Below are positions 1-64,000 of a stretch of DNA of 64,000 bases, piece after piece. Both the position numbers and the translations under genes were made by a program. The stretch is from Oceanospirillum maris DSM 6286 (GTDB taxonomy: Bacteria; Pseudomonadota; Gammaproteobacteria; Pseudomonadales; Halomonadaceae). The notes under the pieces were generated by a model. That model saw nothing but the letters and a program-made list of their open reading frames with translations, was not told where the DNA came from and did no database searches. How positions within the stretch are numbered: the first letter of the stretch is position 1; every line of letters begins with the position of its first letter. The DNA lies in NCBI RefSeq assembly GCF_000422865.1, contig NZ_AUGW01000008.1:124001-188000 (forward strand), in the 5' to 3' direction.

Positions 1-412
1 CAGTATCCTCAGGATAGGATAATACGGCTTCAACGCGGTGGCGGTCTTGGGCATCCATAGAGACCAAGACTTCTTGGATCACCGTGTCAGGTAGCTGCTG
101 AAGTAAATCAGCTATATCATCGGTTTCCAGGCCTTCCGTTGCCGTTAGAAATTCTTCAGGGTTCATACGCTTCAGGTAGATCGCCTGAATATCATCCACA
201 AGGTGTTGAAGTACATCACCTTGGAATTCAGGTTCGATCATGCTCCAAAGCAGATCACGCTCTTTTGGCGGAGACGATTCTAATAGGTGCGCAACATCCT
301 GCGCGGGTAAGCCGCGATTAAGCATACGGCGAACTTGAGCAAAAGCCCCTGAGTCCATAGCATTGGTCAGGCGCTCAAGAATGGGTGGCATATCCTGGTT
401 TTCGCTGGCCAT
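1..412 (-). CDS. mgtE: MgtE magnesium transporter, N-terminal part (cut by window edge)
   Basis: The reverse strand from 412 reads an open frame of 137 codons that runs off the window start. It opens with MASENQDMPPILERL and continues with the helical repeats of the cytoplasmic MgtE N domain (LLESSPPKERDLLW, ETDDIADLLQQLP). In the family this domain and the following CBS pair sense Mg2+ and gate the membrane channel; those later parts lie outside the window. It follows ptsO on the same strand after about 100 bp, an arrangement also known from pseudomonads. The ribosome site before the ATG is weak, so the exact start is less certain than the identity. Confidence 0.85.
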   Translation of the reverse strand, partial: MASENQDMPPILERLTNAMDSGAFAQVRRMLNRGLPAQDVAHLLESSPPKERDLLWSMIEPEFQGDVLQHLVDDIQAIYLKRMNPEEFLTATEGLETDDIADLLQQLPDTVIQEVLVSMDAQDRHRVEAVLSYPEDT

Positions 413-513
413 ATATTACCGCATTAGTGAAAGAGAAAGGTTTGAAAAGTAATACAAGGTGTTAACTGTAATACACTGATATTACCGAATTTTTATTGAG
501 TTAGCCGACGGAG

Positions 514-786
514 TTAATCACCAAAACCATCGGCAAATAGTGCTGTGATCTCCTGTTCAATTTCTGCACTATTATCGGCGTTTACTTCAATCGTAAATAC
601 CGTTCCCTGAGGGGAGCTCATCATCATTAAAGCCATCATATTGCGACAATCGGCACTGCGCCCTGATTCAGGATGATGCAGAGTGATCTCTGCTGTTTCA
701 TATTGAGAGGCTAACTGTAGCAGCTTTGATGCGGGCCGAAGATGGAAGCCTTTACTGTTTGTGACGGTTACCGAAAATTGCGCCAT
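514..786 (-). CDS. ptsO: NPr, HPr-like phosphocarrier of the nitrogen PTS
   Basis: This 90-residue protein is of HPr size. His15 sits in the phosphorylation motif (SKGFHLRPAS), where the family normally has GLHARPA. In the nitrogen PTS it passes phosphate from EINtr (PtsP, not in this window) to EIIANtr (PtsN), which is encoded two genes upstream. The chain is regulatory and does not import sugar. A methionine run (MMALMMMSS) follows the position equivalent to the HPr regulatory serine; the residue there is Cys-Arg-Asn, so HPr-kinase control is not expected. It lies about 30 bp after rapZ in the same operon. Confidence 0.93.
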   Translation of the reverse strand: MAQFSVTVTNSKGFHLRPASKLLQLASQYETAEITLHHPESGRSADCRNMMALMMMSSPQGTVFTIEVNADNSAEIEQEITALFADGFGD

Positions 787-817
787 TGTCGTGTCCTTTT
801 GATGTCTATTTAGCCTA

Positions 818-1681
818 TTAATCTTTATTGGCTAGGCTGAGGTCTCTGTGGCGTACTAATGTTTGGGGGTACTGGCGCTGAAAGCGTTGGGCAAGTTGGT
901 CGGCAACAAAAACAGAGCGGTGTTGCCCTCCTGTGCAGCCGATACCAATCGTAATGTAGCTGCGACTGCTTGAAATAATACTTGGTAGCCATTTATCCAA
1001 AAAACTTGAGATATCAGACAACATAGCTCGAACGCTAAAATCTTGCTCAAGGAAGTCGATAACCGCTTGGTCTTGGCCGGTATAACCTCTTAAATGGCTC
1101 TCCCAATAAGGGTTCGGCAGACAGCGAACATCGAACAAAAAATCACAGTCTTTTGGTGAGCCACGTTTAAAGCCAAAAGACTGAAATTGGATCGCGACAC
1201 TTTTTTGGCCGTCACTATTATCCAGCTGCTGACGAATAATATCCCTAAGATCGTAGATGCTAAGGTTGCTGGTATCGACTCTCAGGTCCGCTTGTTCGGC
1301 AATAACTTCAAGTAAGTTGCCTTCTTGAATCAGAGCTTCAGATAATGACACTTTTTCAGATGATAAGGGGTGTTTGCGTCGTGTGGCATTAAATCGATCA
1401 ATAAGTGTCCCATCATCTGAGTCTAAGTAGATAATGCGTGTATCGTATCCCTCAGCTTTGAGCTTTTCAAAGTGAGGCTGAATCCCTTGGGGGTCAGTGA
1501 CAATATTGCGAGCATCAATACTCACGGCAACATTGTTATTCGATACAGGGAGATTCTTAGGCAGCTGGCTCAACAGGCCGATTGGCAGGTTATCAATAGC
1601 AAAGTAGCCTAGATCCTCAAGGACATGAAGGGCGATACTTTTGCCAGAGCCAGAGCGCCCACTAATAATAACCAGCTTCAT
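818..1681 (-). CDS. rapZ: RapZ, RNase adapter and nucleotide-binding protein
   Basis: RapZ binds the sRNA GlmZ and delivers it to RNase E, tuning glucosamine-6-phosphate synthesis in enterics. The Walker A motif GRSGSGKS is at residues 8-15, and the C-terminal domain has the conserved GCTGGQHRSV. The start chosen (MKLVIIS, 287 aa) matches the family length and has a GGGAAG ribosome site. An upstream in-frame ATG at 1702 would add seven residues without family support. It sits between ptsN and ptsO, the classic rpoN-cluster position. No glmZ or glmS is visible here, so the RNA target in this organism is inferred. Confidence 0.94.
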   Translation of the reverse strand: MKLVIISGRSGSGKSIALHVLEDLGYFAIDNLPIGLLSQLPKNLPVSNNNVAVSIDARNIVTDPQGIQPHFEKLKAEGYDTRIIYLDSDDGTLIDRFNATRRKHPLSSEKVSLSEALIQEGNLLEVIAEQADLRVDTSNLSIYDLRDIIRQQLDNSDGQKSVAIQFQSFGFKRGSPKDCDFLFDVRCLPNPYWESHLRGYTGQDQAVIDFLEQDFSVRAMLSDISSFLDKWLPSIISSSRSYITIGIGCTGGQHRSVFVADQLAQRFQRQYPQTLVRHRDLSLANKD

Positions 1682-1749
1682 ACTGCTTCCCTTTTTTATC
1701 AATTAGCCTACTTTTGTTTTGGCATTCTTTAAACCATATCTTAACACGC

Positions 1750-1782
1750 AATAGGGTCAGCTGAATGACAGCTGACCCTATT
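1750..1782. repeat. Perfect 13-bp inverted repeat between ptsN and rapZ
   Basis: Arms AATAGGGTCAGCT and AGCTGACCCTATT are perfectly complementary around a 7-nt loop. Neither strand has a following T-run, so it does not look like an intrinsic terminator. In the minus-strand transcript it would form a strong hairpin between the ptsN and rapZ reading frames. A processing or stability element is the simplest reading; this is inference. Confidence 0.6.
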
Positions 1783-1854
1783 GGTTTATATCTGCGATTT
1801 ATCCATGACAGCTCATCGTGCTGTGACGTTGATTCAGCTAAATTTTGCCTATGG

Positions 1855-2304
1855 TTAGTCTACCGCCCAAAGTTCATAGAGTGACTCTGCGTCAGGAGCC
1901 TCCCGTAGAAGACGGCTAAAATCGGGCTTTGAGAACTTTTCAGCTAAGCTAGATAGCAGCTGTAAATGCTCATCGGTGGCTTCCTCTGGCACTAGTAGAA
2001 TAAATACTAGGTCAACAGGGCGTCCATCAATGGCATCAAAGTCGATTTTATCTTTTAGACGGATGAAGGTGCCAATGCTTTCTGAGCAGTTTTTTACTCG
2101 GCAATGAGGAATGGCAATGCCTTCCCCAACCCCTGTACTCCCAAGTCGTTCGCGGGCAATCAGGTTATCAAAAACCTCAATGCTTTCCAGCGTAGGAACC
2201 TGTTGGGAAATAAACTTGCTGAAGAACTCAAGAAGGCGCTTCTTGCTACCTCCGGGAACCCCGTCAAGGGTTCGCAGAGGTGTCAGAACTGAATTGAGTA
2301 ACAT
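1855..2304 (-). CDS. ptsN: PtsN, EIIA-Ntr regulatory phosphoacceptor
   Basis: This is a single-domain EIIA of the fructose/mannitol type, 149 aa. The phosphorylated histidine is His67 in GIAIPH. Unphosphorylated EIIANtr binds regulatory partners such as the K+ sensor KdpD, TrkA and LpxC-control factors in other gammaproteobacteria. It lies directly downstream of hpf, as in the Escherichia and Pseudomonas rpoN clusters, and is followed by rapZ and ptsO. Length and the PTS EIIA type-2 core (VDLVFILLVPEE) are normal. Confidence 0.94.
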   Translation of the reverse strand: MLLNSVLTPLRTLDGVPGGSKKRLLEFFSKFISQQVPTLESIEVFDNLIARERLGSTGVGEGIAIPHCRVKNCSESIGTFIRLKDKIDFDAIDGRPVDLVFILLVPEEATDEHLQLLSSLAEKFSKPDFSRLLREAPDAESLYELWAVD

Positions 2305-2326
2305 AGATATCAGTTATGCTCAATAA

Positions 2327-2635
2327 TTAGCGGGCTGCCGCACCCTGACTTCGGGCTTGGGCTTTTTCTTTATGCTTAATCAACTGGCGGTCAATTTTGT
2401 CAGTGAGCATATCGATTGATGCGTACATATCTTCGGCTTCTGCGGTGGCATGCAGATCTGCACCAGCAACGTGCAGAGTAGCCTCAGCAATTTGGCGCTC
2501 TTTTTCTAACTTAAGGACAACTTGCACATTGGTGATGTTGTCGACGTGGCGTTCCAAGCGTTCAAATTTAGTAGAAACATATTCTTGAAGCGCTTCAGTT
2601 AACTCTAGGTGTTGACCGGTAATATTTAATTGCAT
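2327..2635 (-). CDS. hpf: Ribosome hibernation promoting factor, short form
   Basis: The product starts MQLNITGQHLELTEALQEYV, close to the Escherichia HPF N terminus, and is 102 aa, so it is the short form without the dimerisation domain. It would bind the 30S decoding centre and, together with RMF, produce 100S ribosomes in stationary phase. The start at 2635 is preceded by AAGGAG. A longer frame to 2698 adds 21 residues with no family counterpart. The charged tail (KEKAQARSQGAAAR) is slightly longer than in Escherichia. It is placed between rpoN and ptsN. Confidence 0.95.
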   Translation of the reverse strand: MQLNITGQHLELTEALQEYVSTKFERLERHVDNITNVQVVLKLEKERQIAEATLHVAGADLHATAEAEDMYASIDMLTDKIDRQLIKHKEKAQARSQGAAAR

Positions 2636-2720
2636 AAGTAGCTCCTTATTATTCGCGGTCTTGCAAATCTGATTGTATCGCTTTTCAGGTATTTGCAAAG
2701 CGTTTTTTTCTAAATCGATT

Positions 2721-4292
2721 TTAAATCAATTTCTTACGTTCATTTGATGGTGGAATATTCATCGCTTCACGGTACTTGGCGACGGTTCTTCGAGCAACCT
2801 TGATTCCCTGCTCCGCCAGCATATCAGCCAATTTGCTATCGCTGTACGGTTTGCGCGGAGGCTCATCCACGATCATCTTTTTAATCATAGCTCGTATTGC
2901 GGTGGATGACGCTTCTCCGCCTGCTGTTGTACCCACGTGGCTTGAGAAAAAGTACTTCAACTCAAAAATTCCACGGGGTGTATGGATATATTTCTGTGTG
3001 GTCACCCGTGAAATAGTCGATTCGTGCATACCGATAGCATCAGCAATATCATGTAACACCAGAGGCTTCATACCTTCTTCACCAATCTCAAGAAAGGCTT
3101 GCTGGCGCTTAACAATCTCTAATCCTACTTTAAGCAGTGTCTCATTGCGACTGTGTAGGCTTTTTAGAAACCAGCGGGCTTCCTGTAGCTGATTTTTCAT
3201 AAAGGTGTTGTCGGGGCTGCTATCCGCTCGTTTGATCATGCCAGAATAAGCACCATGAATACGAATTTTTGGCGCAATATCAGGATTGAGATCAACTTTC
3301 CAGTGATCTTCCTCGCGAGTCACAAACAGATCTGGCGTTATATATTCCGCATGTTCGGTGGATATTGAGGAGCCAGGCTTAGGGTTTAAGCTGCGAATAA
3401 GCTCAATAATCTCTTGTAACTCGGGCTCTTTAACCCGAAGTCTACGCATTAGCTGAGCAAAGTCTCGGCTTCCGAGTAGGTCAAGATGGAAGGTGATGAG
3501 CTTACGTGTTTTTTCCAGTAAAAAATCTGAGGTATCTAGGGTTTTAAGCTGGATTAACAAGCATTCCTGCAGGTTTTTTGCGGCGCAGCCAATCGGATCA
3601 AGATGTTGGATATAGCCTAATACAGCTTCAATATCTTCTATTTCTAGCTCGAAGGCTGCATTTTTGAACTCAGTTCGATCGGATAGACCTTCGTAAATTT
3701 CTTCAAGTGGGGACGATAAGTAACCATCGGGGTCGATGCTATCAATAATAGCTTCGGCAATGGTTCGATCGCCCTCTGGTAGGCCTGATAGGTTTAGTTG
3801 CCAGAGAAGATGATCCTGCAAGGTTTCAGTAACGGTGCCTCTTTGCTCCAAATAAGAGCCGTCATCGTCACTTGGTGCGGATGATTGGGTATAAAGGCTT
3901 TCTTGATAAACATCATCCCAGCCGCTATCAACCGGTAAGTCCTCAGGGATAGAGTCCTGCCAGCTATCCTCCGCCGTTGCGGTATAGCTTTCAAGCTCAG
4001 CATCCTGATTTTCAGCGTTGGTTTTGTCATCGCTTTCTGACTTCGATGAGGCCTCTTCATGATGGTCAGCGTTTCTATCCTCGCTATTGTCAGAGCTGTT
4101 GTCAGCGTTTGATTCGGCCTCATTGGCGGAATCAAACTCATCCTCAAGCTCTAGCATAGGATTGGATTCAAGAGCTTCTTGAATCTCCTGCTGAAGATCT
4201 AAAGTAGACAGCTGCAGCAAGCGAATGGCTTGTTGCAGTTGAGGCGTCATGGTCAGGCTTTGACCCATTTTAAGCTGTAAGGCCGGTTTCAT
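2721..4292 (-). CDS. rpoN: RNA polymerase sigma-54 factor
   Basis: The 523-residue protein has all sigma-54 regions. The Gln/Leu-rich activator-responsive region I is at the N terminus (LKMGQSLTMTPQLQQAIRLL); an acidic region II follows at roughly residues 50-150; then come the core-binding region and the DNA-binding region ending in the RpoN box ARRTVAKYR near residue 505. Region II is long (DNSSDNSEDRNADHH and more), making the protein about 45 residues longer than Escherichia RpoN; region II varies widely in the family. It is followed closely by hpf, and lptB lies 25 bp upstream. Confidence 0.97.
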   Translation of the reverse strand: MKPALQLKMGQSLTMTPQLQQAIRLLQLSTLDLQQEIQEALESNPMLELEDEFDSANEAESNADNSSDNSEDRNADHHEEASSKSESDDKTNAENQDAELESYTATAEDSWQDSIPEDLPVDSGWDDVYQESLYTQSSAPSDDDGSYLEQRGTVTETLQDHLLWQLNLSGLPEGDRTIAEAIIDSIDPDGYLSSPLEEIYEGLSDRTEFKNAAFELEIEDIEAVLGYIQHLDPIGCAAKNLQECLLIQLKTLDTSDFLLEKTRKLITFHLDLLGSRDFAQLMRRLRVKEPELQEIIELIRSLNPKPGSSISTEHAEYITPDLFVTREEDHWKVDLNPDIAPKIRIHGAYSGMIKRADSSPDNTFMKNQLQEARWFLKSLHSRNETLLKVGLEIVKRQQAFLEIGEEGMKPLVLHDIADAIGMHESTISRVTTQKYIHTPRGIFELKYFFSSHVGTTAGGEASSTAIRAMIKKMIVDEPPRKPYSDSKLADMLAEQGIKVARRTVAKYREAMNIPPSNERKKLI

Positions 4293-4317
4293 AGGTTACG
4301 GCTTATTCCCAAAGTGA

Positions 4318-5046
4318 TTATAACTTGAACTCATGACCGAGATAGACATCTCGAACCTGCTGGTTATCCATGATATTAGCGGCATCGCCCTCGGCTATAA
4401 TTTGCCCTGCACTGACGATATAGGCTTTTTCACAGATATCCAAGGTTTCACGAACATTGTGGTCTGTAATGAGTACGCCAATGTTGCGAGCTTTAAGCTG
4501 ACGAATAATCGACTTAATTTCATTGACAGAAATAGGGTCTACGCCAGCAAAAGGCTCATCCAGCAAGATAAAAGACGGTTCTGTTGCTAACGCTCTTGCG
4601 ATCTCGACTCGACGCCTTTCCCCACCGGATAAACTCATACCTAAGCTTTTACGAATATGAGTAATGCTAAGTTCATTGAGTAAGCGCTCAAGATGGACTT
4701 TTTGCTCTTTTTTACTGAGCCCTTTACGGGTTTCTAAAATACCGAGAATATTATCTTCCACAGAGAGTTTGCGGAAAATAGAGGCTTCCTGGGGAAGATA
4801 CCCCAGCCCTTTTTGTGCTCTGCCATGCATTGGTAATGGCGTGATATCTTCACCATCTAGGGTTACAAAGCCCGTATCAGAGCGCACAAGCCCCACAATC
4901 ATATAGAAAGAGGTGGTTTTCCCTGCCCCGTTTGGCCCTAAAAGCCCAACAATCTGCCCTTGATTGACTTCAAGGCTAATGTCTTTAACAACCTGTCGCT
5001 TTTTATAGCTTTTGGCTAGATGTCCTGCTTTAAGGGTTTTCATCAT
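4318..5046 (-). CDS. lptB: LptB, ATPase of the LPS export ABC transporter
   Basis: LptB powers LPS extraction from the inner membrane with LptFG (not in this window) and the LptC-LptA bridge. Walker [10 protein letters not shown] is at residues 37-45, the signature is LSGGERRR, and Walker B is [12 protein letters not shown]. The ATG start overlaps the lptA stop (ATGATGA), so the two are translationally coupled. The second ATG, one codon later, is an equally good start. Length 242 aa is normal. Confidence 0.96.
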
Positions 5047-5657
5047 GGAGCCTCATCACTGTTCGGAAACAGAATGATTTTGACGCGCCCTTCACCGTCT
5101 TGCCCTTTATCTTTTTTAGCGCTGTCTGCGTTTTGCTCTGCACGCTGTCCCCAGGCTTGAATGCGCTTAGTCTGCAGATGGTAAAGAATACGTTCACCGG
5201 TAAAGCGATCTTGTCCATTTTCCAGTTGAGCTTGACGGTTTAGATCGACTTGTTGAGCGTCAGTTAAATAGTCAATGCGCATGGCGTAAGCATGTACAAC
5301 AGGATCATTTGTATTGGGCCTTTGCTGCATGTGTACGCGTTCTGACTGGCCTTCTGCGATAATTTTATCCATGCTGCCATCAGGTTTGCGGTAAACCGTT
5401 ACCTTATGGGCTTTAACTTTTAAGCTGCCCTGCTCAATTTCAACGTTGCCTGTGTAAATCGCAAGGCCTTGATCAGGATTAAACTCAGCACTTTGAGCTA
5501 GTACGCTAATCGGTTGGTCGGCATCGGTGTCTAGTGCAAAGGCGCGAGGTGTGACTAATGCAAAAATAACGATTAAAACACCAAAAAAAAGCGTAAGCAG
5601 CATCGAGTTTACGCGGTTTTTCTCGCTGTTTCTGCTGTATGTGTGTGGCATGGTCAA
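5043..5657 (-). CDS. lptA: LptA, periplasmic LPS-bridge protein
   Basis: LptA polymerises into the periplasmic bridge that carries LPS from LptC to LptD. The hydrophobic segment at residues 19-37 and the AFA-LD boundary near residue 41 indicate a cleaved signal peptide. The OstA/LptA jelly-roll follows ([20 protein letters not shown]). The N terminus before the hydrophobic core is longer than usual (about 18 residues); the internal Met19 would be a shorter alternative but would leave too little charged n-region. The gene ends inside the lptB start. Confidence 0.93.
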
Positions 5658-5701
5658 AATCCTATAAGCTCCGATAAACCGCTGGTCAATTCAGCGAATG
5701 C

Positions 5702-5737
5702 AAATACATAAGTGAATATAAATACATAAGCGAATAT
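5702..5737. repeat. Two-copy 18-bp tandem repeat upstream of lptA
   Basis: The unit AAATACATAAGYGAATAT occurs twice head to tail, with one difference (T or C). It lies in the short AT-rich lptC-lptA gap. It is one of many unrelated short duplications in this window. Confidence 0.85.
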
Positions 5738-5754
5738 AAAAACACGATAACGAA

Positions 5755-6402
5755 TTACTCTGGGTCTAAGTTTAGCGTTTCTATCGGTGATATTTTTGTT
5801 TGGTAGCGCCCTTCTACCTGACTCTCTAATACGATGCGATTTGAGCTCATATCAACAAACAGGCCTACGGCATCTGTTGTGCCTTCAGGTGTGACGATGC
5901 GAATCGCTTGATCTGAAGACGCTTGGTTATTATCCATATCGATATTTAACTGTTCAGTTGTTAATTGCATCTGAATAGGGTTTGGATTCGCCGACTGTTT
6001 AGAAACCTGCTGTCCGATCTGCCAGACTATAACATTTTGATTTAATTGAAAATGACTGCCGTCACCTTCGAGTAATCCAGAATCACCCGAGGCTTTCCAC
6101 AGAGGTGCTCCCGCATCGTTATAGCTTGTGATAACAGGTTTTTCCAATGCTGTTTCTTCGGTGCTAGGGTAGTGAAGAAGGCGCTCCGTTTTTAACGAGT
6201 GTACAAGAAGACCTTGCTCGTTAAATTCATTAAAGGTGCTATTGACCGTGTAGTAATCCGGCTCGGTTGGGGCGCTGGGTACGTCTGAAAAAAGGTCGAA
6301 AGATTGGGGGCGTTGAACATCTAAGAAATGTATCGCAAGCCCTAGAATAATTAAGCCCAATAAACTGATAAAACGTTTTTTCAGACGTGACCCAAATAGC
6401 AT
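5755..6402 (-). CDS. lptC: LptC, inner-membrane LPS export protein
   Basis: This is a bitopic protein of 215 aa with one N-terminal transmembrane segment (about residues 10-26) and a periplasmic jelly-roll (YYTVNSTFNEFNEQGLLVHSL is typical of the LptC start). It receives LPS from LptBFG and hands it to LptA. It lies 4 bp after kdsC and before lptA, the standard order. The sequence is divergent, as is usual for LptC, so position contributes to the call. Confidence 0.9.
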   Translation of the reverse strand: MLFGSRLKKRFISLLGLIILGLAIHFLDVQRPQSFDLFSDVPSAPTEPDYYTVNSTFNEFNEQGLLVHSLKTERLLHYPSTEETALEKPVITSYNDAGAPLWKASGDSGLLEGDGSHFQLNQNVIVWQIGQQVSKQSANPNPIQMQLTTEQLNIDMDNNQASSDQAIRIVTPEGTTDAVGLFVDMSSNRIVLESQVEGRYQTKISPIETLNLDPE

Positions 6403-6406
6403 TGAT

Positions 6407-6946
6407 TTAAAGCCCTAAAAGATAATGATCAATAGCATCTTGCAGTGTTCCCTGGGATTGCATAATAAAGTCGCAAACCTCTCTAACTGCGCCTTTACCA
6501 CCATCACGAGTGGTACACATATCGGCATATTGCAGCATGTATTCCGGTGCATTCGGAACGGTAATACCAAGTCCCGCAGATCGAATGGCGGCTAAATCTG
6601 GCAGATCATCGCCGCAATAGGCAATTTGAGACCATTCCAGATTTTTACTCTCTTTTATCTCTTTTAAAACAACACGTTTGTCTTCGTGGCCCTGGAATAA
6701 AATTTTAATACCAAGGGCACCGGCCCGCTGTTCTACCATTTTGGAACTGCGGCCCGTGATAATAGCGACATCGACGCCACTAGCCTGTAACATTTTGATA
6801 CCGTGGCCATCCAAGCTATTGAACACTTTGCTTTCACTGCCATTGGCATGAAAGATAAGGCTGCCATCCGTGAGCACACCGTCAACATCCAGCGCTAAAA
6901 GGCGAATCGCGCGAGCTTTATCTTTTGGTGTGACCGTCTTTGACAT
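6407..6946 (-). CDS. kdsC: KdsC, 3-deoxy-D-manno-octulosonate 8-phosphate phosphatase
   Basis: This HAD-superfamily phosphatase has motif I LALDVDGVLTDG with nucleophile Asp20 and acid Asp22, and motif III YCGDDLPDL. The small size (179 aa, no cap domain) is typical of tetrameric KdsC. It releases phosphate from Kdo-8-P to give Kdo for lipid A inner core. It follows kdsD after 60 bp, so two consecutive Kdo steps are encoded together. Confidence 0.96.
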   Translation of the reverse strand: MSKTVTPKDKARAIRLLALDVDGVLTDGSLIFHANGSESKVFNSLDGHGIKMLQASGVDVAIITGRSSKMVEQRAGALGIKILFQGHEDKRVVLKEIKESKNLEWSQIAYCGDDLPDLAAIRSAGLGITVPNAPEYMLQYADMCTTRDGGKGAVREVCDFIMQSQGTLQDAIDHYLLGL

Positions 6947-7006
6947 GGGAAACTCCTAATGGTTGGTGTTAAACAAGAAATAAATAAGACAAAACAATAT
7001 TAATGA

Positions 7007-7972
7007 TTAAATAACACCGGCACGCAGTAGGTCGTGCATATTTAGCGCACCGACTAACTTGCCTTCTTGATCAGAAACTAGCAAGGCATTGATTTTCTTC
7101 TGCTGCATAATCTCAACCGCTTCAGCGGCAAGTTGCTCCGCCATAACCGTTACCGGATTCTTGGTCATTACATCATCTACCTGTACCGTATGAATATCTA
7201 AACCTTGGTCTAGGGTTCGACGTAGGTCTCCATCGGTATAAATACCCAATAAATCACCGTGCTCTGATATGACACCAGCCATACCTAAGCCTTTTTGGCT
7301 AATTTCCAACAGTACTTTTTTCAGCACAGTGCCCGACTGAACCAAAGGCAAGCGATCACCGGAATGCATAATGTCGGATACTTTTAGCAGCAGCCTACGG
7401 CCAAGGGTGCCGCCGGGGTGAGAGAACGCAAAATCCTCTGGGCTAAACCCACGGGTTTCTAATAACGCTATCGCTAACGCATCGCCCATTACCAGTGCTG
7501 CTGTGGTACTGGATGTTGGCGCAAGGTCTAGCGGGCAAGCCTCTTGTTGAATATCAATAAACAGATGAGCATCAGAAAACTTAGCTAAGGTTGATGTCTT
7601 CGATCCTGTGATGCTAATAAGAGGAATTGCTAAGCGTTTTAGCAGGGGAAGCAAGGTAGTGACTTCCGATGTTTCACCGGAATTAGAAAGGGCAATCACG
7701 ACATCCCCACGGATAATCATACCGAGATCACCGTGGCTAGCTTCACCGGGATGGACAAAAAATGCGGGTGTACCTGTTGAGGCTAGGGTGGCTGCAATTT
7801 TATTACCGATATGCCCAGACTTGCCCATACCAATAACGACGATACGGCCTTTACAGCTCAGCATGAGTTCGCAGGCGTTGACAAAATTATCGTCTAGGTG
7901 GATCGCTTGAGCGGCAACAGCTTCCGCTTCTAGTTTAAACGTACGCTGTGCAGAGGAGATGTAATCGTGCAT
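7007..7972 (-). CDS. kdsD: KdsD, D-arabinose-5-phosphate isomerase
   Basis: It converts ribulose-5-phosphate to arabinose-5-phosphate, the first committed Kdo precursor. A SIS domain is at residues 40-175 (GMGKSGHIGNKIAATLASTG, HPGEASHGDLGM) and is followed by two CBS domains (SDIMHSGDRLP and DDVMTKNPVTV). The length of 321 aa is family-typical. It begins 12 bp after the stop of yrbG, matching the enteric order yrbG-kdsD-kdsC-lptC-lptA-lptB. Confidence 0.96.
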   Translation of the reverse strand: MHDYISSAQRTFKLEAEAVAAQAIHLDDNFVNACELMLSCKGRIVVIGMGKSGHIGNKIAATLASTGTPAFFVHPGEASHGDLGMIIRGDVVIALSNSGETSEVTTLLPLLKRLAIPLISITGSKTSTLAKFSDAHLFIDIQQEACPLDLAPTSSTTAALVMGDALAIALLETRGFSPEDFAFSHPGGTLGRRLLLKVSDIMHSGDRLPLVQSGTVLKKVLLEISQKGLGMAGVISEHGDLLGIYTDGDLRRTLDQGLDIHTVQVDDVMTKNPVTVMAEQLAAEAVEIMQQKKINALLVSDQEGKLVGALNMHDLLRAGVI

Positions 7973-7984
7973 GTTAAGCCCTCA

Positions 7985-8947
7985 TTAAGCGGTGGCTGAT
8001 AGATAAATCATATAAAGATAACCTAGATAAATAGCAGCGAAGATGCCGCCTTCTAAGCGATTAATCTTACCTTTCTTACGCATTGCAACGATGAAGATCG
8101 CAATCAAAAAGGTAAGGCCTGCCATTGTGGCGTAATCTCGACCCATGATGTCAGGGCCAATGGTTACGGTGGCAAAGAAGCCGGGTACAGGTAGTACCGC
8201 AAGTAGGTTGAAAATATTGGAGCCGACCACATTACCTATAGCGATCTCATGATGATTTTTGAGTGCGCTGGTTACACTGGCAGCAAGCTCTGGCAGGCTG
8301 GTACCAATGGCGACAATGGTTAAGCCGATAACAACATCGCTAACACCGAATGTGGTGGCGATATTGATGGCACCCCAGACCAATACTCGAGAGCTACCAA
8401 TTAAAATAGCTAGGCCGATCAGCAGCCAGAAAATGGCTTTGGCCTGTGTCATGTCAGGAATCTCTTCCTCCTGATCGGCCATTGATTCTGCATCACCTTT
8501 GAATAGCCATAACAGGCTAGCAACAAGAGTGGTAACCAAAATAAAGGAATCCACAAGGGTGATCTCGCCATCAAGCATCACCGCCCCTGCTATTAGCGTG
8601 ACACCGAGTAATAGCGGGATTTCCTTTCGCATCAACTTCATATTGATGGGCAAAGGCGCGATTAAAGCCGTTATACCTAAGACTAAACCAATGTTGGCAA
8701 TGTTTGAGCCTAGCGCATTACCAACCGCTAAGCCTGGATTACCGCCGATGGCCGCAATGGCAGACACTAAGATTTCAGGGGCGGACGTACCAATGGACAC
8801 AATCGTCATGCCTATCAGCATGGGGGACATGCCTAAATTACGGGCGGTTGCTGCTGCACCGGCAATAAAACGGTCTGCACTCCACACTAGAAGGGCTAAA
8901 CCAATAATGAGGGCTGCAATCGAAAAGGGGATGGTTTCGGGAATCAT
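7985..8947 (-). CDS. yrbG: Calcium/sodium antiporter of the YrbG family
   Basis: This CaCA-superfamily exchanger (320 aa) has about ten membrane segments and two inverted alpha repeats. The repeat motifs are GNALGSNIANIGLVLG and GNVVGSNIFNLLAVL, the residues that form the ion-binding centre. A charged cytoplasmic loop (DAESMADQEEEIPD) separates the halves. It is the first gene of the minus-strand operon and is divergent from mlaF, as in Escherichia. The transported ion pair is inferred from the family. Confidence 0.93.
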   Translation of the reverse strand: MIPETIPFSIAALIIGLALLVWSADRFIAGAAATARNLGMSPMLIGMTIVSIGTSAPEILVSAIAAIGGNPGLAVGNALGSNIANIGLVLGITALIAPLPINMKLMRKEIPLLLGVTLIAGAVMLDGEITLVDSFILVTTLVASLLWLFKGDAESMADQEEEIPDMTQAKAIFWLLIGLAILIGSSRVLVWGAINIATTFGVSDVVIGLTIVAIGTSLPELAASVTSALKNHHEIAIGNVVGSNIFNLLAVLPVPGFFATVTIGPDIMGRDYATMAGLTFLIAIFIVAMRKKGKINRLEGGIFAAIYLGYLYMIYLSATA

Positions 8948-9140
8948 AGGGCCTATTTTCTCTAGTGAGAAATATTTGTTGAGAAATATCTATTGAAAAA
9001 GTTGGTTGGCAATTAAAGGAGTTACTGCCTGCGAATGCAAGTCTGAAAATGAGAAAGCTGTATATAAGGATGAACAATTCACGATGAGATTTCATGGTCG
9101 TAGCGGGAATGCTATTCTGTATAGCCTTCTAGAAATCAGG

Positions 9141-9184
9141 GCTAATGCCTACAGTTGACAACGCTAATGCCTACAATTGACAAC
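9141..9184. repeat. Two-copy 22-bp tandem repeat carrying two TTGACA boxes
   Basis: The unit GCTAATGCCTACARTTGACAAC is repeated directly with one difference. Each copy carries a consensus -35 hexamer TTGACA, at 9155-9160 and 9177-9182. The second can be paired with TTTGAT at 9200-9205 (spacer 17, 4/6 match to the -10 consensus), pointing toward mlaF. Confidence 0.85.
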
Positions 9185-9205
9185 ACTTTGATCGCATCAT
9201 TTGAT
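9177..9205 (+). promoter_or_regulatory. Candidate mla operon promoter
   Basis: It consists of TTGACA at 9177-9182, a 17-bp spacer and TTTGAT at 9200-9205, about 120 bp before the mlaF start. The -35 is perfect but the -10 is weak, so the assignment is tentative. Confidence 0.4.
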
Positions 9206-9323
9206 GGCATAAAGTGATCAGCTAAGAGATGCTGATTAATATGAAAGCTGTATTTTCTGGCCTTGTAAGGTACAGTTCAGCCTTTTATTGGCTTGCTTCT
9301 CTCGTTTAAGGTTCTTAATTGAT

Positions 9324-10151
9324 ATGTCTTCTGATACTGACAAGCTGGTTGAGATCAATGGGCTATCATTTCGCCGTGATAAACGGGCGATTTTCTCAGA
9401 TCTCAGTCTCCAGATTCCCAAGGGCAAGATTACTGCCATTATGGGGCCAAGTGGAACAGGAAAAACCACGTTATTGCGTTTAATTGGTGGACAGCTTAAG
9501 CCTGACCAAGGTTCTGTGGTGGTGGACGGTTACTCGGTGCCTGATCTAGGTCGTAAAGAACTGTTTAGTCTTCGTCAGCGTATGGGGATGTTATTTCAAA
9601 GTGGTGCTTTATTTTCAGAATTAAGTGTTTATGAGAACGTAGCCTTTCCTCTACGTGTACACACTAATTTACCTGAAGACATGATCCGTGATCTTGTGCT
9701 TATCAAACTAGAGTCGGTTGGTCTTAGGGGTGCCCGTGACCTGATGCCGTCAGAGCTATCCGGCGGAATGGGGCGACGTGTTGCACTGGCAAGAGCCATT
9801 GCCCTTGATCCCGAATTGATGATGTACGACGAACCATTTGTCGGCCAAGATCCGATTACACTTGGGGTGCTTGTAAAACTGATACGCCAACTGAATGATG
9901 CTCTCAATATGACGACCGTTTTGGTCTCCCATGATATTGATGAGTGCTTGAGTATTGCCGATCATGTTTGTGTGCTCAGCGGTGGGAAAGTTTTAGTGCA
10001 AGGGAGTCCTGAGGCGATCATGAAAAGTGATCTGGCGGAGGTTAAGCAATTTATTCAAGGTCTGCCGGATGGCCCTGTGCCTTTTCGGTATCCTGCTGAG
10101 GACTTTGCACTGGATATCTTATCGGCAACACCTTTGAGGACAAAACCGTAA
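9324..10151 (+). CDS. mlaF: MlaF, ATPase of the Mla phospholipid transporter
   Basis: MlaF is the ATPase of MlaFEDB, which moves phospholipid between the inner membrane and periplasmic MlaC to keep the outer-membrane outer leaflet free of phospholipid. Walker A is GPSGTGKTT, the signature is [14 protein letters not shown], and Walker B is [13 protein letters not shown]. The start [11 protein letters not shown] gives 275 aa, like the family; a longer frame begins with TTG at 9288. Its stop overlaps the mlaE start by one base (TAATG), indicating coupled translation. Confidence 0.95.
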
Positions 10152-10933
10152 TGCTGGATCTATTACAACAAGTGGGACATCGCATTCTTTCGATTGTTGG
10201 CGGCTTAGGGCGCTCGGCTCAGTTGTTGCTGGCGGCTTTGCTTGGGTTAGGTTACGTACTAAAAAACTTTCGCCTTTTAGTTAAGCAAATTTATGTCACC
10301 GGTGTGCTATCGATTGCGATTATTAGTGTATCTGGTTTGTTTATCGGTATGGTTTTAGGGTTGCAAGGCTACTCGATTCTGGTTGATTTTGGCGCGGAAG
10401 ATGCCCTTGGGCAGATGGTCGCTCTAACATTACTTCGAGAACTAAGCCCTGTTGTTGCAGCATTGCTTTTTGCAGGCCGAGCCGGCTCCGCGTTGACCGC
10501 TGAAATTGGCTTAATGAAAGCGACCGAGCAGCTCGCCAGCATGGAGATGATCGGTGTTGATCCTGTGAAACGGATTATTGCACCTCGATTGTATGCTGGC
10601 ATTATTTCGTTACCGCTGTTGTGCATTCTGTTCAGCATTATTGGTGTATGGGGCGGCATGTTGGTTGGGGTTGAATGGCTTGGCGTATTTGACGGCTCCT
10701 ATTGGGGCAATATGCAGGCATCGGTTAATTTTACTCATGATGTTCTAAACGGCGTGATCAAAAGTATTGTTTTTGCTTTTGTTATCACTTGGATTGCGGT
10801 ATTTCAGGGATACGATCTTGAGCCGACCTCAGAGGGCATCAGTCGAGCGACTACAAAAACAGTTGTGCACGGCTCCTTGGCGGTTCTGGGGCTTGATTTT
10901 ATTTTGACGGCTTTAATGTTTGGGGATTTTTAA
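10151..10933 (+). CDS. mlaE: MlaE, permease of the Mla transporter
   Basis: This 260-aa polytopic membrane protein of the MlaE/YrbE permease family shows the family motif [13 protein letters not shown] (EQ...A...G.DP). It dimerises and binds MlaF on the cytoplasmic side and the MlaD hexamer on the periplasmic side. Neighbours are in the standard mlaFEDCB order with essentially no gaps. Confidence 0.95.
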
Positions 10934-10934
10934 G

Positions 10935-11399
10935 ATGACAACTCGCTGGATAGAAATCAGTGTCGGTGGCTTTGTGATTGCAGCGGCATTTTCATTGCTG
11001 TTGTTAGCTTTTAAAGTCAGCGGTTTAAACTTTAACGCCGATGATGACAGTACTTATACCGTTTATGCGCACTTTAACAATGTGGGTGGGTTGAAGCCTA
11101 GAGCCAAAGTAACGATGGCTGGTGTTAATATTGGGCGCGTATCTTCGATCGAGATAGATCCCCAGTGGTACGATGCAAAAGTGACGCTACGCATTGATAA
11201 CAGCATGCGTAATAAACTTTCTGCGGATACCACAGCAATGATTCTGACTTCAGGCCTACTGGGCGAAAACTATATTGGTATTGTGGTGGGCGCTGAAGAA
11301 GAGATGCTTGCGGATGGCGGTGAAATTCGTGACACTCAACCGGCTCTTGTGCTTGAAGACTTGATTGGTAAGTTTTTGTCTAGCATGGGAAAAGAGTAA
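10935..11399 (+). CDS. mlaD: MlaD, MCE-domain substrate-binding protein
   Basis: It has one N-terminal transmembrane helix (about residues 6-28) and then an MCE domain (VYAHFNNVGGLKPRAKVTMA). In the family, MlaD hexamers form the hydrophobic channel through which phospholipids pass to MlaC. The ATG at 10935 lies one base after the mlaE stop and gives 154 aa. A start five codons upstream overlapping mlaE is possible but lacks support. Confidence 0.95.
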   Translation: MTTRWIEISVGGFVIAAAFSLLLLAFKVSGLNFNADDDSTYTVYAHFNNVGGLKPRAKVTMAGVNIGRVSSIEIDPQWYDAKVTLRIDNSMRNKLSADTTAMILTSGLLGENYIGIVVGAEEEMLADGGEIRDTQPALVLEDLIGKFLSSMGKE

Positions 11400-11404
11400 T
11401 TTTT

Positions 11405-11444
11405 TCGCTGTAAGCTCGTAAGTTTCGCCGCAAGCTTGTAAATA
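11405..11444. repeat. Imperfect two-copy 20-bp tandem repeat between mlaD and mlaC
   Basis: TCGCTGTAAGCTCGTAAGTT is followed directly by TCGCCGCAAGCTTGTAAATA (15 of 20 identical). It fills half of the mlaD-mlaC gap. Confidence 0.65.
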
Positions 11445-11488
11445 AAGATAAACACGCTTGATAAAACAGGATGTCAAAGGGTAGTCAT

Positions 11489-12157
11489 ATGCTTAAACAG
11501 CGTTTTACGTTTCGTTTTCTAACTCTTTTTTTGCTGTCGTTGATGATTATTACGCCGGTTAGGGCAGAAACTGAAGTCCCTAAAGACGTAATCACCCGTA
11601 CTGCCAATGAACTGCTAGGGATTATCGGAGAAGCTCGCGGTTATTATGACACTGATCCTCAGCGTTTTTATGACAAGGTAGAAGCGATTTTAGAGCCGTC
11701 CATCGATATGCGCCGATTTGCAGCGGGTGTTATGGCGAAGTACTACCGTGTTGCAGATGCAGACCAGCGTAAGCGTTTTCTTGAAGTCTTTAAAGGCAGC
11801 ATGATTCGTACTTATGCTAAAGGGTTGCTGGCATTTTCAAATGAAGAAATTCGGGTTTTAGACCCTAAAGCACCTTCCCGTGACCCAGACCGAGATACGG
11901 TTGAGATGGAAGTCATTGCTGTTGATGGTACGGTTTATCCTATTATCTATGCCATGCGTAAAGGCAAAGACAATCAATGGCGTATTACTAATGTCACCGT
12001 TAACGGCATTAACCTTGGGTTAACTTTTCGCAATCAGTTTGATAGCGCCATGCAGGCCCATAACCGTAACTTTGATTATGTGATTGAGAACTGGCTGAAA
12101 AGTGAGTCGGCTTCTGTTGTTTCTGAAGGCAAAGTTAGCGAGGTTGTATCAGAATGA
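11489..12157 (+). CDS. mlaC: MlaC, periplasmic phospholipid-binding protein
   Basis: MlaC shuttles phospholipid between the outer-membrane MlaA complex and inner-membrane MlaFEDB. A signal peptide is clear (LTLFLLSLMIITPVRA followed by ETEV). The fold core is typical (RRFAAGVMAKYYR, FKGSMIRTYAKGLLAF). I chose ATG 11489 because AAAGGG lies 7-8 bases upstream; the ATG at 11471 would add six residues. The C terminus is extended by a short Ser/Val-rich tail. The last codons overlap the mlaB start (ATGA). Confidence 0.94.
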   Translation: MLKQRFTFRFLTLFLLSLMIITPVRAETEVPKDVITRTANELLGIIGEARGYYDTDPQRFYDKVEAILEPSIDMRRFAAGVMAKYYRVADADQRKRFLEVFKGSMIRTYAKGLLAFSNEEIRVLDPKAPSRDPDRDTVEMEVIAVDGTVYPIIYAMRKGKDNQWRITNVTVNGINLGLTFRNQFDSAMQAHNRNFDYVIENWLKSESASVVSEGKVSEVVSE

Positions 12158-12483
12158 ACCCGAACTCAAAAGCGGATGTAATTGTACAGAGTGATGGCGT
12201 ATTGCGGGTTCAGGGTGATCTTAATTTTACGACGGTTCTTGGTGTTCGCCGTACAGGCGAAAAGTTGATTGCCAATGCGACCGGTAGCATTGAGGTCGAT
12301 TTTTCCGGTGTACATGACTCCGGTAGTGCAGCCGTTTCTTTAATTATGTGTTGGCTTCGTGCCGCTTGTCGGGCGGATAAATCGATCTGTTTTACGGGCC
12401 TTCCTGATTTGTTAAAACGGATTATTGCTGTTTCAGGGTTGTCAGAACATCTCGCCTTTGATCAGCCGCATCATTGCCAATAA
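12154..12483 (+). CDS. mlaB: MlaB, STAS-domain subunit of the Mla transporter
   Basis: This is a 109-aa STAS protein with the conserved strand-helix around DFSGVHDSGSAAVSLI. MlaB binds MlaF and stimulates ATPase activity and complex assembly. It overlaps mlaC by four bases and closes the mla operon. Standalone STAS proteins can also be anti-sigma antagonists, but the position settles this call. Confidence 0.92.
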   Translation: MNPNSKADVIVQSDGVLRVQGDLNFTTVLGVRRTGEKLIANATGSIEVDFSGVHDSGSAAVSLIMCWLRAACRADKSICFTGLPDLLKRIIAVSGLSEHLAFDQPHHCQ

Positions 12484-12517
12484 ATCACTGTAAAAAAATC
12501 ATATCTTAAATGATTCG

Positions 12518-12537
12518 GGCAAAAATCGCCTTTTGCC
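12518..12537 (+). terminator. Weak hairpin after mlaB
   Basis: GGCAAAA and TTTTGCC pair around a 6-nt loop, followed by GTCTTTTCT. The T-run is interrupted, so read-through into ibaG is likely. Confidence 0.4.
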
Positions 12538-12623
12538 GTCTTTTCTAATAATATTACCCCCCTTAGATTTATTGAGCGCGTTTCACTAAGACAACAGCGC
12601 TTCACTCAAACGCGGAGACAAAG

Positions 12624-12875
12624 ATGCAAGCCAGCGAATTGCAAAATATTTTAGAAAGCAAACTGACTGATTGCGACGTAATTGTACAAGGTGATGATGG
12701 TCGTCATTTTGAAATTATTGTTATCGGAGAGGTTTTTGCCTCTTTGAACCCCGTTAAAAAGCAGCAATATGTATATTCCGGCCTGAATGAATTGATTGCG
12801 TCCGGTGATGTTCATGCGGTACAAATCCGCACATTTACGACCGAACAATGGAAAGATGCTGAACAGCTCCGTGTG

Positions 12876-12881
<6 letters not shown>
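12624..12881 (+). CDS. ibaG: IbaG, BolA-family Fe-S partner protein
   Basis: This 85-aa BolA/YrbA-type protein has the conserved core VQGDDGRHFEIIVIGEVF and FASLNPVKKQQYVY. BolA proteins bind monothiol glutaredoxin through a shared [2Fe-2S] cluster and take part in iron-sulfur trafficking and acid response. In the IbaG branch it sits between mlaB and murA, exactly as here. The ribosome site is GGAG (GCGGAGACAAAG). Its stop codon lies inside the 20-bp repeat tract that follows. Confidence 0.93.
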
Positions 12882-14232
<1,351 letters not shown>

Positions 14233-14250
14233 TAGGTTTTGTTTTTAACT

Positions 14251-14925
14251 ATGTCTCAATCGTCGCAAGAGCCGCAACAGGCACAAGAAGAGCAGCCACA
14301 ACAGCTGATTATAGCCCTGTCAAAAGGGCGCATTTTGGATGAAACCCTGCCGCTTTTTGAGCAGGCCGGTATTTATCCATTAGAAGACGTGCGTAAAAGC
14401 CGTAAACTAATTTTTGATACCAATCTAGATCACGTCAAACTGATCATTATCCGTGCCACTGATGTGCCGACTTACGTTGAGCTAGGGGCAGCGGATATGG
14501 GTGTATCTGGCAAAGATGTTCTCATGGAACATGGAGCCAAAGGTATCTACGAGCCACTTGATCTGAATATTGCTCGCTGTCGCCTAATGACTGCTGGCAT
14601 GAAAGGCCAAGAGCGCCCAGAAGGTCGTATCCGCGTTGCCACCAAGTTTATCAACGTTGCCAAACGCTATTACGCCGAACAGGGCGTTCAGGTTGACCTA
14701 ATCAAGCTGTATGGTGGTATGGAACTCGCACCGATTATGGATCTAGCGGACGAGATTGTAGATATCGTTGATACGGGCAATACGCTAAAAGCTAACGGCC
14801 TTGAAGCCCGTGAAGATATTGCTGGCATTAGTACCCGACTGGTGGTTAGTCAGGGCGCTATGAAAATGAAACATCGATTGATCCAGCCGATTATTGAGCA
14901 ACTGCAAGCCGCCGTTCGCTCTTAA
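14251..14925 (+). CDS. hisG: HisG, ATP phosphoribosyltransferase, short form
   Basis: HisG catalyses the first step of histidine synthesis, joining ATP and PRPP. Motifs include [18 protein letters not shown] and the PRPP loop [17 protein letters not shown]. At about 224 aa it lacks the C-terminal regulatory domain, so it is the short form, which in other bacteria needs the HisRS-like subunit HisZ for activity. No hisZ is in this window. The first ~18 residues ([17 protein letters not shown]) are a Gln-rich extension. It follows murA after 18 bp, as in pseudomonads. Confidence 0.93.
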
Positions 14926-15007
14926 GGATAAGGAGAGTAGACCAAGCCCTTTGGTATGCTCCCTAATCTGCTCATTTATCTTTGTATTGATAAAACCGGA
15001 AACCTCT

Positions 15008-16318
15008 ATGTCATCTAACGTCTCTGTAAAACGTCTTATTTCGTCACAAGCGGATTTTTCTCAACAGCTTGATACCTTGCTTGCCTGGGAATCCGTATCG
15101 GATACTGCGGTTAACCAAACGGTTACTGATATTTTGCATCAGGTGAGAACCCGTGGTGATCAGGCTGTGATGGACTTTACAGAACGTTTTGACCATCTCC
15201 ATGTGGATGATTTTTCCGCACTTGAAATGAGTAAAGAGCGATTGCAACAGGCTCTTGATGGCCTACCAAAGGAGCAACGTACCGCCCTTGAACAAGCCTC
15301 AGAGCGTGTGCGTCGTTACCATGAGAAACAGGTGCAGGGTTCTTGGAATTACACCGAAGAGGATGGCACCTTGCTAGGTCAGCAAGTGATGCCGATGGAT
15401 CGGGTGGGTGTTTACGTTCCTGGCGGTAAAGCGGCTTATCCGTCCTCTGTTTTGATGAATACAATTCCTGCAAAAGTTGCGGGCGTAAAAGAGATCATCA
15501 TGGTTGTGCCGACACCAAAAGGCGAGCTTAACGAGCTGGTTTTAGCGGCGGCGTGTATCTCTGGTGTTGATCGTGTCTTTACCATTGGTGGTGCTCAAGC
15601 AGTTGCCGCTTTAGCTTACGGTACAGAAACGGTTCCCCGTGTGGATAAGATCGTTGGGCCTGGCAATATTTTTGTCGCCACCGCTAAGCGTATGGTTTTT
15701 GGTGCCGTTGGTATCGATATGATCGCAGGGCCATCAGAAATTCTGGTGGTTTGTGATGGTAAAACAGATCCAGACTGGATCGCTATGGATCTGTTTTCTC
15801 AGGCAGAACACGATGAAGATGCTCAGCCGATTCTGGTCAGCTGGGATAAAACCTTTATTGATCAGGTTGATGTGAGTATTCAAAAGCTGATGCCAACACT
15901 CGAGCGTGAGTCGATTATTCGTGTCTCTATGGCAGAGCGTGCCGCACTGATTGAAGTTAAAGATTTGGATGAAGCGATTACTGTTGCCAATCGTATTGCC
16001 CCAGAACACTTAGAGTTGTCGATTGAAGACCCTCTGGCGGTGGTTGAGCAAATACGTCACGCAGGAGCTATCTTTATGGGTCGTTACACGGCAGAAGCCT
16101 TGGGCGATTACTGTGCTGGGCCAAATCACGTATTACCAACATCCGGTACTGCTCGCTTCTCCTCACCGCTTGGGGTGTATGACTTTCAGAAACGCTCATC
16201 GTTGATTATGTGTTCCGCGGAGGGCGCTTCTGAACTGGGTAAAGTGGCGTCTATTTTGGCCCGAGGTGAAAGCTTAACCGCACACGCCCGATCCGCCGAG
16301 TATCGTATTAAAGACTGA
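15008..16318 (+). CDS. hisD: HisD, histidinol dehydrogenase
   Basis: HisD makes the last two oxidations of histidine synthesis, histidinol to histidine, using Zn2+ and NAD+. Family motifs are intact: [45 protein letters not shown] and PEHLEL. The chosen ATG gives 436 aa. A longer frame from 14894 overlaps hisG and encodes an unrelated leader, so I rejected it. A strong terminator follows, closing the murA-hisG-hisD unit. In pseudomonads hisC usually comes next; here a hisC lies in the gyrA-rpsA block. Confidence 0.96.
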
Positions 16319-16354
16319 CCACGAAAAGTTTAACTGATAAAAAGTCTTCTACTC

Positions 16355-16388
16355 AAAAACCGACCCCGTGTCGGTTTTTGTTTTTTTG
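16355..16388. terminator. Intrinsic terminator between hisD and the DMT transporter
   Basis: AAAAACCGAC and GTCGGTTTTT form a 10-bp stem with loop CCCGT, followed on the plus strand by more T residues. The A-rich left arm supplies T residues on the minus strand, so it can serve both convergent genes. Confidence 0.9.
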
Positions 16389-16389
16389 C

Positions 16390-17232
16390 TTATGAGCGAT
16401 TGGCTATCCAACCCCCAAGGATGACCAGAATTAAGGCCAGTAGCAGCACTGAACTCCATTGGCTGATACCAGCGATGACCAGACTCAAGGCGGTGATCAA
16501 AGGTGCCGCAAAGCTGGATATTGCTAATAGAGATCGATTGCCTTTCTTCATACCAATATCCCAAAGATAGAAAGCTCCACCTACGGGGCCTAAGCCCAAT
16601 AAAATAGCCCCGATAACTTCGCTGGCCTTAAGATTCCAAGCACTGGTTTCAAGGCATAGGTGCGCCACTAAAGAGAGTAACGCAACGGCTAGCGACAGCC
16701 AGCCGATATCATCGGCGCTACCTTTATTTTTTGACAAACTCCATGAGTAACTTGACCAGATAAAGGCGCAGCTAATGGCAAGGCTATAACCGATAAGGTG
16801 GTCGTTCGTGATTCCTAACGCTCCCAAATCCTTACCCTGTAATATCACAAGACTGACTCCAATAAAGCCGAGTAGACCGCCTAGCAGGGCTTTAAGCCGC
16901 GCCTCAGCCTTTGCGACAAAAAACGTTAGCAGCAAAGGCCAGAGGTAAACAATAAGGCTTACTTGAATAGCAGGGGCAAATTTAAGTGCCATAAAGTAGC
17001 AAAAGTGAAAGCCAAATAACCCTATTATGCCGAAAAGCCATTGTTTGTAGCCGAGGCTTGGCGGTGAAAAAAGTGCTTCTTTGATCAATATACGCTTAAC
17101 AAAGAGTAACCCTGCTGATATCGAAAAACAGATAAACAGTAACTGAAAGGCGGGTATTTGAGCTGTTAATGTGCCTAATAGTGCTAAAGCACCCCACATA
17201 AGAATAGCGACTAAACCAATAAACGTTGGCAT
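16390..17232 (-). CDS. DMT-superfamily (EamA) exporter, YddG-like
   Basis: This 280-aa protein has about ten hydrophobic segments in two EamA halves. Segments such as FAPAIQVSLIVYLWPLL and GLGPVGGAFYLWDIGMKKGN resemble the YddG aromatic amino acid exporter branch. The substrate cannot be fixed from sequence; amino acid or metabolite export is the family expectation. The AraC-type gene immediately upstream on the same strand is a likely regulator. The gap between them (about 148 bp) leaves room for a separate promoter. Confidence 0.82.
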   Translation of the reverse strand: MPTFIGLVAILMWGALALLGTLTAQIPAFQLLFICFSISAGLLFVKRILIKEALFSPPSLGYKQWLFGIIGLFGFHFCYFMALKFAPAIQVSLIVYLWPLLLTFFVAKAEARLKALLGGLLGFIGVSLVILQGKDLGALGITNDHLIGYSLAISCAFIWSSYSWSLSKNKGSADDIGWLSLAVALLSLVAHLCLETSAWNLKASEVIGAILLGLGPVGGAFYLWDIGMKKGNRSLLAISSFAAPLITALSLVIAGISQWSSVLLLALILVILGGWIANRS

Positions 17233-17380
17233 TAGGGTTCCTTGATATGAATAAATTACCGCTATTCTAAAAGATATTAAGCAAGCAAAATGTGCTGAAA
17301 AGCTGCTTTATATGACCAGAAGGATGACATGCAAGGTAGAGAAAGGCAGAGAAGAGAAAGGCAGGGCTGGGTAAGGAAAA

Positions 17381-18208
17381 TCAGCTTGAACGGTAGGACT
17401 TTGGAGGCTGCCCCCAATAAATAGAAAACCTTCGACTAAATGCAGACGCATCTTTATAACCCACCTGCTCAGCAATTAAGCCAATGGGCGTATCACTATG
17501 AGTCAATAATGCCCTTGCTTTATCCATACGTAATTTTAGCAGATATTGCTGGGGAGACTGCCCCGTAACCTGTGCAAACAGGTGCTTAAAATGGCTTAAA
17601 CTTAAACATGCATGATGAGCCAGTTGTTGCAGGTTAATCGTTTGACTCAAGTCTTGGTTGAGCCGTTGAATCGCCGCGTTGATACGATTATCAAGATGCT
17701 GGTAACTTTCTTGCTGACCCAGTAGTTGAAAAAAAATAGCCCCCATGTGCCGTTCAATTTTAAGGTCCACTTGGTGGTTAAGCTGATGCTCTGCGAACAG
17801 GCAGAAGCTATAGAAGTGTTCCGATAGCGTCAGAAATTGGTTGTTACGGCCTTGAAAAACATCCGGTAATCGGTCTAAATCAGCCACCAAAAAGCGAGAG
17901 TGCTCATGGGCTGCAAAAAAATGTTCCTGCTGAGGATAAATAAAAATGCCTTGCTTGACTGCCACATCCGGTTTGCTAAAAACAAGGTTGTCGACGGGAT
18001 GTTGATTGCCAGTAGCGTTGACTTGATTGCCAATAGTGTTGACAGAGAGTGGTGCAATGCCTATCTGTATTTTCCCATGCAGCGGAATGACAACTTGGCC
18101 ATAGTCGTGGCGATGGCTGCGGGGCTTCAGGTTGTAAGAGCGAATGGATAATCTGGATTGGATTGTAAACAAGGTCTTGATCATTTTCTCGAATATCGAT
18201 TTTAACAT
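17381..18208 (-). CDS. AraC-family regulator with N-terminal cupin-like domain
   Basis: The C-terminal 100 residues hold two helix-turn-helix motifs (INLQQLAHHACLSLSHFKHL and IGLIAEQVGYKDASAFSRRF). The N-terminal part has the cupin pattern (SHRHDYGQVVIPLHG) typical of effector-binding AraC proteins. It likely controls the adjacent DMT exporter. Met9 is an alternative start. A 7-residue duplication (VNTIGNQ/VNATGNQ) lies in the sensor domain and stems from a 21-bp tandem repeat. The effector is unknown. Confidence 0.85.
   Translation of the reverse strand: MLKSIFEKMIKTLFTIQSRLSIRSYNLKPRSHRHDYGQVVIPLHGKIQIGIAPLSVNTIGNQVNATGNQHPVDNLVFSKPDVAVKQGIFIYPQQEHFFAAHEHSRFLVADLDRLPDVFQGRNNQFLTLSEHFYSFCLFAEHQLNHQVDLKIERHMGAIFFQLLGQQESYQHLDNRINAAIQRLNQDLSQTINLQQLAHHACLSLSHFKHLFAQVTGQSPQQYLLKLRMDKARALLTHSDTPIGLIAEQVGYKDASAFSRRFSIYWGQPPKSYRSS
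18002..18043. repeat. In-frame 21-bp tandem duplication inside the AraC-type gene
   Basis: TTGATTGCCAGTAGCGTTGAC is followed by the same 21-mer with two changes (A for G, T for C). It inserts seven residues between predicted cupin strands. Confidence 0.9.
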
Positions 18209-18317
18209 GATTGTCTGGAGCCATTTTTCCCCGTTCGATTAGCATAGAGGTTGAATGCTAGGCTAGCAACTTCATCTGTATCTTCGGCGTATATTCACAC
18301 GCCATGATCTGACATTA

Positions 18318-18357
18318 ATAAAAAAGGCCCTGATGCCATATCAGAGCCTTCTTTTTA
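18318..18357 (-). terminator. purH terminator
   Basis: On the minus strand AAGGCTCTGAT and ATCAGGGCCTT pair (one mismatch) around a 5-nt loop and are followed by TTTTTTATT. It lies about 55 bp past the purH stop. Confidence 0.88.
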
Positions 18358-18412
18358 TCCTATCTCATCTAGCCTGTATCTGTGCTGTTTAGTATTAGCG
18401 ATGGAAATAGTC

Positions 18413-20020
18413 TTAGTGACGGAAATGACGCATACCCGTAAAGACCATCGCCATGCCATGCTCGTCTGCGGCATCGATTACTTCTTGGTCACGCATAGAA
18501 CCGCCCGGTTGAATAACCGCGCTGATGCCCGCTTTTGCTGCGGCATCAATACCATCACGGAATGGGAAGAAGGCATCCGATGCCATAACAGAGCCAGGTA
18601 CTTCTAGACCCTCATCTCCCGCTTTAATACCCGCAATTTTAGCACTGTAAACACGGCTCATTTGGCCGGCACCCACGCCAATGGTTTGGCCATTTTTAAC
18701 GTAAACAATCGCGTTAGATTTAACAAATTTAGCCACTTTCCAAGCAAAGGCCAGATCACACATTTGCTCTTCAGTTGGGGCTTTTTGGGTGACAACTTTC
18801 AGGTCTTCATTCGTTACCATACCCAGATCACGATCCTGAACCAGCAGGCCACCATTAACACGTTTGTAGTCAAGGCTATGATCACGCTCACCGGGCCAAT
18901 TATCACCGCAATCTAACAGACGAACATTGGGCTTGCTTGCTACGATTTCATTGGCAGCCGCAGAAACTCCCGGTGCGATGATCACTTCAACAAACTGACG
19001 ATCAACAATCGCCTGTGCGGTTTCAGCATCCAATGGACGGTTAAAGGCGATAATGCCACCGAAGGCTGAGGTTGGGTCAGTTTGGAAGGCTAGTTCGTAG
19101 GCTTGTAGCGGGTTTTCCGCAATAGCGACACCGCATGGGTTCGCGTGCTTAACGATGACACAGGCGGGTTCAACAAAGGATTTTACACACTCAAAAGCTG
19201 AGTCGGTATCCGCCACATTGTTGAAGGATAGTTCTTTACCTTGCAGCTGCTTCGCAGTAGAAACACTAGCTTCAATGGGGTTCTGTTCCACATAAAAAGC
19301 GGCTTTTTGATGTGGGTTTTCACCGTAGCGCATCTCTTGCTTTTTCATGTACTGTACATTGTAAGTGCGGGCAAAATCTTCACTACCACCTTCAACTAGG
19401 CGGCCAAAGTAGTTGGCGATCATACCGTCATAGTTAGAGGTGTGCTCAAAGGCTTTGATTGCTAGGTCAAAGCGAGTTTTCTGCTCAACGGCACCTTCGT
19501 TAGCATCCATATCCGCCAGCACACGGCTGTAATCGTTAACATCAACCACGATGGTGACAAATGCGTGGTTTTTCGCTGTGGAGCGCACCATGGTTGGGCC
19601 GCCAATGTCGATATTCTCTACTGCCATTTCTAGTGTACAGTCATCACGGGCGATGGTTGCTTCAAACGGGTATAAGTTAACGGCAACAAGATCGATACCT
19701 TGGATATCGTTTTCTGCCATAACGGTATCATCTTGACCACGTCGCGCCAAAATACCACCGTGAATTTTAGGGTGCAGTGTTTTAACACGACCGTCCATCA
19801 TCTCTGGAAAACCGGTGTAGTCAGAGACTTCAACCGCAGGCACGCCCTGCTCTTTTAGCAGCTTGTAAGTTCCGCCGGTTGATAGGATTTCAACACCACG
19901 ATCAGACAATGATTGGGCAAATTCGACAACGCCAGCTTTATCCGAAACACTGATTAAGGCCCGGCGAATGGGGAGGTTTTGTGCTTTGGTAGACGTTTTG
20001 GCAGACGTTTGGGCAGACAT
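18413..20020 (-). CDS. purH: PurH, bifunctional AICAR formyltransferase / IMP cyclohydrolase
   Basis: PurH performs the last two steps of de novo IMP synthesis. The N-terminal IMP cyclohydrolase domain ([30 protein letters not shown]) is followed by the transformylase domain with its active-site VKHANPCG. The length of 535 aa is close to Escherichia (529). The first ~12 residues ([13 protein letters not shown]) are encoded by a small imperfect GCAGACGTTT repeat and look like a recent extension. It follows fis after about 97 bp; purD, its usual partner, is not present here. Confidence 0.96.
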
Positions 20021-20117
20021 AGTATGCTCTTCTTTCTCAAAGGGTGGTAAGACAACAGAAATAGCAGAGGGTATGGAAACCTGCCATTTTGATTAAAAAA
20101 GGTTGTTCAAAGCAGAC

Positions 20118-20393
20118 CTAAAGCAGGCCGTAGGTTTTTAGTTTTTTACGCAAAGTACCACGGTTTAGGCCAAGAATCTCAGAGGCCTGACTTTGATTAT
20201 CATTGGTGTACCGCATCACAGCCTCAAGCAGCGGCAGCTCTACTTCAGCTAAAACCATCTGGTATAAGTTGGTGGCAGGTTGGCCGTCTAGATGGGTGAA
20301 GTAGTTACTCATCGCATCTTCAACACTGCTACGAAGAGTACGATTGTGAGTGGTTTCTGCAGAGACTTCTGGTGTATTGCTGGAGATATCCAT
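20118..20393 (-). CDS. fis: Fis, nucleoid-associated DNA-binding protein
   Basis: This 91-residue protein ends in the Fis helix-turn-helix (NQSQASEILGLNRGTLRKKL). The beta-hairpin and helix A region are shorter than in Escherichia (98 aa). Fis bends DNA, activates rRNA promoters in fast growth and shapes supercoiling. It follows dusB by 31 bp, the conserved dusB-fis operon, so it shares the stringent-type promoter and leader described upstream of dusB. Confidence 0.96.
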   Translation of the reverse strand: MDISSNTPEVSAETTHNRTLRSSVEDAMSNYFTHLDGQPATNLYQMVLAEVELPLLEAVMRYTNDNQSQASEILGLNRGTLRKKLKTYGLL

Positions 20394-20424
20394 TGATCAG
20401 GTTCTTATCTGTAACGGGCAGGCA

Positions 20425-21432
20425 TTAAGCAGTGCGTGCCACAGGGTTAGTCCAATCATTTAACCGGCTGGGTTCGAGTATAAAACGGTGAATCGCATCT
20501 TGTTGCGCTTCAGGTTGCTCCAGCTGATTGAAGTAGCGGCGAAATGAGGCCCCTGCTTCCTGAGTACCTAAGTACCAGTTAACGTGTTTTCGGGCGATAC
20601 GAACGCCCATCAATTCGCCATAAAATGCATAAAGTGCTGTTAAATGGCGGCTCAGTATCTGATGCCGTGTGGCTGAATCTGGATCAGGCAGATGTTGGCC
20701 TGTTTCCAAATAGTGGGCTATTTGTTGGAATATCCACGGACGCCCCTGGGCTGCTCGGCCTATCATTACCGCATCCGCGTTGGTGTAATCCATAACATAG
20801 CGGGCTTTTTCCGACGATGTAATATCACCATTGGCGAATACCGGAATTTGGATCTCCTGCTTAATACGGGCAATTGTGTCGTATTCTGCATCACCTTTAT
20901 AGGCATCCGCTCGGGTTCGGCCATGAACCGCTAAGGCTTGAATGCCACAATCTTCTGCAATTTTGGCAATAGTTACACCATTACGGTTATCTCGATCCCA
21001 GCCAGTACGTATTTTCAACGTGACAGGAATATCCACAGCCTCAACAACCGCTTTAAGAATATCGGCAACCAATTGTTCATCTTTTAATAGTGCTGATCCT
21101 GCGGCTTTGTTGCAGACTTTTTTAGCAGGGCAGCCCATATTAATGTCGATAATCTGCGCGCCCTGCTCTGCATTCATCCGAGCGGCTTCCGCCAGCATAC
21201 CAGGATCACCACCGGCAATTTGAACGGATCTAGGCTCTTCTTCGCCTTGGTGATTCAGTCTCAGTTGAGATTTACGGGTATTCCATAGCGTAATATCAGA
21301 GGTCACCATTTCAGACACCACAAGCCCAGCTCCCATCTCACGACACAGCTGTCGAAAGGGGCGGTCGGTAACGCCTGCCATAGGAGCAAGTATAACCGGT
21401 GACTTAAGAGTGTAAGGGCCAATGTTAATCAT
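20425..21432 (-). CDS. dusB: DusB, tRNA-dihydrouridine synthase B
   Basis: DusB uses FMN and NADPH to reduce uridine to dihydrouridine in the tRNA D-loop. The TIM-barrel start is ILAPMAGVTDRPFRQLCREMG; the catalytic cysteine is in GCPAKKVCNKAAGS; LAVHGRTR and NGDI complete the FMN site. ATG 21432 gives 335 aa, close to the family; the longer frame to 21510 covers the structured leader and is not coding. The upstream ribosome site is weak, consistent with control through the leader. Confidence 0.95.
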   Translation of the reverse strand: MINIGPYTLKSPVILAPMAGVTDRPFRQLCREMGAGLVVSEMVTSDITLWNTRKSQLRLNHQGEEEPRSVQIAGGDPGMLAEAARMNAEQGAQIIDINMGCPAKKVCNKAAGSALLKDEQLVADILKAVVEAVDIPVTLKIRTGWDRDNRNGVTIAKIAEDCGIQALAVHGRTRADAYKGDAEYDTIARIKQEIQIPVFANGDITSSEKARYVMDYTNADAVMIGRAAQGRPWIFQQIAHYLETGQHLPDPDSATRHQILSRHLTALYAFYGELMGVRIARKHVNWYLGTQEAGASFRRYFNQLEQPEAQQDAIHRFILEPSRLNDWTNPVARTA

Positions 21433-21456
21433 GGTTAACCGTAAAAGTAAGAAAAA

Positions 21457-21526
21457 TGGTGCAATGCCACCAAAGAGGTGGTGAGACGATGGCCAAGATG
21501 CGGCCAGCATCTTGTAAGCTGCACCA
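21457..21526 (-). promoter_or_regulatory. Structured 5' leader of dusB-fis, possible three-way junction
   Basis: In the dusB transcript, TGGTGCA (21526-21520) can pair with TGCACCA (21463-21457). These enclose two further perfect hairpins: CAAGATGC/GCATCTTG with a 5-nt loop (21514-21494) and CCACC/GGTGG with a 5-nt loop (21481-21467). The element ends about 24 nt before the ATG and is followed by a U-rich stretch. It has roughly tRNA size, but the arms do not match tRNA rules. I do not recognise a named family. Confidence 0.55.
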
Positions 21527-21549
21527 AATGGGCATATTGAGGGGCGCTA

Positions 21550-21577
21550 ATGATACTAGGAATCTTGCGGGTGTAAA
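21550..21577 (-). promoter_or_regulatory. dusB-fis promoter with GC-rich discriminator
   Basis: On the minus strand there is TTTACA (21577-21572), a 16-bp spacer and TATCAT (21555-21550), each 5/6 to consensus. The bases after the -10 are TAGCGCCCC, a GC-rich discriminator of the kind linked to ppGpp/DksA control, as known for the Escherichia fis promoter. Initiation would fall near 21543, giving a leader of about 110 nt. Confidence 0.6.
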
Positions 21578-21651
21578 GTCGAAGAGGGCTAAATGTGATT
21601 AAAAAATAGACATTACCTTAACCTTTATCGTTTCGATCACTATTGCCAAAA

Positions 21652-21688
21652 AAAGCCCTGTACCAAATTTGTTCATGTACAGGGCTTA
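21652..21688 (-). terminator. gdhA terminator
   Basis: On the minus strand AAGCCCTGTAC and GTACAGGGCTT form an 11-bp stem with a 13-nt loop and are followed by a run of T. It lies about 93 bp beyond the gdhA stop and separates gdhA from the dusB promoter. Confidence 0.88.
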
Positions 21689-21780
21689 GCTTCGCGAGAA
21701 AAGCAAAAGAAGATATAGGCTAAACTGCCTCTAGCACTATCTAACTCATTACATAACAGCCATACATAGCCGCTATCTAA

Positions 21781-23532
<1,752 letters not shown>

Positions 23533-24780
23533 CTATCGGTCTGCCGCTGGGAAATAGAGAACAGTAAAATTACTCAGATCCTGTATTTTCTCTTCAATTG
23601 GCAGTGTTAAGGCAACGGGCAGGTCTGGCGGTAGGATATGATCCGCGAAAGGTTTACCTCTTAGATACTGATCTGGCTGATAAAGGTGTTCGGCAACAAC
23701 CCTTCCTGTACTACTGCGCAGTTCTACGAGAATAGCGGGAAATGGCAGCGCTACTTTTCCAGGATTATTAAGCAGGAGATCTGCAAATAGCTGAGTATTG
23801 TTTTGAATGATCTCTGTTTGCGTGGCTTCTAAGGAGTCAAAATCTGAGGGTAAAAAGTGGTCGCAGCTGCTTAATTCGCAAAGTGCTTCTGCAAAGCCTG
23901 CAAACCCCGGCGACTGGCTTAAACTACGGGTATTACTCCAGAGTAGTAGGAGTACTACGGCTACGATTGCAGCGGCAGCCGTTGCCGGAATCCACGGCAA
24001 GCCATTGGCCAATATATTATCTTTTTGCAGCTTTGGTTTTTTAGGCTGTGGTGTATCTGGCTCAGCATTAAAATGAATATTATTGTTGAGGGTTGATGTT
24101 CCATCATTTCTATCCGCTTTAAGGCTGATGCTTGATGCTTGTTGTTTCTTTCTAGATGCTTTTTGAGCACGGCGTGCTGCTTGTTGTGCTTTTACTCGTT
24201 GTGCTTCTATTTCTAGTTGTTCTTCTATTTGTCGCTTTTCTTCTTCTGACTGAGGCTTTTCTTCTGGCTGAGGCTTTTCTTCTGGCTGGGGCTCTTCTTC
24301 TAGCTGAGGCTCTGGCGCTACCGCAATCCCAAAATCCTGTTCATGGTTGTATTCATGGCTAAGCTCATCACCGTTATGCTCAGGGTATTCATCATAATCT
24401 TGCTCATAGCCGGTGTTAGAGTCTGCTTGAAACTGCCCATACTCATCATCAGGTGCATGGTTAGGCTTATGGGGTTGTTTCTGGGAGGAAGGTATAGGCT
24501 CTTGAACCGTATCTTGAATAGATTCTGAGTAAAGGGGAGGCTCTTGATCGTATTCATGGCGAGGTTCTGGCTCTGAGTTAAACAAGGGCCATTGAGAGAC
24601 CGATAACGATGCTGGGTTGCTTTCCAATGTCTCTTCTAAGGTAAACAAATGCGTTGATGCATTAAAGATTTTCTTGCAGCTTCCGCAACGAACGGCACCA
24701 TAAGCTTGTTCTAGTTCAGCTTCTGAAATGGAGAAAATCGTTGAGCAGTAAGGGCAGTGAGTTAGCCGGTCATCCATCAT
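23533..24780 (-). CDS. Zinc-ribbon membrane protein with DUF3426 domain
   Basis: The N terminus is an MJ0042-type zinc ribbon with two CxxC knuckles (HCPYCSTIF, VRCGSCKKIF). A long acidic, Pro/Glu/Gln-rich spacer follows, then a basic stretch (RRAQKASRKKQQA) just before one transmembrane helix (about residues 265-283). The C-terminal DUF3426 domain would be periplasmic. The role is unknown; in pseudomonads the gene also lies between prmA and dusB. A four-copy hexapeptide (EPQPEE-like) in the spacer comes from an 18-bp tandem repeat. Confidence 0.85.
   Translation of the reverse strand: MMDDRLTHCPYCSTIFSISEAELEQAYGAVRCGSCKKIFNASTHLFTLEETLESNPASLSVSQWPLFNSEPEPRHEYDQEPPLYSESIQDTVQEPIPSSQKQPHKPNHAPDDEYGQFQADSNTGYEQDYDEYPEHNGDELSHEYNHEQDFGIAVAPEPQLEEEPQPEEKPQPEEKPQSEEEKRQIEEQLEIEAQRVKAQQAARRAQKASRKKQQASSISLKADRNDGTSTLNNNIHFNAEPDTPQPKKPKLQKDNILANGLPWIPATAAAAIVAVVLLLLWSNTRSLSQSPGFAGFAEALCELSSCDHFLPSDFDSLEATQTEIIQNNTQLFADLLLNNPGKVALPFPAILVELRSSTGRVVAEHLYQPDQYLRGKPFADHILPPDLPVALTLPIEEKIQDLSNFTVLYFPAADR
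24242..24313. repeat. Four-copy 18-bp coding tandem repeat in the DUF3426 gene
   Basis: Units of 18 bp (consensus TCTTCTGGCTGAGGCTTT on the plus strand) run head to tail from 24242 to 24313 with one to three changes each. They encode repeated Glu-Glu-x-Pro-Gln hexapeptides in the spacer. Confidence 0.9.
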
Positions 24781-24969
24781 CGGGTTATCTATGTTCCAGC
24801 AAGAGTCTTAGGTGCATCATAAAAGTCTATAAGCAAACAGGCAATCACAGAATAAAACGGATTGCCTGTTTTTAATAGCGTATTACTCGTTTTAATCGCC
24901 TATTGAATCATGGGTGTTAACGGTCTTGATTTTAGGTCTTAAGATAATGATACCCTAAAATTGAATCTT

Positions 24970-25869
24970 CTAAGATTGAACTTTAATGGCACTTAGGCAA
25001 ACCCATTCTTCTTTTTGAGCTACTGGGGCAAAATTAAACCACGGGGCATAGGCGGCCATAACATCATCCGCTTGGTGAGCAAGAATACCTGATAAGACTA
25101 AATGACCTTGATCACGGATAAGTGCTGCCAGTGTTGGCGCAAGATCAATTAATGGCCCCGCCAAAATATTAGCCAACATAAGATCGGCCTGAACATCACC
25201 AATCTTTCCAGGATAAAACACATCAAAACTTTCAGCGGGTAGACTATTGCGATCAGTGTTTTCACGGGTGGCAATTAATGCCTGTGGATCGTTATCAACG
25301 CCATAGGCTTTTTCTGCGCCGAGCAACAAAGCGGCTACACCCAAAATACCAGATCCACAGCCATAATCGATAACGGTTTGCCCGCTAACATCATGTTTAT
25401 CAAGCCATTGTAGGCACATAAAGGTGGTTGGGTGAGTCCCTGTCCCAAAAGCGAGACCTGGGTCGAGTACAAGGTTTGTTGCTTCTGGATTCGGGGCTTC
25501 TTTCCAGCTTGGGCAGATCCAAAGGCGCTCGCCCACTTGGATGGGATGGAAGTTTTCCATCCACTCTCGTTCCCAGTCTTTATCTTCAAGAATTTCAATA
25601 CGTGGCGATGGAAAAGCTTGATCAGGGAATACCTCAGCCCAGCCATTTTGCAGCGCTTCAACCATGGCTTTGCTATCTTGCTCAGCATCAAAAAGGCCAG
25701 TAATGCGTGTTTGCTGCCATAGAGGGGTGGTGCCTCGGATCGGTTCAAATAAGGGTTGGTCTTCACCGTCTTCTAGAGTGACCGCATTAGCACCTGCTGC
25801 CAGTAGCACGTCTTCCAACACTTCAGCGTGGGCTGGGTTGGTATCCATTTTGATTTGAAGCCAAGGCAT
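24970..25869 (-). CDS. prmA: PrmA, ribosomal protein L11 methyltransferase
   Basis: PrmA trimethylates L11 at several amino groups using SAM. The SAM motif is VIDYGCGSGILGVAALLLGA, preceded by LVLDPGLAFGTGTHPTT; MLANILAGPL is the family motif IV. The start MPWLQIKM gives 299 aa (Escherichia 293) and has GGAG upstream. The frame extends to 26013 through intergenic repeats, which I rejected. The gene is loss-tolerant in other bacteria. Confidence 0.95.
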   Translation of the reverse strand: MPWLQIKMDTNPAHAEVLEDVLLAAGANAVTLEDGEDQPLFEPIRGTTPLWQQTRITGLFDAEQDSKAMVEALQNGWAEVFPDQAFPSPRIEILEDKDWEREWMENFHPIQVGERLWICPSWKEAPNPEATNLVLDPGLAFGTGTHPTTFMCLQWLDKHDVSGQTVIDYGCGSGILGVAALLLGAEKAYGVDNDPQALIATRENTDRNSLPAESFDVFYPGKIGDVQADLMLANILAGPLIDLAPTLAALIRDQGHLVLSGILAHQADDVMAAYAPWFNFAPVAQKEEWVCLSAIKVQS

Positions 25870-25981
25870 GAAAGATCTCCGAATAACAGCAGTAAAGCTA
25901 TGTTGTATAACATCCGTGAATCTATGTTGTATTGGTAAGCTAAACTCAACGGATGGATAAGATTGAATAACGCCGACTATT

Positions 25982-26060
25982 CTAACGTAAAACAATAGCC
26001 TAACGTAAAACAAAAGGGATTATTGGATCTGAGGCGTCAGATTAGTCTGACGTAAAACAA
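25982..26060. repeat. Three copies of a 14-bp motif upstream of prmA
   Basis: CTRACGTAAAACAA occurs at 25982-25995, 26000-26013 and 26047-26060 in the same orientation. A perfect 7-bp hairpin CGTCAGA-TTAG-TCTGACG (26035-26052) runs into the third copy. The function is unknown. Confidence 0.75.
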
Positions 26061-26091
26061 AAAAACCGGAAGCGAAAAGCTTCCGGTTTTT
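26061..26091. terminator. accC terminator
   Basis: AAAACCGGAAGC and GCTTCCGGTTTT pair perfectly (12 bp) around loop GAAAA. The minus strand continues with TTT then GTTTTACG. It lies about 23 bp after the accC stop and ends the aroQ-accB-accC unit. Confidence 0.92.
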
Positions 26092-26113
26092 AAAATGCGA
26101 AGAGCAGCAGTCT

Positions 26114-27454
26114 TTACAGAGACAGCTTCTTCTCAAGGTAGTGAATGTTAACACCACCTTCCATAAAGCCACTGTCGCGTACTAGATCTTGTTGTAGCGC
26201 GATATTGGACTTGATGCCTTCAATCACGATCTCATCTAGAGCATTACGCATACGGGTTAGCGCGATTTCACGGGTTTCACCCCAGGTAATCAGCTTACCA
26301 ATTAAGGAGTCGTAATAAGGCGGTACGGTGTAACCATCATAAAGATGGCTGTCCATACGTACGCCTAAACCACCCGGTGAATGGAAGTGATCCACTCGGC
26401 CAGGGGATGGTAGGAACGTTTTTGAATCTTCGGCATTAATACGACACTCGAATGAGTGGCCACGAATGACAATATCTTCTTGTTTGATGCTCAGAGGCTG
26501 GCCGCTAGCAATGCGTAGCTGCTCTTTAACGATATCAACACCGGTAACCATCTCAGATACTGGATGCTCTACCTGTACGCGGGTGTTCATCTCGATAAAG
26601 TAGAAACCACCGTCTTCGTATAGGAACTCAAACGTACCTGCACCGCGGTAGCCAATATCAACACAGGCTTTTACACAGCGCTCTTGCACTTCACGACGAA
26701 TCTCATCAGGAATGCCAGGTGCTGGCGCTTCTTCCAAGACTTTCTGGTGACGGCGTTGCAAAGAGCAATCACGATCACCAAGGTGAATCGCATTGCCTTG
26801 GCCGTCTGACAGTACTTGGATTTCAACGTGACGTGGGTTCTGTAGGAATTTTTCCATGTAAACCGTATCATCACCAAATGCAGCTTTTGCCTCTGCTTTA
26901 GTCACTTGTACGGCGTTAACCAGGTGTGCTTCCGTATGTACAACACGCATACCACGACCACCGCCGCCTGACGCAGCTTTGATGATGATGGGAAGGCCGA
27001 TGCGGCGTGCGGTTTTTAGAATATATTCTGCATCGTCTGGTAGCGGGCCGTCGGAGCCTGGAACCGTTGGAACACCAGCTTTTTTCATCGCCTCAATAGC
27101 GGATACTTTATCGCCCATTAGACGAATAACATCAGCTTTAGGGCCTATAAATTTAAAGCCGCAGCGTTCAACTTGTTCTGCAAAATCGGCATTTTCAGCT
27201 AGGAAACCATAACCTGGGTGAATCGCTTCGGAGTCCGTGACTTCTGCCGCGCTAATGATCGCAGGAATGTTCAGATAGCTATCGGTTGAAGATGCTGGGC
27301 CGATACAAACAGATTCGTCAGCGAGACGAACATGCATTAGATCACGGTCAGCTGTAGAGTGAACGGCTACAGTCTTAATGCCTAATTCTTTACAGGCACG
27401 CAGAATACGCAGCGCGATTTCACCCCGGTTTGCAATAAGTACTTTATCAAGCAT
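26114..27454 (-). CDS. accC: AccC, biotin carboxylase subunit of acetyl-CoA carboxylase
   Basis: AccC carboxylates biotin on AccB using ATP and bicarbonate, the first half of malonyl-CoA synthesis. The N-domain starts [20 protein letters not shown]; the ATP-grasp glycine loop is [11 protein letters not shown]; the catalytic region is [20 protein letters not shown]. The length of 446 aa is normal. It is 42 bp downstream of accB in the conserved accBC order. Confidence 0.97.
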
Positions 27455-27496
27455 GATCGAGCCTTATGAATTCTGGAGTCAATGGAAACTGCGTAA

Positions 27497-27940
27497 TTAA
27501 ACGATCGTGACTAGAGGCTGATCGAATTCAACCGCTTGACCGTCTTCTACTAGAATTTCACCGATAGTACCGTCTTTATCTGCTTCAATCTGATTCATCA
27601 TCTTCATCGCTTCAACGATGCAGATAGTGTCACCTTTCTTAACTTGCTGACCCACTTCTACAAACACTTTAGAACCAGGCGCTGGAGAGCGATAAAAAGT
27701 ACCAACCATTGGCGATGTAACAATATGGCCGGTAGGAGCGGCAGGTGCAGCCGGAGCAGATGCCGCAGCAACAGGTGCAGCAGGAGCCGGTGCTGCTACT
27801 GGTGCAGGAGCATACTGAACAGGAGCTGTTGCCATATTACGGCTGATACGTACGGACTCTTCGCCTTCTTGGATTTCGATTTCAGCAATGTTGGATTCTT
27901 CCAGCAGCTCAATCAGTTTTTTAACTTTACGAATATCCAT
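27497..27940 (-). CDS. accB: AccB, biotin carboxyl carrier protein
   Basis: AccB carries the biotin that shuttles carboxyl groups between AccC and AccAD. The biotinylation site is Lys113 in EAMKMMN. The N-terminal AccC-binding part ([16 protein letters not shown]) is joined to the C-terminal biotinyl domain by an Ala/Pro-rich flexible linker (residues 38-70). Length 147 aa is normal. The 188-bp gap before it contains an 8-bp hairpin (ACCTGAAG/CTTCAGGT, 28042-28070) in the untranslated leader; AccB autoregulates its operon in Escherichia. Confidence 0.96.
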
Positions 27941-28128
27941 GATTAATCTCTTTTTGCATGTGAGTGGAACAAAATAAACCGTATCCGGTTTACTGTTATG
28001 TGCATTCTGCTAAGGCAGATAATTTGTTTAAGCGTGCTTTAACCTGAAGGTGAAACGTGGGTCTTCAGGTCTACTTTAATATCCGAGTTAATTTCAGGGC
28101 TGATTTTAGGTCTATGCGTATTTCAGAA

Positions 28129-28587
28129 CTACACCAGCTTAATGGCATTTTTATCAATATATTGTAGCGCTGCGGCTAAAGCAAAATCGTACCCTTGTGC
28201 TCCTAAGCCACAAATGACTCCTTGGGCAACATCTGATAAATAGGAATGGTGCCGGAAAGGTTCACGGGCATGGACATTAGACAGATGAACTTCAATAAAG
28301 GGGATTTGCACGCCTAATAAGGCATCTCGCAGGGCGACACTGGTGTGGGTAAAGGCAGCGGGATTGATAATAATAAAGTTGACGCTTTCGCTACGGGCTT
28401 CATGAATACGATCGATCAGTGCGTGTTCGGCATTGCTTTGGAAGCATTCCAATTGATGGCCTTGACTGGATGCTGTAACTGCTAGATGCTCTGAAATATC
28501 AGAGAGAGTCTGGTGACCATAAATCTCAGGTTCACGAGTACCCAATAGGTTTAAATTTGGGCCATTTAACACGAGTATCGAAGCCAT
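28129..28587 (-). CDS. aroQ: AroQ, type II 3-dehydroquinate dehydratase
   Basis: AroQ catalyses the third shikimate-pathway step, 3-dehydroquinate to 3-dehydroshikimate. Type II features are clear: [19 protein letters not shown] with the catalytic tyrosine, [16 protein letters not shown] with the catalytic histidine, and EVHLSN. The ATG at 28587 gives 152 aa and aligns with the family; a TTG at 28605 is a less likely alternative. It precedes accB as in Escherichia and Pseudomonas. A terminator-like hairpin sits just upstream. Confidence 0.95.
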
Positions 28588-28615
28588 AATAATGCGTGCA
28601 TCCAAAGGGCAAAAT

Positions 28616-28656
28616 TGAAAAAATAAAAAGCAAACAGCTGTTTGAGCTTGTTTGCT
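28616..28656 (-). terminator. Terminator-like hairpin just upstream of aroQ (attenuator candidate)
   Basis: On the minus strand AGCAAACA and TGTTTGCT form an 8-bp stem with a 12-nt loop, followed by TTTTATTTTTTC. It ends about 28 nt before the aroQ ATG, so it would lie inside the leader if transcription starts upstream. It could stop read-through from upstream or act as an attenuator. Confidence 0.55.
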
Positions 28657-28902
28657 GTTAAAATCTATAAAAAGAAGATGATTTGTATTAAATATCCGCT
28701 AAATGATGACGAAATAGTAAATCATACTCTTTGAAGGTGGCTAGTTTGCCGAATTTGTAAGATGTTGTCCAGTTTTCGTATGTTCAGCCTTGTTTGGCTA
28801 CTTTTTACCGCGTGTTACTGAATTTTGTCCCTTTGTACACTTAATGCCTTATTTCAATCGTGTGTGCTCTGCTTCAAGTCTCTTTGTGATGGATTAAGTG
28901 CT

Positions 28903-28964
28903 GAATAAGCCATAAAAATGTTTTTTATAGACTTGTTTTTTATGGCCTGCCCCAGGGCTTATTC
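28903..28964 (-). terminator. AT-rich inverted repeat after the DsbD-like gene
   Basis: GCCATAAAAA (28909-28918) pairs with TTTTTATGGC (28937-28946), and the flanking GAATAA/TTATTC can extend the stem with a bulge. It is 45-105 bp past the stop codon at 29009. It is plausible as a transcript end but without a clean T-run. Confidence 0.4.
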
Positions 28965-29008
28965 TAGCAGGATACTTTGGTGAGATTAGCACCGTTCAAG
29001 GCGTGATA

Positions 29009-29530
29009 TTAGCGCGGTACAAGACTGATTTCTTGAGTATGCGGTGGGTAACAAAGCCCCGCTTCTGCACAGCCTTGAAATGTCACGTTAATAACAACGC
29101 CTTTTTGTAATTGGCTCTTACTCGCCTCTATGCCATAGCTTAGTTGAACCGTATCCCGAAATATCTCCACATCCCCTTGAAACTCGTCATGAACAGGTTC
29201 ACCTCTAGGAATCGAAATCTCAGAAAGCTCTGTGTGCTCAGGCAATAGAACATCTACTCTGAATCTTGAGCGGTATAGATAGTGCTCTGGCTCTATTTTC
29301 CAAGTAAGATCAAGAGTCGACCCTTTTAAGGCGGCTTTGAGTAGGAACGCTTGCTCAACCGGCAGAAAACCTGTTGCAGAAGCGCTACCAAAACCAGCAT
29401 TTTTTGTTGAAGATAGCTTAGAGTCTGCAGAGGGTTGATCGAAAAAACCGGCCATACCCACACTCGTTTGGCAGTAAAGTACGATGGCAATAAAAAATGA
29501 AAATGCTGTTGATCGCTTCAAAATGGTCAT
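29009..29530 (-). CDS. Stand-alone DsbD N-terminal (alpha) domain protein
   Basis: A signal peptide (LKRSTAFSFFIAIVLYCQTS, cut near VGMA-GF) precedes a DsbD alpha immunoglobulin-like domain. It contains DLTWKIEPEHYLYRSRF and the redox cysteine pair in FQGCAEAGLCYPP. In DsbD this domain receives electrons from the membrane domain and reduces DsbC or other periplasmic partners. Here the frame ends right after the domain (EISLVPR-stop), so the membrane and thioredoxin parts are missing. It is either a truncated dsbD or a dedicated one-domain protein served by another reductase. A start at Met33 of the longer frame is an alternative. Confidence 0.82.
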   Translation of the reverse strand: MTILKRSTAFSFFIAIVLYCQTSVGMAGFFDQPSADSKLSSTKNAGFGSASATGFLPVEQAFLLKAALKGSTLDLTWKIEPEHYLYRSRFRVDVLLPEHTELSEISIPRGEPVHDEFQGDVEIFRDTVQLSYGIEASKSQLQKGVVINVTFQGCAEAGLCYPPHTQEISLVPR

Positions 29531-29742
29531 CCTAATGAAATGGTTTAACGATGTTGTTATAGTCATAAGATCATCTATTTTCCATAGGGTTCCAGTGAGT
29601 TTATGTTCAATGTAGAGTTCTATACCTTTTTGCGCATCGTACCCACTATACTTAGCTTGCACGCATTGTAACCTGATTGTTGTAATCTGAATCCAATCGA
29701 CCGCATTTAATATTAATAGTTTCTAATAAGGACACAAAAGAT

Positions 29743-30795
29743 ATGTTAAAGCAGCTAGGAGCAAGAGTCCTTGGCCTGTGGGACAACTTGAAGGATCGTA
29801 TGCCCGGTGGTTTTGCGGGCAAAATTATTGGCGGTGGCCTTGCTGTTTATTTAGTAGGGGCTGTGGGGGTTGGTTGGTACTGGAGTCAAGAACCTGAGAC
29901 TTTTTCTGTGCGCGAGCACGTTCAAAGTCAAGCTCAGTTAAATAACGTAAAAGAGGGTACGGTGGGTTACGCAACCACAACAACCATGATCTGCATTGCA
30001 GAAACTTTATTAGACAAACGCGGTGGTTATCTGAGTAATGATCGTTTTCCACCGGGGTTGTGGCTGGATAATGTTCCGAACTGGGAATATGGCGTATTGA
30101 TTCAATTGCGGGATATGAGCCGTTCGTTGCGTAAAGACATCTCTCGATCGCAATCACAATCGACAGAAGATAAAGACCTGACGGTGGTTGAGCCGCAATT
30201 TAATTTTGATAGTAATAGCTGGATTTTACCTTCCTCTGAAGGTGAGTATCGCCAAGGAATTAAAGCATTAATTAGCTATCGTGACCGTTTGGCCGATGAT
30301 AATCAGAATGACGCCCAGTTTTATGCCCGTTCCGATAACCTTCGTAACTGGTTGATGGATGTAGAAACACGGTTGGGAAGCCTGTCTCAGCGGCTTAGTG
30401 CTAGTGTGGGGAAAAGCCAAGAAAATATCGATTTGGCAGGCGATCGTTCTGCAACACAATCCACTCGAACACCTGATTTACAGCAAGTGAGAACGCCTTG
30501 GACTGAGATTGATGATGTATTCTATGAAGCCCGAGGCACGGCTTGGGCTTTGATTCATCTTATGAAAGCAGTCGAGACTGATTTTCAAGGTGTATTAGAA
30601 GACAAGAATGCAGAAGTAAGTTTACGTCAAATTATACGGGAGCTTGAGTCAACTCAGGAAAACATGTGGAGCCCGATGATTCTTAATGGCAGTGGCTTCG
30701 GTGTCTTTGCTAATCACTCTTTAGTAATGGCTTCTTATATATCACGGGCTAATGCTGCCATTATTGATTTGAGAGAACTACTCTCAAGAGGATGA
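29743..30795 (+). CDS. DUF2333 family inner-membrane protein
   Basis: This 350-aa protein has one N-terminal transmembrane segment (about residues 28-47, GGGLAVYLVGAVGVGWYW) and a large remainder likely in the periplasm. The stretch LLDKRGGYLSNDRFPPGLW-LDNVPNWEYG is the hallmark of DUF2333 as I know it; the function is undescribed. Helical segments with many Ser/Gln residues follow. AAGGA lies 11 bases before the ATG. It is monocistronic by appearance, 130 bp from the next gene. Confidence 0.82.
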   Translation: MLKQLGARVLGLWDNLKDRMPGGFAGKIIGGGLAVYLVGAVGVGWYWSQEPETFSVREHVQSQAQLNNVKEGTVGYATTTTMICIAETLLDKRGGYLSNDRFPPGLWLDNVPNWEYGVLIQLRDMSRSLRKDISRSQSQSTEDKDLTVVEPQFNFDSNSWILPSSEGEYRQGIKALISYRDRLADDNQNDAQFYARSDNLRNWLMDVETRLGSLSQRLSASVGKSQENIDLAGDRSATQSTRTPDLQQVRTPWTEIDDVFYEARGTAWALIHLMKAVETDFQGVLEDKNAEVSLRQIIRELESTQENMWSPMILNGSGFGVFANHSLVMASYISRANAAIIDLRELLSRG

Positions 30796-30925
30796 TTCAA
30801 AGCAATAAACTCTTTAATAGTCATTGGCTTACACGAAAAATGGTCTTGTTCTCTTTGCAAATACCTGTTTTTTTGTCACTCTCAAGAGAGCGTTTTAGGC
30901 AATAAAACAAAAAAGGAAATAAAAC

Positions 30926-31306
30926 ATGAATACGGAGCACTTTAAAATAGCGGTTATTGGTGCAGGTCATGCAGGTATTGAGCTGCTGCAGAAGCTTTTT
31001 GAAGCGGACTTTATTGATATCGTTGGTGTGGCTGATACCAATGATAACGCCCCTGGTATGTTATTAGCGCGGGAAAATAAGGTGTTAACGACAACGGATA
31101 TGAATAGTCTGTTAGTTGAAAGTACAAACATCGACATTATTATTGATGTTACCGGCGTTAAGGCTGTACGTGATGCTTTACGTACACATATGCAAGAAAG
31201 CGGCAACTATCACACGGTGATTATGCATGAGCGGATCTCTGCTTTGCTGTTGTCATTATTTAGCGGTGAAATGATTGCAACTAAAGCCAGTGATGATTTT
31301 TACTAG
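30926..31306 (+). CDS. Small Rossmann-fold, putative NAD(P)-binding protein
   Basis: The 126-aa product opens with a dinucleotide-binding loop (IAVIGAGHAGIELLQ), then an acidic strand end (DIVGVADTND) and APGMLLARENKVLTTTD. A third strand (IDIIIDVTGVKAVRDAL) precedes VIMHERISALLLSLF. This is one Rossmann domain without the catalytic half found in oxidoreductases. I recall similar segments fused in front of sensor kinases in some deltaproteobacteria, which suggests a sensory or regulatory role, but no function is established. AAGGAAA precedes the start. Confidence 0.75.
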   Translation: MNTEHFKIAVIGAGHAGIELLQKLFEADFIDIVGVADTNDNAPGMLLARENKVLTTTDMNSLLVESTNIDIIIDVTGVKAVRDALRTHMQESGNYHTVIMHERISALLLSLFSGEMIATKASDDFY

Positions 31307-31354
31307 GTTTGTTGTTTTAGCTGAATGCCGCTAGTTGAACATTGTTAATTGAAT

Positions 31355-31410
31355 GGCGTCGTAAAAAGACGCCGATGAAATAAGGCTCCCTAGGGAGCCT
31401 TATTTCATCG
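31355..31410. terminator. Paired hairpins between convergent genes, including a perfect 38-nt palindrome
   Basis: GGCGTC/GACGCC (31355-31373) is followed immediately by a perfect palindrome at 31373-31410 (arms of 18 bp around TA, core AGGCTCCC/GGGAGCCT). Being symmetric, the second hairpin can end transcription from both sides; TTATTTC supplies a weak T-tract. Confidence 0.8.
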
Positions 31411-31434
31411 AGTACGCTAAAGATACTACTGCTG

Positions 31435-32613
31435 TTAACGCTCAATCAGCATTGCAATGCCTTGTCCACCGCCGATGCAGAGGCTGGCTACAGCATATTT
31501 TCCTTGAACCCTTTCCAGCTCATAAATCGCTTTCACTGTGATCACAGCACCTGTGGCACCTACGGGATGACCTAAAGAAATTCCACTGCCATTAGGGTTT
31601 ACTTTGTCTTCTGGTAGGCCTAAATCTTTCGCTACGGCCAAAGCTTGAGCTGCGAATGCTTCATTGACTTCCCAAACGTCGATATCGTTAACGCTTAAAT
31701 TGTGCTTTTCAAGTAGTTGTCGTATTGCTGGTACTGGCCCGATACCCATATATTTAGGCTCAACGGCGGCAAAGCTATAGCCAACCAATTTTGCCATAGG
31801 CGTTAGGCCTAGTTTTTCAGCTTCAGACTCAGACATCATCGTAACAGCGGCGGCGGCATCGTTTAGACCGGATGCGTTACCTGCCGTGACCGACCCTTCT
31901 TTTTGAAAGGCTGGGCGTAACTTCGTCATATCTTCAACGGTGCAGTTATGACGGATATGCTCATCTACTGAAAACAGGGTACTGCCTTTTCGGCTTTTGA
32001 GTTCAACGGGCATAATCTGATCGTTAAAGTAACCTTTTTCTGTTGCAGCCTGCGCCCGCTGATGACTTAACACGGCAAGGGCATCTTGCTGTTCACGGCT
32101 GACTTGCCACTTTTCAGCAATATTCTCAGCGGTAACGCCCATATGATAGTTTTCCATTGGGCAGGTGAGAGCACCGGTCATGGAATCAATGATTTGGCTA
32201 TCACCCATACGTTGACCAAAGCGAGCGGCAGGCACCCAATATTGAGCGCGGCTCATGGATTCTGCACCACCGGCTACAGCGGCGGAACAAACGCCAAGCT
32301 CAATCTGTTGTGCAGCAGTAATAATAGCCTGCAGACCACTACCGCATAGACGGTTAACGGTCAGTGCTGGGGTGTTTTCAGGTAAGCCGCCTTCAAGTGC
32401 CGCTACTCGGCTGATATACATATCGCGGCGGTCGGTGTGTAGTACATTACCGAATACAACGTGACCGATCTGCTCAGGTTGTAAATTGGCACGAGCAACC
32501 GCTTCACGGGTCACCGATGCAGCTAACGTTGTGGCGGGCACGTCTTTTAGGCTGCCGCCGAAGCCACCAATCGCGGTGCGTACCGCACTAAGAAAAACAA
32601 CACGTTGGGTCAT
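31435..32613 (-). CDS. Thiolase, acetyl-CoA C-acyltransferase family
   Basis: This 392-aa type II thiolase has the acylated Cys in NRLCGSGLQAI, His in VNEAFAAQA and SGISLGHPVGATGA, and the second Cys in CIGGGQG. It either condenses two acetyl-CoA (PHB or acetoacetate route) or cleaves 3-ketoacyl-CoA. BktB/PhaA-like features are visible, but specificity cannot be settled from sequence. It follows an acyl-CoA ligase by 56 bp on the same strand, which favours fatty or carboxylic acid breakdown. ATG 32613 has GGAG upstream; the in-frame TTG at 32625 is rejected. Confidence 0.92.
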   Translation of the reverse strand: MTQRVVFLSAVRTAIGGFGGSLKDVPATTLAASVTREAVARANLQPEQIGHVVFGNVLHTDRRDMYISRVAALEGGLPENTPALTVNRLCGSGLQAIITAAQQIELGVCSAAVAGGAESMSRAQYWVPAARFGQRMGDSQIIDSMTGALTCPMENYHMGVTAENIAEKWQVSREQQDALAVLSHQRAQAATEKGYFNDQIMPVELKSRKGSTLFSVDEHIRHNCTVEDMTKLRPAFQKEGSVTAGNASGLNDAAAAVTMMSESEAEKLGLTPMAKLVGYSFAAVEPKYMGIGPVPAIRQLLEKHNLSVNDIDVWEVNEAFAAQALAVAKDLGLPEDKVNPNGSGISLGHPVGATGAVITVKAIYELERVQGKYAVASLCIGGGQGIAMLIER

Positions 32614-32669
32614 AATTTGCTCCAAAATAGAAAATTAGAGGGCTGTCTGCCCCTGATCATTACGTTTAA

Positions 32670-34313
32670 TTAATGGCTTAGCTGAGCGCGGATCTCTTTT
32701 TTGTTGATCTTGCCAACCGAGGTTTTGGGAATGTCATCTACCATCTGAATCTCATCAGGAATAGCCCATTTAGATAGATGCCCAGATTCAACATACTGTT
32801 GTAGGTGTTGTTGCAAGGTTGCTTGGGTCAGCTCCGGCTGTTTTGGTACGACCATCGCGAAAGGTCTTTCACCCCATTTTTCATCAGGCACGCCTACCAC
32901 GGCGACAGCAGCAACATCGGGGTGTTGGCTAATCAGGTTTTCCAGCTCGATGGAGGAAAGCCATTCACCGCCGGTTTTAATGACATCTTTAATACGGTCT
33001 TTAATTTCAACAAAGCCATTCTCATGGATGCTGGCAACGTCACCGGTGTGAAGGCGACCGCCCTGCCATAGTTCTTCCTGCTTTTGATCTTCTTTAAAGT
33101 AGCCTTGAGTTAACCAGGGTGCCTGTACCGTTATCTCTCCTACCGCTCGGCCATCATGTACCGCCAGGCTTCCATCGGGTTCGCTAATTGTCAGATCCAC
33201 AAAGTTAACGGGAACCCCTGTTAAGGTGCGGTACTTCAACTGTTGCGCCATAGGTAATGAACGCTGTTCTTTATTGAGGTGCGTTACTGTCAGTAAAGGA
33301 CAGGTTTCTGACATGCCGTAAGCGGAGTAAATATCGGCACCTTTATCGATTGCCGCTTGAGCTAAACCTTGGGGTAAAGCGCTACCGCCAATTAGAATCT
33401 TCCAGTTATCCAAGCGGGTTTTCTGGCCGGTCTCGCAGGCTAACAGCATCTGTAAAATAGTAGGTACGCAGTGGGAAACAGTGACTTTGTGGTCACGGAT
33501 CAGGCGGACCAGCAGATCTGGCTCATAGCGCCCTGGATAGATTTGAGTACAGTTCAGCATCACGGCAACGTAGGGTACGCCCCAGGCGTGTACGTGGAAC
33601 ATTGGAGTGATCGGCATATAAACAGAGTCGGAGCGCAGCAGAGGTAAGCCTTCATAGCTGCCCAGCGTTGTTGCCATATTCATGGTGTGTAGCACCAGTT
33701 GCCGGTGGCTGAAGTAAACCCCTTTAGGATTGCCGGTGGTGCCGGTGGTGTAGAAGGTTGTGGCGATGCTGTTCTCATCGAAGTCTGGGAACTCACAAAT
33801 CGGCTCCTGGGTGCGTAGCAGAGCTTCGTACTCACCGATAAAATCGATCTCTCCAACGGTTTCGCTATTGCTGGTATCGGTTAGTCGAATATAGCCGTCA
33901 ACGGTGGTTAAATGATCCTGAATCTGTTGTACAAGAGGGATAAAATCATCATGGGCGAGTACCAGCTTATCTTCCGCATGGTTCATGGTGTAGGCAATCT
34001 GCTCTGGGGACAGGCGGATATTAACGTGGTGTAGCACGGCTCCCAACATAGGGATGGCAAAGTAGCACTCTAAATAGCGATGACTATCCCAGTCCATTAC
34101 GGCAACCGTGTCCCCTGCCTCAACGCCTGCAGCTTTTAACGTGTTGGCAAGCTGCTGTACGCGCTGACGAAATTCATCGTAGCTGAATTCAGCTTCGCCT
34201 CGGTAGCTGATTTTATTGTCTGGCTCAAAGCGACCAGCAGAAGCAAAAATCTGTTTGATCAGTAGTGGATAGTTTTTGGCGGCTTTTGCACTTGGCAGAA
34301 TTTTGGTTGGCAT
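32670..34313 (-). CDS. AMP-forming fatty acyl-CoA ligase
   Basis: This is a 547-aa ANL-superfamily enzyme. The P-loop is [14 protein letters not shown], the A5 region is [13 protein letters not shown], and A8 includes [20 protein letters not shown]. The catalytic lysine is near the C terminus ([11 protein letters not shown]). It resembles the AlkK-type medium/long-chain ligases. It activates acids to acyl-CoA that the downstream thiolase could cleave. A GGAG ribosome site supports ATG 34313. The divergent AraC-type gene is the likely regulator. Confidence 0.9.
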
Positions 34314-34575
34314 GTTCAATCTCCATTGTTTTTGTTATGTCGTCGCGCGTTTTATGGTCTTTTTTAAATAAAGCCTTGAGCATCGATTCTTGAGCGAAAA
34401 GGGTGTGCGTAACAAGTGCTTGTCACCTATAGATAATTAAATGGCGTGAAATGATAAATATATAAACTTATTACTCGATAGCGGCTTAACTTAAATAGCC
34501 ACTTGATTTAAATAGCGGCTTAAAATGTACGTCTTTAATTGATCTGATCATTTTCTGAGCTAGAGGTATTCAGCC

Positions 34576-35664
34576 ATGTCGGTGTCATATTTTCATCAGG
34601 TTAGCGTTATTGGCAGTTGGCCTTTAGTGATTAGCCGAGCGCTGGATTATTACTCTATTGATGGCGGTTCTTTATTAGCGCGAGTGGGTATTGATCAAAC
34701 ACAGGTTAATCTGCCGGAAACTCGATATTCGTTCATGGTGTTAGAGCGCCTTTGGCGATTGGCTCGAAATTTATCCGGGGACGAGGCCGTAGGTCTAACG
34801 GTCGCACGCTTTGTGAGGCCAACCTCTTGGCATGCGTTAGGCTTTGCTATTTGGGCCAGTGACACACTGATGGATTGCTTTGGGCGCTTGGCTCAGAACT
34901 TAAGAATGTTTGCTAATTATGCTGGAATGACGGTTATCCCTTTGGGGGCAGAGGTAGAGATTAGCCTGCGTTTAAAAAAAGGACTCGGTCGTGAACAGCT
35001 ACCACCAGAAGAGATGGATGCGTTTGTTGGTACTTGTGTTTTAACTGCACGGCATATTTATCGCCCAGGTTTTTCACCGAAACTCGTCTGGCTGAGTCGC
35101 CCGCAGCCGTTAGATCCAACACCGTGGCAACGCTTGTTTAAATGTCCGGTTTTTTTCAATGCTGCTTACGATAAGATCGTTTTTGATGCCAAGGCGATGT
35201 ATCAGCCGTTGTTAACCGCAAGCCCAGAACTGGCAGAGCAAAACGATGCTTTGGTGGCTGAGTATCTGGCGCGCTTAGATCGTAGTGATTTACTCACTCG
35301 CTTGGAATCTTTGCTGCTTAACCATTTACCCTTAGGCCATCTTTCCTTGAATGATATTGCTGCTCATCTTAATTTGAGTCAGAGAACTTTTCAGCGACGA
35401 TTGCAGGAGAAAGGCTTAAGTTATCAACAGGTGTTGGATGAGTTGCGTCAGAAGCAGGCGCTACACTGGGTACAATTAGATTATTTGAGTATGGGAGAGA
35501 TTAGCTATCGGCTGGGCTTTAACCATCCTGCAAACTTTAGCCGTGCTTTTAAGCGTTGGTTTGATGAGTCGCCCCAAGAGCTTCGGCGTCAACTCTCTGT
35601 GCATGAGATTGTGGTAAAGGATGCCGGTAACGGTGGTGGTAAAAATGATGTGATTGTGGAGTAA
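34576..35664 (+). CDS. AraC-family regulator, OruR/ArgR-like with PF12625-type N domain
   Basis: The 362-aa protein has an N-terminal region typical of the arabinose-binding-like domain (SWHALGFAIWASDTLMDCFGRL) and a C-terminal AraC helix-turn-helix pair (LSLNDIAAHLNLSQRTFQRRL and SMGEISYRLGFNHPANFSRAF). It is divergent from the acyl-CoA ligase/thiolase unit across about 260 bp, so control of that unit is likely. The last 20 residues are a low-complexity Gly/Asn tail. Confidence 0.88.
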   Translation: MSVSYFHQVSVIGSWPLVISRALDYYSIDGGSLLARVGIDQTQVNLPETRYSFMVLERLWRLARNLSGDEAVGLTVARFVRPTSWHALGFAIWASDTLMDCFGRLAQNLRMFANYAGMTVIPLGAEVEISLRLKKGLGREQLPPEEMDAFVGTCVLTARHIYRPGFSPKLVWLSRPQPLDPTPWQRLFKCPVFFNAAYDKIVFDAKAMYQPLLTASPELAEQNDALVAEYLARLDRSDLLTRLESLLLNHLPLGHLSLNDIAAHLNLSQRTFQRRLQEKGLSYQQVLDELRQKQALHWVQLDYLSMGEISYRLGFNHPANFSRAFKRWFDESPQELRRQLSVHEIVVKDAGNGGGKNDVIVE

Positions 35665-35732
35665 ACCCGCCAACCTTTAAATGCTAGCGCTTGGAGGGTT
35701 TACCTCATACTGACCGCATAATTAAACGCGGT

Positions 35733-35796
35733 TAGTACCTTGTCTCATTAGTACCTTGTCTCATTAGTACCTTTTCTCATTAGTACCTTTTCTCAT
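35733..35796. repeat. Four-copy 16-bp tandem repeat ending at the stop codon of a small gene
   Basis: TAGTACCTTGTCTCAT occurs twice (35733, 35749) and TAGTACCTTTTCTCAT twice (35765, 35781), then TAGTAC of a fifth unit lies inside the reading frame. On the minus strand each unit reads through TAATGAG. Confidence 0.93.
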
Positions 35797-36071
35797 TAGT
35801 ACATTGCCTGTTCTTCATCCGTGACTTCTTTTAATAACTCTAAATAAAGGCGATCGGCTTCAGAGAAATCTTCAGGGGCATCAGGGATTTTTACACTGGT
35901 GTTACTGCTGATCTCGTTGGCGATAATGGTCGCAGAATTTTGTTCGCCGTAGTGTTTGCGCGCAATCTCTAGAGACGTTGGGATAATCTCAGGGTCTTGT
36001 AGTAGCTTTTTGATAAACTGACGCAGTTCATTGATAACGCGTGTTTTGTTCATTTCGTTTGCGGTGCTCAT
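35796..36071 (-). CDS. Small protein of unknown function
   Basis: I do not recognise this 91-aa protein. It is acidic, with two predicted helical ends (TRVINELRQFIKKLL and EADRLYLELLKEVTDEEQ) and no membrane segment or cysteine motif. The ATG has a GGAG ribosome site (CTAAGGAGCC). Its stop codon is the boundary of the 16-bp repeat array, so the C terminus may have been reshaped by the repeat. It is isolated by about 115 bp from the CDF gene on the same strand. Confidence 0.7.
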   Translation of the reverse strand: MSTANEMNKTRVINELRQFIKKLLQDPEIIPTSLEIARKHYGEQNSATIIANEISSNTSVKIPDAPEDFSEADRLYLELLKEVTDEEQAMY

Positions 36072-36187
36072 AATGGCTCCTTAGATGCAGTTTGCAACCT
36101 GTAATCTTTTTCGGCTTTCTACAGTTCGCCTATGGCTGAATTATATAAGCTGTGCTCAGGATTAAATAGACGTTTTTTTCTTAAGGA

Positions 36188-37318
36188 TTAAGCGCGTCGC
36201 CATACCCGAAGTTGCCCTAGCCAGGCTTCACCTTCAATTTGCTGCTTTAAAATTGCTTCTGAAACCGTTTTAGGCAGGCTTTCTGCTATATAGAGATCAA
36301 TATCAATACGGTTGTTTAAATAATGAAGCACCAGTTGATTAGAGTGAAAATCAATCGGCAGGGCGCGCCAGCAATATTGTAAACGTTGAATGATATCTTC
36401 CCGTAACGGTAGCAGGTCTTCAAGTGGTGGCAGGCTTTTATCTGAGTCGTCTTCGGCATCAATATGTACTGTAATATCTTCTACGTCTGAGTGCTTATCT
36501 CTGATAATTTGCTCAACTTGAACACCAATTTGATGCCCCTCTGACACACTAATACGCGGGTTAACTTCAACATGGATATCTAAAAAAACCTGAGACCCCA
36601 TTCTACGCGTACGTAAACTGTGTATTGATCTGACGCTATCAAGGCTCTTAGCCTGCTCTAGCATGTCATGGGTTTCTTTTTCAGGTAGTGCCGTGTCGAC
36701 TAACTCTTTCATACTGTCACTGACCAGTTTCCAGCCAATATGGGCCACCATAAGACCGACAATTAAAGCCGCAATTTGGTCAAGCCATTGAACGCCTGAC
36801 ATCGTGCCTGCTATGCCTATAAAAACGACAATAGAAGACAAGGCATCACTGCGGCTGTGCCATGCATTTGCAACCAGTAACTTCGATTTTATTTTATGGG
36901 CGACCCGCATGGTGTAGTGATAAATCCACTCCTTGCCCAGAATAGATAATGCCGCAACTACAAGTGCTGGCCAGCCGGGTACTGCAAGGTTTTCTGCTTC
37001 CCATAAACGGATTAAGCTGTCGTAGGATATGGCTCCAGCCACTGCAATTAATAAGCTACCTAAAACCAGCGTACCCATGGTTTCATAACGGGCATGGCCG
37101 TATGGATGCTCTTGGTCGGGTTTTTGGCGACCATAGTGGGTGACAACAATAACAAGCGCATCGGTGAGTAGATCAGATAAAGAATGTATGCCATCTGCAA
37201 TGAGTGCGTGGGAGTTACTGAGCCAGCCAACGATAATTTTGGCCACACCTAGAACCGTATCAAGCACAGCCCCAATAAGGGTTACTTTATGGGCTTCTTT
37301 TTCTTGATCTTGCAGCAT
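36188..37318 (-). CDS. Cation diffusion facilitator (CDF) metal transporter
   Basis: This 376-aa protein has about six membrane segments and the paired metal sites of CDF exporters (HALIADGIHSLSDLLTDA and AWHSRSDALSS), followed by the cytoplasmic CDF C domain (DIHVEVNPRISVSEGH). The first site begins with His/Asp as in Zn/Fe exporters such as FieF. After the usual C domain there is an extra ~80-residue part with a second ferredoxin-like look. The metal is unknown; Zn2+ or Fe2+ efflux is the family expectation. Confidence 0.9.
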   Translation of the reverse strand: MLQDQEKEAHKVTLIGAVLDTVLGVAKIIVGWLSNSHALIADGIHSLSDLLTDALVIVVTHYGRQKPDQEHPYGHARYETMGTLVLGSLLIAVAGAISYDSLIRLWEAENLAVPGWPALVVAALSILGKEWIYHYTMRVAHKIKSKLLVANAWHSRSDALSSIVVFIGIAGTMSGVQWLDQIAALIVGLMVAHIGWKLVSDSMKELVDTALPEKETHDMLEQAKSLDSVRSIHSLRTRRMGSQVFLDIHVEVNPRISVSEGHQIGVQVEQIIRDKHSDVEDITVHIDAEDDSDKSLPPLEDLLPLREDIIQRLQYCWRALPIDFHSNQLVLHYLNNRIDIDLYIAESLPKTVSEAILKQQIEGEAWLGQLRVWRRA

Positions 37319-37358
37319 TGAGAGATCCTTTTATTGGGCAAGGCCCATGGTTTTTTAC

Positions 37359-38519
37359 TCAGTCAGGTTTAATCAAGCCGCGGCTATTTAAAATCGGATT
37401 AGCATACATTGTTAATAGATAAGGTCGTAGTGCTTCAGGCACGTTTTCAATACGTTGGTTGAACTTAGCACGCTCCTGATCGGTGATCGTTGGTTTACCA
37501 TCCAAATGATCAAAGCCACCTAAGGCTTCGAGAGCGAGCCAATTAGACGGATAAAAATGGTAGTTGCCCCATATTTGATGATCGATAAGTGCCGCTGCTT
37601 CGTTCGCGTTCTCAAAATCGCCTGAAATCGGTTGAGCAAAATGCACATGAACTCTGCCTTTTTGGCCAGATATGCCTTTCACGATACTATCAATATCTTC
37701 GAACTCACTTTTATTGTAGCTACCATCTGTTGCTAATGCGTTAAGCTCCTGGGCTTTCATTTCATCGCAAGGATCGTACTCATAAGAGATCGTCACTGGC
37801 ACAATATTGAGCTCGTTAATCACGTCCGCAAAGCTCGGGCCTGAGCCTTTTTTCTTGCGACTCATAAAGAACATTTTAACGATAGCGGGATCTGTTATAT
37901 CGATACCGTCTTTGGCTCGACCCTCTTTTTGGGCGATCCAGATTGAGTGTTTCTCTTCTAGTAGCGAGTAATTGATATAGCCTGATAACTGGGTCAGCGT
38001 CTTCATCATCTCTCGCACGCCTTTTGCCGAGCGTTTTACGATAAAGCTCTTATTCAGACGCATAATATCGCTGACGACAGGCTTTTGAAGCAAGTTATCA
38101 CCAATAGCGATACGGACAGTATTACGTCCCGCTTGATACAAGGCATAGTTTACAAAGGCTGGGTCCATCGCAATATCACGGTGGTTGGCAATAAACAGAT
38201 AAGCTTTATTGGTGTTCAGCTCTTCTAAGCCAGAAACCGTAAAACCATCGGTGGAATTGCGGATCAAACGATCCATATAGCTGGCGACTTGGCTTTGGAA
38301 ATCCGCAATTGTTTTGATCGTCGCAAATTGACTTTTTAGCTTGCGGCGAACTAATGGACGCAGTAAAAAACCGAAGCTTTTATTCAGTTGTGGAAAACGA
38401 AACTGGCAGATCGCATTGATCAACTCAGGGTTGTGAATAACCTCTTGCACCACATCGTAAACTTCATGGTCGTAGTAGGGGCGAATCTCTTTAAAACTAT
38501 CGTTTTCCGGTGTGTTCAT
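37359..38519 (-). CDS. PlsC-type acyltransferase
   Basis: The acyltransferase motif NHRDIAMD (HxxxxD) is at about residue 112, and a second block IAQKEGRAKDG resembles the substrate-binding FPEGTRS motif. At 386 aa it is longer than LPA acyltransferase; the N-terminal ~85 residues and the C-terminal region are less familiar. It likely acylates a glycerol-phosphate type lipid at the membrane. No transmembrane helix is obvious. It is 40 bp upstream of the CDF gene. Confidence 0.78.
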   Translation of the reverse strand: MNTPENDSFKEIRPYYDHEVYDVVQEVIHNPELINAICQFRFPQLNKSFGFLLRPLVRRKLKSQFATIKTIADFQSQVASYMDRLIRNSTDGFTVSGLEELNTNKAYLFIANHRDIAMDPAFVNYALYQAGRNTVRIAIGDNLLQKPVVSDIMRLNKSFIVKRSAKGVREMMKTLTQLSGYINYSLLEEKHSIWIAQKEGRAKDGIDITDPAIVKMFFMSRKKKGSGPSFADVINELNIVPVTISYEYDPCDEMKAQELNALATDGSYNKSEFEDIDSIVKGISGQKGRVHVHFAQPISGDFENANEAAALIDHQIWGNYHFYPSNWLALEALGGFDHLDGKPTITDQERAKFNQRIENVPEALRPYLLTMYANPILNSRGLIKPD

Positions 38520-38696
38520 GTTCGATCTGAGTCCATTGAGTAATCAGTTTTAGTGTTTTGAGGCGAATTGAGTATTTTGATCAAAGTTCAGCGCTTCGAG
38601 GTAGATTCAGCGCTCTGAGACGACATGCGTATTCGCTCTTATTAGGCTTCTTTTCCCTTTCTCCCTTTCTCCCTGCTCTTTTATTTAAGGCCGGTT

Positions 38697-39617
38697 TTAG
38701 GCTTGTCCAAGCTGGCTTTGGCCGCCGAGCCATTCTGCTAAGGTGGGAATAAAGCGTTTTAACTCTAAAGACATTAGCGTGAAATCTGTATCCAGTCGTG
38801 TCATTGGGTCTTCGTCTGCATAGCTGTCCTTGGCTTCTTCTAGCAGATCATCACCAAAGCGTAGACGTTTTATTGTCAGGTCATCTTGTAAAATAAACTG
38901 AAGACGTTCTTGCCAGTCAAGTGCCAGTTTAACGACCTGCTTACCGGTTTCCAAATGAGCGAGAATCTCTTCTGCATCCACTTCCTGTTGCTTGCAGCGA
39001 ATAACGCTACCTTCTTCTAAGTCAGAGCGTAGCTCACACTGACCATCAAGCTCTAAACCCTGTGGTCGAGTGTCAGCATTTTGTAACCATTGGGTCATTA
39101 CAATACTAGGGCTTTGCTCGGTATTAAAAGGTACGACGGGGAGTGAGCCGATGGTTTGTCGCAGTAAATCTAAAAATTCGTCGGCTTTTTTGCTGCTAGA
39201 CGCATCGATAACCACCATGTTTTCTGTAGGGGCGATATAGCCCCAGGTAAAGCTTGAGCGAACAAATGCGCGGGGGGTTAGCTCGCTTAGAATATCTTCT
39301 TTGATGGTGAGTTTTTCTTTTCGACCAACATAGCGGTTTTCTTTGGCTTCTAATTCTTCGACGCGTTCTTTTAACGTTTCATTAACAACGGCGGCAGGGA
39401 TCACTTTTTCCTGACGGCGCAGGCATAACAAAATTGCACCACCACTAATATGGCATAACTGACTTGCTGTTGGTGCTGGCAAGCTCCAGCCCAAGCGATA
39501 GGTCTCTATACTTTTGCAGGGCTCAAACTTGAATGCTTCTAGTTGAGATTCTAGCTGGCCTGCATCGAGTTCAAGGTCTTTGTTTAATTGAAACAGTTGA
39601 AGATTCTTAAACCACAT
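38697..39617 (-). CDS. rdgC: RdgC, recombination-associated ring DNA-binding protein
   Basis: RdgC forms a dimeric ring on double-stranded DNA and restrains RecA. The N terminus (MWFKNLQLFQLNKDL) and the motif LTPRAFVRSSFTWGYI are family hallmarks, and the 306-aa length matches (Escherichia 303). ATG 39617 has GGAG upstream; the frame extends to 39719 without family support. It is transcribed away from the Pho-box chemoreceptor. Confidence 0.94.
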   Translation of the reverse strand: MWFKNLQLFQLNKDLELDAGQLESQLEAFKFEPCKSIETYRLGWSLPAPTASQLCHISGGAILLCLRRQEKVIPAAVVNETLKERVEELEAKENRYVGRKEKLTIKEDILSELTPRAFVRSSFTWGYIAPTENMVVIDASSSKKADEFLDLLRQTIGSLPVVPFNTEQSPSIVMTQWLQNADTRPQGLELDGQCELRSDLEEGSVIRCKQQEVDAEEILAHLETGKQVVKLALDWQERLQFILQDDLTIKRLRFGDDLLEEAKDSYADEDPMTRLDTDFTLMSLELKRFIPTLAEWLGGQSQLGQA

Positions 39618-39787
39618 ACCGTAAGACTCCATCAATTCGGGGCGCGACATTATCCAACAAAGGTCTTTCATAGGCCAGAGAATACAGGGTTTAATCCGGT
39701 AAATTACAGTTTGTAACAAAATTGTAAAAAAGCGGCAAAAGTGGAAAAGCTTGATGAACGCTATGGTTGAGTTGAATCAATAACTGT

Positions 39788-39830
39788 TGTCATATTTCTG
39801 TCATGCAACTGTCAGAAATATGTCATTTGG
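39788..39830 (+). promoter_or_regulatory. Tandem Pho box (four TGTCA elements at 11-bp spacing)
   Basis: TGTCA occurs at 39788, 39799, 39810 and 39821, each exactly 11 bp apart. The central pair reads CTGTCATGCAACTGTCAG, a near-consensus Pho box, and the outer pair extends it to two abutting 22-bp boxes. The direct repeats are oriented toward the chemoreceptor gene that starts 77 bp downstream. PhoB binding is the expected role. Confidence 0.78.
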
Positions 39831-39906
39831 GTTTGGCAAGGTGTGCGGAAAATACAACACATCGATATTGAAAGCTAAGTAAGAAAATTAGCGAGACAAA
39901 GGCTAA

Positions 39907-41910
39907 ATGTCCATGAAAATTGCTACGGTCACACGGGCAACCTCTATTGTTTTGGTTTTGATTGCCGTTTCTTTGGCAGCTACGCTGCTTTGGGGATTAA
40001 AGCGTTTGGATAATGCTTTTTCTGCAACTCAATCTTATTCACAACTCAAGGAAGAGGTCACCATTGATCTAAGGCGTAAGGTGCAAGAATATCTTGCCAC
40101 TGGCAATGCCTTAAAGCTCAGTGAAGCGGAGCAAGATATTGATCGCCTTGTGAGTGGCAGTCTTCATCAGTTGCCGCCGCTATTAGCCGCCGAAATTGAA
40201 AATTCCCTGAATGAATTAAAGCAGGGAGTAACGGTTAAATTTCGTGCGGCAGGTAAGCTGGCAGGTAATCAAAAAGGACTTTTGTTGCAGTCTGAAAAAG
40301 AGATCGCTAATGCTGCTGATGCTCTTTATGACTATATTCAACAAGGACAGTCCCAGCAAGGACAAGCCGATGATTTAGGACTGGGTGCGGATTACTTATT
40401 TGCCTTACATCCTATTGTTCTGGGTATTAGCCAGATTAAATATTTGAGAGAGCAGTTTAACGATACTCAGGATAAGCATCATAGGGTCTTGCTGTTGGCG
40501 GAGATTGATCAATTGCAAGCTAAGGCTGAGGCGCTCAAAGAGCTGCCTCGCTTTAGGCTTTATGAGGAAGAAGAAGTTGATGAAATGGCCGCTCTTATGG
40601 GTTGGTCAGGTGAGTCGTATGGTGCGAAAAAGCAAGAGCAGGGAGATCTGCTGATTGGTGAGTTGAACGATCTTTTACGTCGTTATCCTGCTGAGCTTGA
40701 GAATATGCTTCGGGATACTCTACTGGGCGTTGAAAGTCGTAGGGCAGTGAATCAACTGATTGGCAATCTTGAGCAGTTGATTAAAGACGGGCAGAAGACG
40801 GTTTTGGTACATAAAGATCAGGTTGAGCAGCAGGTCACGACCATCTTTATTGGCTATGTCGTTTTGATTGTTATTGTCGCCTTGGTGTTGCACCTGTTTC
40901 AAAGCCGTGTGGTATTAAAAGCGTTGCGTGAACTCTCTAACGGCATTGGAAGCTTAATCGAAAGTGGTGAGATGCGATTGATTGCCGTGCATAGCTCCGA
41001 TAGTGAAACAGGGCAAATTGCCCAGAGTTTTAATCAGATGATTGAAACAATGCAGCATCAGCAGCAAGAAAAACACGCTCAACTGACACAAATTACGGAT
41101 TCCCTAGAAGTGGTGTTAAGCGATATTGATACTATTAGTAAAACCGCTAATGAGACCCGTAATTATATTTCTAAATCCCACAGCTTTACTGATGAGCTAA
41201 CACGGCTGGCCCAAGATGTGGATGCTAGCTCGACACAGGTTGAAAGCTTTGCCCGTGGCACGGCAAGCTTTATGGAAGAGAGCCAGTTAAGCGCCAGGAA
41301 TGTTGAGCGTTCCAGCGAGCAAGCTATTGCTACACTCAGTAGCGGCCATGAATCCTTGGATGACTTGATTGCGGCCGTGGACGAAGTTACCAGTATTTTG
41401 GATGTGATTAATGGTATTTCTGACCAAACCAATCTACTAGCCTTAAATGCAGCGATTGAAGCCGCTCGGGCTGGTGAACATGGTCGGGGTTTTGCCGTGG
41501 TAGCCGATGAGGTGCGTAACTTATCGATGGAAACGCAGAACTCTGTGACTAAAATTGGCAGCATACTGAGTCAGTTGAGGCACTCGTCGAATAACTTAAA
41601 AAGCAATATGACGGATATTTCCTGTGCAGCAGAGGAGCAAAGGGAAGCCTCTAGCTATCTGTTAGAGATGTCAAAAACCGTACAGGGGCATTCTGATCGT
41701 GCGGCAGAGTTTGCCCATCAAGGTGCCAAAGTCGCCCGTAATCAAGTCGGGCAGGTTGAGGTCTTTATTGCCAGTATGGAAGAGATGGAGCGTCAGGCCG
41801 CGCAAGCAGAGGATGTTATTCTTTCGGTACAAACGGAAGTACACGAGAAGGTCTTGTGGATATCCAACGCTTTGGGTGTTTCCCGTAGCAGGAAAGAACT
41901 CTTGCTTTGA
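39907..41910 (+). CDS. Methyl-accepting chemoreceptor, candidate phosphate-starvation receptor
   Basis: The 667-aa protein has TM1 (about residues 9-29), a largely helical ~285-residue periplasmic domain, TM2 (about 318-338), a HAMP region and the signalling hairpin tip ([19 protein letters not shown]). The long helical sensor resembles helical-bimodular types rather than a Cache domain. No C-terminal NWETF-like tether is present. Because of the tandem Pho box, I infer induction at low phosphate; CtpL of Pseudomonas aeruginosa is a known PhoB-linked phosphate receptor. The ligand itself is unproven. Confidence 0.88.
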
Positions 41911-42018
41911 TTTTTGGCCTTTCTTTCTTTTTTGTTTTTTTCTCATTGTCAACGCTCAAAATCTGTTAACAATTTGATTTATCACCTTTTTGTAATTCTT
42001 ATTCGATACGTGACCAAA

Positions 42019-42048
42019 TTGCTGCAAGGGGGTAATAAAGAGTATAAT
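42019..42048 (+). promoter_or_regulatory. gyrA promoter candidate
   Basis: TTGCTG (42019-42024), an 18-bp spacer and a perfect TATAAT (42043-42048), about 70 bp before the gyrA start. The -10 is strong and the -35 moderate. Confidence 0.55.
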
Positions 42049-42122
42049 CGGGTGAATTTTCAAGACGAGTGTTGCGCACAGGGTTGCAACGCAGTGTTGC
42101 TGAATAAAGGATTCCGATACTC

Positions 42123-44864
42123 ATGGGTGAATTTGCAAGAGAAATTCTGCCAGTTAACATCGAAGACGAACTAAAACAATCCTATTTAGATTACGCCATG
42201 AGCGTAATTGTAGGTCGTGCTCTTCCCGATGTTCGTGATGGCCTTAAGCCGGTGCACCGTCGTGTACTGTTTGCGATGCAGCAGCTTGGCAACGACTGGA
42301 ACAAATCATATAAGAAATCAGCCCGTGTTGTTGGTGACGTGATTGGTAAGTACCACCCCCACGGTGACAGCGCTGTTTACGACACTATTGTGCGTATGGC
42401 TCAGCCTTTCTCTATGCGACATATGCTGGTTGATGGTCAGGGTAACTTTGGTTCTATTGATGGTGATAGTGCCGCTGCAATGCGTTATACCGAAGTACGT
42501 ATGGCGCGTATTTCCCATGAAATGCTAGCGGATCTTGATAAAGAAACCGTTGATTTTGTCGATAACTATGACGGTTCAGAGCGGATCCCAGAAGTTTTGC
42601 CTGCTCGGGTTCCTAACCTCCTTGTTAACGGTTCATCTGGTATCGCCGTAGGTATGGCGACCAATATTCCACCACACAACCTAACCGAGGTTGTCACCGC
42701 GTGTTTGGCTTTGCTGGATAATAGCGAGCTGACTATTGACGAGCTGATGGAGTATATCCCCGGCCCTGATTTCCCAACAGCCGCTATTATTAATGGCCGT
42801 GCGGGTATTCTTCAGGCTTATCGCACCGGTCGTGGCCGTATTTATGTCCGTGCGCGCCATACGATTGAGCGTGATGATAAAGCCAACAAAGAAACCATTA
42901 TTATTCATGAGATTCCGTATCAGCTAAACAAGGCGCGTGTGATTGAGCGTATCGCTGAACTGGTTAAAGAGAAGAAAATCGAGGGAATCTCTGAGCTGCG
43001 TGATGAGTCGGATAAAGACGGTTTACGAGTCGTTATTGAACTAAAGCGTGGTGAATCTGGTGATGTGGTTGTTAACAACCTGTTTGCCCAGACCCAGCTG
43101 CAAAATGTGTTTGGTATCAATATTGTGGCGCTGGAAAACGGTCAGCCTAAAGTATTGAACCTGAAACAATTACTTGAAGCCTTCCTGCGTCATCGCCGTG
43201 AAGTCGTTACCCGCCGTACCGTTTATGAGCTGCGTAAAGCCCGTGAGCGTGGTCATATTCTGGAAGGTTTGGCGATTGCATTGGCCAATGTTGACCCAGT
43301 GATCGAGCTGATTCGTCAGTCACCTTCTGCCGCAGAAGCGAAAGAGAAGCTGATCAATAGTAGCTGGGTGCCGGGCAATGTGATTGCTATGCTAGAGCGT
43401 GCTGGCGCAGATTCTTGCCGCCCAGATGACCTAGAAGCTGAATTTGGCCTACAGGAAGACAATGGTGAATATCGCCTGTCCCCTGCTCAAGCCCAAGCCA
43501 TTCTGGAATTACGCCTACACCGCCTGACTGGCTTAGAGCACGAGAAACTACTGAACGAATATAAAGATATTCTGGAGAAAGTAGCGGAGTTAGCCGGTAT
43601 TTTGGCCGATGCTGAAAAACTGCTGCAGGTGATTCGTGAAGAGTTAGAAGCGATTCGTGAGCAGTACGGTGAAGAGCGTCGTACCGAGATCATTAGTAGT
43701 CACCTTGATTTGACCATGGAAGATCTGATCAACGAAGAAGATATGGTTGTGACGATCTCCCGTAGTGGTTACGCCAAGTCCCAGCCGTTAAGTGATTACC
43801 GTGCTCAGCATCGCGGTGGTCGTGGTAAATCAGCCACATCGGTTAAAGATGAAGATGTTGTTGAGCACCTGCTAGTGGCTTCCACTCACGATACCATTCT
43901 GCTCTTTAGCAACAAGGGTAAAGTGTATTGGTTGAAAGTTTACGAGTTACCTCAGGCAGGTCGTGGTTCCCGTGGTCGACCTATGGTAAATCTGTTGCCG
44001 TTGGAAGATGGCGAACAGATCAGCACTATTTTACCGGTACGTGAATACCCAGATGATCACTTTGTCTTTATGGCAACCGCTAATGGTACGGTTAAGAAAA
44101 CAGCCTTGAGCCAGTTCTCTCGCCCCCGTAGCAGTGGTTTGATCGCTCTAGATATTGAAGAGGGTGATCGTTTGATTGGTGCGGCGATTACCAATGGTGA
44201 AAACCATGTAATGCTGTTGAGCAGTGCCGGTAAAATGATCCGCTTTGAAGAGTCCAAGGTTCGAGCTATGGGCCGTACGGCACGGGGTGTGCGCGGTATG
44301 CGTCTACCGGAAGGTGCCCATGTGATCTCTCTTATTATTCCTCAGACTAATGTCGTGGATGAAGAAGAGAGCGCAGAGAACGACAATAGCGAACAGATCT
44401 ATATCATGACCGCTTCTGAAAATGGTTATGGTAAACGTACTCGTCTAGAAGCCTTCCCTGTATACGGTCGTGGTGGACAAGGCGTTATCGCGATGCAAAC
44501 CAGTGAACGCAACGGCCAGCTGGTTTCTGCTATGCAGGTTAGTGATCTGGATGAGATGATGCTGATCACCGATAAGGGCACTTTAGTACGTACCCGTGTT
44601 GCTGAGGTATCTGTTTCTGGTCGTAATACTCAAGGTGTCACGCTGATTCGTCTCGGTGCTGATGAAAACCTTGTGACAGCGGTTCGTGTTGATGAGCCTA
44701 CAGAAATAGAAGAAGAGCTAGAAGACGGTGCTGTTGTTGATGGTGCTGTTGTTGATTGTACGGTTGTTGCAGAAGGCGACAAGCCTGAGATTGAAGGCGA
44801 AGTATCTGATACCGATACGGATAGCTCTAGCGATACCGATAAAGCTGATCCAACAGCTGAATAA
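42123..44864 (+). CDS. gyrA: GyrA, DNA gyrase subunit A
   Basis: GyrA cuts and rejoins DNA in the gyrase A2B2 complex. The catalytic Tyr lies in AAMRYTE. The quinolone-resistance region keeps Ser83 and Asp87 ([11 protein letters not shown]), the susceptible residues. The C-terminal beta-pinwheel begins with the GyrA box as QHRGGRG, one change from QRRGGRG. The protein ends in a long acidic tail that includes a pentapeptide repeat ([15 protein letters not shown]), and at 913 aa is longer than Escherichia (875). It heads the gyrA-serC-pheA block. Confidence 0.97.
44727..44771. repeat. 15-bp coding tandem repeat in the gyrA tail
   Basis: GGTGCTGTTGTTGAT is repeated exactly (44727, 44742), with a degenerate third unit (44757). 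It gives five-residue repeats in the acidic tail, outside the pinwheel core. Confidence 0.88.
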
Positions 44865-44882
44865 GTCGCGTTAAGCGCACCT

Positions 44883-44908
44883 TTCCGGCGGGGGCCTCCT
44901 CGTCGGAA
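44883..44908 (+). terminator. Hairpin after gyrA
   Basis: TTCCGGCGGGG pairs with CTCCTCGTCGGAA through an 11-bp stem that includes two G-T pairs, followed by CAGTTTTCT. It is GC-rich but has a short T-tract. A smaller GCGGTT/AACCGC hairpin lies some 20 bp further on. Confidence 0.5.
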
Positions 44909-45072
44909 CAGTTTTCTACCGGATGCGGTTTCAACCGCGTTGATACGACCAGAAGCTTTGGGCGATTATCGAAAACCCTAAACAGATAATCCCCCCAGAT
45001 CTTACAGGCAAAGACTTTAATCTAAAGTGATTGCTTTAAGGCTGTAAACGCTTCGATTTTGAGAAGAGCATA

Positions 45073-46161
45073 ATGACACGTCACTTTAATTTTTGTGCGG
45101 GACCGGCAGCGTTACCTGAAGCTGTGTTGAAAAAAGCTCAATACGAAATGCTGGATTGGCAGGGACGGGGGCTATCGGTCATGGAGATGAGTCATCGAAG
45201 TGATGACTATGTTGCCATTGCCAGTCAAGCTGAAAAAGATCTTCGTGGGCTGCTGAATATCCCGGATAACTACAAAGTGCTCTTTATGCAAGGTGGCGCT
45301 AGTAGCCAGTTTGCAATGGTGCCGCTAAATCTCTTGGGTCATGGGGGCACGCCAAACTATATTGAAACCGGTGTTTGGGCAGGCAAGGCCATTAAAGAAG
45401 CATCTCGCTATGCGGAAGGTTTGCATGTAGCCGGTAGCAGCAAAGCTCAAGGCTATACCTGTGTTCCGGCTCAAAACGAGCTGAAACTAACAGATGATGC
45501 GGCTTATTTGCACTTTACTAGCAATGAAACCATCGGCGGCCTAGCCTTTGATTACCTACCGGAAACGGATGGTGTACCTTTGGTTTGTGATATGTCATCA
45601 GATATTTTGTCTAAGCCTTTAGATGTGACTCAGTATGGTGTGATCTATGCAGGTGCTCAGAAAAATATCGGCCCAGCAGGACTGACTCTCGTGATCATCC
45701 GTGATGACCTGCTAGATCAAGTGATGCCTGCGACACCTTCGATGATGAACTATCGGATCTGCGCTGAAAACGACTCCATGTACAACACGCCACCAACCTA
45801 TGGCTGGTATTTGGCGGGGCTGGTTTTCGACTGGCTGAAAAACGATATCGGCGGCCTCGAGAAAATGGCTGAGATCAATACCCGTAAGGCGAACAAGCTG
45901 TACCAGGCGATTGATAACAGCGATTTTTATGCCAACCCGATCGCCATCGCAAACCGCTCGCAGATGAATGTACCCTTCACTTTGGCAGATGCGGCGCTAG
46001 ATAAAGTCTTCCTACAGGAATCTGAAGCAGCGGGTCTGCTGAACTTGGCGGGGCACCGATCGGTAGGTGGTATGCGCGCCAGTATCTATAATGCGGTACC
46101 GGAAGCAGCGATTGATGCTTTGACCGCTTTCATGTCTGATTTCGAGAAACGCCACGGGTAG
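45073..46161 (+). CDS. serC: SerC, phosphoserine aminotransferase
   Basis: This PLP enzyme of the serine pathway (3-phosphohydroxypyruvate plus glutamate) is also used for 4-phosphohydroxythreonine in B6 synthesis. Motifs are FNFCAGPAALPEAVL, VLFMQGGASSQFA and the PLP lysine region YAGAQKNIGPAGLTL. The length of 362 aa is normal. It lies 6 bp before pheA, so the two are co-transcribed. Confidence 0.96.
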   Translation: MTRHFNFCAGPAALPEAVLKKAQYEMLDWQGRGLSVMEMSHRSDDYVAIASQAEKDLRGLLNIPDNYKVLFMQGGASSQFAMVPLNLLGHGGTPNYIETGVWAGKAIKEASRYAEGLHVAGSSKAQGYTCVPAQNELKLTDDAAYLHFTSNETIGGLAFDYLPETDGVPLVCDMSSDILSKPLDVTQYGVIYAGAQKNIGPAGLTLVIIRDDLLDQVMPATPSMMNYRICAENDSMYNTPPTYGWYLAGLVFDWLKNDIGGLEKMAEINTRKANKLYQAIDNSDFYANPIAIANRSQMNVPFTLADAALDKVFLQESEAAGLLNLAGHRSVGGMRASIYNAVPEAAIDALTAFMSDFEKRHG

Positions 46162-46167
46162 ATTGTC

Positions 46168-47274
46168 ATGTCAGAAGTAAACCTTAGTGAAGCAGAGCAG
46201 CTGGGCCTGCTGCGCGACCAGATCGACAATATTGACCAGCAGATCCAACAGTTGATCAATCAGCGCGCCCGTTGTGCGCAACAGGTTGCAGAAGTTAAAC
46301 AGGCTTCCGGTGCTACGGATATTCAGTTTTATCGCCCTGAGCGTGAAGCTCAGGTCTTGCGCCGTGTGATGGAGCGAAATGAAGGCCCGCTATCGGATGA
46401 AGAGATGGCCCGTCTGTTCCGTGAAATTATGTCGGCTTGTCTAGCCCTTGAAGATCCTGTAAAGGTTGCCTTTTTAGGCCCAGAAGGCACCTTTACTCAA
46501 GAGGCGGCATTAAAGCATTTTGGTCATTCGGCTGTTAGTCTGCCGATGGCGGCAATTGATGATGTTTTTCGTGAAGTGGAATCCGGTGCTGTTGCCTATG
46601 GCGTTGTGCCGGTGGAAAACTCCACTGAAGGTGTGATCAGTCATACACTGGATAGCTTTATTGACTCCTCATTAAAGATCTCCGGTGAAGTGGTATTGCG
46701 TATTCACCAGTATTTACTGGTGGGTAACAATACTCGCACGGATAAAATCTCTCGTATTTATTCCCATGCGTCGTCGTTAGCCCAGTGTCGTAAATGGCTG
46801 GATCAGCATTACCCAAGCGCTGAACGTATTGCGGTAAGCAGTAATGCTGAAGCAGCACGTTTGGTGCAAAGTGAATGGCACTCTGCGGCCATTGCTGGAG
46901 ATATGGCCGCTCAGCTCTATGGTTTACAAAAACTGGCGGAGAAGATCGAGGATCAACCGGATAATTCCACCCGTTTTCTGATTATCGGTAATCAAGAAGT
47001 GCCTGCCAGCGGCGAAGATAAAACCTCGCTTATGGTTGCTACCCGTAATCAGCCCGGTGCCCTGCATGATCTACTGGAACCCTTTCAGCGTCACGGTATC
47101 GATTTGACGCGCGTAGAAACTCGCCCCTCCAAAGTGGGTGCTTGGAATTACGTCTTCTTTATTGATTTTTCAGGCCATGCGGACAGCGATCAAGTTCAAG
47201 CTGCGTTAGCGGAGATTAGTCCTCGGGTTTCTGATATTAAGATCCTAGGCTCTTATCCAAGGGGTGTGCTTTAG
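46168..47274 (+). CDS. pheA: PheA, chorismate mutase / prephenate dehydratase (P-protein)
   Basis: It is bifunctional: an N-terminal AroQ-type chorismate mutase (LRDQIDNIDQQIQQLINQR, RPEREAQVLRR), a dehydratase domain (VAFLGPEGTFTQEA, VVPVENSTEGVI) and a C-terminal ACT domain for phenylalanine feedback (NQPGALHDLLEPF, RVETRPSK). It makes phenylpyruvate for phenylalanine. An intrinsic hairpin between it and hisC may lower downstream expression. Confidence 0.96.
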   Translation: MSEVNLSEAEQLGLLRDQIDNIDQQIQQLINQRARCAQQVAEVKQASGATDIQFYRPEREAQVLRRVMERNEGPLSDEEMARLFREIMSACLALEDPVKVAFLGPEGTFTQEAALKHFGHSAVSLPMAAIDDVFREVESGAVAYGVVPVENSTEGVISHTLDSFIDSSLKISGEVVLRIHQYLLVGNNTRTDKISRIYSHASSLAQCRKWLDQHYPSAERIAVSSNAEAARLVQSEWHSAAIAGDMAAQLYGLQKLAEKIEDQPDNSTRFLIIGNQEVPASGEDKTSLMVATRNQPGALHDLLEPFQRHGIDLTRVETRPSKVGAWNYVFFIDFSGHADSDQVQAALAEISPRVSDIKILGSYPRGVL

Positions 47275-47315
47275 GCGTCCCAAGGATATTCGCACCAACG
47301 AAATAGAATGATCCT

Positions 47316-47340
47316 AACGGGAGGCTTAGCCTCCCGTTTT
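47316..47340 (+). terminator. Hairpin with short T-tract between pheA and hisC
   Basis: AACGGGAGGC and GCCTCCCGTT pair around a 3-nt loop and are followed by TT then AGCAG. It sits about 25 bp before the hisC start, inside the block. It is plausible as a partial terminator or attenuator. Confidence 0.6.
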
Positions 47341-47364
47341 AGCAGTTAAAGAAGGTAGATAATT

Positions 47365-48501
47365 ATGGCATGTGATTACATTGAATTGGCCAATAAAGGT
47401 GTTCAGGGCTTACAGCCGTATCAGCCGGGTAAGCCTGTTGAAGAGCTAAAGCGTGAACTAGGTATTAGCGATATTGTTAAGCTAGCCAGTAATGAGAATC
47501 CCCTTGGGCCAAGCCCGAAAGCTTTGGATGCCATTCGTTCTATTCTACCTGAGTTAACACGTTATCCTGATGGCAATGCTTTTCGTTTGAAGCAGGCCTT
47601 GGGGAAGAAGCTGGGTGTTAATAGCGAGCAGATAACCCTAGGCAATGGCTCCAATGATGTACTTGAGTTGATTGGCCGTGCTTATTTAACCGGTCATAGT
47701 GCCGCTTTGTACTCTCAACATGCTTTTGCGGTTTATCCGATTGTTACCCAAGCGATTGGTGCGCAACATATTGCCGTACCGGCTAAAAACTGGGGGCATG
47801 ATCTGGAGGCGATGGCGGCGGCGATTACGGATAAAACCCGTGTGATTTTTATTGCGAATCCCAATAACCCAACCGGCACTTGGCTGAGTGAACAAGAGGT
47901 GCGGGCTTTTCTCGATAAGGTACCGGCACGCATTATTGTGGTGTTAGATGAAGCTTATACTGAATATGTAGATCAACCTGATTTTCCGAATGGTATTGCG
48001 TTATTGAGCGAGTATCCCAATCTTGTGGTCACGCGTACCTTCTCGAAAGCCTACGGTTTAGCTGGGTTGCGTATTGGTTACAGCGTGAGTCATCTTCAAG
48101 TCGCTGATATTTTGAATCGAATTCGTCAACCGTTTAACGCTAATATGGCTGCTCAAGAGGCTGCTATTGCGGCCTTGGATGATGAGGATTATCTGGCAAA
48201 AAGTGTGCAGGTAAACGCAGAGGGCATGGCGTATTTAGAGTCTGAATTTAAACGCTTAGGCTTGGATTTTATCCCATCGGTGGGTAACTTTATTTGTGTT
48301 GATGTTGCACAGCCTGCTGGGCCTGTTGATCAGGCGTTATTGCAAGAAGGCGTAATTGTTCGCTCGGTTGCACCTTATCAAATGCCGAATCATCTGCGGG
48401 TCTCTATTGGTACTGCAGAAGAAAACGGTCGATTTATCAACGCCTTGAAAAAGGTTATGGCGGATCGTCAAACCCCTTTAGAGGAGAGCAACCCCGAGTG
48501 A
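47365..48501 (+). CDS. hisC: HisC, histidinol-phosphate aminotransferase
   Basis: This class II fold-type I PLP enzyme has KLASNENPLGPSPKA, ANPNNPTGTW and the PLP lysine in TFSKAYGLAGLRIGY. It transaminates imidazole-acetol phosphate; this branch often also accepts aromatic keto acids. The position between pheA and tyrA suggests aromatic amino acid transamination as well. The length of 378 aa is normal. Its stop overlaps the next start (GTGA). Confidence 0.93.
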   Translation: MACDYIELANKGVQGLQPYQPGKPVEELKRELGISDIVKLASNENPLGPSPKALDAIRSILPELTRYPDGNAFRLKQALGKKLGVNSEQITLGNGSNDVLELIGRAYLTGHSAALYSQHAFAVYPIVTQAIGAQHIAVPAKNWGHDLEAMAAAITDKTRVIFIANPNNPTGTWLSEQEVRAFLDKVPARIIVVLDEAYTEYVDQPDFPNGIALLSEYPNLVVTRTFSKAYGLAGLRIGYSVSHLQVADILNRIRQPFNANMAAQEAAIAALDDEDYLAKSVQVNAEGMAYLESEFKRLGLDFIPSVGNFICVDVAQPAGPVDQALLQEGVIVRSVAPYQMPNHLRVSIGTAEENGRFINALKKVMADRQTPLEESNPE

Positions 48502-50747
48502 AGCCTGTTAAAAAAACATTGATTATCGGCCTAGGTTTAATCGGTGGTTCGTTGGCGTTAGCCCTAAGGAAAGCCGGTTTAGGTGGGACGATTATTGGTT
48601 GTGATCGCGATCAAGATGAAGTCGATTTGGCGATTGAGATCGGCATGATTGACCAAGGCTCGACTCAGGCAGAAGACTGGATTGCCGATGCGGATCTGAT
48701 CGTGCTTTCTGTGCCGGTTATCGCTATGGAATCGGTGATGGCACAAGTTAAGCCTTTACTGCGCCCGGATACAGTATTAACCGACGTTGGCAGTAGCAAG
48801 GGCTCTGTGTTGGCCTCCGCCATTAATATCTGGGGGCACTTGCCAGAAACGTTTGTTTTAGGCCACCCTATCGCCGGCTCCGAAAAAAGTGGAGTTAGCG
48901 CTGCTTTAGTGGATCTGTATCAGAAGCATAAGGTGATTTTAACGCCAACACCTGACAATACCGATCAAGCGGTCAACCGTATTACCCAGATGTGGCAGGC
49001 CGCTGGTGCTGAAGTGCTTACCATGGGTATTGAACGCCATGATGAAGTGCTCGCCGCCACCAGTCATCTTCCACACATGCTAGCTTTTTCTTTAGTCGAT
49101 ACCCTAGCTTCTCAAGATGAGAGCTTAGAAATTTTCCGTTATGCTGCGGGTGGTTTTCGTGATTTTACCCGAATTGCAGCCAGTGACCCGGTGATGTGGC
49201 GTGATATTTATATCGCCAATAAACCCGCAGTATTACAAGCCCTTACCGAGTTCGAACAAGGTTTGTCACGTTTAAGAACGGCTATTGAAGAGTCGGACGG
49301 TGACGCTATGCTGGGTATTTTTACCCGTGCAAAAGCCGCTCGGGAGCATTTCACAAGAATTCTAGACAACTCGGCGTATATTCCTATGCAAAATAAACTG
49401 ATCAACTATCGCACTACTCCTGGCACCGCTTTGAGTGGGCGTATTCGTGTACCAGGTGATAAATCGATCTCCCACCGATCTATCATGTTGGGCTCCCTTG
49501 CAGAGGGTGAAACCCATGTAAAAGGTTTTCTTGAAGGTGAAGACAGCTTAGCAACGCTACAGGTTTTTCGGGATATGGGCGTTGTTATTGAAGGACCAAA
49601 TCAAGGGGAAGTGACCATACATGGTGTGGGTTTACATGGCTTGAAGAAACCAAAGGCACCGCTGTATCTTGGTAATTCAGGTACTTCTATGCGCCTGTTG
49701 TCTGGTTTATTGGCGGGTCAGTCTTTTGATGTTGAGTTAACCGGTGATGCGTCTTTAACGAAGCGCCCGATGGAACGTGTGGCTAAGCCTCTGCGTGAAA
49801 TGGGTGCCGTGGTAGAAACGGCAGAAGGTGGTCGCCCTCCTTTAATTATTCGTGGTGGCCAGGCATTAAAAGGTATCGACTATAAGATGCCGATGGCTAG
49901 TGCTCAGGTGAAATCCTGTGTGCTTTTGGCGGGGTTGTATGCTGAAGGCGAAACCAAAACCACGGAGCCTGCACCGACCCGTGATCATACCGAGCGCATG
50001 CTGACAGGCTTTGGTTATAACGTTGTGCGTGATGGCGCAACGGCCTCTTTGCAGGGCGGTGGTCAGTTGGTTGCCAATGATATTGATGTACCTTCTGATA
50101 TTTCCTCCGCAGCCTTCTTTATGGTAGCAGGCTCTATTGCTGATCGTTCAGAGATTCTCATTGAGCACGTGGGGATGAATCCTACCCGCGTCGGTATTGT
50201 GAATATCCTACGGGAAATGGGGGCGGATATTACCCTTGAAAATGAATCTGAAGTAGGCGGTGAACCCGTTGCTGATGTTCGTGTTCGTTCAGCAGACTTG
50301 AAAGGCATCGATATTCCCCAGGATCAAGTGCCGTTAGCCATTGATGAGTTTCCTGTTCTGTTTGTGGCAGCAGCCTGCGCAGAAGGCGTCACCCGTCTTC
50401 GGGGTGCTGAAGAGTTACGGGTTAAAGAGAGCGACCGTATTCAAGTGATGGCCGATGGCCTGCAAGCGCTAGGTATTCAGTGCACCGTTTATGATGATGG
50501 CATTGATATTGTCGGCATAGGTAGTCTAGATGCGGGAAGTGATGCTCATAATGGTGGTCGTAAAATGAGCGGTGGCCGTGTACACAGCCATGATGATCAT
50601 CGAATCGCCATGTCATTCGCTGTGGCGTCTTTACGCTCTGACGGTGAGATCTTTATTGAAGACTGTGCCAACGTCGCAACATCCTTCCCCGGCTTTGTGG
50701 AGCTGGCAAATGGCGTTGGCATGAAAATCCGAGTCGAAGAAGCTTGA
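48498..50747 (+). CDS. Fused prephenate dehydrogenase and EPSP synthase (TyrA-AroA)
   Basis: Residues 1 to about 290 are a TyrA dehydrogenase (LIIGLGLIGGSLALALRKAG, SHLPHMLAFSLV). From about 310 the frame continues as AroA, EPSP synthase (RIRVPGDKSISHRS, LGNSGTSMRLLSG, PMASAQVKSCVLLAG). One polypeptide therefore serves the tyrosine branch and the sixth shikimate step, a fusion known in pseudomonads. The AroA half shows the class II motifs GDKS, RDHTE, SAQVK and NPTR. The start is GTG 48498, overlapping the hisC stop. Confidence 0.95.
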   Translation: MKPVKKTLIIGLGLIGGSLALALRKAGLGGTIIGCDRDQDEVDLAIEIGMIDQGSTQAEDWIADADLIVLSVPVIAMESVMAQVKPLLRPDTVLTDVGSSKGSVLASAINIWGHLPETFVLGHPIAGSEKSGVSAALVDLYQKHKVILTPTPDNTDQAVNRITQMWQAAGAEVLTMGIERHDEVLAATSHLPHMLAFSLVDTLASQDESLEIFRYAAGGFRDFTRIAASDPVMWRDIYIANKPAVLQALTEFEQGLSRLRTAIEESDGDAMLGIFTRAKAAREHFTRILDNSAYIPMQNKLINYRTTPGTALSGRIRVPGDKSISHRSIMLGSLAEGETHVKGFLEGEDSLATLQVFRDMGVVIEGPNQGEVTIHGVGLHGLKKPKAPLYLGNSGTSMRLLSGLLAGQSFDVELTGDASLTKRPMERVAKPLREMGAVVETAEGGRPPLIIRGGQALKGIDYKMPMASAQVKSCVLLAGLYAEGETKTTEPAPTRDHTERMLTGFGYNVVRDGATASLQGGGQLVANDIDVPSDISSAAFFMVAGSIADRSEILIEHVGMNPTRVGIVNILREMGADITLENESEVGGEPVADVRVRSADLKGIDIPQDQVPLAIDEFPVLFVAAACAEGVTRLRGAEELRVKESDRIQVMADGLQALGIQCTVYDDGIDIVGIGSLDAGSDAHNGGRKMSGGRVHSHDDHRIAMSFAVASLRSDGEIFIEDCANVATSFPGFVELANGVGMKIRVEEA

Positions 50748-50761
50748 TTTAAGGAAAAATT

Positions 50762-51451
50762 ATGAGCGCTCAGCAAATCCCTGTTATTACTTTGGATGGC
50801 CCCGGTGGCGCAGGTAAAGGGACGATCAGTCAGATTATTGCGGGTCAGTTAGGGTGGCATTTACTGGATAGCGGTGCTTTGTATCGTCTGACAGCATTGG
50901 CTGCGGAGCGACAAGGGGTTGCTTTTGACAATGAAGCTGCCTTGGCAGATGTTGCCCGAAATCTAGATGTGGCTTTTTTGCCCGGTAAAGAAAATGAGCC
51001 GGTTAGTGTAATACTGGCTGGTGAAGAGGTTTCTCAGGCTATTCGTACGGAAGCCACGGGGAGTAACGCCTCTAAAGTCGCGGCTTTAAATGCTGTGCGT
51101 GATGCCTTGCTACAACGCCAGCGTGATTTCCAGCAGTCTCCGGGGGTCGTTGCTGATGGTCGGGATATGGGAACGGTTGTCTTTACTGATGCTCCTTTGA
51201 AAATTTATCTGACGGCTAATGCGGATGAACGTGCTCGTAGACGGGTAAAGCAGTTGCAAGACAGTGGTATTGATGCTAAATTCCAAGCCATTTTAAGCGA
51301 GATAAAAACTCGCGACGAGCGTGATATGAATCGCGACGTAGCGCCCTTAAAGCCTGCGGATGACGCGATTACGCTTGATACAACTGAAATGTCGATTCCG
51401 GAAGTGGTGACACAGATTATCGATCTGGCTAAAGCGCGAGCTTTAGTCTGA
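50762..51451 (+). CDS. cmk: Cmk, cytidylate kinase
   Basis: It phosphorylates CMP and dCMP with ATP. The P-loop is GPGGAGKGT (residues 13-21), and [13 protein letters not shown] and the Arg-rich lid ([12 protein letters not shown]) are typical. The length of 229 aa is normal. It is 14 bp after the fusion gene, and rpsA follows, an order conserved from Escherichia to Pseudomonas. Confidence 0.96.
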
Positions 51452-51685
51452 TTTTCTGTTTTCTCTTTTCGGGGGGCGCTTGGCAAGGTGTCATAGGAAG
51501 TATCTGTCCTTTAACTGATAAACGGATACTAACCTGAACCGGCGTTAACACCGCTAAGCGCAGATAAAATGAAGCCCGTATTTGCTGGTGATACGGAGAC
51601 TGTGGAGAAGCAGCATCAATATACATCCTTTTGTGATGTCCGATGTATGTGGACCCCTCAACTTGTAGATCACGTAGGAAAAATA
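51452..51685 (+). promoter_or_regulatory. rpsA leader region
   Basis: This 234-bp gap precedes rpsA. It can form ATACATC/GATGTAT (51621-51648) and contains several GGA motifs (CGGATAC, CGGAGAC, TGGAGAA). Escherichia rpsA has a hairpin-rich leader through which S1 controls its own synthesis; a similar role here is inference. The rpsA frame extends upstream to 51569, but that part has no S1 homology. Confidence 0.45.
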
Positions 51686-53365
51686 ATGAGCGAATTAAGC
51701 TTTGCTGAAATGTTTGAACAGAGCCTTCAAGAAGTTAACATGGAGCCTGGTGCCATTGTTACTGCAACCGTTATCGATATCGATGGCGATTGGGTAACCG
51801 TACACGCTGGCCTAAAATCTGAAGGCGTTATCCCACGCTCTCAGTTTGTTAACGAAGGTGAAGAGTTCACTCTAGCAATTGGCGATGATGTACAGGTAGC
51901 TCTGGAAGCAGTAGAAGATGGTTTCGGTGAAACCCGTCTGTCTCGTGAAAAAGCGAAACGTGCTGAAGCTTGGAAAGGTCTGGAAGCAGCCTTCGAGAAA
52001 AATGAAATCGTTAAAGGTGTGATCAACGGTAAAGTTAAGGGCGGTTTCACAGTCGACGTTCATAACATCCGTGCGTTCTTGCCTGGTTCTCTGGTTGATG
52101 TTCGTCCAGTACGTGACACAACTCACCTAGAAGGTAAAGAGCTAGATTTCCGCGTAATCAAGCTAGATCCTAAGCGTAACAACGTTGTTGTTTCACGTCG
52201 TGCGGTTCTGGAAGCAGAAAACTCTGCAGAGCGCGAACAGCTTCTAGCTAACCTGCAAGAAGGCCAAGAAGTTAAAGGTATCGTTAAGAACCTAACAGAC
52301 TACGGCGCATTCGTAGATCTAGGCGGTGTTGACGGCCTGCTGCACATCACCGATATGGCTTGGAAGCGCATCAAGCATCCTAGCGAAATCGTTAACGTTG
52401 GTGACGAAATCAACGTTAAAGTTCTTAAGTTCGATCGCGAGCGTAACCGTGTATCACTTGGCCTGAAACAACTGGGCGAAGATCCATGGGTGAACATCAT
52501 TTCTCGTTACCCAGAAAACACCAAAGTAACAGCACGTGTTACTAATCTTACAGATTACGGCTGCTTTGCTGAGCTGGAAGAAGGTGTTGAAGGTCTGGTT
52601 CACGTTTCTGAAATGGATTGGACTAACAAAAACATCCACCCATCTAAAGTTGTTAACGTGGGTGATGATGTTGAAGTTATGGTACTGGACATCGACGAAG
52701 AACGTCGTCGTATCTCTCTAGGTATCAAACAGTGCACTCCAAACCCTTGGGAAGAGTTCTCTGGCAAGTTCAACAAAAACGATAAAGTGACTGGCTCTAT
52801 CAAGTCTATCACTGACTTCGGTATCTTCATCGGTCTAGATGGCGGCATCGACGGTCTGGTTCACCTATCTGACATTTCTTGGAACGAAGCTGGCGAAGAA
52901 GCGGTTCGCAAGTACAAGAAAGGCGATGAGATTGAAACCATCATCCTGTCTATCGATCCAGAGCGTGAGCGTATCTCTCTAGGTATCAAGCAGCTGGATA
53001 GCGATCCATTCGCAGAGTACGTGTCTGAAAATGACAAAGGCACTCTGGTAACGGGTAAAGTTATTGCTGTAGATGCTAAAGAAGCAACTATTGAGCTGGC
53101 TACTGATGTAACTGCTACTCTGAAAGCGTCTGAAATCAGCCGTGATAAAGTAGAAGATGCTCGTAATGCTCTGAATGAAGGCGATTCTGTTGAAGCTAAG
53201 ATCGTTAGCGTTGACCGTAAAAACCGCGTAATCAACTTGTCTGTTAAAGCGAAAGATGCTGCAGATGAGAAAGAAGCGCTGGCTAAAGTTCGCTCTCAAG
53301 AAGTTGAAGCTGCAGGTCCAACCACTATTGGTGATCTGATCAAACAGCAAATGAAAAATAACTAA
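51686..53365 (+). CDS. rpsA: Ribosomal protein S1
   Basis: The 559-aa S1 has six S1/OB repeats: two ribosome-binding N-terminal ones ([37 protein letters not shown]) and four RNA-binding ones. It recruits mRNAs with weak ribosome sites. ATG 51686 has AGGA upstream and matches the family start ([14 protein letters not shown]). ihfB, which often follows rpsA in gammaproteobacteria, is absent; a terminator and an unrelated operon come next. Confidence 0.97.
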
Positions 53366-53390
53366 TCCTAACGATTAGCTTATTGTTCAG

Positions 53391-53437
53391 AAAAACCACC
53401 GTCCGACGTTGAAAAACGAAAGGCGGTGGTTTTTTTT
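53391..53437 (+). terminator. rpsA terminator
   Basis: AAACCACCG and CGGTGGTTT form the base of a hairpin with an inner CGTT/AACG helix, followed by a run of eight T. A small CTAATC/GATTAG hairpin overlaps the stop region just upstream. Confidence 0.88.
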
Positions 53438-53634
53438 CGCCGAAAGAAAAGTGGCTTCGGCTTCTTATCGTCGATAATTTAGACTTTTTAGCGAAATGGG
53501 TCACAGTTTACAAAAAGCTAAAAAGCTTGTATGGCGGATATGGCATTCATACATTATGATTTGTTGCAACGCAAAGTTAGGCTTAACCTCTTAGGTTGAC
53601 TTTATACTGATATAGCTAGAAACAAGGAATGCTC

Positions 53635-55737
53635 ATGGGCATCAGTTATCAAACGCATCTCGGTACAGATCATAATCCCATCACAGACCTCCCCGCAGCG
53701 ACACACGAAAAACTTTCTTTGAATACACCCGTTGGCAGTTGTATTGATCATTACCAGCGTGTTTGGCTTGCTGATACGGCCCATAATCGACTTTTAGTGT
53801 TTGATAAAGAATTAAAAAACCTATTAATGGTTTTTGGTTCTACCGGCGATGGGGATTGCTCGTTTAATATGCCATTTCGATTACTGGCACACCCTGATAA
53901 AAACTGGGTTTATGTGACTGATATTGGCAATCAAAGAGTTCATATTTTAAGTTATGATGCCGGATTAGATGTTACGCCTGTTAAAACCTTTGGCAATGAA
54001 CCTGACGTTGCGCTTAAAGGCCCTAACGGCATTGTTTACTATCAGGGCAAGCTTTGTGTTGCTGATGAGTTTTATGAAGGTGATGCAGGCAATAGTCGAC
54101 TAGCCATTTTTAATGATGATGGCGATTATCTGTACAGTATTGAGACGATTACCGGCTATAAGGAGCCTGTTGACTTGCTCTGGCCGCAAGGGTTAAGCCT
54201 TGACCGCCGAGGCCGTATCTATATTGCTAACACCGGTTTTAACACCGTTGTTCGTTGTAACTGGCAAGGAAAAGGCCTTAATTTTGAGGCGAATAATAAA
54301 CCCTATTTAGAAAGCTTAGAGCTAGCCCGTGATGTGGCGATTATTCAAGGCAAGGTGCTTATTCCTGGTGGAAAAGCGAATGCTATCGCTGTTTATAGTC
54401 AAACGGGGCGTTTACAGGGCAGCCTTGAGGGGTATTTCTCACCGATACAGCTGACAGAATACCCTGACTCCGACTCTTTTCTTGTGACGGAACCCATTCT
54501 TGCATCCTTGCAGCTACATCAGGCGAACTTAAAGCAAGTTCAAAATGGTCGTTCGTTATACCCGACAGTTAAAGCCCAACTGGGTGATGAACGAGACAGC
54601 GTCGGTCAGCTTCATTTTTCGACGGCTGTGGCGGGAAATATTCCACTTAACCAAACGTCTTCCTCTTTTTCTAACACCTTTCCTACCTCCTCTTCTTTAC
54701 CTTCTTTTGTGCCGCAGTCGTTAATGCTACAAGGGTTGGCGCAGCAGCATCGCTTCCATGAGCAGCTTGTTAACTTGATGCAGCCAATCGGTTTGTCGTC
54801 AGGTTTGCCAACATGGCTGAATATGGGATTAAGTTGGCAGATGGAGTGGCTGCAACGTTGGCAGAAAAACTGGTGGTCGATGATTCTGCAAGAGGATAAA
54901 GGTGATGATGACGGCCTGTGGGTTGTTGATGCCGGTAATTATCAACTACAAGCCTCTCAGAGCTTAGAAAGCAGCAGTCTTAGATCTGCCAGTCTTCCGT
55001 TGCTGCCCGGCTCGTTAGGGTTGGCTGCTTTAAAAACGAAAAACCCACTGCCAGGACAGCTTGCCCCTTCTATCCCTCTACTTGTTGTCAGTAACTTTTT
55101 AAGCGGTATTGTCACAATCTATCAATATCATCCGCTATTTAAAGAGCTGGTTCCCTATACCGTGTTTGGTTCCCAGGGCAGTCAACCTTGGCAGCTAAAT
55201 CAGCCGCAGGGCATCGCCATTGACCCTGTAAGTAACGATATCTTTATTGCTGATTCAGGTAATAACAGGATCAGTCGATGGCGGCTGAATGCGTTAGGCA
55301 TTATTGGCTTGGTTGATACTTTTGGTCAGCTTGGGGATGGCGATCAGGATTTTCATACCCCCTCTGATATTGCCATTTCTGACAATGGAGAGTGCTATAT
55401 CACCGATCAGTTTAACCATCGTATACAGGTGATGGATCGTGACGGGCATTGGCTGCGTTCTTTTGGTCAAGCTGGCTATGGTATAGATAATGACAACTTT
55501 CTATTGCCAACCAGTATTGAGCATGATGATGGTTATATTTTTATCTCCGACTTGGTTAATAGAGCGGTTAAAGTTTTTGATCAAAATGATCAGTTTGTTT
55601 GTTCTTTTTCTGGTTTCGGAGCGGATAGCTCAAAAGGGCAGTTGTGGATGCCTTATCTGATGCATGTGCATCAAAAGCGTATCTATTTACCCGATTGCGC
55701 GCTGAACCGAGTCAATATTTATCATTTTGAATCTTAG
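53635..55737 (+). CDS. NHL-repeat beta-propeller protein
   Basis: The roughly 700-aa protein has two NHL-type propeller regions. The first is at about residues 25-310 (RVWLADTAHNRLLVFD, WVYVTDIGNQRVHIL); the second is at about 500-700 (DIFIADSGNNRISRW, ECYITDQFNHRIQVMD). A Ser/Thr/Pro-rich linker and a Trp-rich helix (MEWLQRWQKNWW) separate them. No signal peptide or membrane helix is seen, so it may be cytoplasmic. The ATG at 53635 is 6 bp from AAGGA. It heads an operon with a small basic protein and a chemoreceptor. The ligand is unknown. Confidence 0.82.
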   Translation: MGISYQTHLGTDHNPITDLPAATHEKLSLNTPVGSCIDHYQRVWLADTAHNRLLVFDKELKNLLMVFGSTGDGDCSFNMPFRLLAHPDKNWVYVTDIGNQRVHILSYDAGLDVTPVKTFGNEPDVALKGPNGIVYYQGKLCVADEFYEGDAGNSRLAIFNDDGDYLYSIETITGYKEPVDLLWPQGLSLDRRGRIYIANTGFNTVVRCNWQGKGLNFEANNKPYLESLELARDVAIIQGKVLIPGGKANAIAVYSQTGRLQGSLEGYFSPIQLTEYPDSDSFLVTEPILASLQLHQANLKQVQNGRSLYPTVKAQLGDERDSVGQLHFSTAVAGNIPLNQTSSSFSNTFPTSSSLPSFVPQSLMLQGLAQQHRFHEQLVNLMQPIGLSSGLPTWLNMGLSWQMEWLQRWQKNWWSMILQEDKGDDDGLWVVDAGNYQLQASQSLESSSLRSASLPLLPGSLGLAALKTKNPLPGQLAPSIPLLVVSNFLSGIVTIYQYHPLFKELVPYTVFGSQGSQPWQLNQPQGIAIDPVSNDIFIADSGNNRISRWRLNALGIIGLVDTFGQLGDGDQDFHTPSDIAISDNGECYITDQFNHRIQVMDRDGHWLRSFGQAGYGIDNDNFLLPTSIEHDDGYIFISDLVNRAVKVFDQNDQFVCSFSGFGADSSKGQLWMPYLMHVHQKRIYLPDCALNRVNIYHFES

Positions 55738-55772
55738 AGTCTAAGCGAAGGGTGCATAAGCAGGAGCAAGTG

Positions 55773-56024
55773 ATGAATGTTTTCAGTAAAGCCGCTAAAA
55801 AACGCATTAAAGGTCAACAGGTTATTGAAAGGCAGGGAGTTAGCAAGGGTGCTATCTCCAAAGCAGATTCAGAAGATTTGCTTGAATCGATTAGGGATGT
55901 CATCCAAGAGATAGCTATAAGCTCTGATATGGATCGAGCCATTGCTGTTGAACATTTGAACCGGCTAAAAGAAAAGCATCGTAAAATATTAGCTGGAAAA
56001 TGCATTAGAGGACCTCAAGGTTAG
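55773..56024 (+). CDS. Small basic protein of unknown function
   Basis: This 83-aa protein is unrecognised. The N-terminal third is Lys/Arg-rich (FSKAAKKRIKGQQVIERQG), and the middle is a predicted amphipathic helix (DSEDLLESIRDVIQEIA). There is no transmembrane segment. AGGAG precedes the chosen ATG; an in-frame GTG lies 21 bp upstream. It is 35 bp after the NHL gene and 27 bp before the chemoreceptor, so co-transcription is likely. A link to the neighbouring NHL protein or chemoreceptor is possible but unproven. Confidence 0.72.
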   Translation: MNVFSKAAKKRIKGQQVIERQGVSKGAISKADSEDLLESIRDVIQEIAISSDMDRAIAVEHLNRLKEKHRKILAGKCIRGPQG

Positions 56025-56051
56025 TCTTGAGGTAAGGCATAGGGGAATATA

Positions 56052-57689
56052 ATGGAAACCAGTTTATCAAAAGTATCCATTGCGACACGAGCATGGATGA
56101 TACTGGGTTTGTTTGCTGTTGGAATGGTTATGAATACCTTATTGGATGCGGCTAAGATGCGTGACCATTTAAGGGCGAGTTATGAAAAGGGTGTTACCTT
56201 ACTGGTTGAAAGTGGTGTTAGCGTCATTGATCACTATTATCAGTTAAGCCAAAACGGCACCTTGACTGAAGCTGAAGCGCAGCGCCAAGCATTAGCGGCA
56301 GTGGCGGCTATGCGGTTTGATAATGGTAACTATCTGTTTGTGGGTGATAAACAAGGGGTTCAGATAGCCAGTGGCGTTCCGGCATTAGTAGGTAAAAATA
56401 TTCTAGGACTAAAAGATCCTACAGGTAAGCCATTTGTTCAAGAGCTTTACTCACAGGCTAAGGGCGGTGGTGGTTTTGTTGATTACAAGTGGCCTAATAG
56501 CCAAAATAAAGAACAATTAGATCCTAAAACCAGCTATGCGGCGCACTTTTCTCCTTGGCAGTGGACCATTGGTAGCGGGTTGAATATGGAAGCACTTCAG
56601 GCTGATATTGCCGCTTCCGAGATGATGTCGATCCTTAACGCTATCATGATCCTCTCTGCATTATCCGTTATTCTGATCTTTTTTATCCGCAGCATTATTA
56701 CGCCGATTAATCGTACCGTTAAAGCGATGCGTGGGCTTTCTCAGGGTGAAGGTGATCTTACTCAACGCCTACCTGAGACAGGGAGTATAGAGCTGATCGC
56801 TTTAGCGCGTTACTTTAACCATTTTATGGCATCTCTACAGGATATTATGAGGGAAGTTAGTGGTTCCGCTGAACGGCTAGCAAGCTCGGCCTCGCAGATG
56901 GTTCGCTCGACCAATAGTGTTGATAGTAGCGTTGATAAGCAAACGCAGGATACCGAGCAACTTGCCAGCGCTATGATGCAGATGCTGATGAGTGTTGAAG
57001 AAGTGACAGAGCGCACGGTTCAGGCAACGGAATCAACCGTACAGGCTAGCCGTGAAACGGAGCAGAGTCAGTCCATTATTAAGAAAAATATTCAAGAATC
57101 ACAGGGGCTGGCAGAGGCTATTAGTCTAGCAAGTGAAGTGATTTCTCGACTGGCTGAGGATAGCCGTAATGTTGATACCGTTCTTGAAGTGATTCGAGGC
57201 ATTGCCGATCAAACTAACCTGTTGGCTTTGAATGCTGCCATTGAAGCTGCACGGGCTGGCGAGGCAGGTCGTGGTTTTGCGGTGGTTGCAGACGAAGTAC
57301 GTACTCTATCGCAGCGTACTCAAGAGTCGACGACAGAAATTCAATCTATTGTTGAGAAACTACAAGCCGCTGCAGAACAAGCGGTAGAGGTGATGAGTGA
57401 TGGCGCTTTGAAGGCAGGTATAGCAGCAGAAACCTCTGAATCAGCAGGGCAAGTGTTAAATAATATCACCCAAGAGGTTAACGCTATTCAGCAAATGAAT
57501 CAGGATATTGCTGCGGCATCCGAGGAGCAGTCTACTACGGTTTCGGGCATTAACAACAATGTGGTGAGTCTCAGGGATCTAACGGCTAATGTGAGTAATG
57601 AATCGGCTCAGATGGCCTCTGCAAGTCAAGATTTGATGCAGGTTTCCCAAGGCATGATCCAACTTATTAATCGTTTTAAAGTAAACTAA
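56052..57689 (+). CDS. Methyl-accepting chemoreceptor with single Cache sensor
   Basis: The 545-aa protein has TM1 (about residues 13-31), a periplasmic sCache domain (FDNGNYLFVGDKQGVQIAS, SPWQWTIGSGLNM), TM2 (about 191-213), HAMP and the signalling tip ([19 protein letters not shown]). sCache_2 receptors commonly sense small carboxylates. AGGGGA lies 6 bp before the ATG. No NWETF tail. It closes the NHL operon and is followed by a strong terminator. Confidence 0.92.
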   Translation: METSLSKVSIATRAWMILGLFAVGMVMNTLLDAAKMRDHLRASYEKGVTLLVESGVSVIDHYYQLSQNGTLTEAEAQRQALAAVAAMRFDNGNYLFVGDKQGVQIASGVPALVGKNILGLKDPTGKPFVQELYSQAKGGGGFVDYKWPNSQNKEQLDPKTSYAAHFSPWQWTIGSGLNMEALQADIAASEMMSILNAIMILSALSVILIFFIRSIITPINRTVKAMRGLSQGEGDLTQRLPETGSIELIALARYFNHFMASLQDIMREVSGSAERLASSASQMVRSTNSVDSSVDKQTQDTEQLASAMMQMLMSVEEVTERTVQATESTVQASRETEQSQSIIKKNIQESQGLAEAISLASEVISRLAEDSRNVDTVLEVIRGIADQTNLLALNAAIEAARAGEAGRGFAVVADEVRTLSQRTQESTTEIQSIVEKLQAAAEQAVEVMSDGALKAGIAAETSESAGQVLNNITQEVNAIQQMNQDIAAASEEQSTTVSGINNNVVSLRDLTANVSNESAQMASASQDLMQVSQGMIQLINRFKVN

Positions 57690-57700
57690 TAAACCCTATA

Positions 57701-57733
57701 AAAGCGCCCGAGAACTTTGTCGGGCGCTTTTTG
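57701..57733. terminator. Bidirectional terminator between chemoreceptor and trmJ
   Basis: AAAGCGCCCG and CGGGCGCTTT form a 10-bp stem with a 10-nt loop. The plus strand continues TTGATTT, and the minus strand reads TTTTATAGGG after the stem, so both convergent genes can end here. Confidence 0.9.
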
Positions 57734-57735
57734 AT

Positions 57736-58476
57736 TTAAGTAAGATCGTTATCGTTTGGCTCGACCTTTTCCTTCGATTCTACCTGCGTCAAAATCCCCT
57801 GTAGTAAGCTAAGCTCTGCTTTTTCCGGTAGATTACGCTGAAAGTAAGCTCTTAATTTTGCAAGGGTCGCCTCTTTTGGCTTACCTTTGAAGTATCCGGC
57901 ACTTTCTAATCGCTCCTCCATTCGTTCCAGAAAGAACTTCATCTCTTTGGTTGTTGGAAAGGCGGTCTCTTTTTTAACAGGCTCAAAGCTGCTCAAGCTT
58001 TTTTGGTATAACTCATAGGCGATAATCTGAACCGCAGATGCCATATTTAGAATGGAATAATCAGGGTTGGCGGGTATAAAAACATGCTTGTTACACAGTT
58101 CATATTCTTCCGTGGTTAAGCCGCTTCGCTCACGGCCAAAGACAACGGCAGTCTCCTCACCTCTTGATGTACCTTGAACAAAAGTGGCACATTCTGGTGG
58201 TGTCATTGCTAACGCTTGACGGGTGCGAGGGCGGGCACTTGTCGCGATGACGTGCTCGCAATCACCAATCGCCTCTTCAAGGGTTTGGCAGATTACGACA
58301 TTATCTAAAATATCCTCTGCACCTGCGGCCATGGTGTTGGCATCAACGTGGGGAAACTGGACTGGCGTAACAAGGTAAAGCCGAGTTAGCCCCATCACTT
58401 TCATCGCCCTAGCAGCAGAGCCGATATTACCAGGATGATAGGTGTTTACTAAAACAATGCGGATTCTTTCAAGCAT
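57736..58476 (-). CDS. trmJ: TrmJ, tRNA Cm32/Um32 2'-O-methyltransferase
   Basis: This SPOUT-fold SAM enzyme methylates nucleotide 32 of the tRNA anticodon loop. The N terminus (RIRIVLVNTYHPGNIGSAARAMK) is typical, VVFGRERSGLT and PANPDYSILNMASAVQI form the knot, and a helical C-terminal extension follows. ATG 58476 gives 246 aa, equal to Escherichia TrmJ. A longer frame to 58524 is rejected. Confidence 0.93.
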   Translation of the reverse strand: MLERIRIVLVNTYHPGNIGSAARAMKVMGLTRLYLVTPVQFPHVDANTMAAGAEDILDNVVICQTLEEAIGDCEHVIATSARPRTRQALAMTPPECATFVQGTSRGEETAVVFGRERSGLTTEEYELCNKHVFIPANPDYSILNMASAVQIIAYELYQKSLSSFEPVKKETAFPTTKEMKFFLERMEERLESAGYFKGKPKEATLAKLRAYFQRNLPEKAELSLLQGILTQVESKEKVEPNDNDLT

Positions 58477-58621
58477 AGGGATACCGTAACGCAGAGGATA
58501 AAGAGGATGGGCCCATGGCTGCAAATCATTAGCCTGAAGGCAGAAAGATTGGCATAAAGGCTGTTAAAAAGCGCAGCAAGGATACAGCAATGGCGGGCAG
58601 AAATAAAAATTTGCTAGGCAC

Positions 58622-58656
58622 AAAAAAGCCCCGCTGTTTCCAGCGAGGCTTTTATG
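58622..58656 (-). terminator. groEL terminator
   Basis: On the minus strand AAGCCTCGCTG and CAGCGGGGCTT pair (one mismatch) around a 4-5-nt loop, followed by TTTTTTG. It is about 60 bp past the groEL stop. Confidence 0.9.
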
Positions 58657-58713
58657 ACGTAATGGATCAGCTCATCGTGAGTGCTCCATACGCCGGGTAG
58701 CTAGAGGGCTGAA

Positions 58714-60375
<1,662 letters not shown>

Positions 60376-60417
60376 TTAATAATGAATGTTTGGTTTAACG
60401 TGCGTCCAAAACCTGAA

Positions 60418-60708
60418 TTAGTTTTCTAAAACAGCGTAAATTTCGCTTTCGCTCAAGATTAGCAATTCTTCACCATCGATTTTTACAGTGTTGCTAGCAT
60501 AAGGACCAAACAAAACTTTATCGCCTTCTTTAACGCTCATTGCTTGAAGCTCACCGCTATTAAGAACGCGGCCTTGGCCTACAGCAACAATTTCGCCTTG
60601 GTTCGGCTTTTCAGCAGCAGAGCCAGGCAGAACGATACCGCTTGCCGTGGTGGTTTCTTCTTCCTTGCGGCGGATTACTACGCGGTCGTGCAAAGGACGG
60701 ATTTTCAT
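60418..60708 (-). CDS. groS: GroES co-chaperonin
   Basis: The 96-aa lid of GroEL starts [14 protein letters not shown] and has the mobile loop [18 protein letters not shown]. The start at 60708 is 11 bp from GGAG. An in-frame upstream extension to 60744 is not conserved. Confidence 0.97.
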
Positions 60709-60809
60709 TCTCAAATCACTCCTAAAAAGATCGTTAATGTTCAATCTTTAAATACCGGTAAACCGAGTATTTTTGTTGTGCTCCTAAGGAGCTGAAAGCT
60801 ATCCCCTTT

Positions 60810-60837
60810 TAATGGGGACATGCTTTTTCAATTCAAT
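60810..60837 (-). promoter_or_regulatory. Sigma-32 type heat-shock promoter of groESL
   Basis: On the minus strand there is ATTGAA (60837-60832), 14 bp, then CCCCATTA (60817-60810), close to the CTTGAA...CCCCAT consensus for sigma-32. It is about 100 bp before groES. No CIRCE element is seen, as expected for a gammaproteobacterium. Confidence 0.75.
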
Positions 60838-60850
60838 GGGTTAGAGCAAA

Positions 60851-61360
60851 TTATTTTTTTCTTTCGTACTCGCCATCAATCACATCCCCTGAACGATTTT
60901 TAGAAAGGTCTGGCCGGGAATGTGGGTGGCTATGAGAGAAATCCTGTGGGCCCTGTTCCCCATGGATACCCTGCCACTGGCCTTGGGTATTTGATTGGTG
61001 AGTAGGGCTTACACTAATATTTTTCAAGACCTGATTTAAAATAAACTGCCGGCTACCCGGTAAGATGCAAATAAAGCCTAAGGTGTCAGTGACAAAGCCA
61101 GGGGTCAGCAACAAAGCACCGCCTGCAGCTAACACAATACCCTCTGCCATTTCACGAGCAGGAATTTGACCTTGGTTTAACTTCCAGTTAGCTCTGTTGA
61201 GCATGGCAATACCTTGTTGTTTTAGCAGGCTAATGCCGATAACTGCAGTTAATACCACAAGGGCAACGGTCGGAAGTGCACCAATTTGTTGCCCTACTTT
61301 AATAAGAACAACCATTTCTATTAACGGTACTGCAATAAAGAGCAGTAAGAATTTTTTCAT
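60851..61360 (-). CDS. fxsA: FxsA family membrane protein
   Basis: The 169-aa cytoplasmic-membrane protein has about three hydrophobic segments (FLLLFIAVPLIEMVVLI, TVALVVLTAVIGISLL, GALLLTPGFVTDTLGFICIL) and a hydrophilic C-terminal tail. In Escherichia FxsA interferes with phage T7 exclusion by F; its normal role is unclear. It is commonly next to groESL, as here. Confidence 0.93.
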   Translation of the reverse strand: MKKFLLLFIAVPLIEMVVLIKVGQQIGALPTVALVVLTAVIGISLLKQQGIAMLNRANWKLNQGQIPAREMAEGIVLAAGGALLLTPGFVTDTLGFICILPGSRQFILNQVLKNISVSPTHQSNTQGQWQGIHGEQGPQDFSHSHPHSRPDLSKNRSGDVIDGEYERKK

Positions 61361-61561
61361 AAGAGGTTTCCTAATTGTCTAAAAACAGATATTGGGCTGT
61401 GCACTGTTTTTTCAATCCTACTTTTGAAAACAGCTTTGTTTTAAACGGGGTTCGCAAGTGCAATAAAATGAGTTATATTGCAATGCACAATGGTTAGAAA
61501 AGTACGTTTTAGAATACAACTCCAATAATGAACAATCATGTGATAAGCCCAGGGGGTAAGT

Positions 61562-62323
61562 ATGGAATTGCAAGATAAAGTTGTCGTAATCACCGGTGGT
61601 GGCCAAGGTTTAGGTCGTCAAATGGCACTACGTTTAGCAACAAAAGGTGCTAAATTAGCCCTGATTGACCTAAATCAAGATAAGCTTGATGAAACGGTTG
61701 CGCTTGTTAAAGAAGCCGGTTCTGACGCTAAAACTTATATGGCAAACGTCGCTGTTGAAGCTGAAGTAGAAGCTACTTTTAGCCAAATTGTTGCTGATTT
61801 CGGTCGTCTTGATGCGTTGGTTAACAATGCGGGTATCACCCGTGATGGCCTGTTTGTTAAGGCGAAAGAAGGCAAAGTGCAGCAAAAAATGAGTCTACAG
61901 CAATGGCAGCAAGTTATTGATGTGAACTTAACTGGTGTTTTCTTATGCGCCCGAGAAGCTGCTTGCCAGATGATCGAGAATGATATTCAAGGCGTTATCA
62001 TCAATATTTCTAGCATCTCTCGTGCCGGTAACTTGGGTCAAACCAACTATACCGCCGCGAAAGCAGGTGTTGCTAGCATGGCGGTAACATGGGCTAAAGA
62101 ACTGTCTCGTTACGGTATTCGTGTTGGTGCTATTGCCCCTGGGTTTATTGAAACCGATATGACGGCAGGTATGAAACCTGAAGCACTTGAGAAAGTATGC
62201 TCTGTGATTCCGATGAAGCGCCTAGGCTTACCGGATGAAATTGCTCACTCTGTTGAGTATATCATTGAAAATGATTACTTCACCGGTCGTGTTATTGAGT
62301 GTGATGGCGGTCTGCGTATCTAA
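61562..62323 (+). CDS. FabG-like short-chain dehydrogenase/reductase
   Basis: This 253-aa SDR has the cofactor loop [18 protein letters not shown], and the catalytic Ser-Tyr-Lys ([15 protein letters not shown]). A typical SDR extension is [16 protein letters not shown]. It resembles FabG, but it is outside the fab cluster, so the substrate (3-oxoacyl-ACP/CoA or another ketone) is not certain. Asp at the end of strand 2 (LIDLNQ) suggests NADH preference. A dyad TGCAATA-N10-TATTGCA at 61459-61482 lies upstream and may be an operator. Confidence 0.9.
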
Positions 62324-62350
62324 TTTTTATTAGAATGTAACGTAAGAGCG

Positions 62351-62380
62351 TTAAAAGGAAGGCCTGGGCCTTCCTTTTTT
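62351..62380 (+). terminator. SDR terminator
   Basis: AAAAGGAAGGCC and GGCCTTCCTTTT form a 12-bp stem with a 2-nt centre, extended by further T. It is 28 bp after the stop. Confidence 0.92.
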
Positions 62381-62431
62381 ACGTTTTGATTTTGTTTTCA
62401 GGCTTTAATTCAAGATTTTATTTTCAGGGTA

Positions 62432-62746
62432 TCAAATACCCATTCTGCCTCGGTTATCCTCAAGCGTTTTTAAGCTAATTCCTTTTACTTGTGTGAGTGC
62501 TTCAATGCTCTTAAAGGGGCCGTTTTTGCTGCGAAAGTCTACAATCCGCTGCGCTTTGGCTGGGCCTATGCCGGTTAGTTCTTGTAGGTCGTTTAAGCTC
62601 GCTTGATTGATATTGATGACGACGGTTTGCACGACAGGCGTTTTTTTCACCGATGTTTCAGCTTGCGCATTAGGGATAATGGTAAACATTAAAGTGAACA
62701 AGGCCAGTGCGAATAAGGCGTAAAGGGGTTGGGTTTTAGTATGCAT
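62432..62746 (-). CDS. ComEA-like helix-hairpin-helix protein
   Basis: The 104-aa protein has a signal peptide ([22 protein letters not shown]) and one (HhH)2 DNA-binding unit ([27 protein letters not shown], split over two hairpins). Such ComEA proteins bind incoming DNA in the periplasm during natural uptake. No other competence gene is present here. ATG 62746 is 9 bp from AGAGG. Confidence 0.9.
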
Positions 62747-62876
62747 AATAAACATCCTCTGTTGGTTTAATTGTCCATGCTGACTTAATTTATCCTAGTA
62801 AAAAAAATGGGTTTAGCATTATAAACTTTAGTTTTATCTAATATTTGTAGTGTATCTTTATCGGTTTTATGGATTG

Positions 62877-62948
62877 AGCTTATCGATTAGCTTATCGATT
62901 AGCTTATCGATTAGCTTTTTGATTGGCTTTTTGATTGGCTTTTGGTTT
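62877..62948. repeat. Six-unit 12-bp tandem array running into the pyrF promoter
   Basis: AGCTTATCGATT occurs three times exactly (62877, 62889, 62901), then AGCTTTTTGATT, GGCTTTTTGATT and GGCTTTTGGTTT. The last unit contains the pyrF -35 hexamer TTGGTT. Confidence 0.92.
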
Positions 62949-62970
62949 TATTCTGGAGAGGCTTTATAAT
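62942..62970 (+). promoter_or_regulatory. pyrF promoter
   Basis: TTGGTT (62942-62947), a 17-bp spacer and a perfect TATAAT (62965-62970), about 30 bp before the ATG. The -35 is formed by the tandem array. Confidence 0.65.
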
Positions 62971-63001
62971 CTGTGCGCACTAACCGCTGAGGAAAAGATT
63001 A

Positions 63002-63715
63002 ATGTCTTTATTTGTTGAAAACCCGATTATTGTTGCTTTGGATTACCCTAACGCAGATCAAGCATTAGCTTTTGTCGATCAGCTAGAGCCAGGTCGCTGC
63101 CAGCTAAAAGTGGGTAAAGAGCTGTTTACACGCTCTGGGCCGGCAATTATTGAGGCGCTTACTAAACGCGGTTTTAATGTTTTTCTAGATTTAAAGTTTC
63201 ATGATATTCCGAATACAACGGCTCAAGCGGTTTTAGCTGCTGCAGATAGCGGTGCTTGGATGGTCAATGTTCATGCGGCTGGCGGACGACCTATGATGGA
63301 AGAGTCGCTAAAGCGCCTGCGCGGGGCTGGTCATGAGACGTTGCTGATTGCGGTAACAGTGCTAACCAGTATGAATGAGCAGCAGTTACGTGAAACAGGC
63401 ATTAACGCTACCCCAGCGGAGCAGGTAATGCACCTGGCATCATTGACAGAGCAAGCGGGACTGGATGGCGTTGTCTGCTCTGCTCAAGAAGCTGCAATGT
63501 TACGCGGGGCACTACCAAGAAGCTTTCAGTTGATTACCCCAGGTATACGCCCTTCTTTTGCGGCGCAGGGTGATCAACAGCGTATTGTTACGCCAAAACA
63601 GGCTTTAATTGATGGTAGTGACTATCTGGTTATCGGTCGACCGATTACTCAAGCAAAAGACCCGATGGAAGCATTAACTTTAATTGAAGCTGAGATCGCA
63701 TCGATTAAACCGTAG
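63002..63715 (+). CDS. pyrF: PyrF, orotidine 5'-phosphate decarboxylase
   Basis: PyrF makes UMP from OMP. The catalytic array Asp63-x-Lys65-x-x-Asp68 is in [20 protein letters not shown] and YLVIGRPIT form the phosphate site. The length of 237 aa is normal. GAGG precedes the ATG by 8 bp. In Escherichia pyrF follows lapA-lapB on the same strand; here lapB faces it on the other strand. Confidence 0.97.
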
Positions 63716-63804
63716 CTGTACTAGACTGTATTGATCGCCTTCAGGTGCTATAGGCACTTCTACAGTGGTTAAGAAAGGTTTGCTAAAGGAAAATAGCTAG
63801 AGTT

Positions 63805-63831
63805 AAAAAGCACTCTTCGGGGTGCTTTTTT
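63805..63831. terminator. Terminator after pyrF, shared with lapB
   Basis: AAAAAGCACTC and GGGTGCTTTTT close a UUCG tetraloop. The stem is A/T-rich at its base on both strands, so it may serve the two convergent genes. Confidence 0.9.
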
Positions 63832-63835
63832 CAGA

Positions 63836-64000
63836 CTAAAGTGTGTCATCAGGCCTTACACTGCCCCAGCTACGGCATTTAGGGCATTGCCATAACGGGC
63901 TGTGCTGGCTTTTAAAGCCGCAACTGATACAACGAGATTTATGCTGGCGTGCATCAAAACGCATGAGTTGATGTTCTAGATGGCTTAGCTGCATCTTTAG
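63836..64000 (-). CDS. lapB: LapB C-terminal metal-binding end (cut by window edge)
   Basis: The last 54 codons of a minus-strand gene are present. They include two CxxC knuckles (RCISCGF and QCPKCRSW) ending in SVRPDDTL, matching the rubredoxin-like tail of LapB (YciM). LapB is the heat-shock protein that links FtsH-mediated LpxC breakdown to LPS synthesis. The TPR part lies outside the window. It converges on pyrF. Confidence 0.85.
   Translation of the reverse strand, partial: LKMQLSHLEHQLMRFDARQHKSRCISCGFKSQHSPLWQCPKCRSWGSVRPDDTL

Follow-up and report, generated by a model that had tools for sequence, protein, structure and literature searches.

A predicted PhoB-activated promoter upstream of a CtpL-type chemoreceptor gene in Oceanospirillum maris

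Which regulator reads a run of four TGTCA elements in front of a chemoreceptor gene of Oceanospirillum maris, and what would the receptor under its control sense? A sequence-only reading of the locus had proposed two abutting PhoB boxes driving a phosphate-starvation-induced receptor. We followed up this proposal in the window (the whole 64-kb stretch of DNA that was analysed), in the remainder of the genome, and among homologues of the receptor.

A tandem TGTCA array and its promoter layout

Four copies of TGTCA can be read directly from the sequence, starting at 39788, 39799, 39810 and 39821. All four are exact and follow one another in steps of 11 bp, precisely as originally described, on the same strand as the chemoreceptor ORF at 39907, towards which the array points. 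We annotate them as predicted PhoB half-sites on the forward strand: half-sites 1 (39788-39792) and 2 (39799-39803) would constitute an upstream Pho box, half-site 3 (39810-39814) would belong to a promoter-proximal Pho box, and half-site 4 (39821-39825) occupies the place of a -35 element. The inner pair had been singled out as a close fit to the consensus, which it is, with one mismatch to the 16-mer TGTCATANANCTGTCA for the pair at 39799, but it does not surpass the first pair at 39788, which likewise has one; the pair at 39810 has two.

Downstream of the array we predict an extended -10 element (39834-39842, forward strand) composed of TG at 39834-39835, one further base and the hexamer CAAGGT at 39837-39842, whose first base lies 16 bases after that of half-site 4 (an offset termed +16 below). 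CAAGGT agrees with TATAAT at only two of six positions, A2 and T6, and is a poor -10. General promoter geometry would put the transcription start about 7 bases past the -10, at 39847-39851 on the forward strand, and a putative ribosome binding site, AAGG, lies at 39899-39902 (forward strand) within AAGGCT (39899-39904). Two other promoter classes were rejected by eye against their consensus sequences, namely a FliA-type promoter and a sigma-54 promoter, for which the GG and GC of the conserved TTTGGCAnnGTG block are too close together, at most 10 apart in the sequences checked instead of 12. To the left of the array rdgC (38697-39650, reverse strand) is divergent and has the intergenic region in common with the receptor gene, whose right-hand neighbour reads as gyrA, recognised by eye.

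The four-unit pattern has a single exact match in the window and is absent from 100 dinucleotide shuffles of the window even when three mismatches are allowed. In the whole genome (3,708,601 bases in 43 contigs) the array is again the sole exact match; the five remaining matches differ from the pattern at 2 or 3 positions and include the array itself shifted by one unit, and the reversed pattern, used as a control, gave no match in the genome. Equally good four-repeat matches, which the sequence-only reading had suggested looking for at unrelated loci, are therefore not found in this genome, the next best having 2 mismatches. A single pair behaves quite differently: TGTCATANANCTGTCA with up to 3 mismatches has 241 matches in the genome versus 246 for its reversed control, so that a single Pho-box pair is uninformative on its own. 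The frequency of such pairs is what could be said for the idea that the TGTCA run arose by chance and is without function; set against four exact units that are unique in the genome and never arise in window shuffles, as well as the conservation described below, we give this idea almost no credence.

Furthermore, we scored the four-unit array in front of the 54 genes of the genome that carry an MCP signalling domain (E up to 1e-8). The window receptor reaches 20 of 20, and the other 53 genes reach 9-15. A count of 54 MCP signalling domain places in a 3.7-Mb genome amounts to an unusually large chemoreceptor set. Elsewhere in the genome, at G000:C1:178377 (L060:3378-3415), the units TGTCG, TGTCA, TGTCG and TGTCG follow one another at 11 bp upstream of a 96-aa ORF that starts at L060:3502.

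Conservation of the promoter within and beyond Oceanospirillum

The receptor is present in all five congeners examined, and alignment of the six upstream regions revealed a small number of invariant blocks amid diverged DNA. These are TGTCAT at half-site 2, TGTCATTT at half-site 4, TTTGGCAnnGT at the extended -10 (invariant block 39832-39842) and AAGGCT at the ribosome binding site. The five congeners have a degenerate half-site 1 and a variable half-site 3, which reads TGTAA in two of them and TGAAA, TGACA and TGTCA in the others; all four units are exact only in O. maris, and the congener with TGAAA (G002) has no 11-bp pair by a rule asking for four of five matching bases. The -10 hexamer is CAAGGT, CATCGT or CATTGT across the six species. 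Two units and a -10 block that stay invariant while the DNA around them diverges speak strongly against a chance origin of the array.

To look beyond the genus we collected homologues of the sensor domain, which occur in 12 of 58 genomes of relatives and in 7 of 369 genomes from an even draw across the class (both counts include O. maris), and added the best 80 of at least 422 from named genomes. Of the 99 upstream regions collected, 95 were distinct and 49 were left after similar ones had been dropped. With a pair defined as two TGTCA-like words, each matching at 4 or more of 5 positions, 25 of the 49 regions contain a pair at a spacing of 11 bp and 10 contain one at 22 bp, compared with 0-6 regions at the other spacings from 6 to 25 and about 2 (maximum 7) in shuffles. 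The related words TGACA (17 of 49) and ACTGT (11 of 49) also peak at 11 bp because they are near neighbours of the repeated word. Control regions upstream of other genes have an 11-bp pair in 10 of 137 cases versus the 25 of 49 for the homologues (Fisher p 4e-10), the controls being taken from 33 of the 49 loci, upstream of mechanically called ORFs of at least 150 aa, and not being de-replicated. Four of the ten control matches come from four Marinospirillum-type loci (L072, L073, L075 and L083), in each case upstream of an ORF of about 600 aa in a corresponding position near 2150; the receptor itself has no pair in these loci, and none of the ten is at a receptor.

The position of the -10 is equally regular. 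When the last half-site was picked blind to the -10, a hexamer with A2 and T6 stood at +16 in 20 of 24 regions, the count being 0-5 of 24 for each of the other offsets between 6 and 31; under a looser pair rule, a pair with a -10 at +16 is present in 32 of 49 regions, whereas the 15 other offsets tried gave 0-5. In the remaining 24 of 49 homologue regions the 4-of-5 rule finds no 11-bp pair. They include congener G002, Allopseudospirillum, ten pseudomonads, Aeromonas tecta and the four Marinospirillum-type loci. Some of these have a more degenerate box, and the link between this sensor and a Pho-type promoter is thus common, not universal.

Phosphate genes of the genome and the probable regulator

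The O. maris genome contains one protein above the curated PhoB cut-off (356.2 bits versus 296.2), and its gene is near phoR and the pstSCAB-phoU genes; PstS is encoded and scores above its family cut-off, and PhoR, PstC, PstA, PstB and PhoU were named by eye from their translations. In this genome the hexamers at +16 are TATAGT for pstS, TATTTT for pstC and TGTAAT for phoB, and in all six Oceanospirillum species pstS has TATAGT or TATATT and pstC TATTTT or TACTTT at +16, in a scan that also scored the hexamer and in which the offset was assumed. In E. coli K-12, the phoA promoter has two units and TATAGT at +16, the same offset as in the window, and the pstS promoter resembles the window in having four 11-bp units, of which the third is degenerate, and TATTTT at +16. 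The window promoter differs from both in that all its units are exact, in that its -10 is far from the consensus and carries a TG extension, and in its target, a chemoreceptor.

These promoters bear directly on whether the array could be bound by a different OmpR-family regulator, unrelated to phosphate. Reading of tandem repeats is common in the OmpR family, many members of which recognise such sites, and at least 8 PhoB-like regulators of this genome match nearly the whole PhoB model. Nevertheless, the layout of TGTCA units, 11-bp step and +16 offset recurs before pstS and pstC in six species, before the organism's own phoB and before E. coli phoA and pstS, and the Pseudomonas homologue of the receptor, CtpL, is reported to depend on PhoB: in the data given for P. 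putida BIRD-1, CtpL has a fold change of 4.95 in the low-Pi wild type and is listed as ND in the phoBR mutant, and it is tabulated among the proteins silenced in that mutant (PMC5082522), while ctpL appears among PhoB-regulated transcripts of P. aeruginosa (PMC12186492). We therefore regard a regulator other than PhoB as very improbable.

Candidate Pho sites elsewhere in the genome were sought with the pair and -10 geometry. Allowing up to 2 mismatches, this geometry has 96 genome sites versus 70 in the reversed control, so that most two-mismatch sites are due to chance and the geometry alone is no reliable detector. The downstream gene was checked at 13 of the 18 exact or one-mismatch sites, and several of these genes have no phosphate link (a Rieske protein, a porin and an enoyl reductase); further exact or one-mismatch sites fall within an ORF. 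In keeping with a phosphate-starvation regulon, such sites are also located upstream of phnS2, OlsF and a Ppx/GppA-family gene. The site at G000:C3:93116-93159 (L163) has three TGTCA-like units, the first being TGTCT, and a -10 at +16, and the start of phnS2, encoding a 2-aminoethylphosphonate-binding protein, is 295 bases beyond it; judged by this site, phnS2 is likely a member of the Pho regulon. A one-mismatch Pho-type site at G000:C9:49470-49502 (reverse strand; L179) lies upstream of OlsF, an ornithine lipid synthase, and would fit the replacement of phospholipids under low phosphate.

A second chemoreceptor gene, of the dCache type, has a weaker Pho-like site 207 bases upstream (G000:C1:461523-461555; L169, L250). 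Support from its homologues in four congeners is mixed: one (L283) carries a 5+4 pair but no -10 that fits, another (L284) a 4+4 pair with TATGTT, and upstream of the other two no pair reaches 4+4.

The proposal that the array in the window is a tandem Pho box is thus supported by several comparisons: the array is unique in the genome and shares its motif and -10 offset with the organism's own pst promoters, five of five congeners retain the -10 block together with units 2 and 4, the homologues display an 11-bp spacing peak with a -10 at +16, and the array score is far above that of the 53 other MCP-domain genes. While the repeats, their geometry, their conservation and the PhoB and PstS genes are observed, we infer PhoB binding and induction of the promoter from them.

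The receptor, its likely ligand and a possible tuning of its promoter

The gene downstream of the array encodes a CtpL-type methyl-accepting chemotaxis receptor of 665 aa (39913-41910, forward strand). The chemoreceptor gene reported at 39907 is real, but its start is probably 39913 because this is the ATG whose counterpart is present in all five congeners; starting at the alternative 39907, the protein would have 667 aa. All further features are on the forward strand, and the receptor has the layout of a TM helix, a helical sensor, a second TM helix, a weak HAMP domain and an MCP signalling domain. The periplasmic all-helical sensor spans about 278 residues between the two TM helices (40003-40836, limits set by eye) and carries the signature AGKLAG, the C-terminal half of a HAMP domain lies at 40975-41055 (21.8 bits, under the Pfam cut-off of 25), and the MCP signalling domain PF00015 at 41281-41766 (E 9.1e-30).

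The sensor itself has no match to any Pfam sensor family at E up to 1, the receptor protein passes no NCBIfam cut-off, a PDB sequence search returned nothing significant, and a first scan of the genome contigs with the single sensor sequence found no relative. Among 47 homologues the invariant core consists of AGKL (residues 113-116), L123, E128, R179, R257 and E261 (numbered from 39913), and a conserved, mostly loop stretch covers residues 209-242. An AlphaFold2 model of the sensor is all-helical (pLDDT 92.8, pTM 0.76), and its nearest solved fold is that of McpS (Z 15.0, rmsd 3.2, 227 aligned; top Foldseek match, E 4.5e-4), followed by TorS, solved with TorT (Z 13.6, rmsd 4.7, 236 aligned), and PilJ (Z 12.9, rmsd 5.6, 228 aligned), all at 8-14% identity. 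Similar scores are obtained for TTYH channels (Z 14.0, 207 aligned, rmsd 5.7) and for designed four-helix proteins (Z 14.6, 129 aligned); an McpS-like fold is thus likely, not certain, and the sensor is not filed in the helical bimodular (McpS-type) family since it has no Pfam sensor match.

The sensor is a distant homologue of that of Pseudomonas CtpL, a receptor which the sequence-only reading had brought up. A search of the genome with the sensor of a P. putida CtpL-type homologue (L090), used in place of the P. aeruginosa CtpL sequence, found only the window receptor (E 3.6e-31), the next match having E 0.117 and lying in a broken frame, and in the reverse direction a search with the Oceanospirillum sensor family reaches the Pseudomonas homologues. 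In two Pseudomonas loci (L087, L090) the homologue is located between a REC-GGDEF gene and dsbD, with aroQ next in L090; the dsbD-aroQ order is presumably that of P. aeruginosa as well. In P. aeruginosa, CtpL is listed as PA4844 (PMC9864684) and the diguanylate cyclase gene gcbA as PA4843 (PMC5462983). As the homologues adjoin a gcbA-type gene in the two loci examined, we identify them as ctpL, and the reciprocal match and this gene order together corroborate the CtpL link.

Like the window receptor, CtpL (PA4844; PPUBIRD1_0612 in P. putida BIRD-1) has a homologous helical sensor with AGKLAG, and the homologues share the TM-sensor-TM-MCP layout in about 640-670 aa, many of their loci having a Pho-type promoter with a -10 at +16. 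The sensor is 26-31% identical to its Pseudomonas homologues, the gene order differs (rdgC and gyrA here, dsbD and a gene of the gcbA type at both Pseudomonas loci examined), and in the Pseudomonas promoters the units are more degenerate and the -10s read, for example, TAACTT or TAAATT, in contrast to the exact units and poor extended -10 found here. The sequence-only reading had mentioned CtpH as well, which is also a phosphate chemoreceptor of P. aeruginosa but which the description in PMC4926252 sets apart, with a different sensor that binds Pi directly and lacks significant similarity to CtpL. Among the open-access papers searched, none joins 'Pho box' with ctpL or PA4844, and the single one that mentions Oceanospirillum, chemoreceptor and phosphate together deals, according to its abstract, with a hypochlorous-acid sensor.

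Both sensing of Pi through PstS and direct sensing had been left open for the window receptor. According to the experiments described in PMC4926252, the CtpL sensor did not bind Pi in calorimetry, pulled down PstS, and formed a 1:1 complex with Pi-loaded PstS (KD 3.7 uM). Recognition of PstS is therefore likelier than direct recognition of Pi. TorS, a fold neighbour, is a sensor whose structure titles name a complex with the periplasmic protein TorT. It is conceivable that the promoter is under PhoB control while the sensor directly binds phosphate, another anion or a phosphorus compound, given that charged residues are conserved in the sensor (K115, E128, E130, R179, R257 and E261), that McpS was solved with small molecules bound and that CtpL is also listed for chloroaniline and catechol (PMC9864684); weighed against the behaviour of the CtpL sensor, we consider direct binding unlikely.

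Taken together, a PhoB-activated promoter very probably drives a CtpL-family phosphate chemoreceptor at this locus. On the molecular level, PhoR would phosphorylate PhoB when phosphate is scarce, and two adjacent PhoB dimers would occupy the four 11-bp repeats. The dimer closer to the gene would stand in for a -35 box and bring sigma-70 RNA polymerase to the weak extended -10. The receptor would then enter the inner membrane, where its helical periplasmic domain may recognise phosphate-loaded PstS, itself the product of a gene with a promoter of the same type, and the MCP domain would signal to the flagellar motor so that starved cells swim toward phosphate. Homology and predicted fold are observed for the receptor, and on these grounds PstS as ligand and phosphate taxis are inferred for O. 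maris.

Comparison of the receptor and pstS promoters allows a further, tentative suggestion. In six Oceanospirillum species the receptor promoters have two to four good PhoB half-sites and a conserved poor -10, whereas pstS in the same species has a weaker Pho box (3 of 5 in the first unit) and a near-consensus -10, and the two may be tuned in opposite directions, although we consider this rather unlikely. Since pstC has an exact pair together with a good -10, the contrast is limited to pstS. A strong operator might be combined with a weak -10 because the cell requires only a small number of receptor molecules, the ratio of PstS to CtpL in P. aeruginosa being about 4000 to 1 (3848:1 and 4240:1; PMC9864684). 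If the suggestion is correct, the receptor would respond at the lowest level of PhoB-P but be made in few copies, and a starving cell would start to seek phosphate before, or more sharply than, it starts to bind it. With this contrasting promoter pair one could examine how PhoB affinity and the quality of the -10 determine the order and level of the starvation response.

A PhoB-controlled phosphate chemoreceptor system is already known, and what is new, and well supported, is the Oceanospirillum example. With it, PhoB-controlled, probably PstS-coupled phosphate taxis would reach beyond Pseudomonas into a marine spirillum. Several families combine this sensor type with a Pho promoter, even though their proteins are only about 30% identical, and an unannotated sensor family gains a likely ligand.
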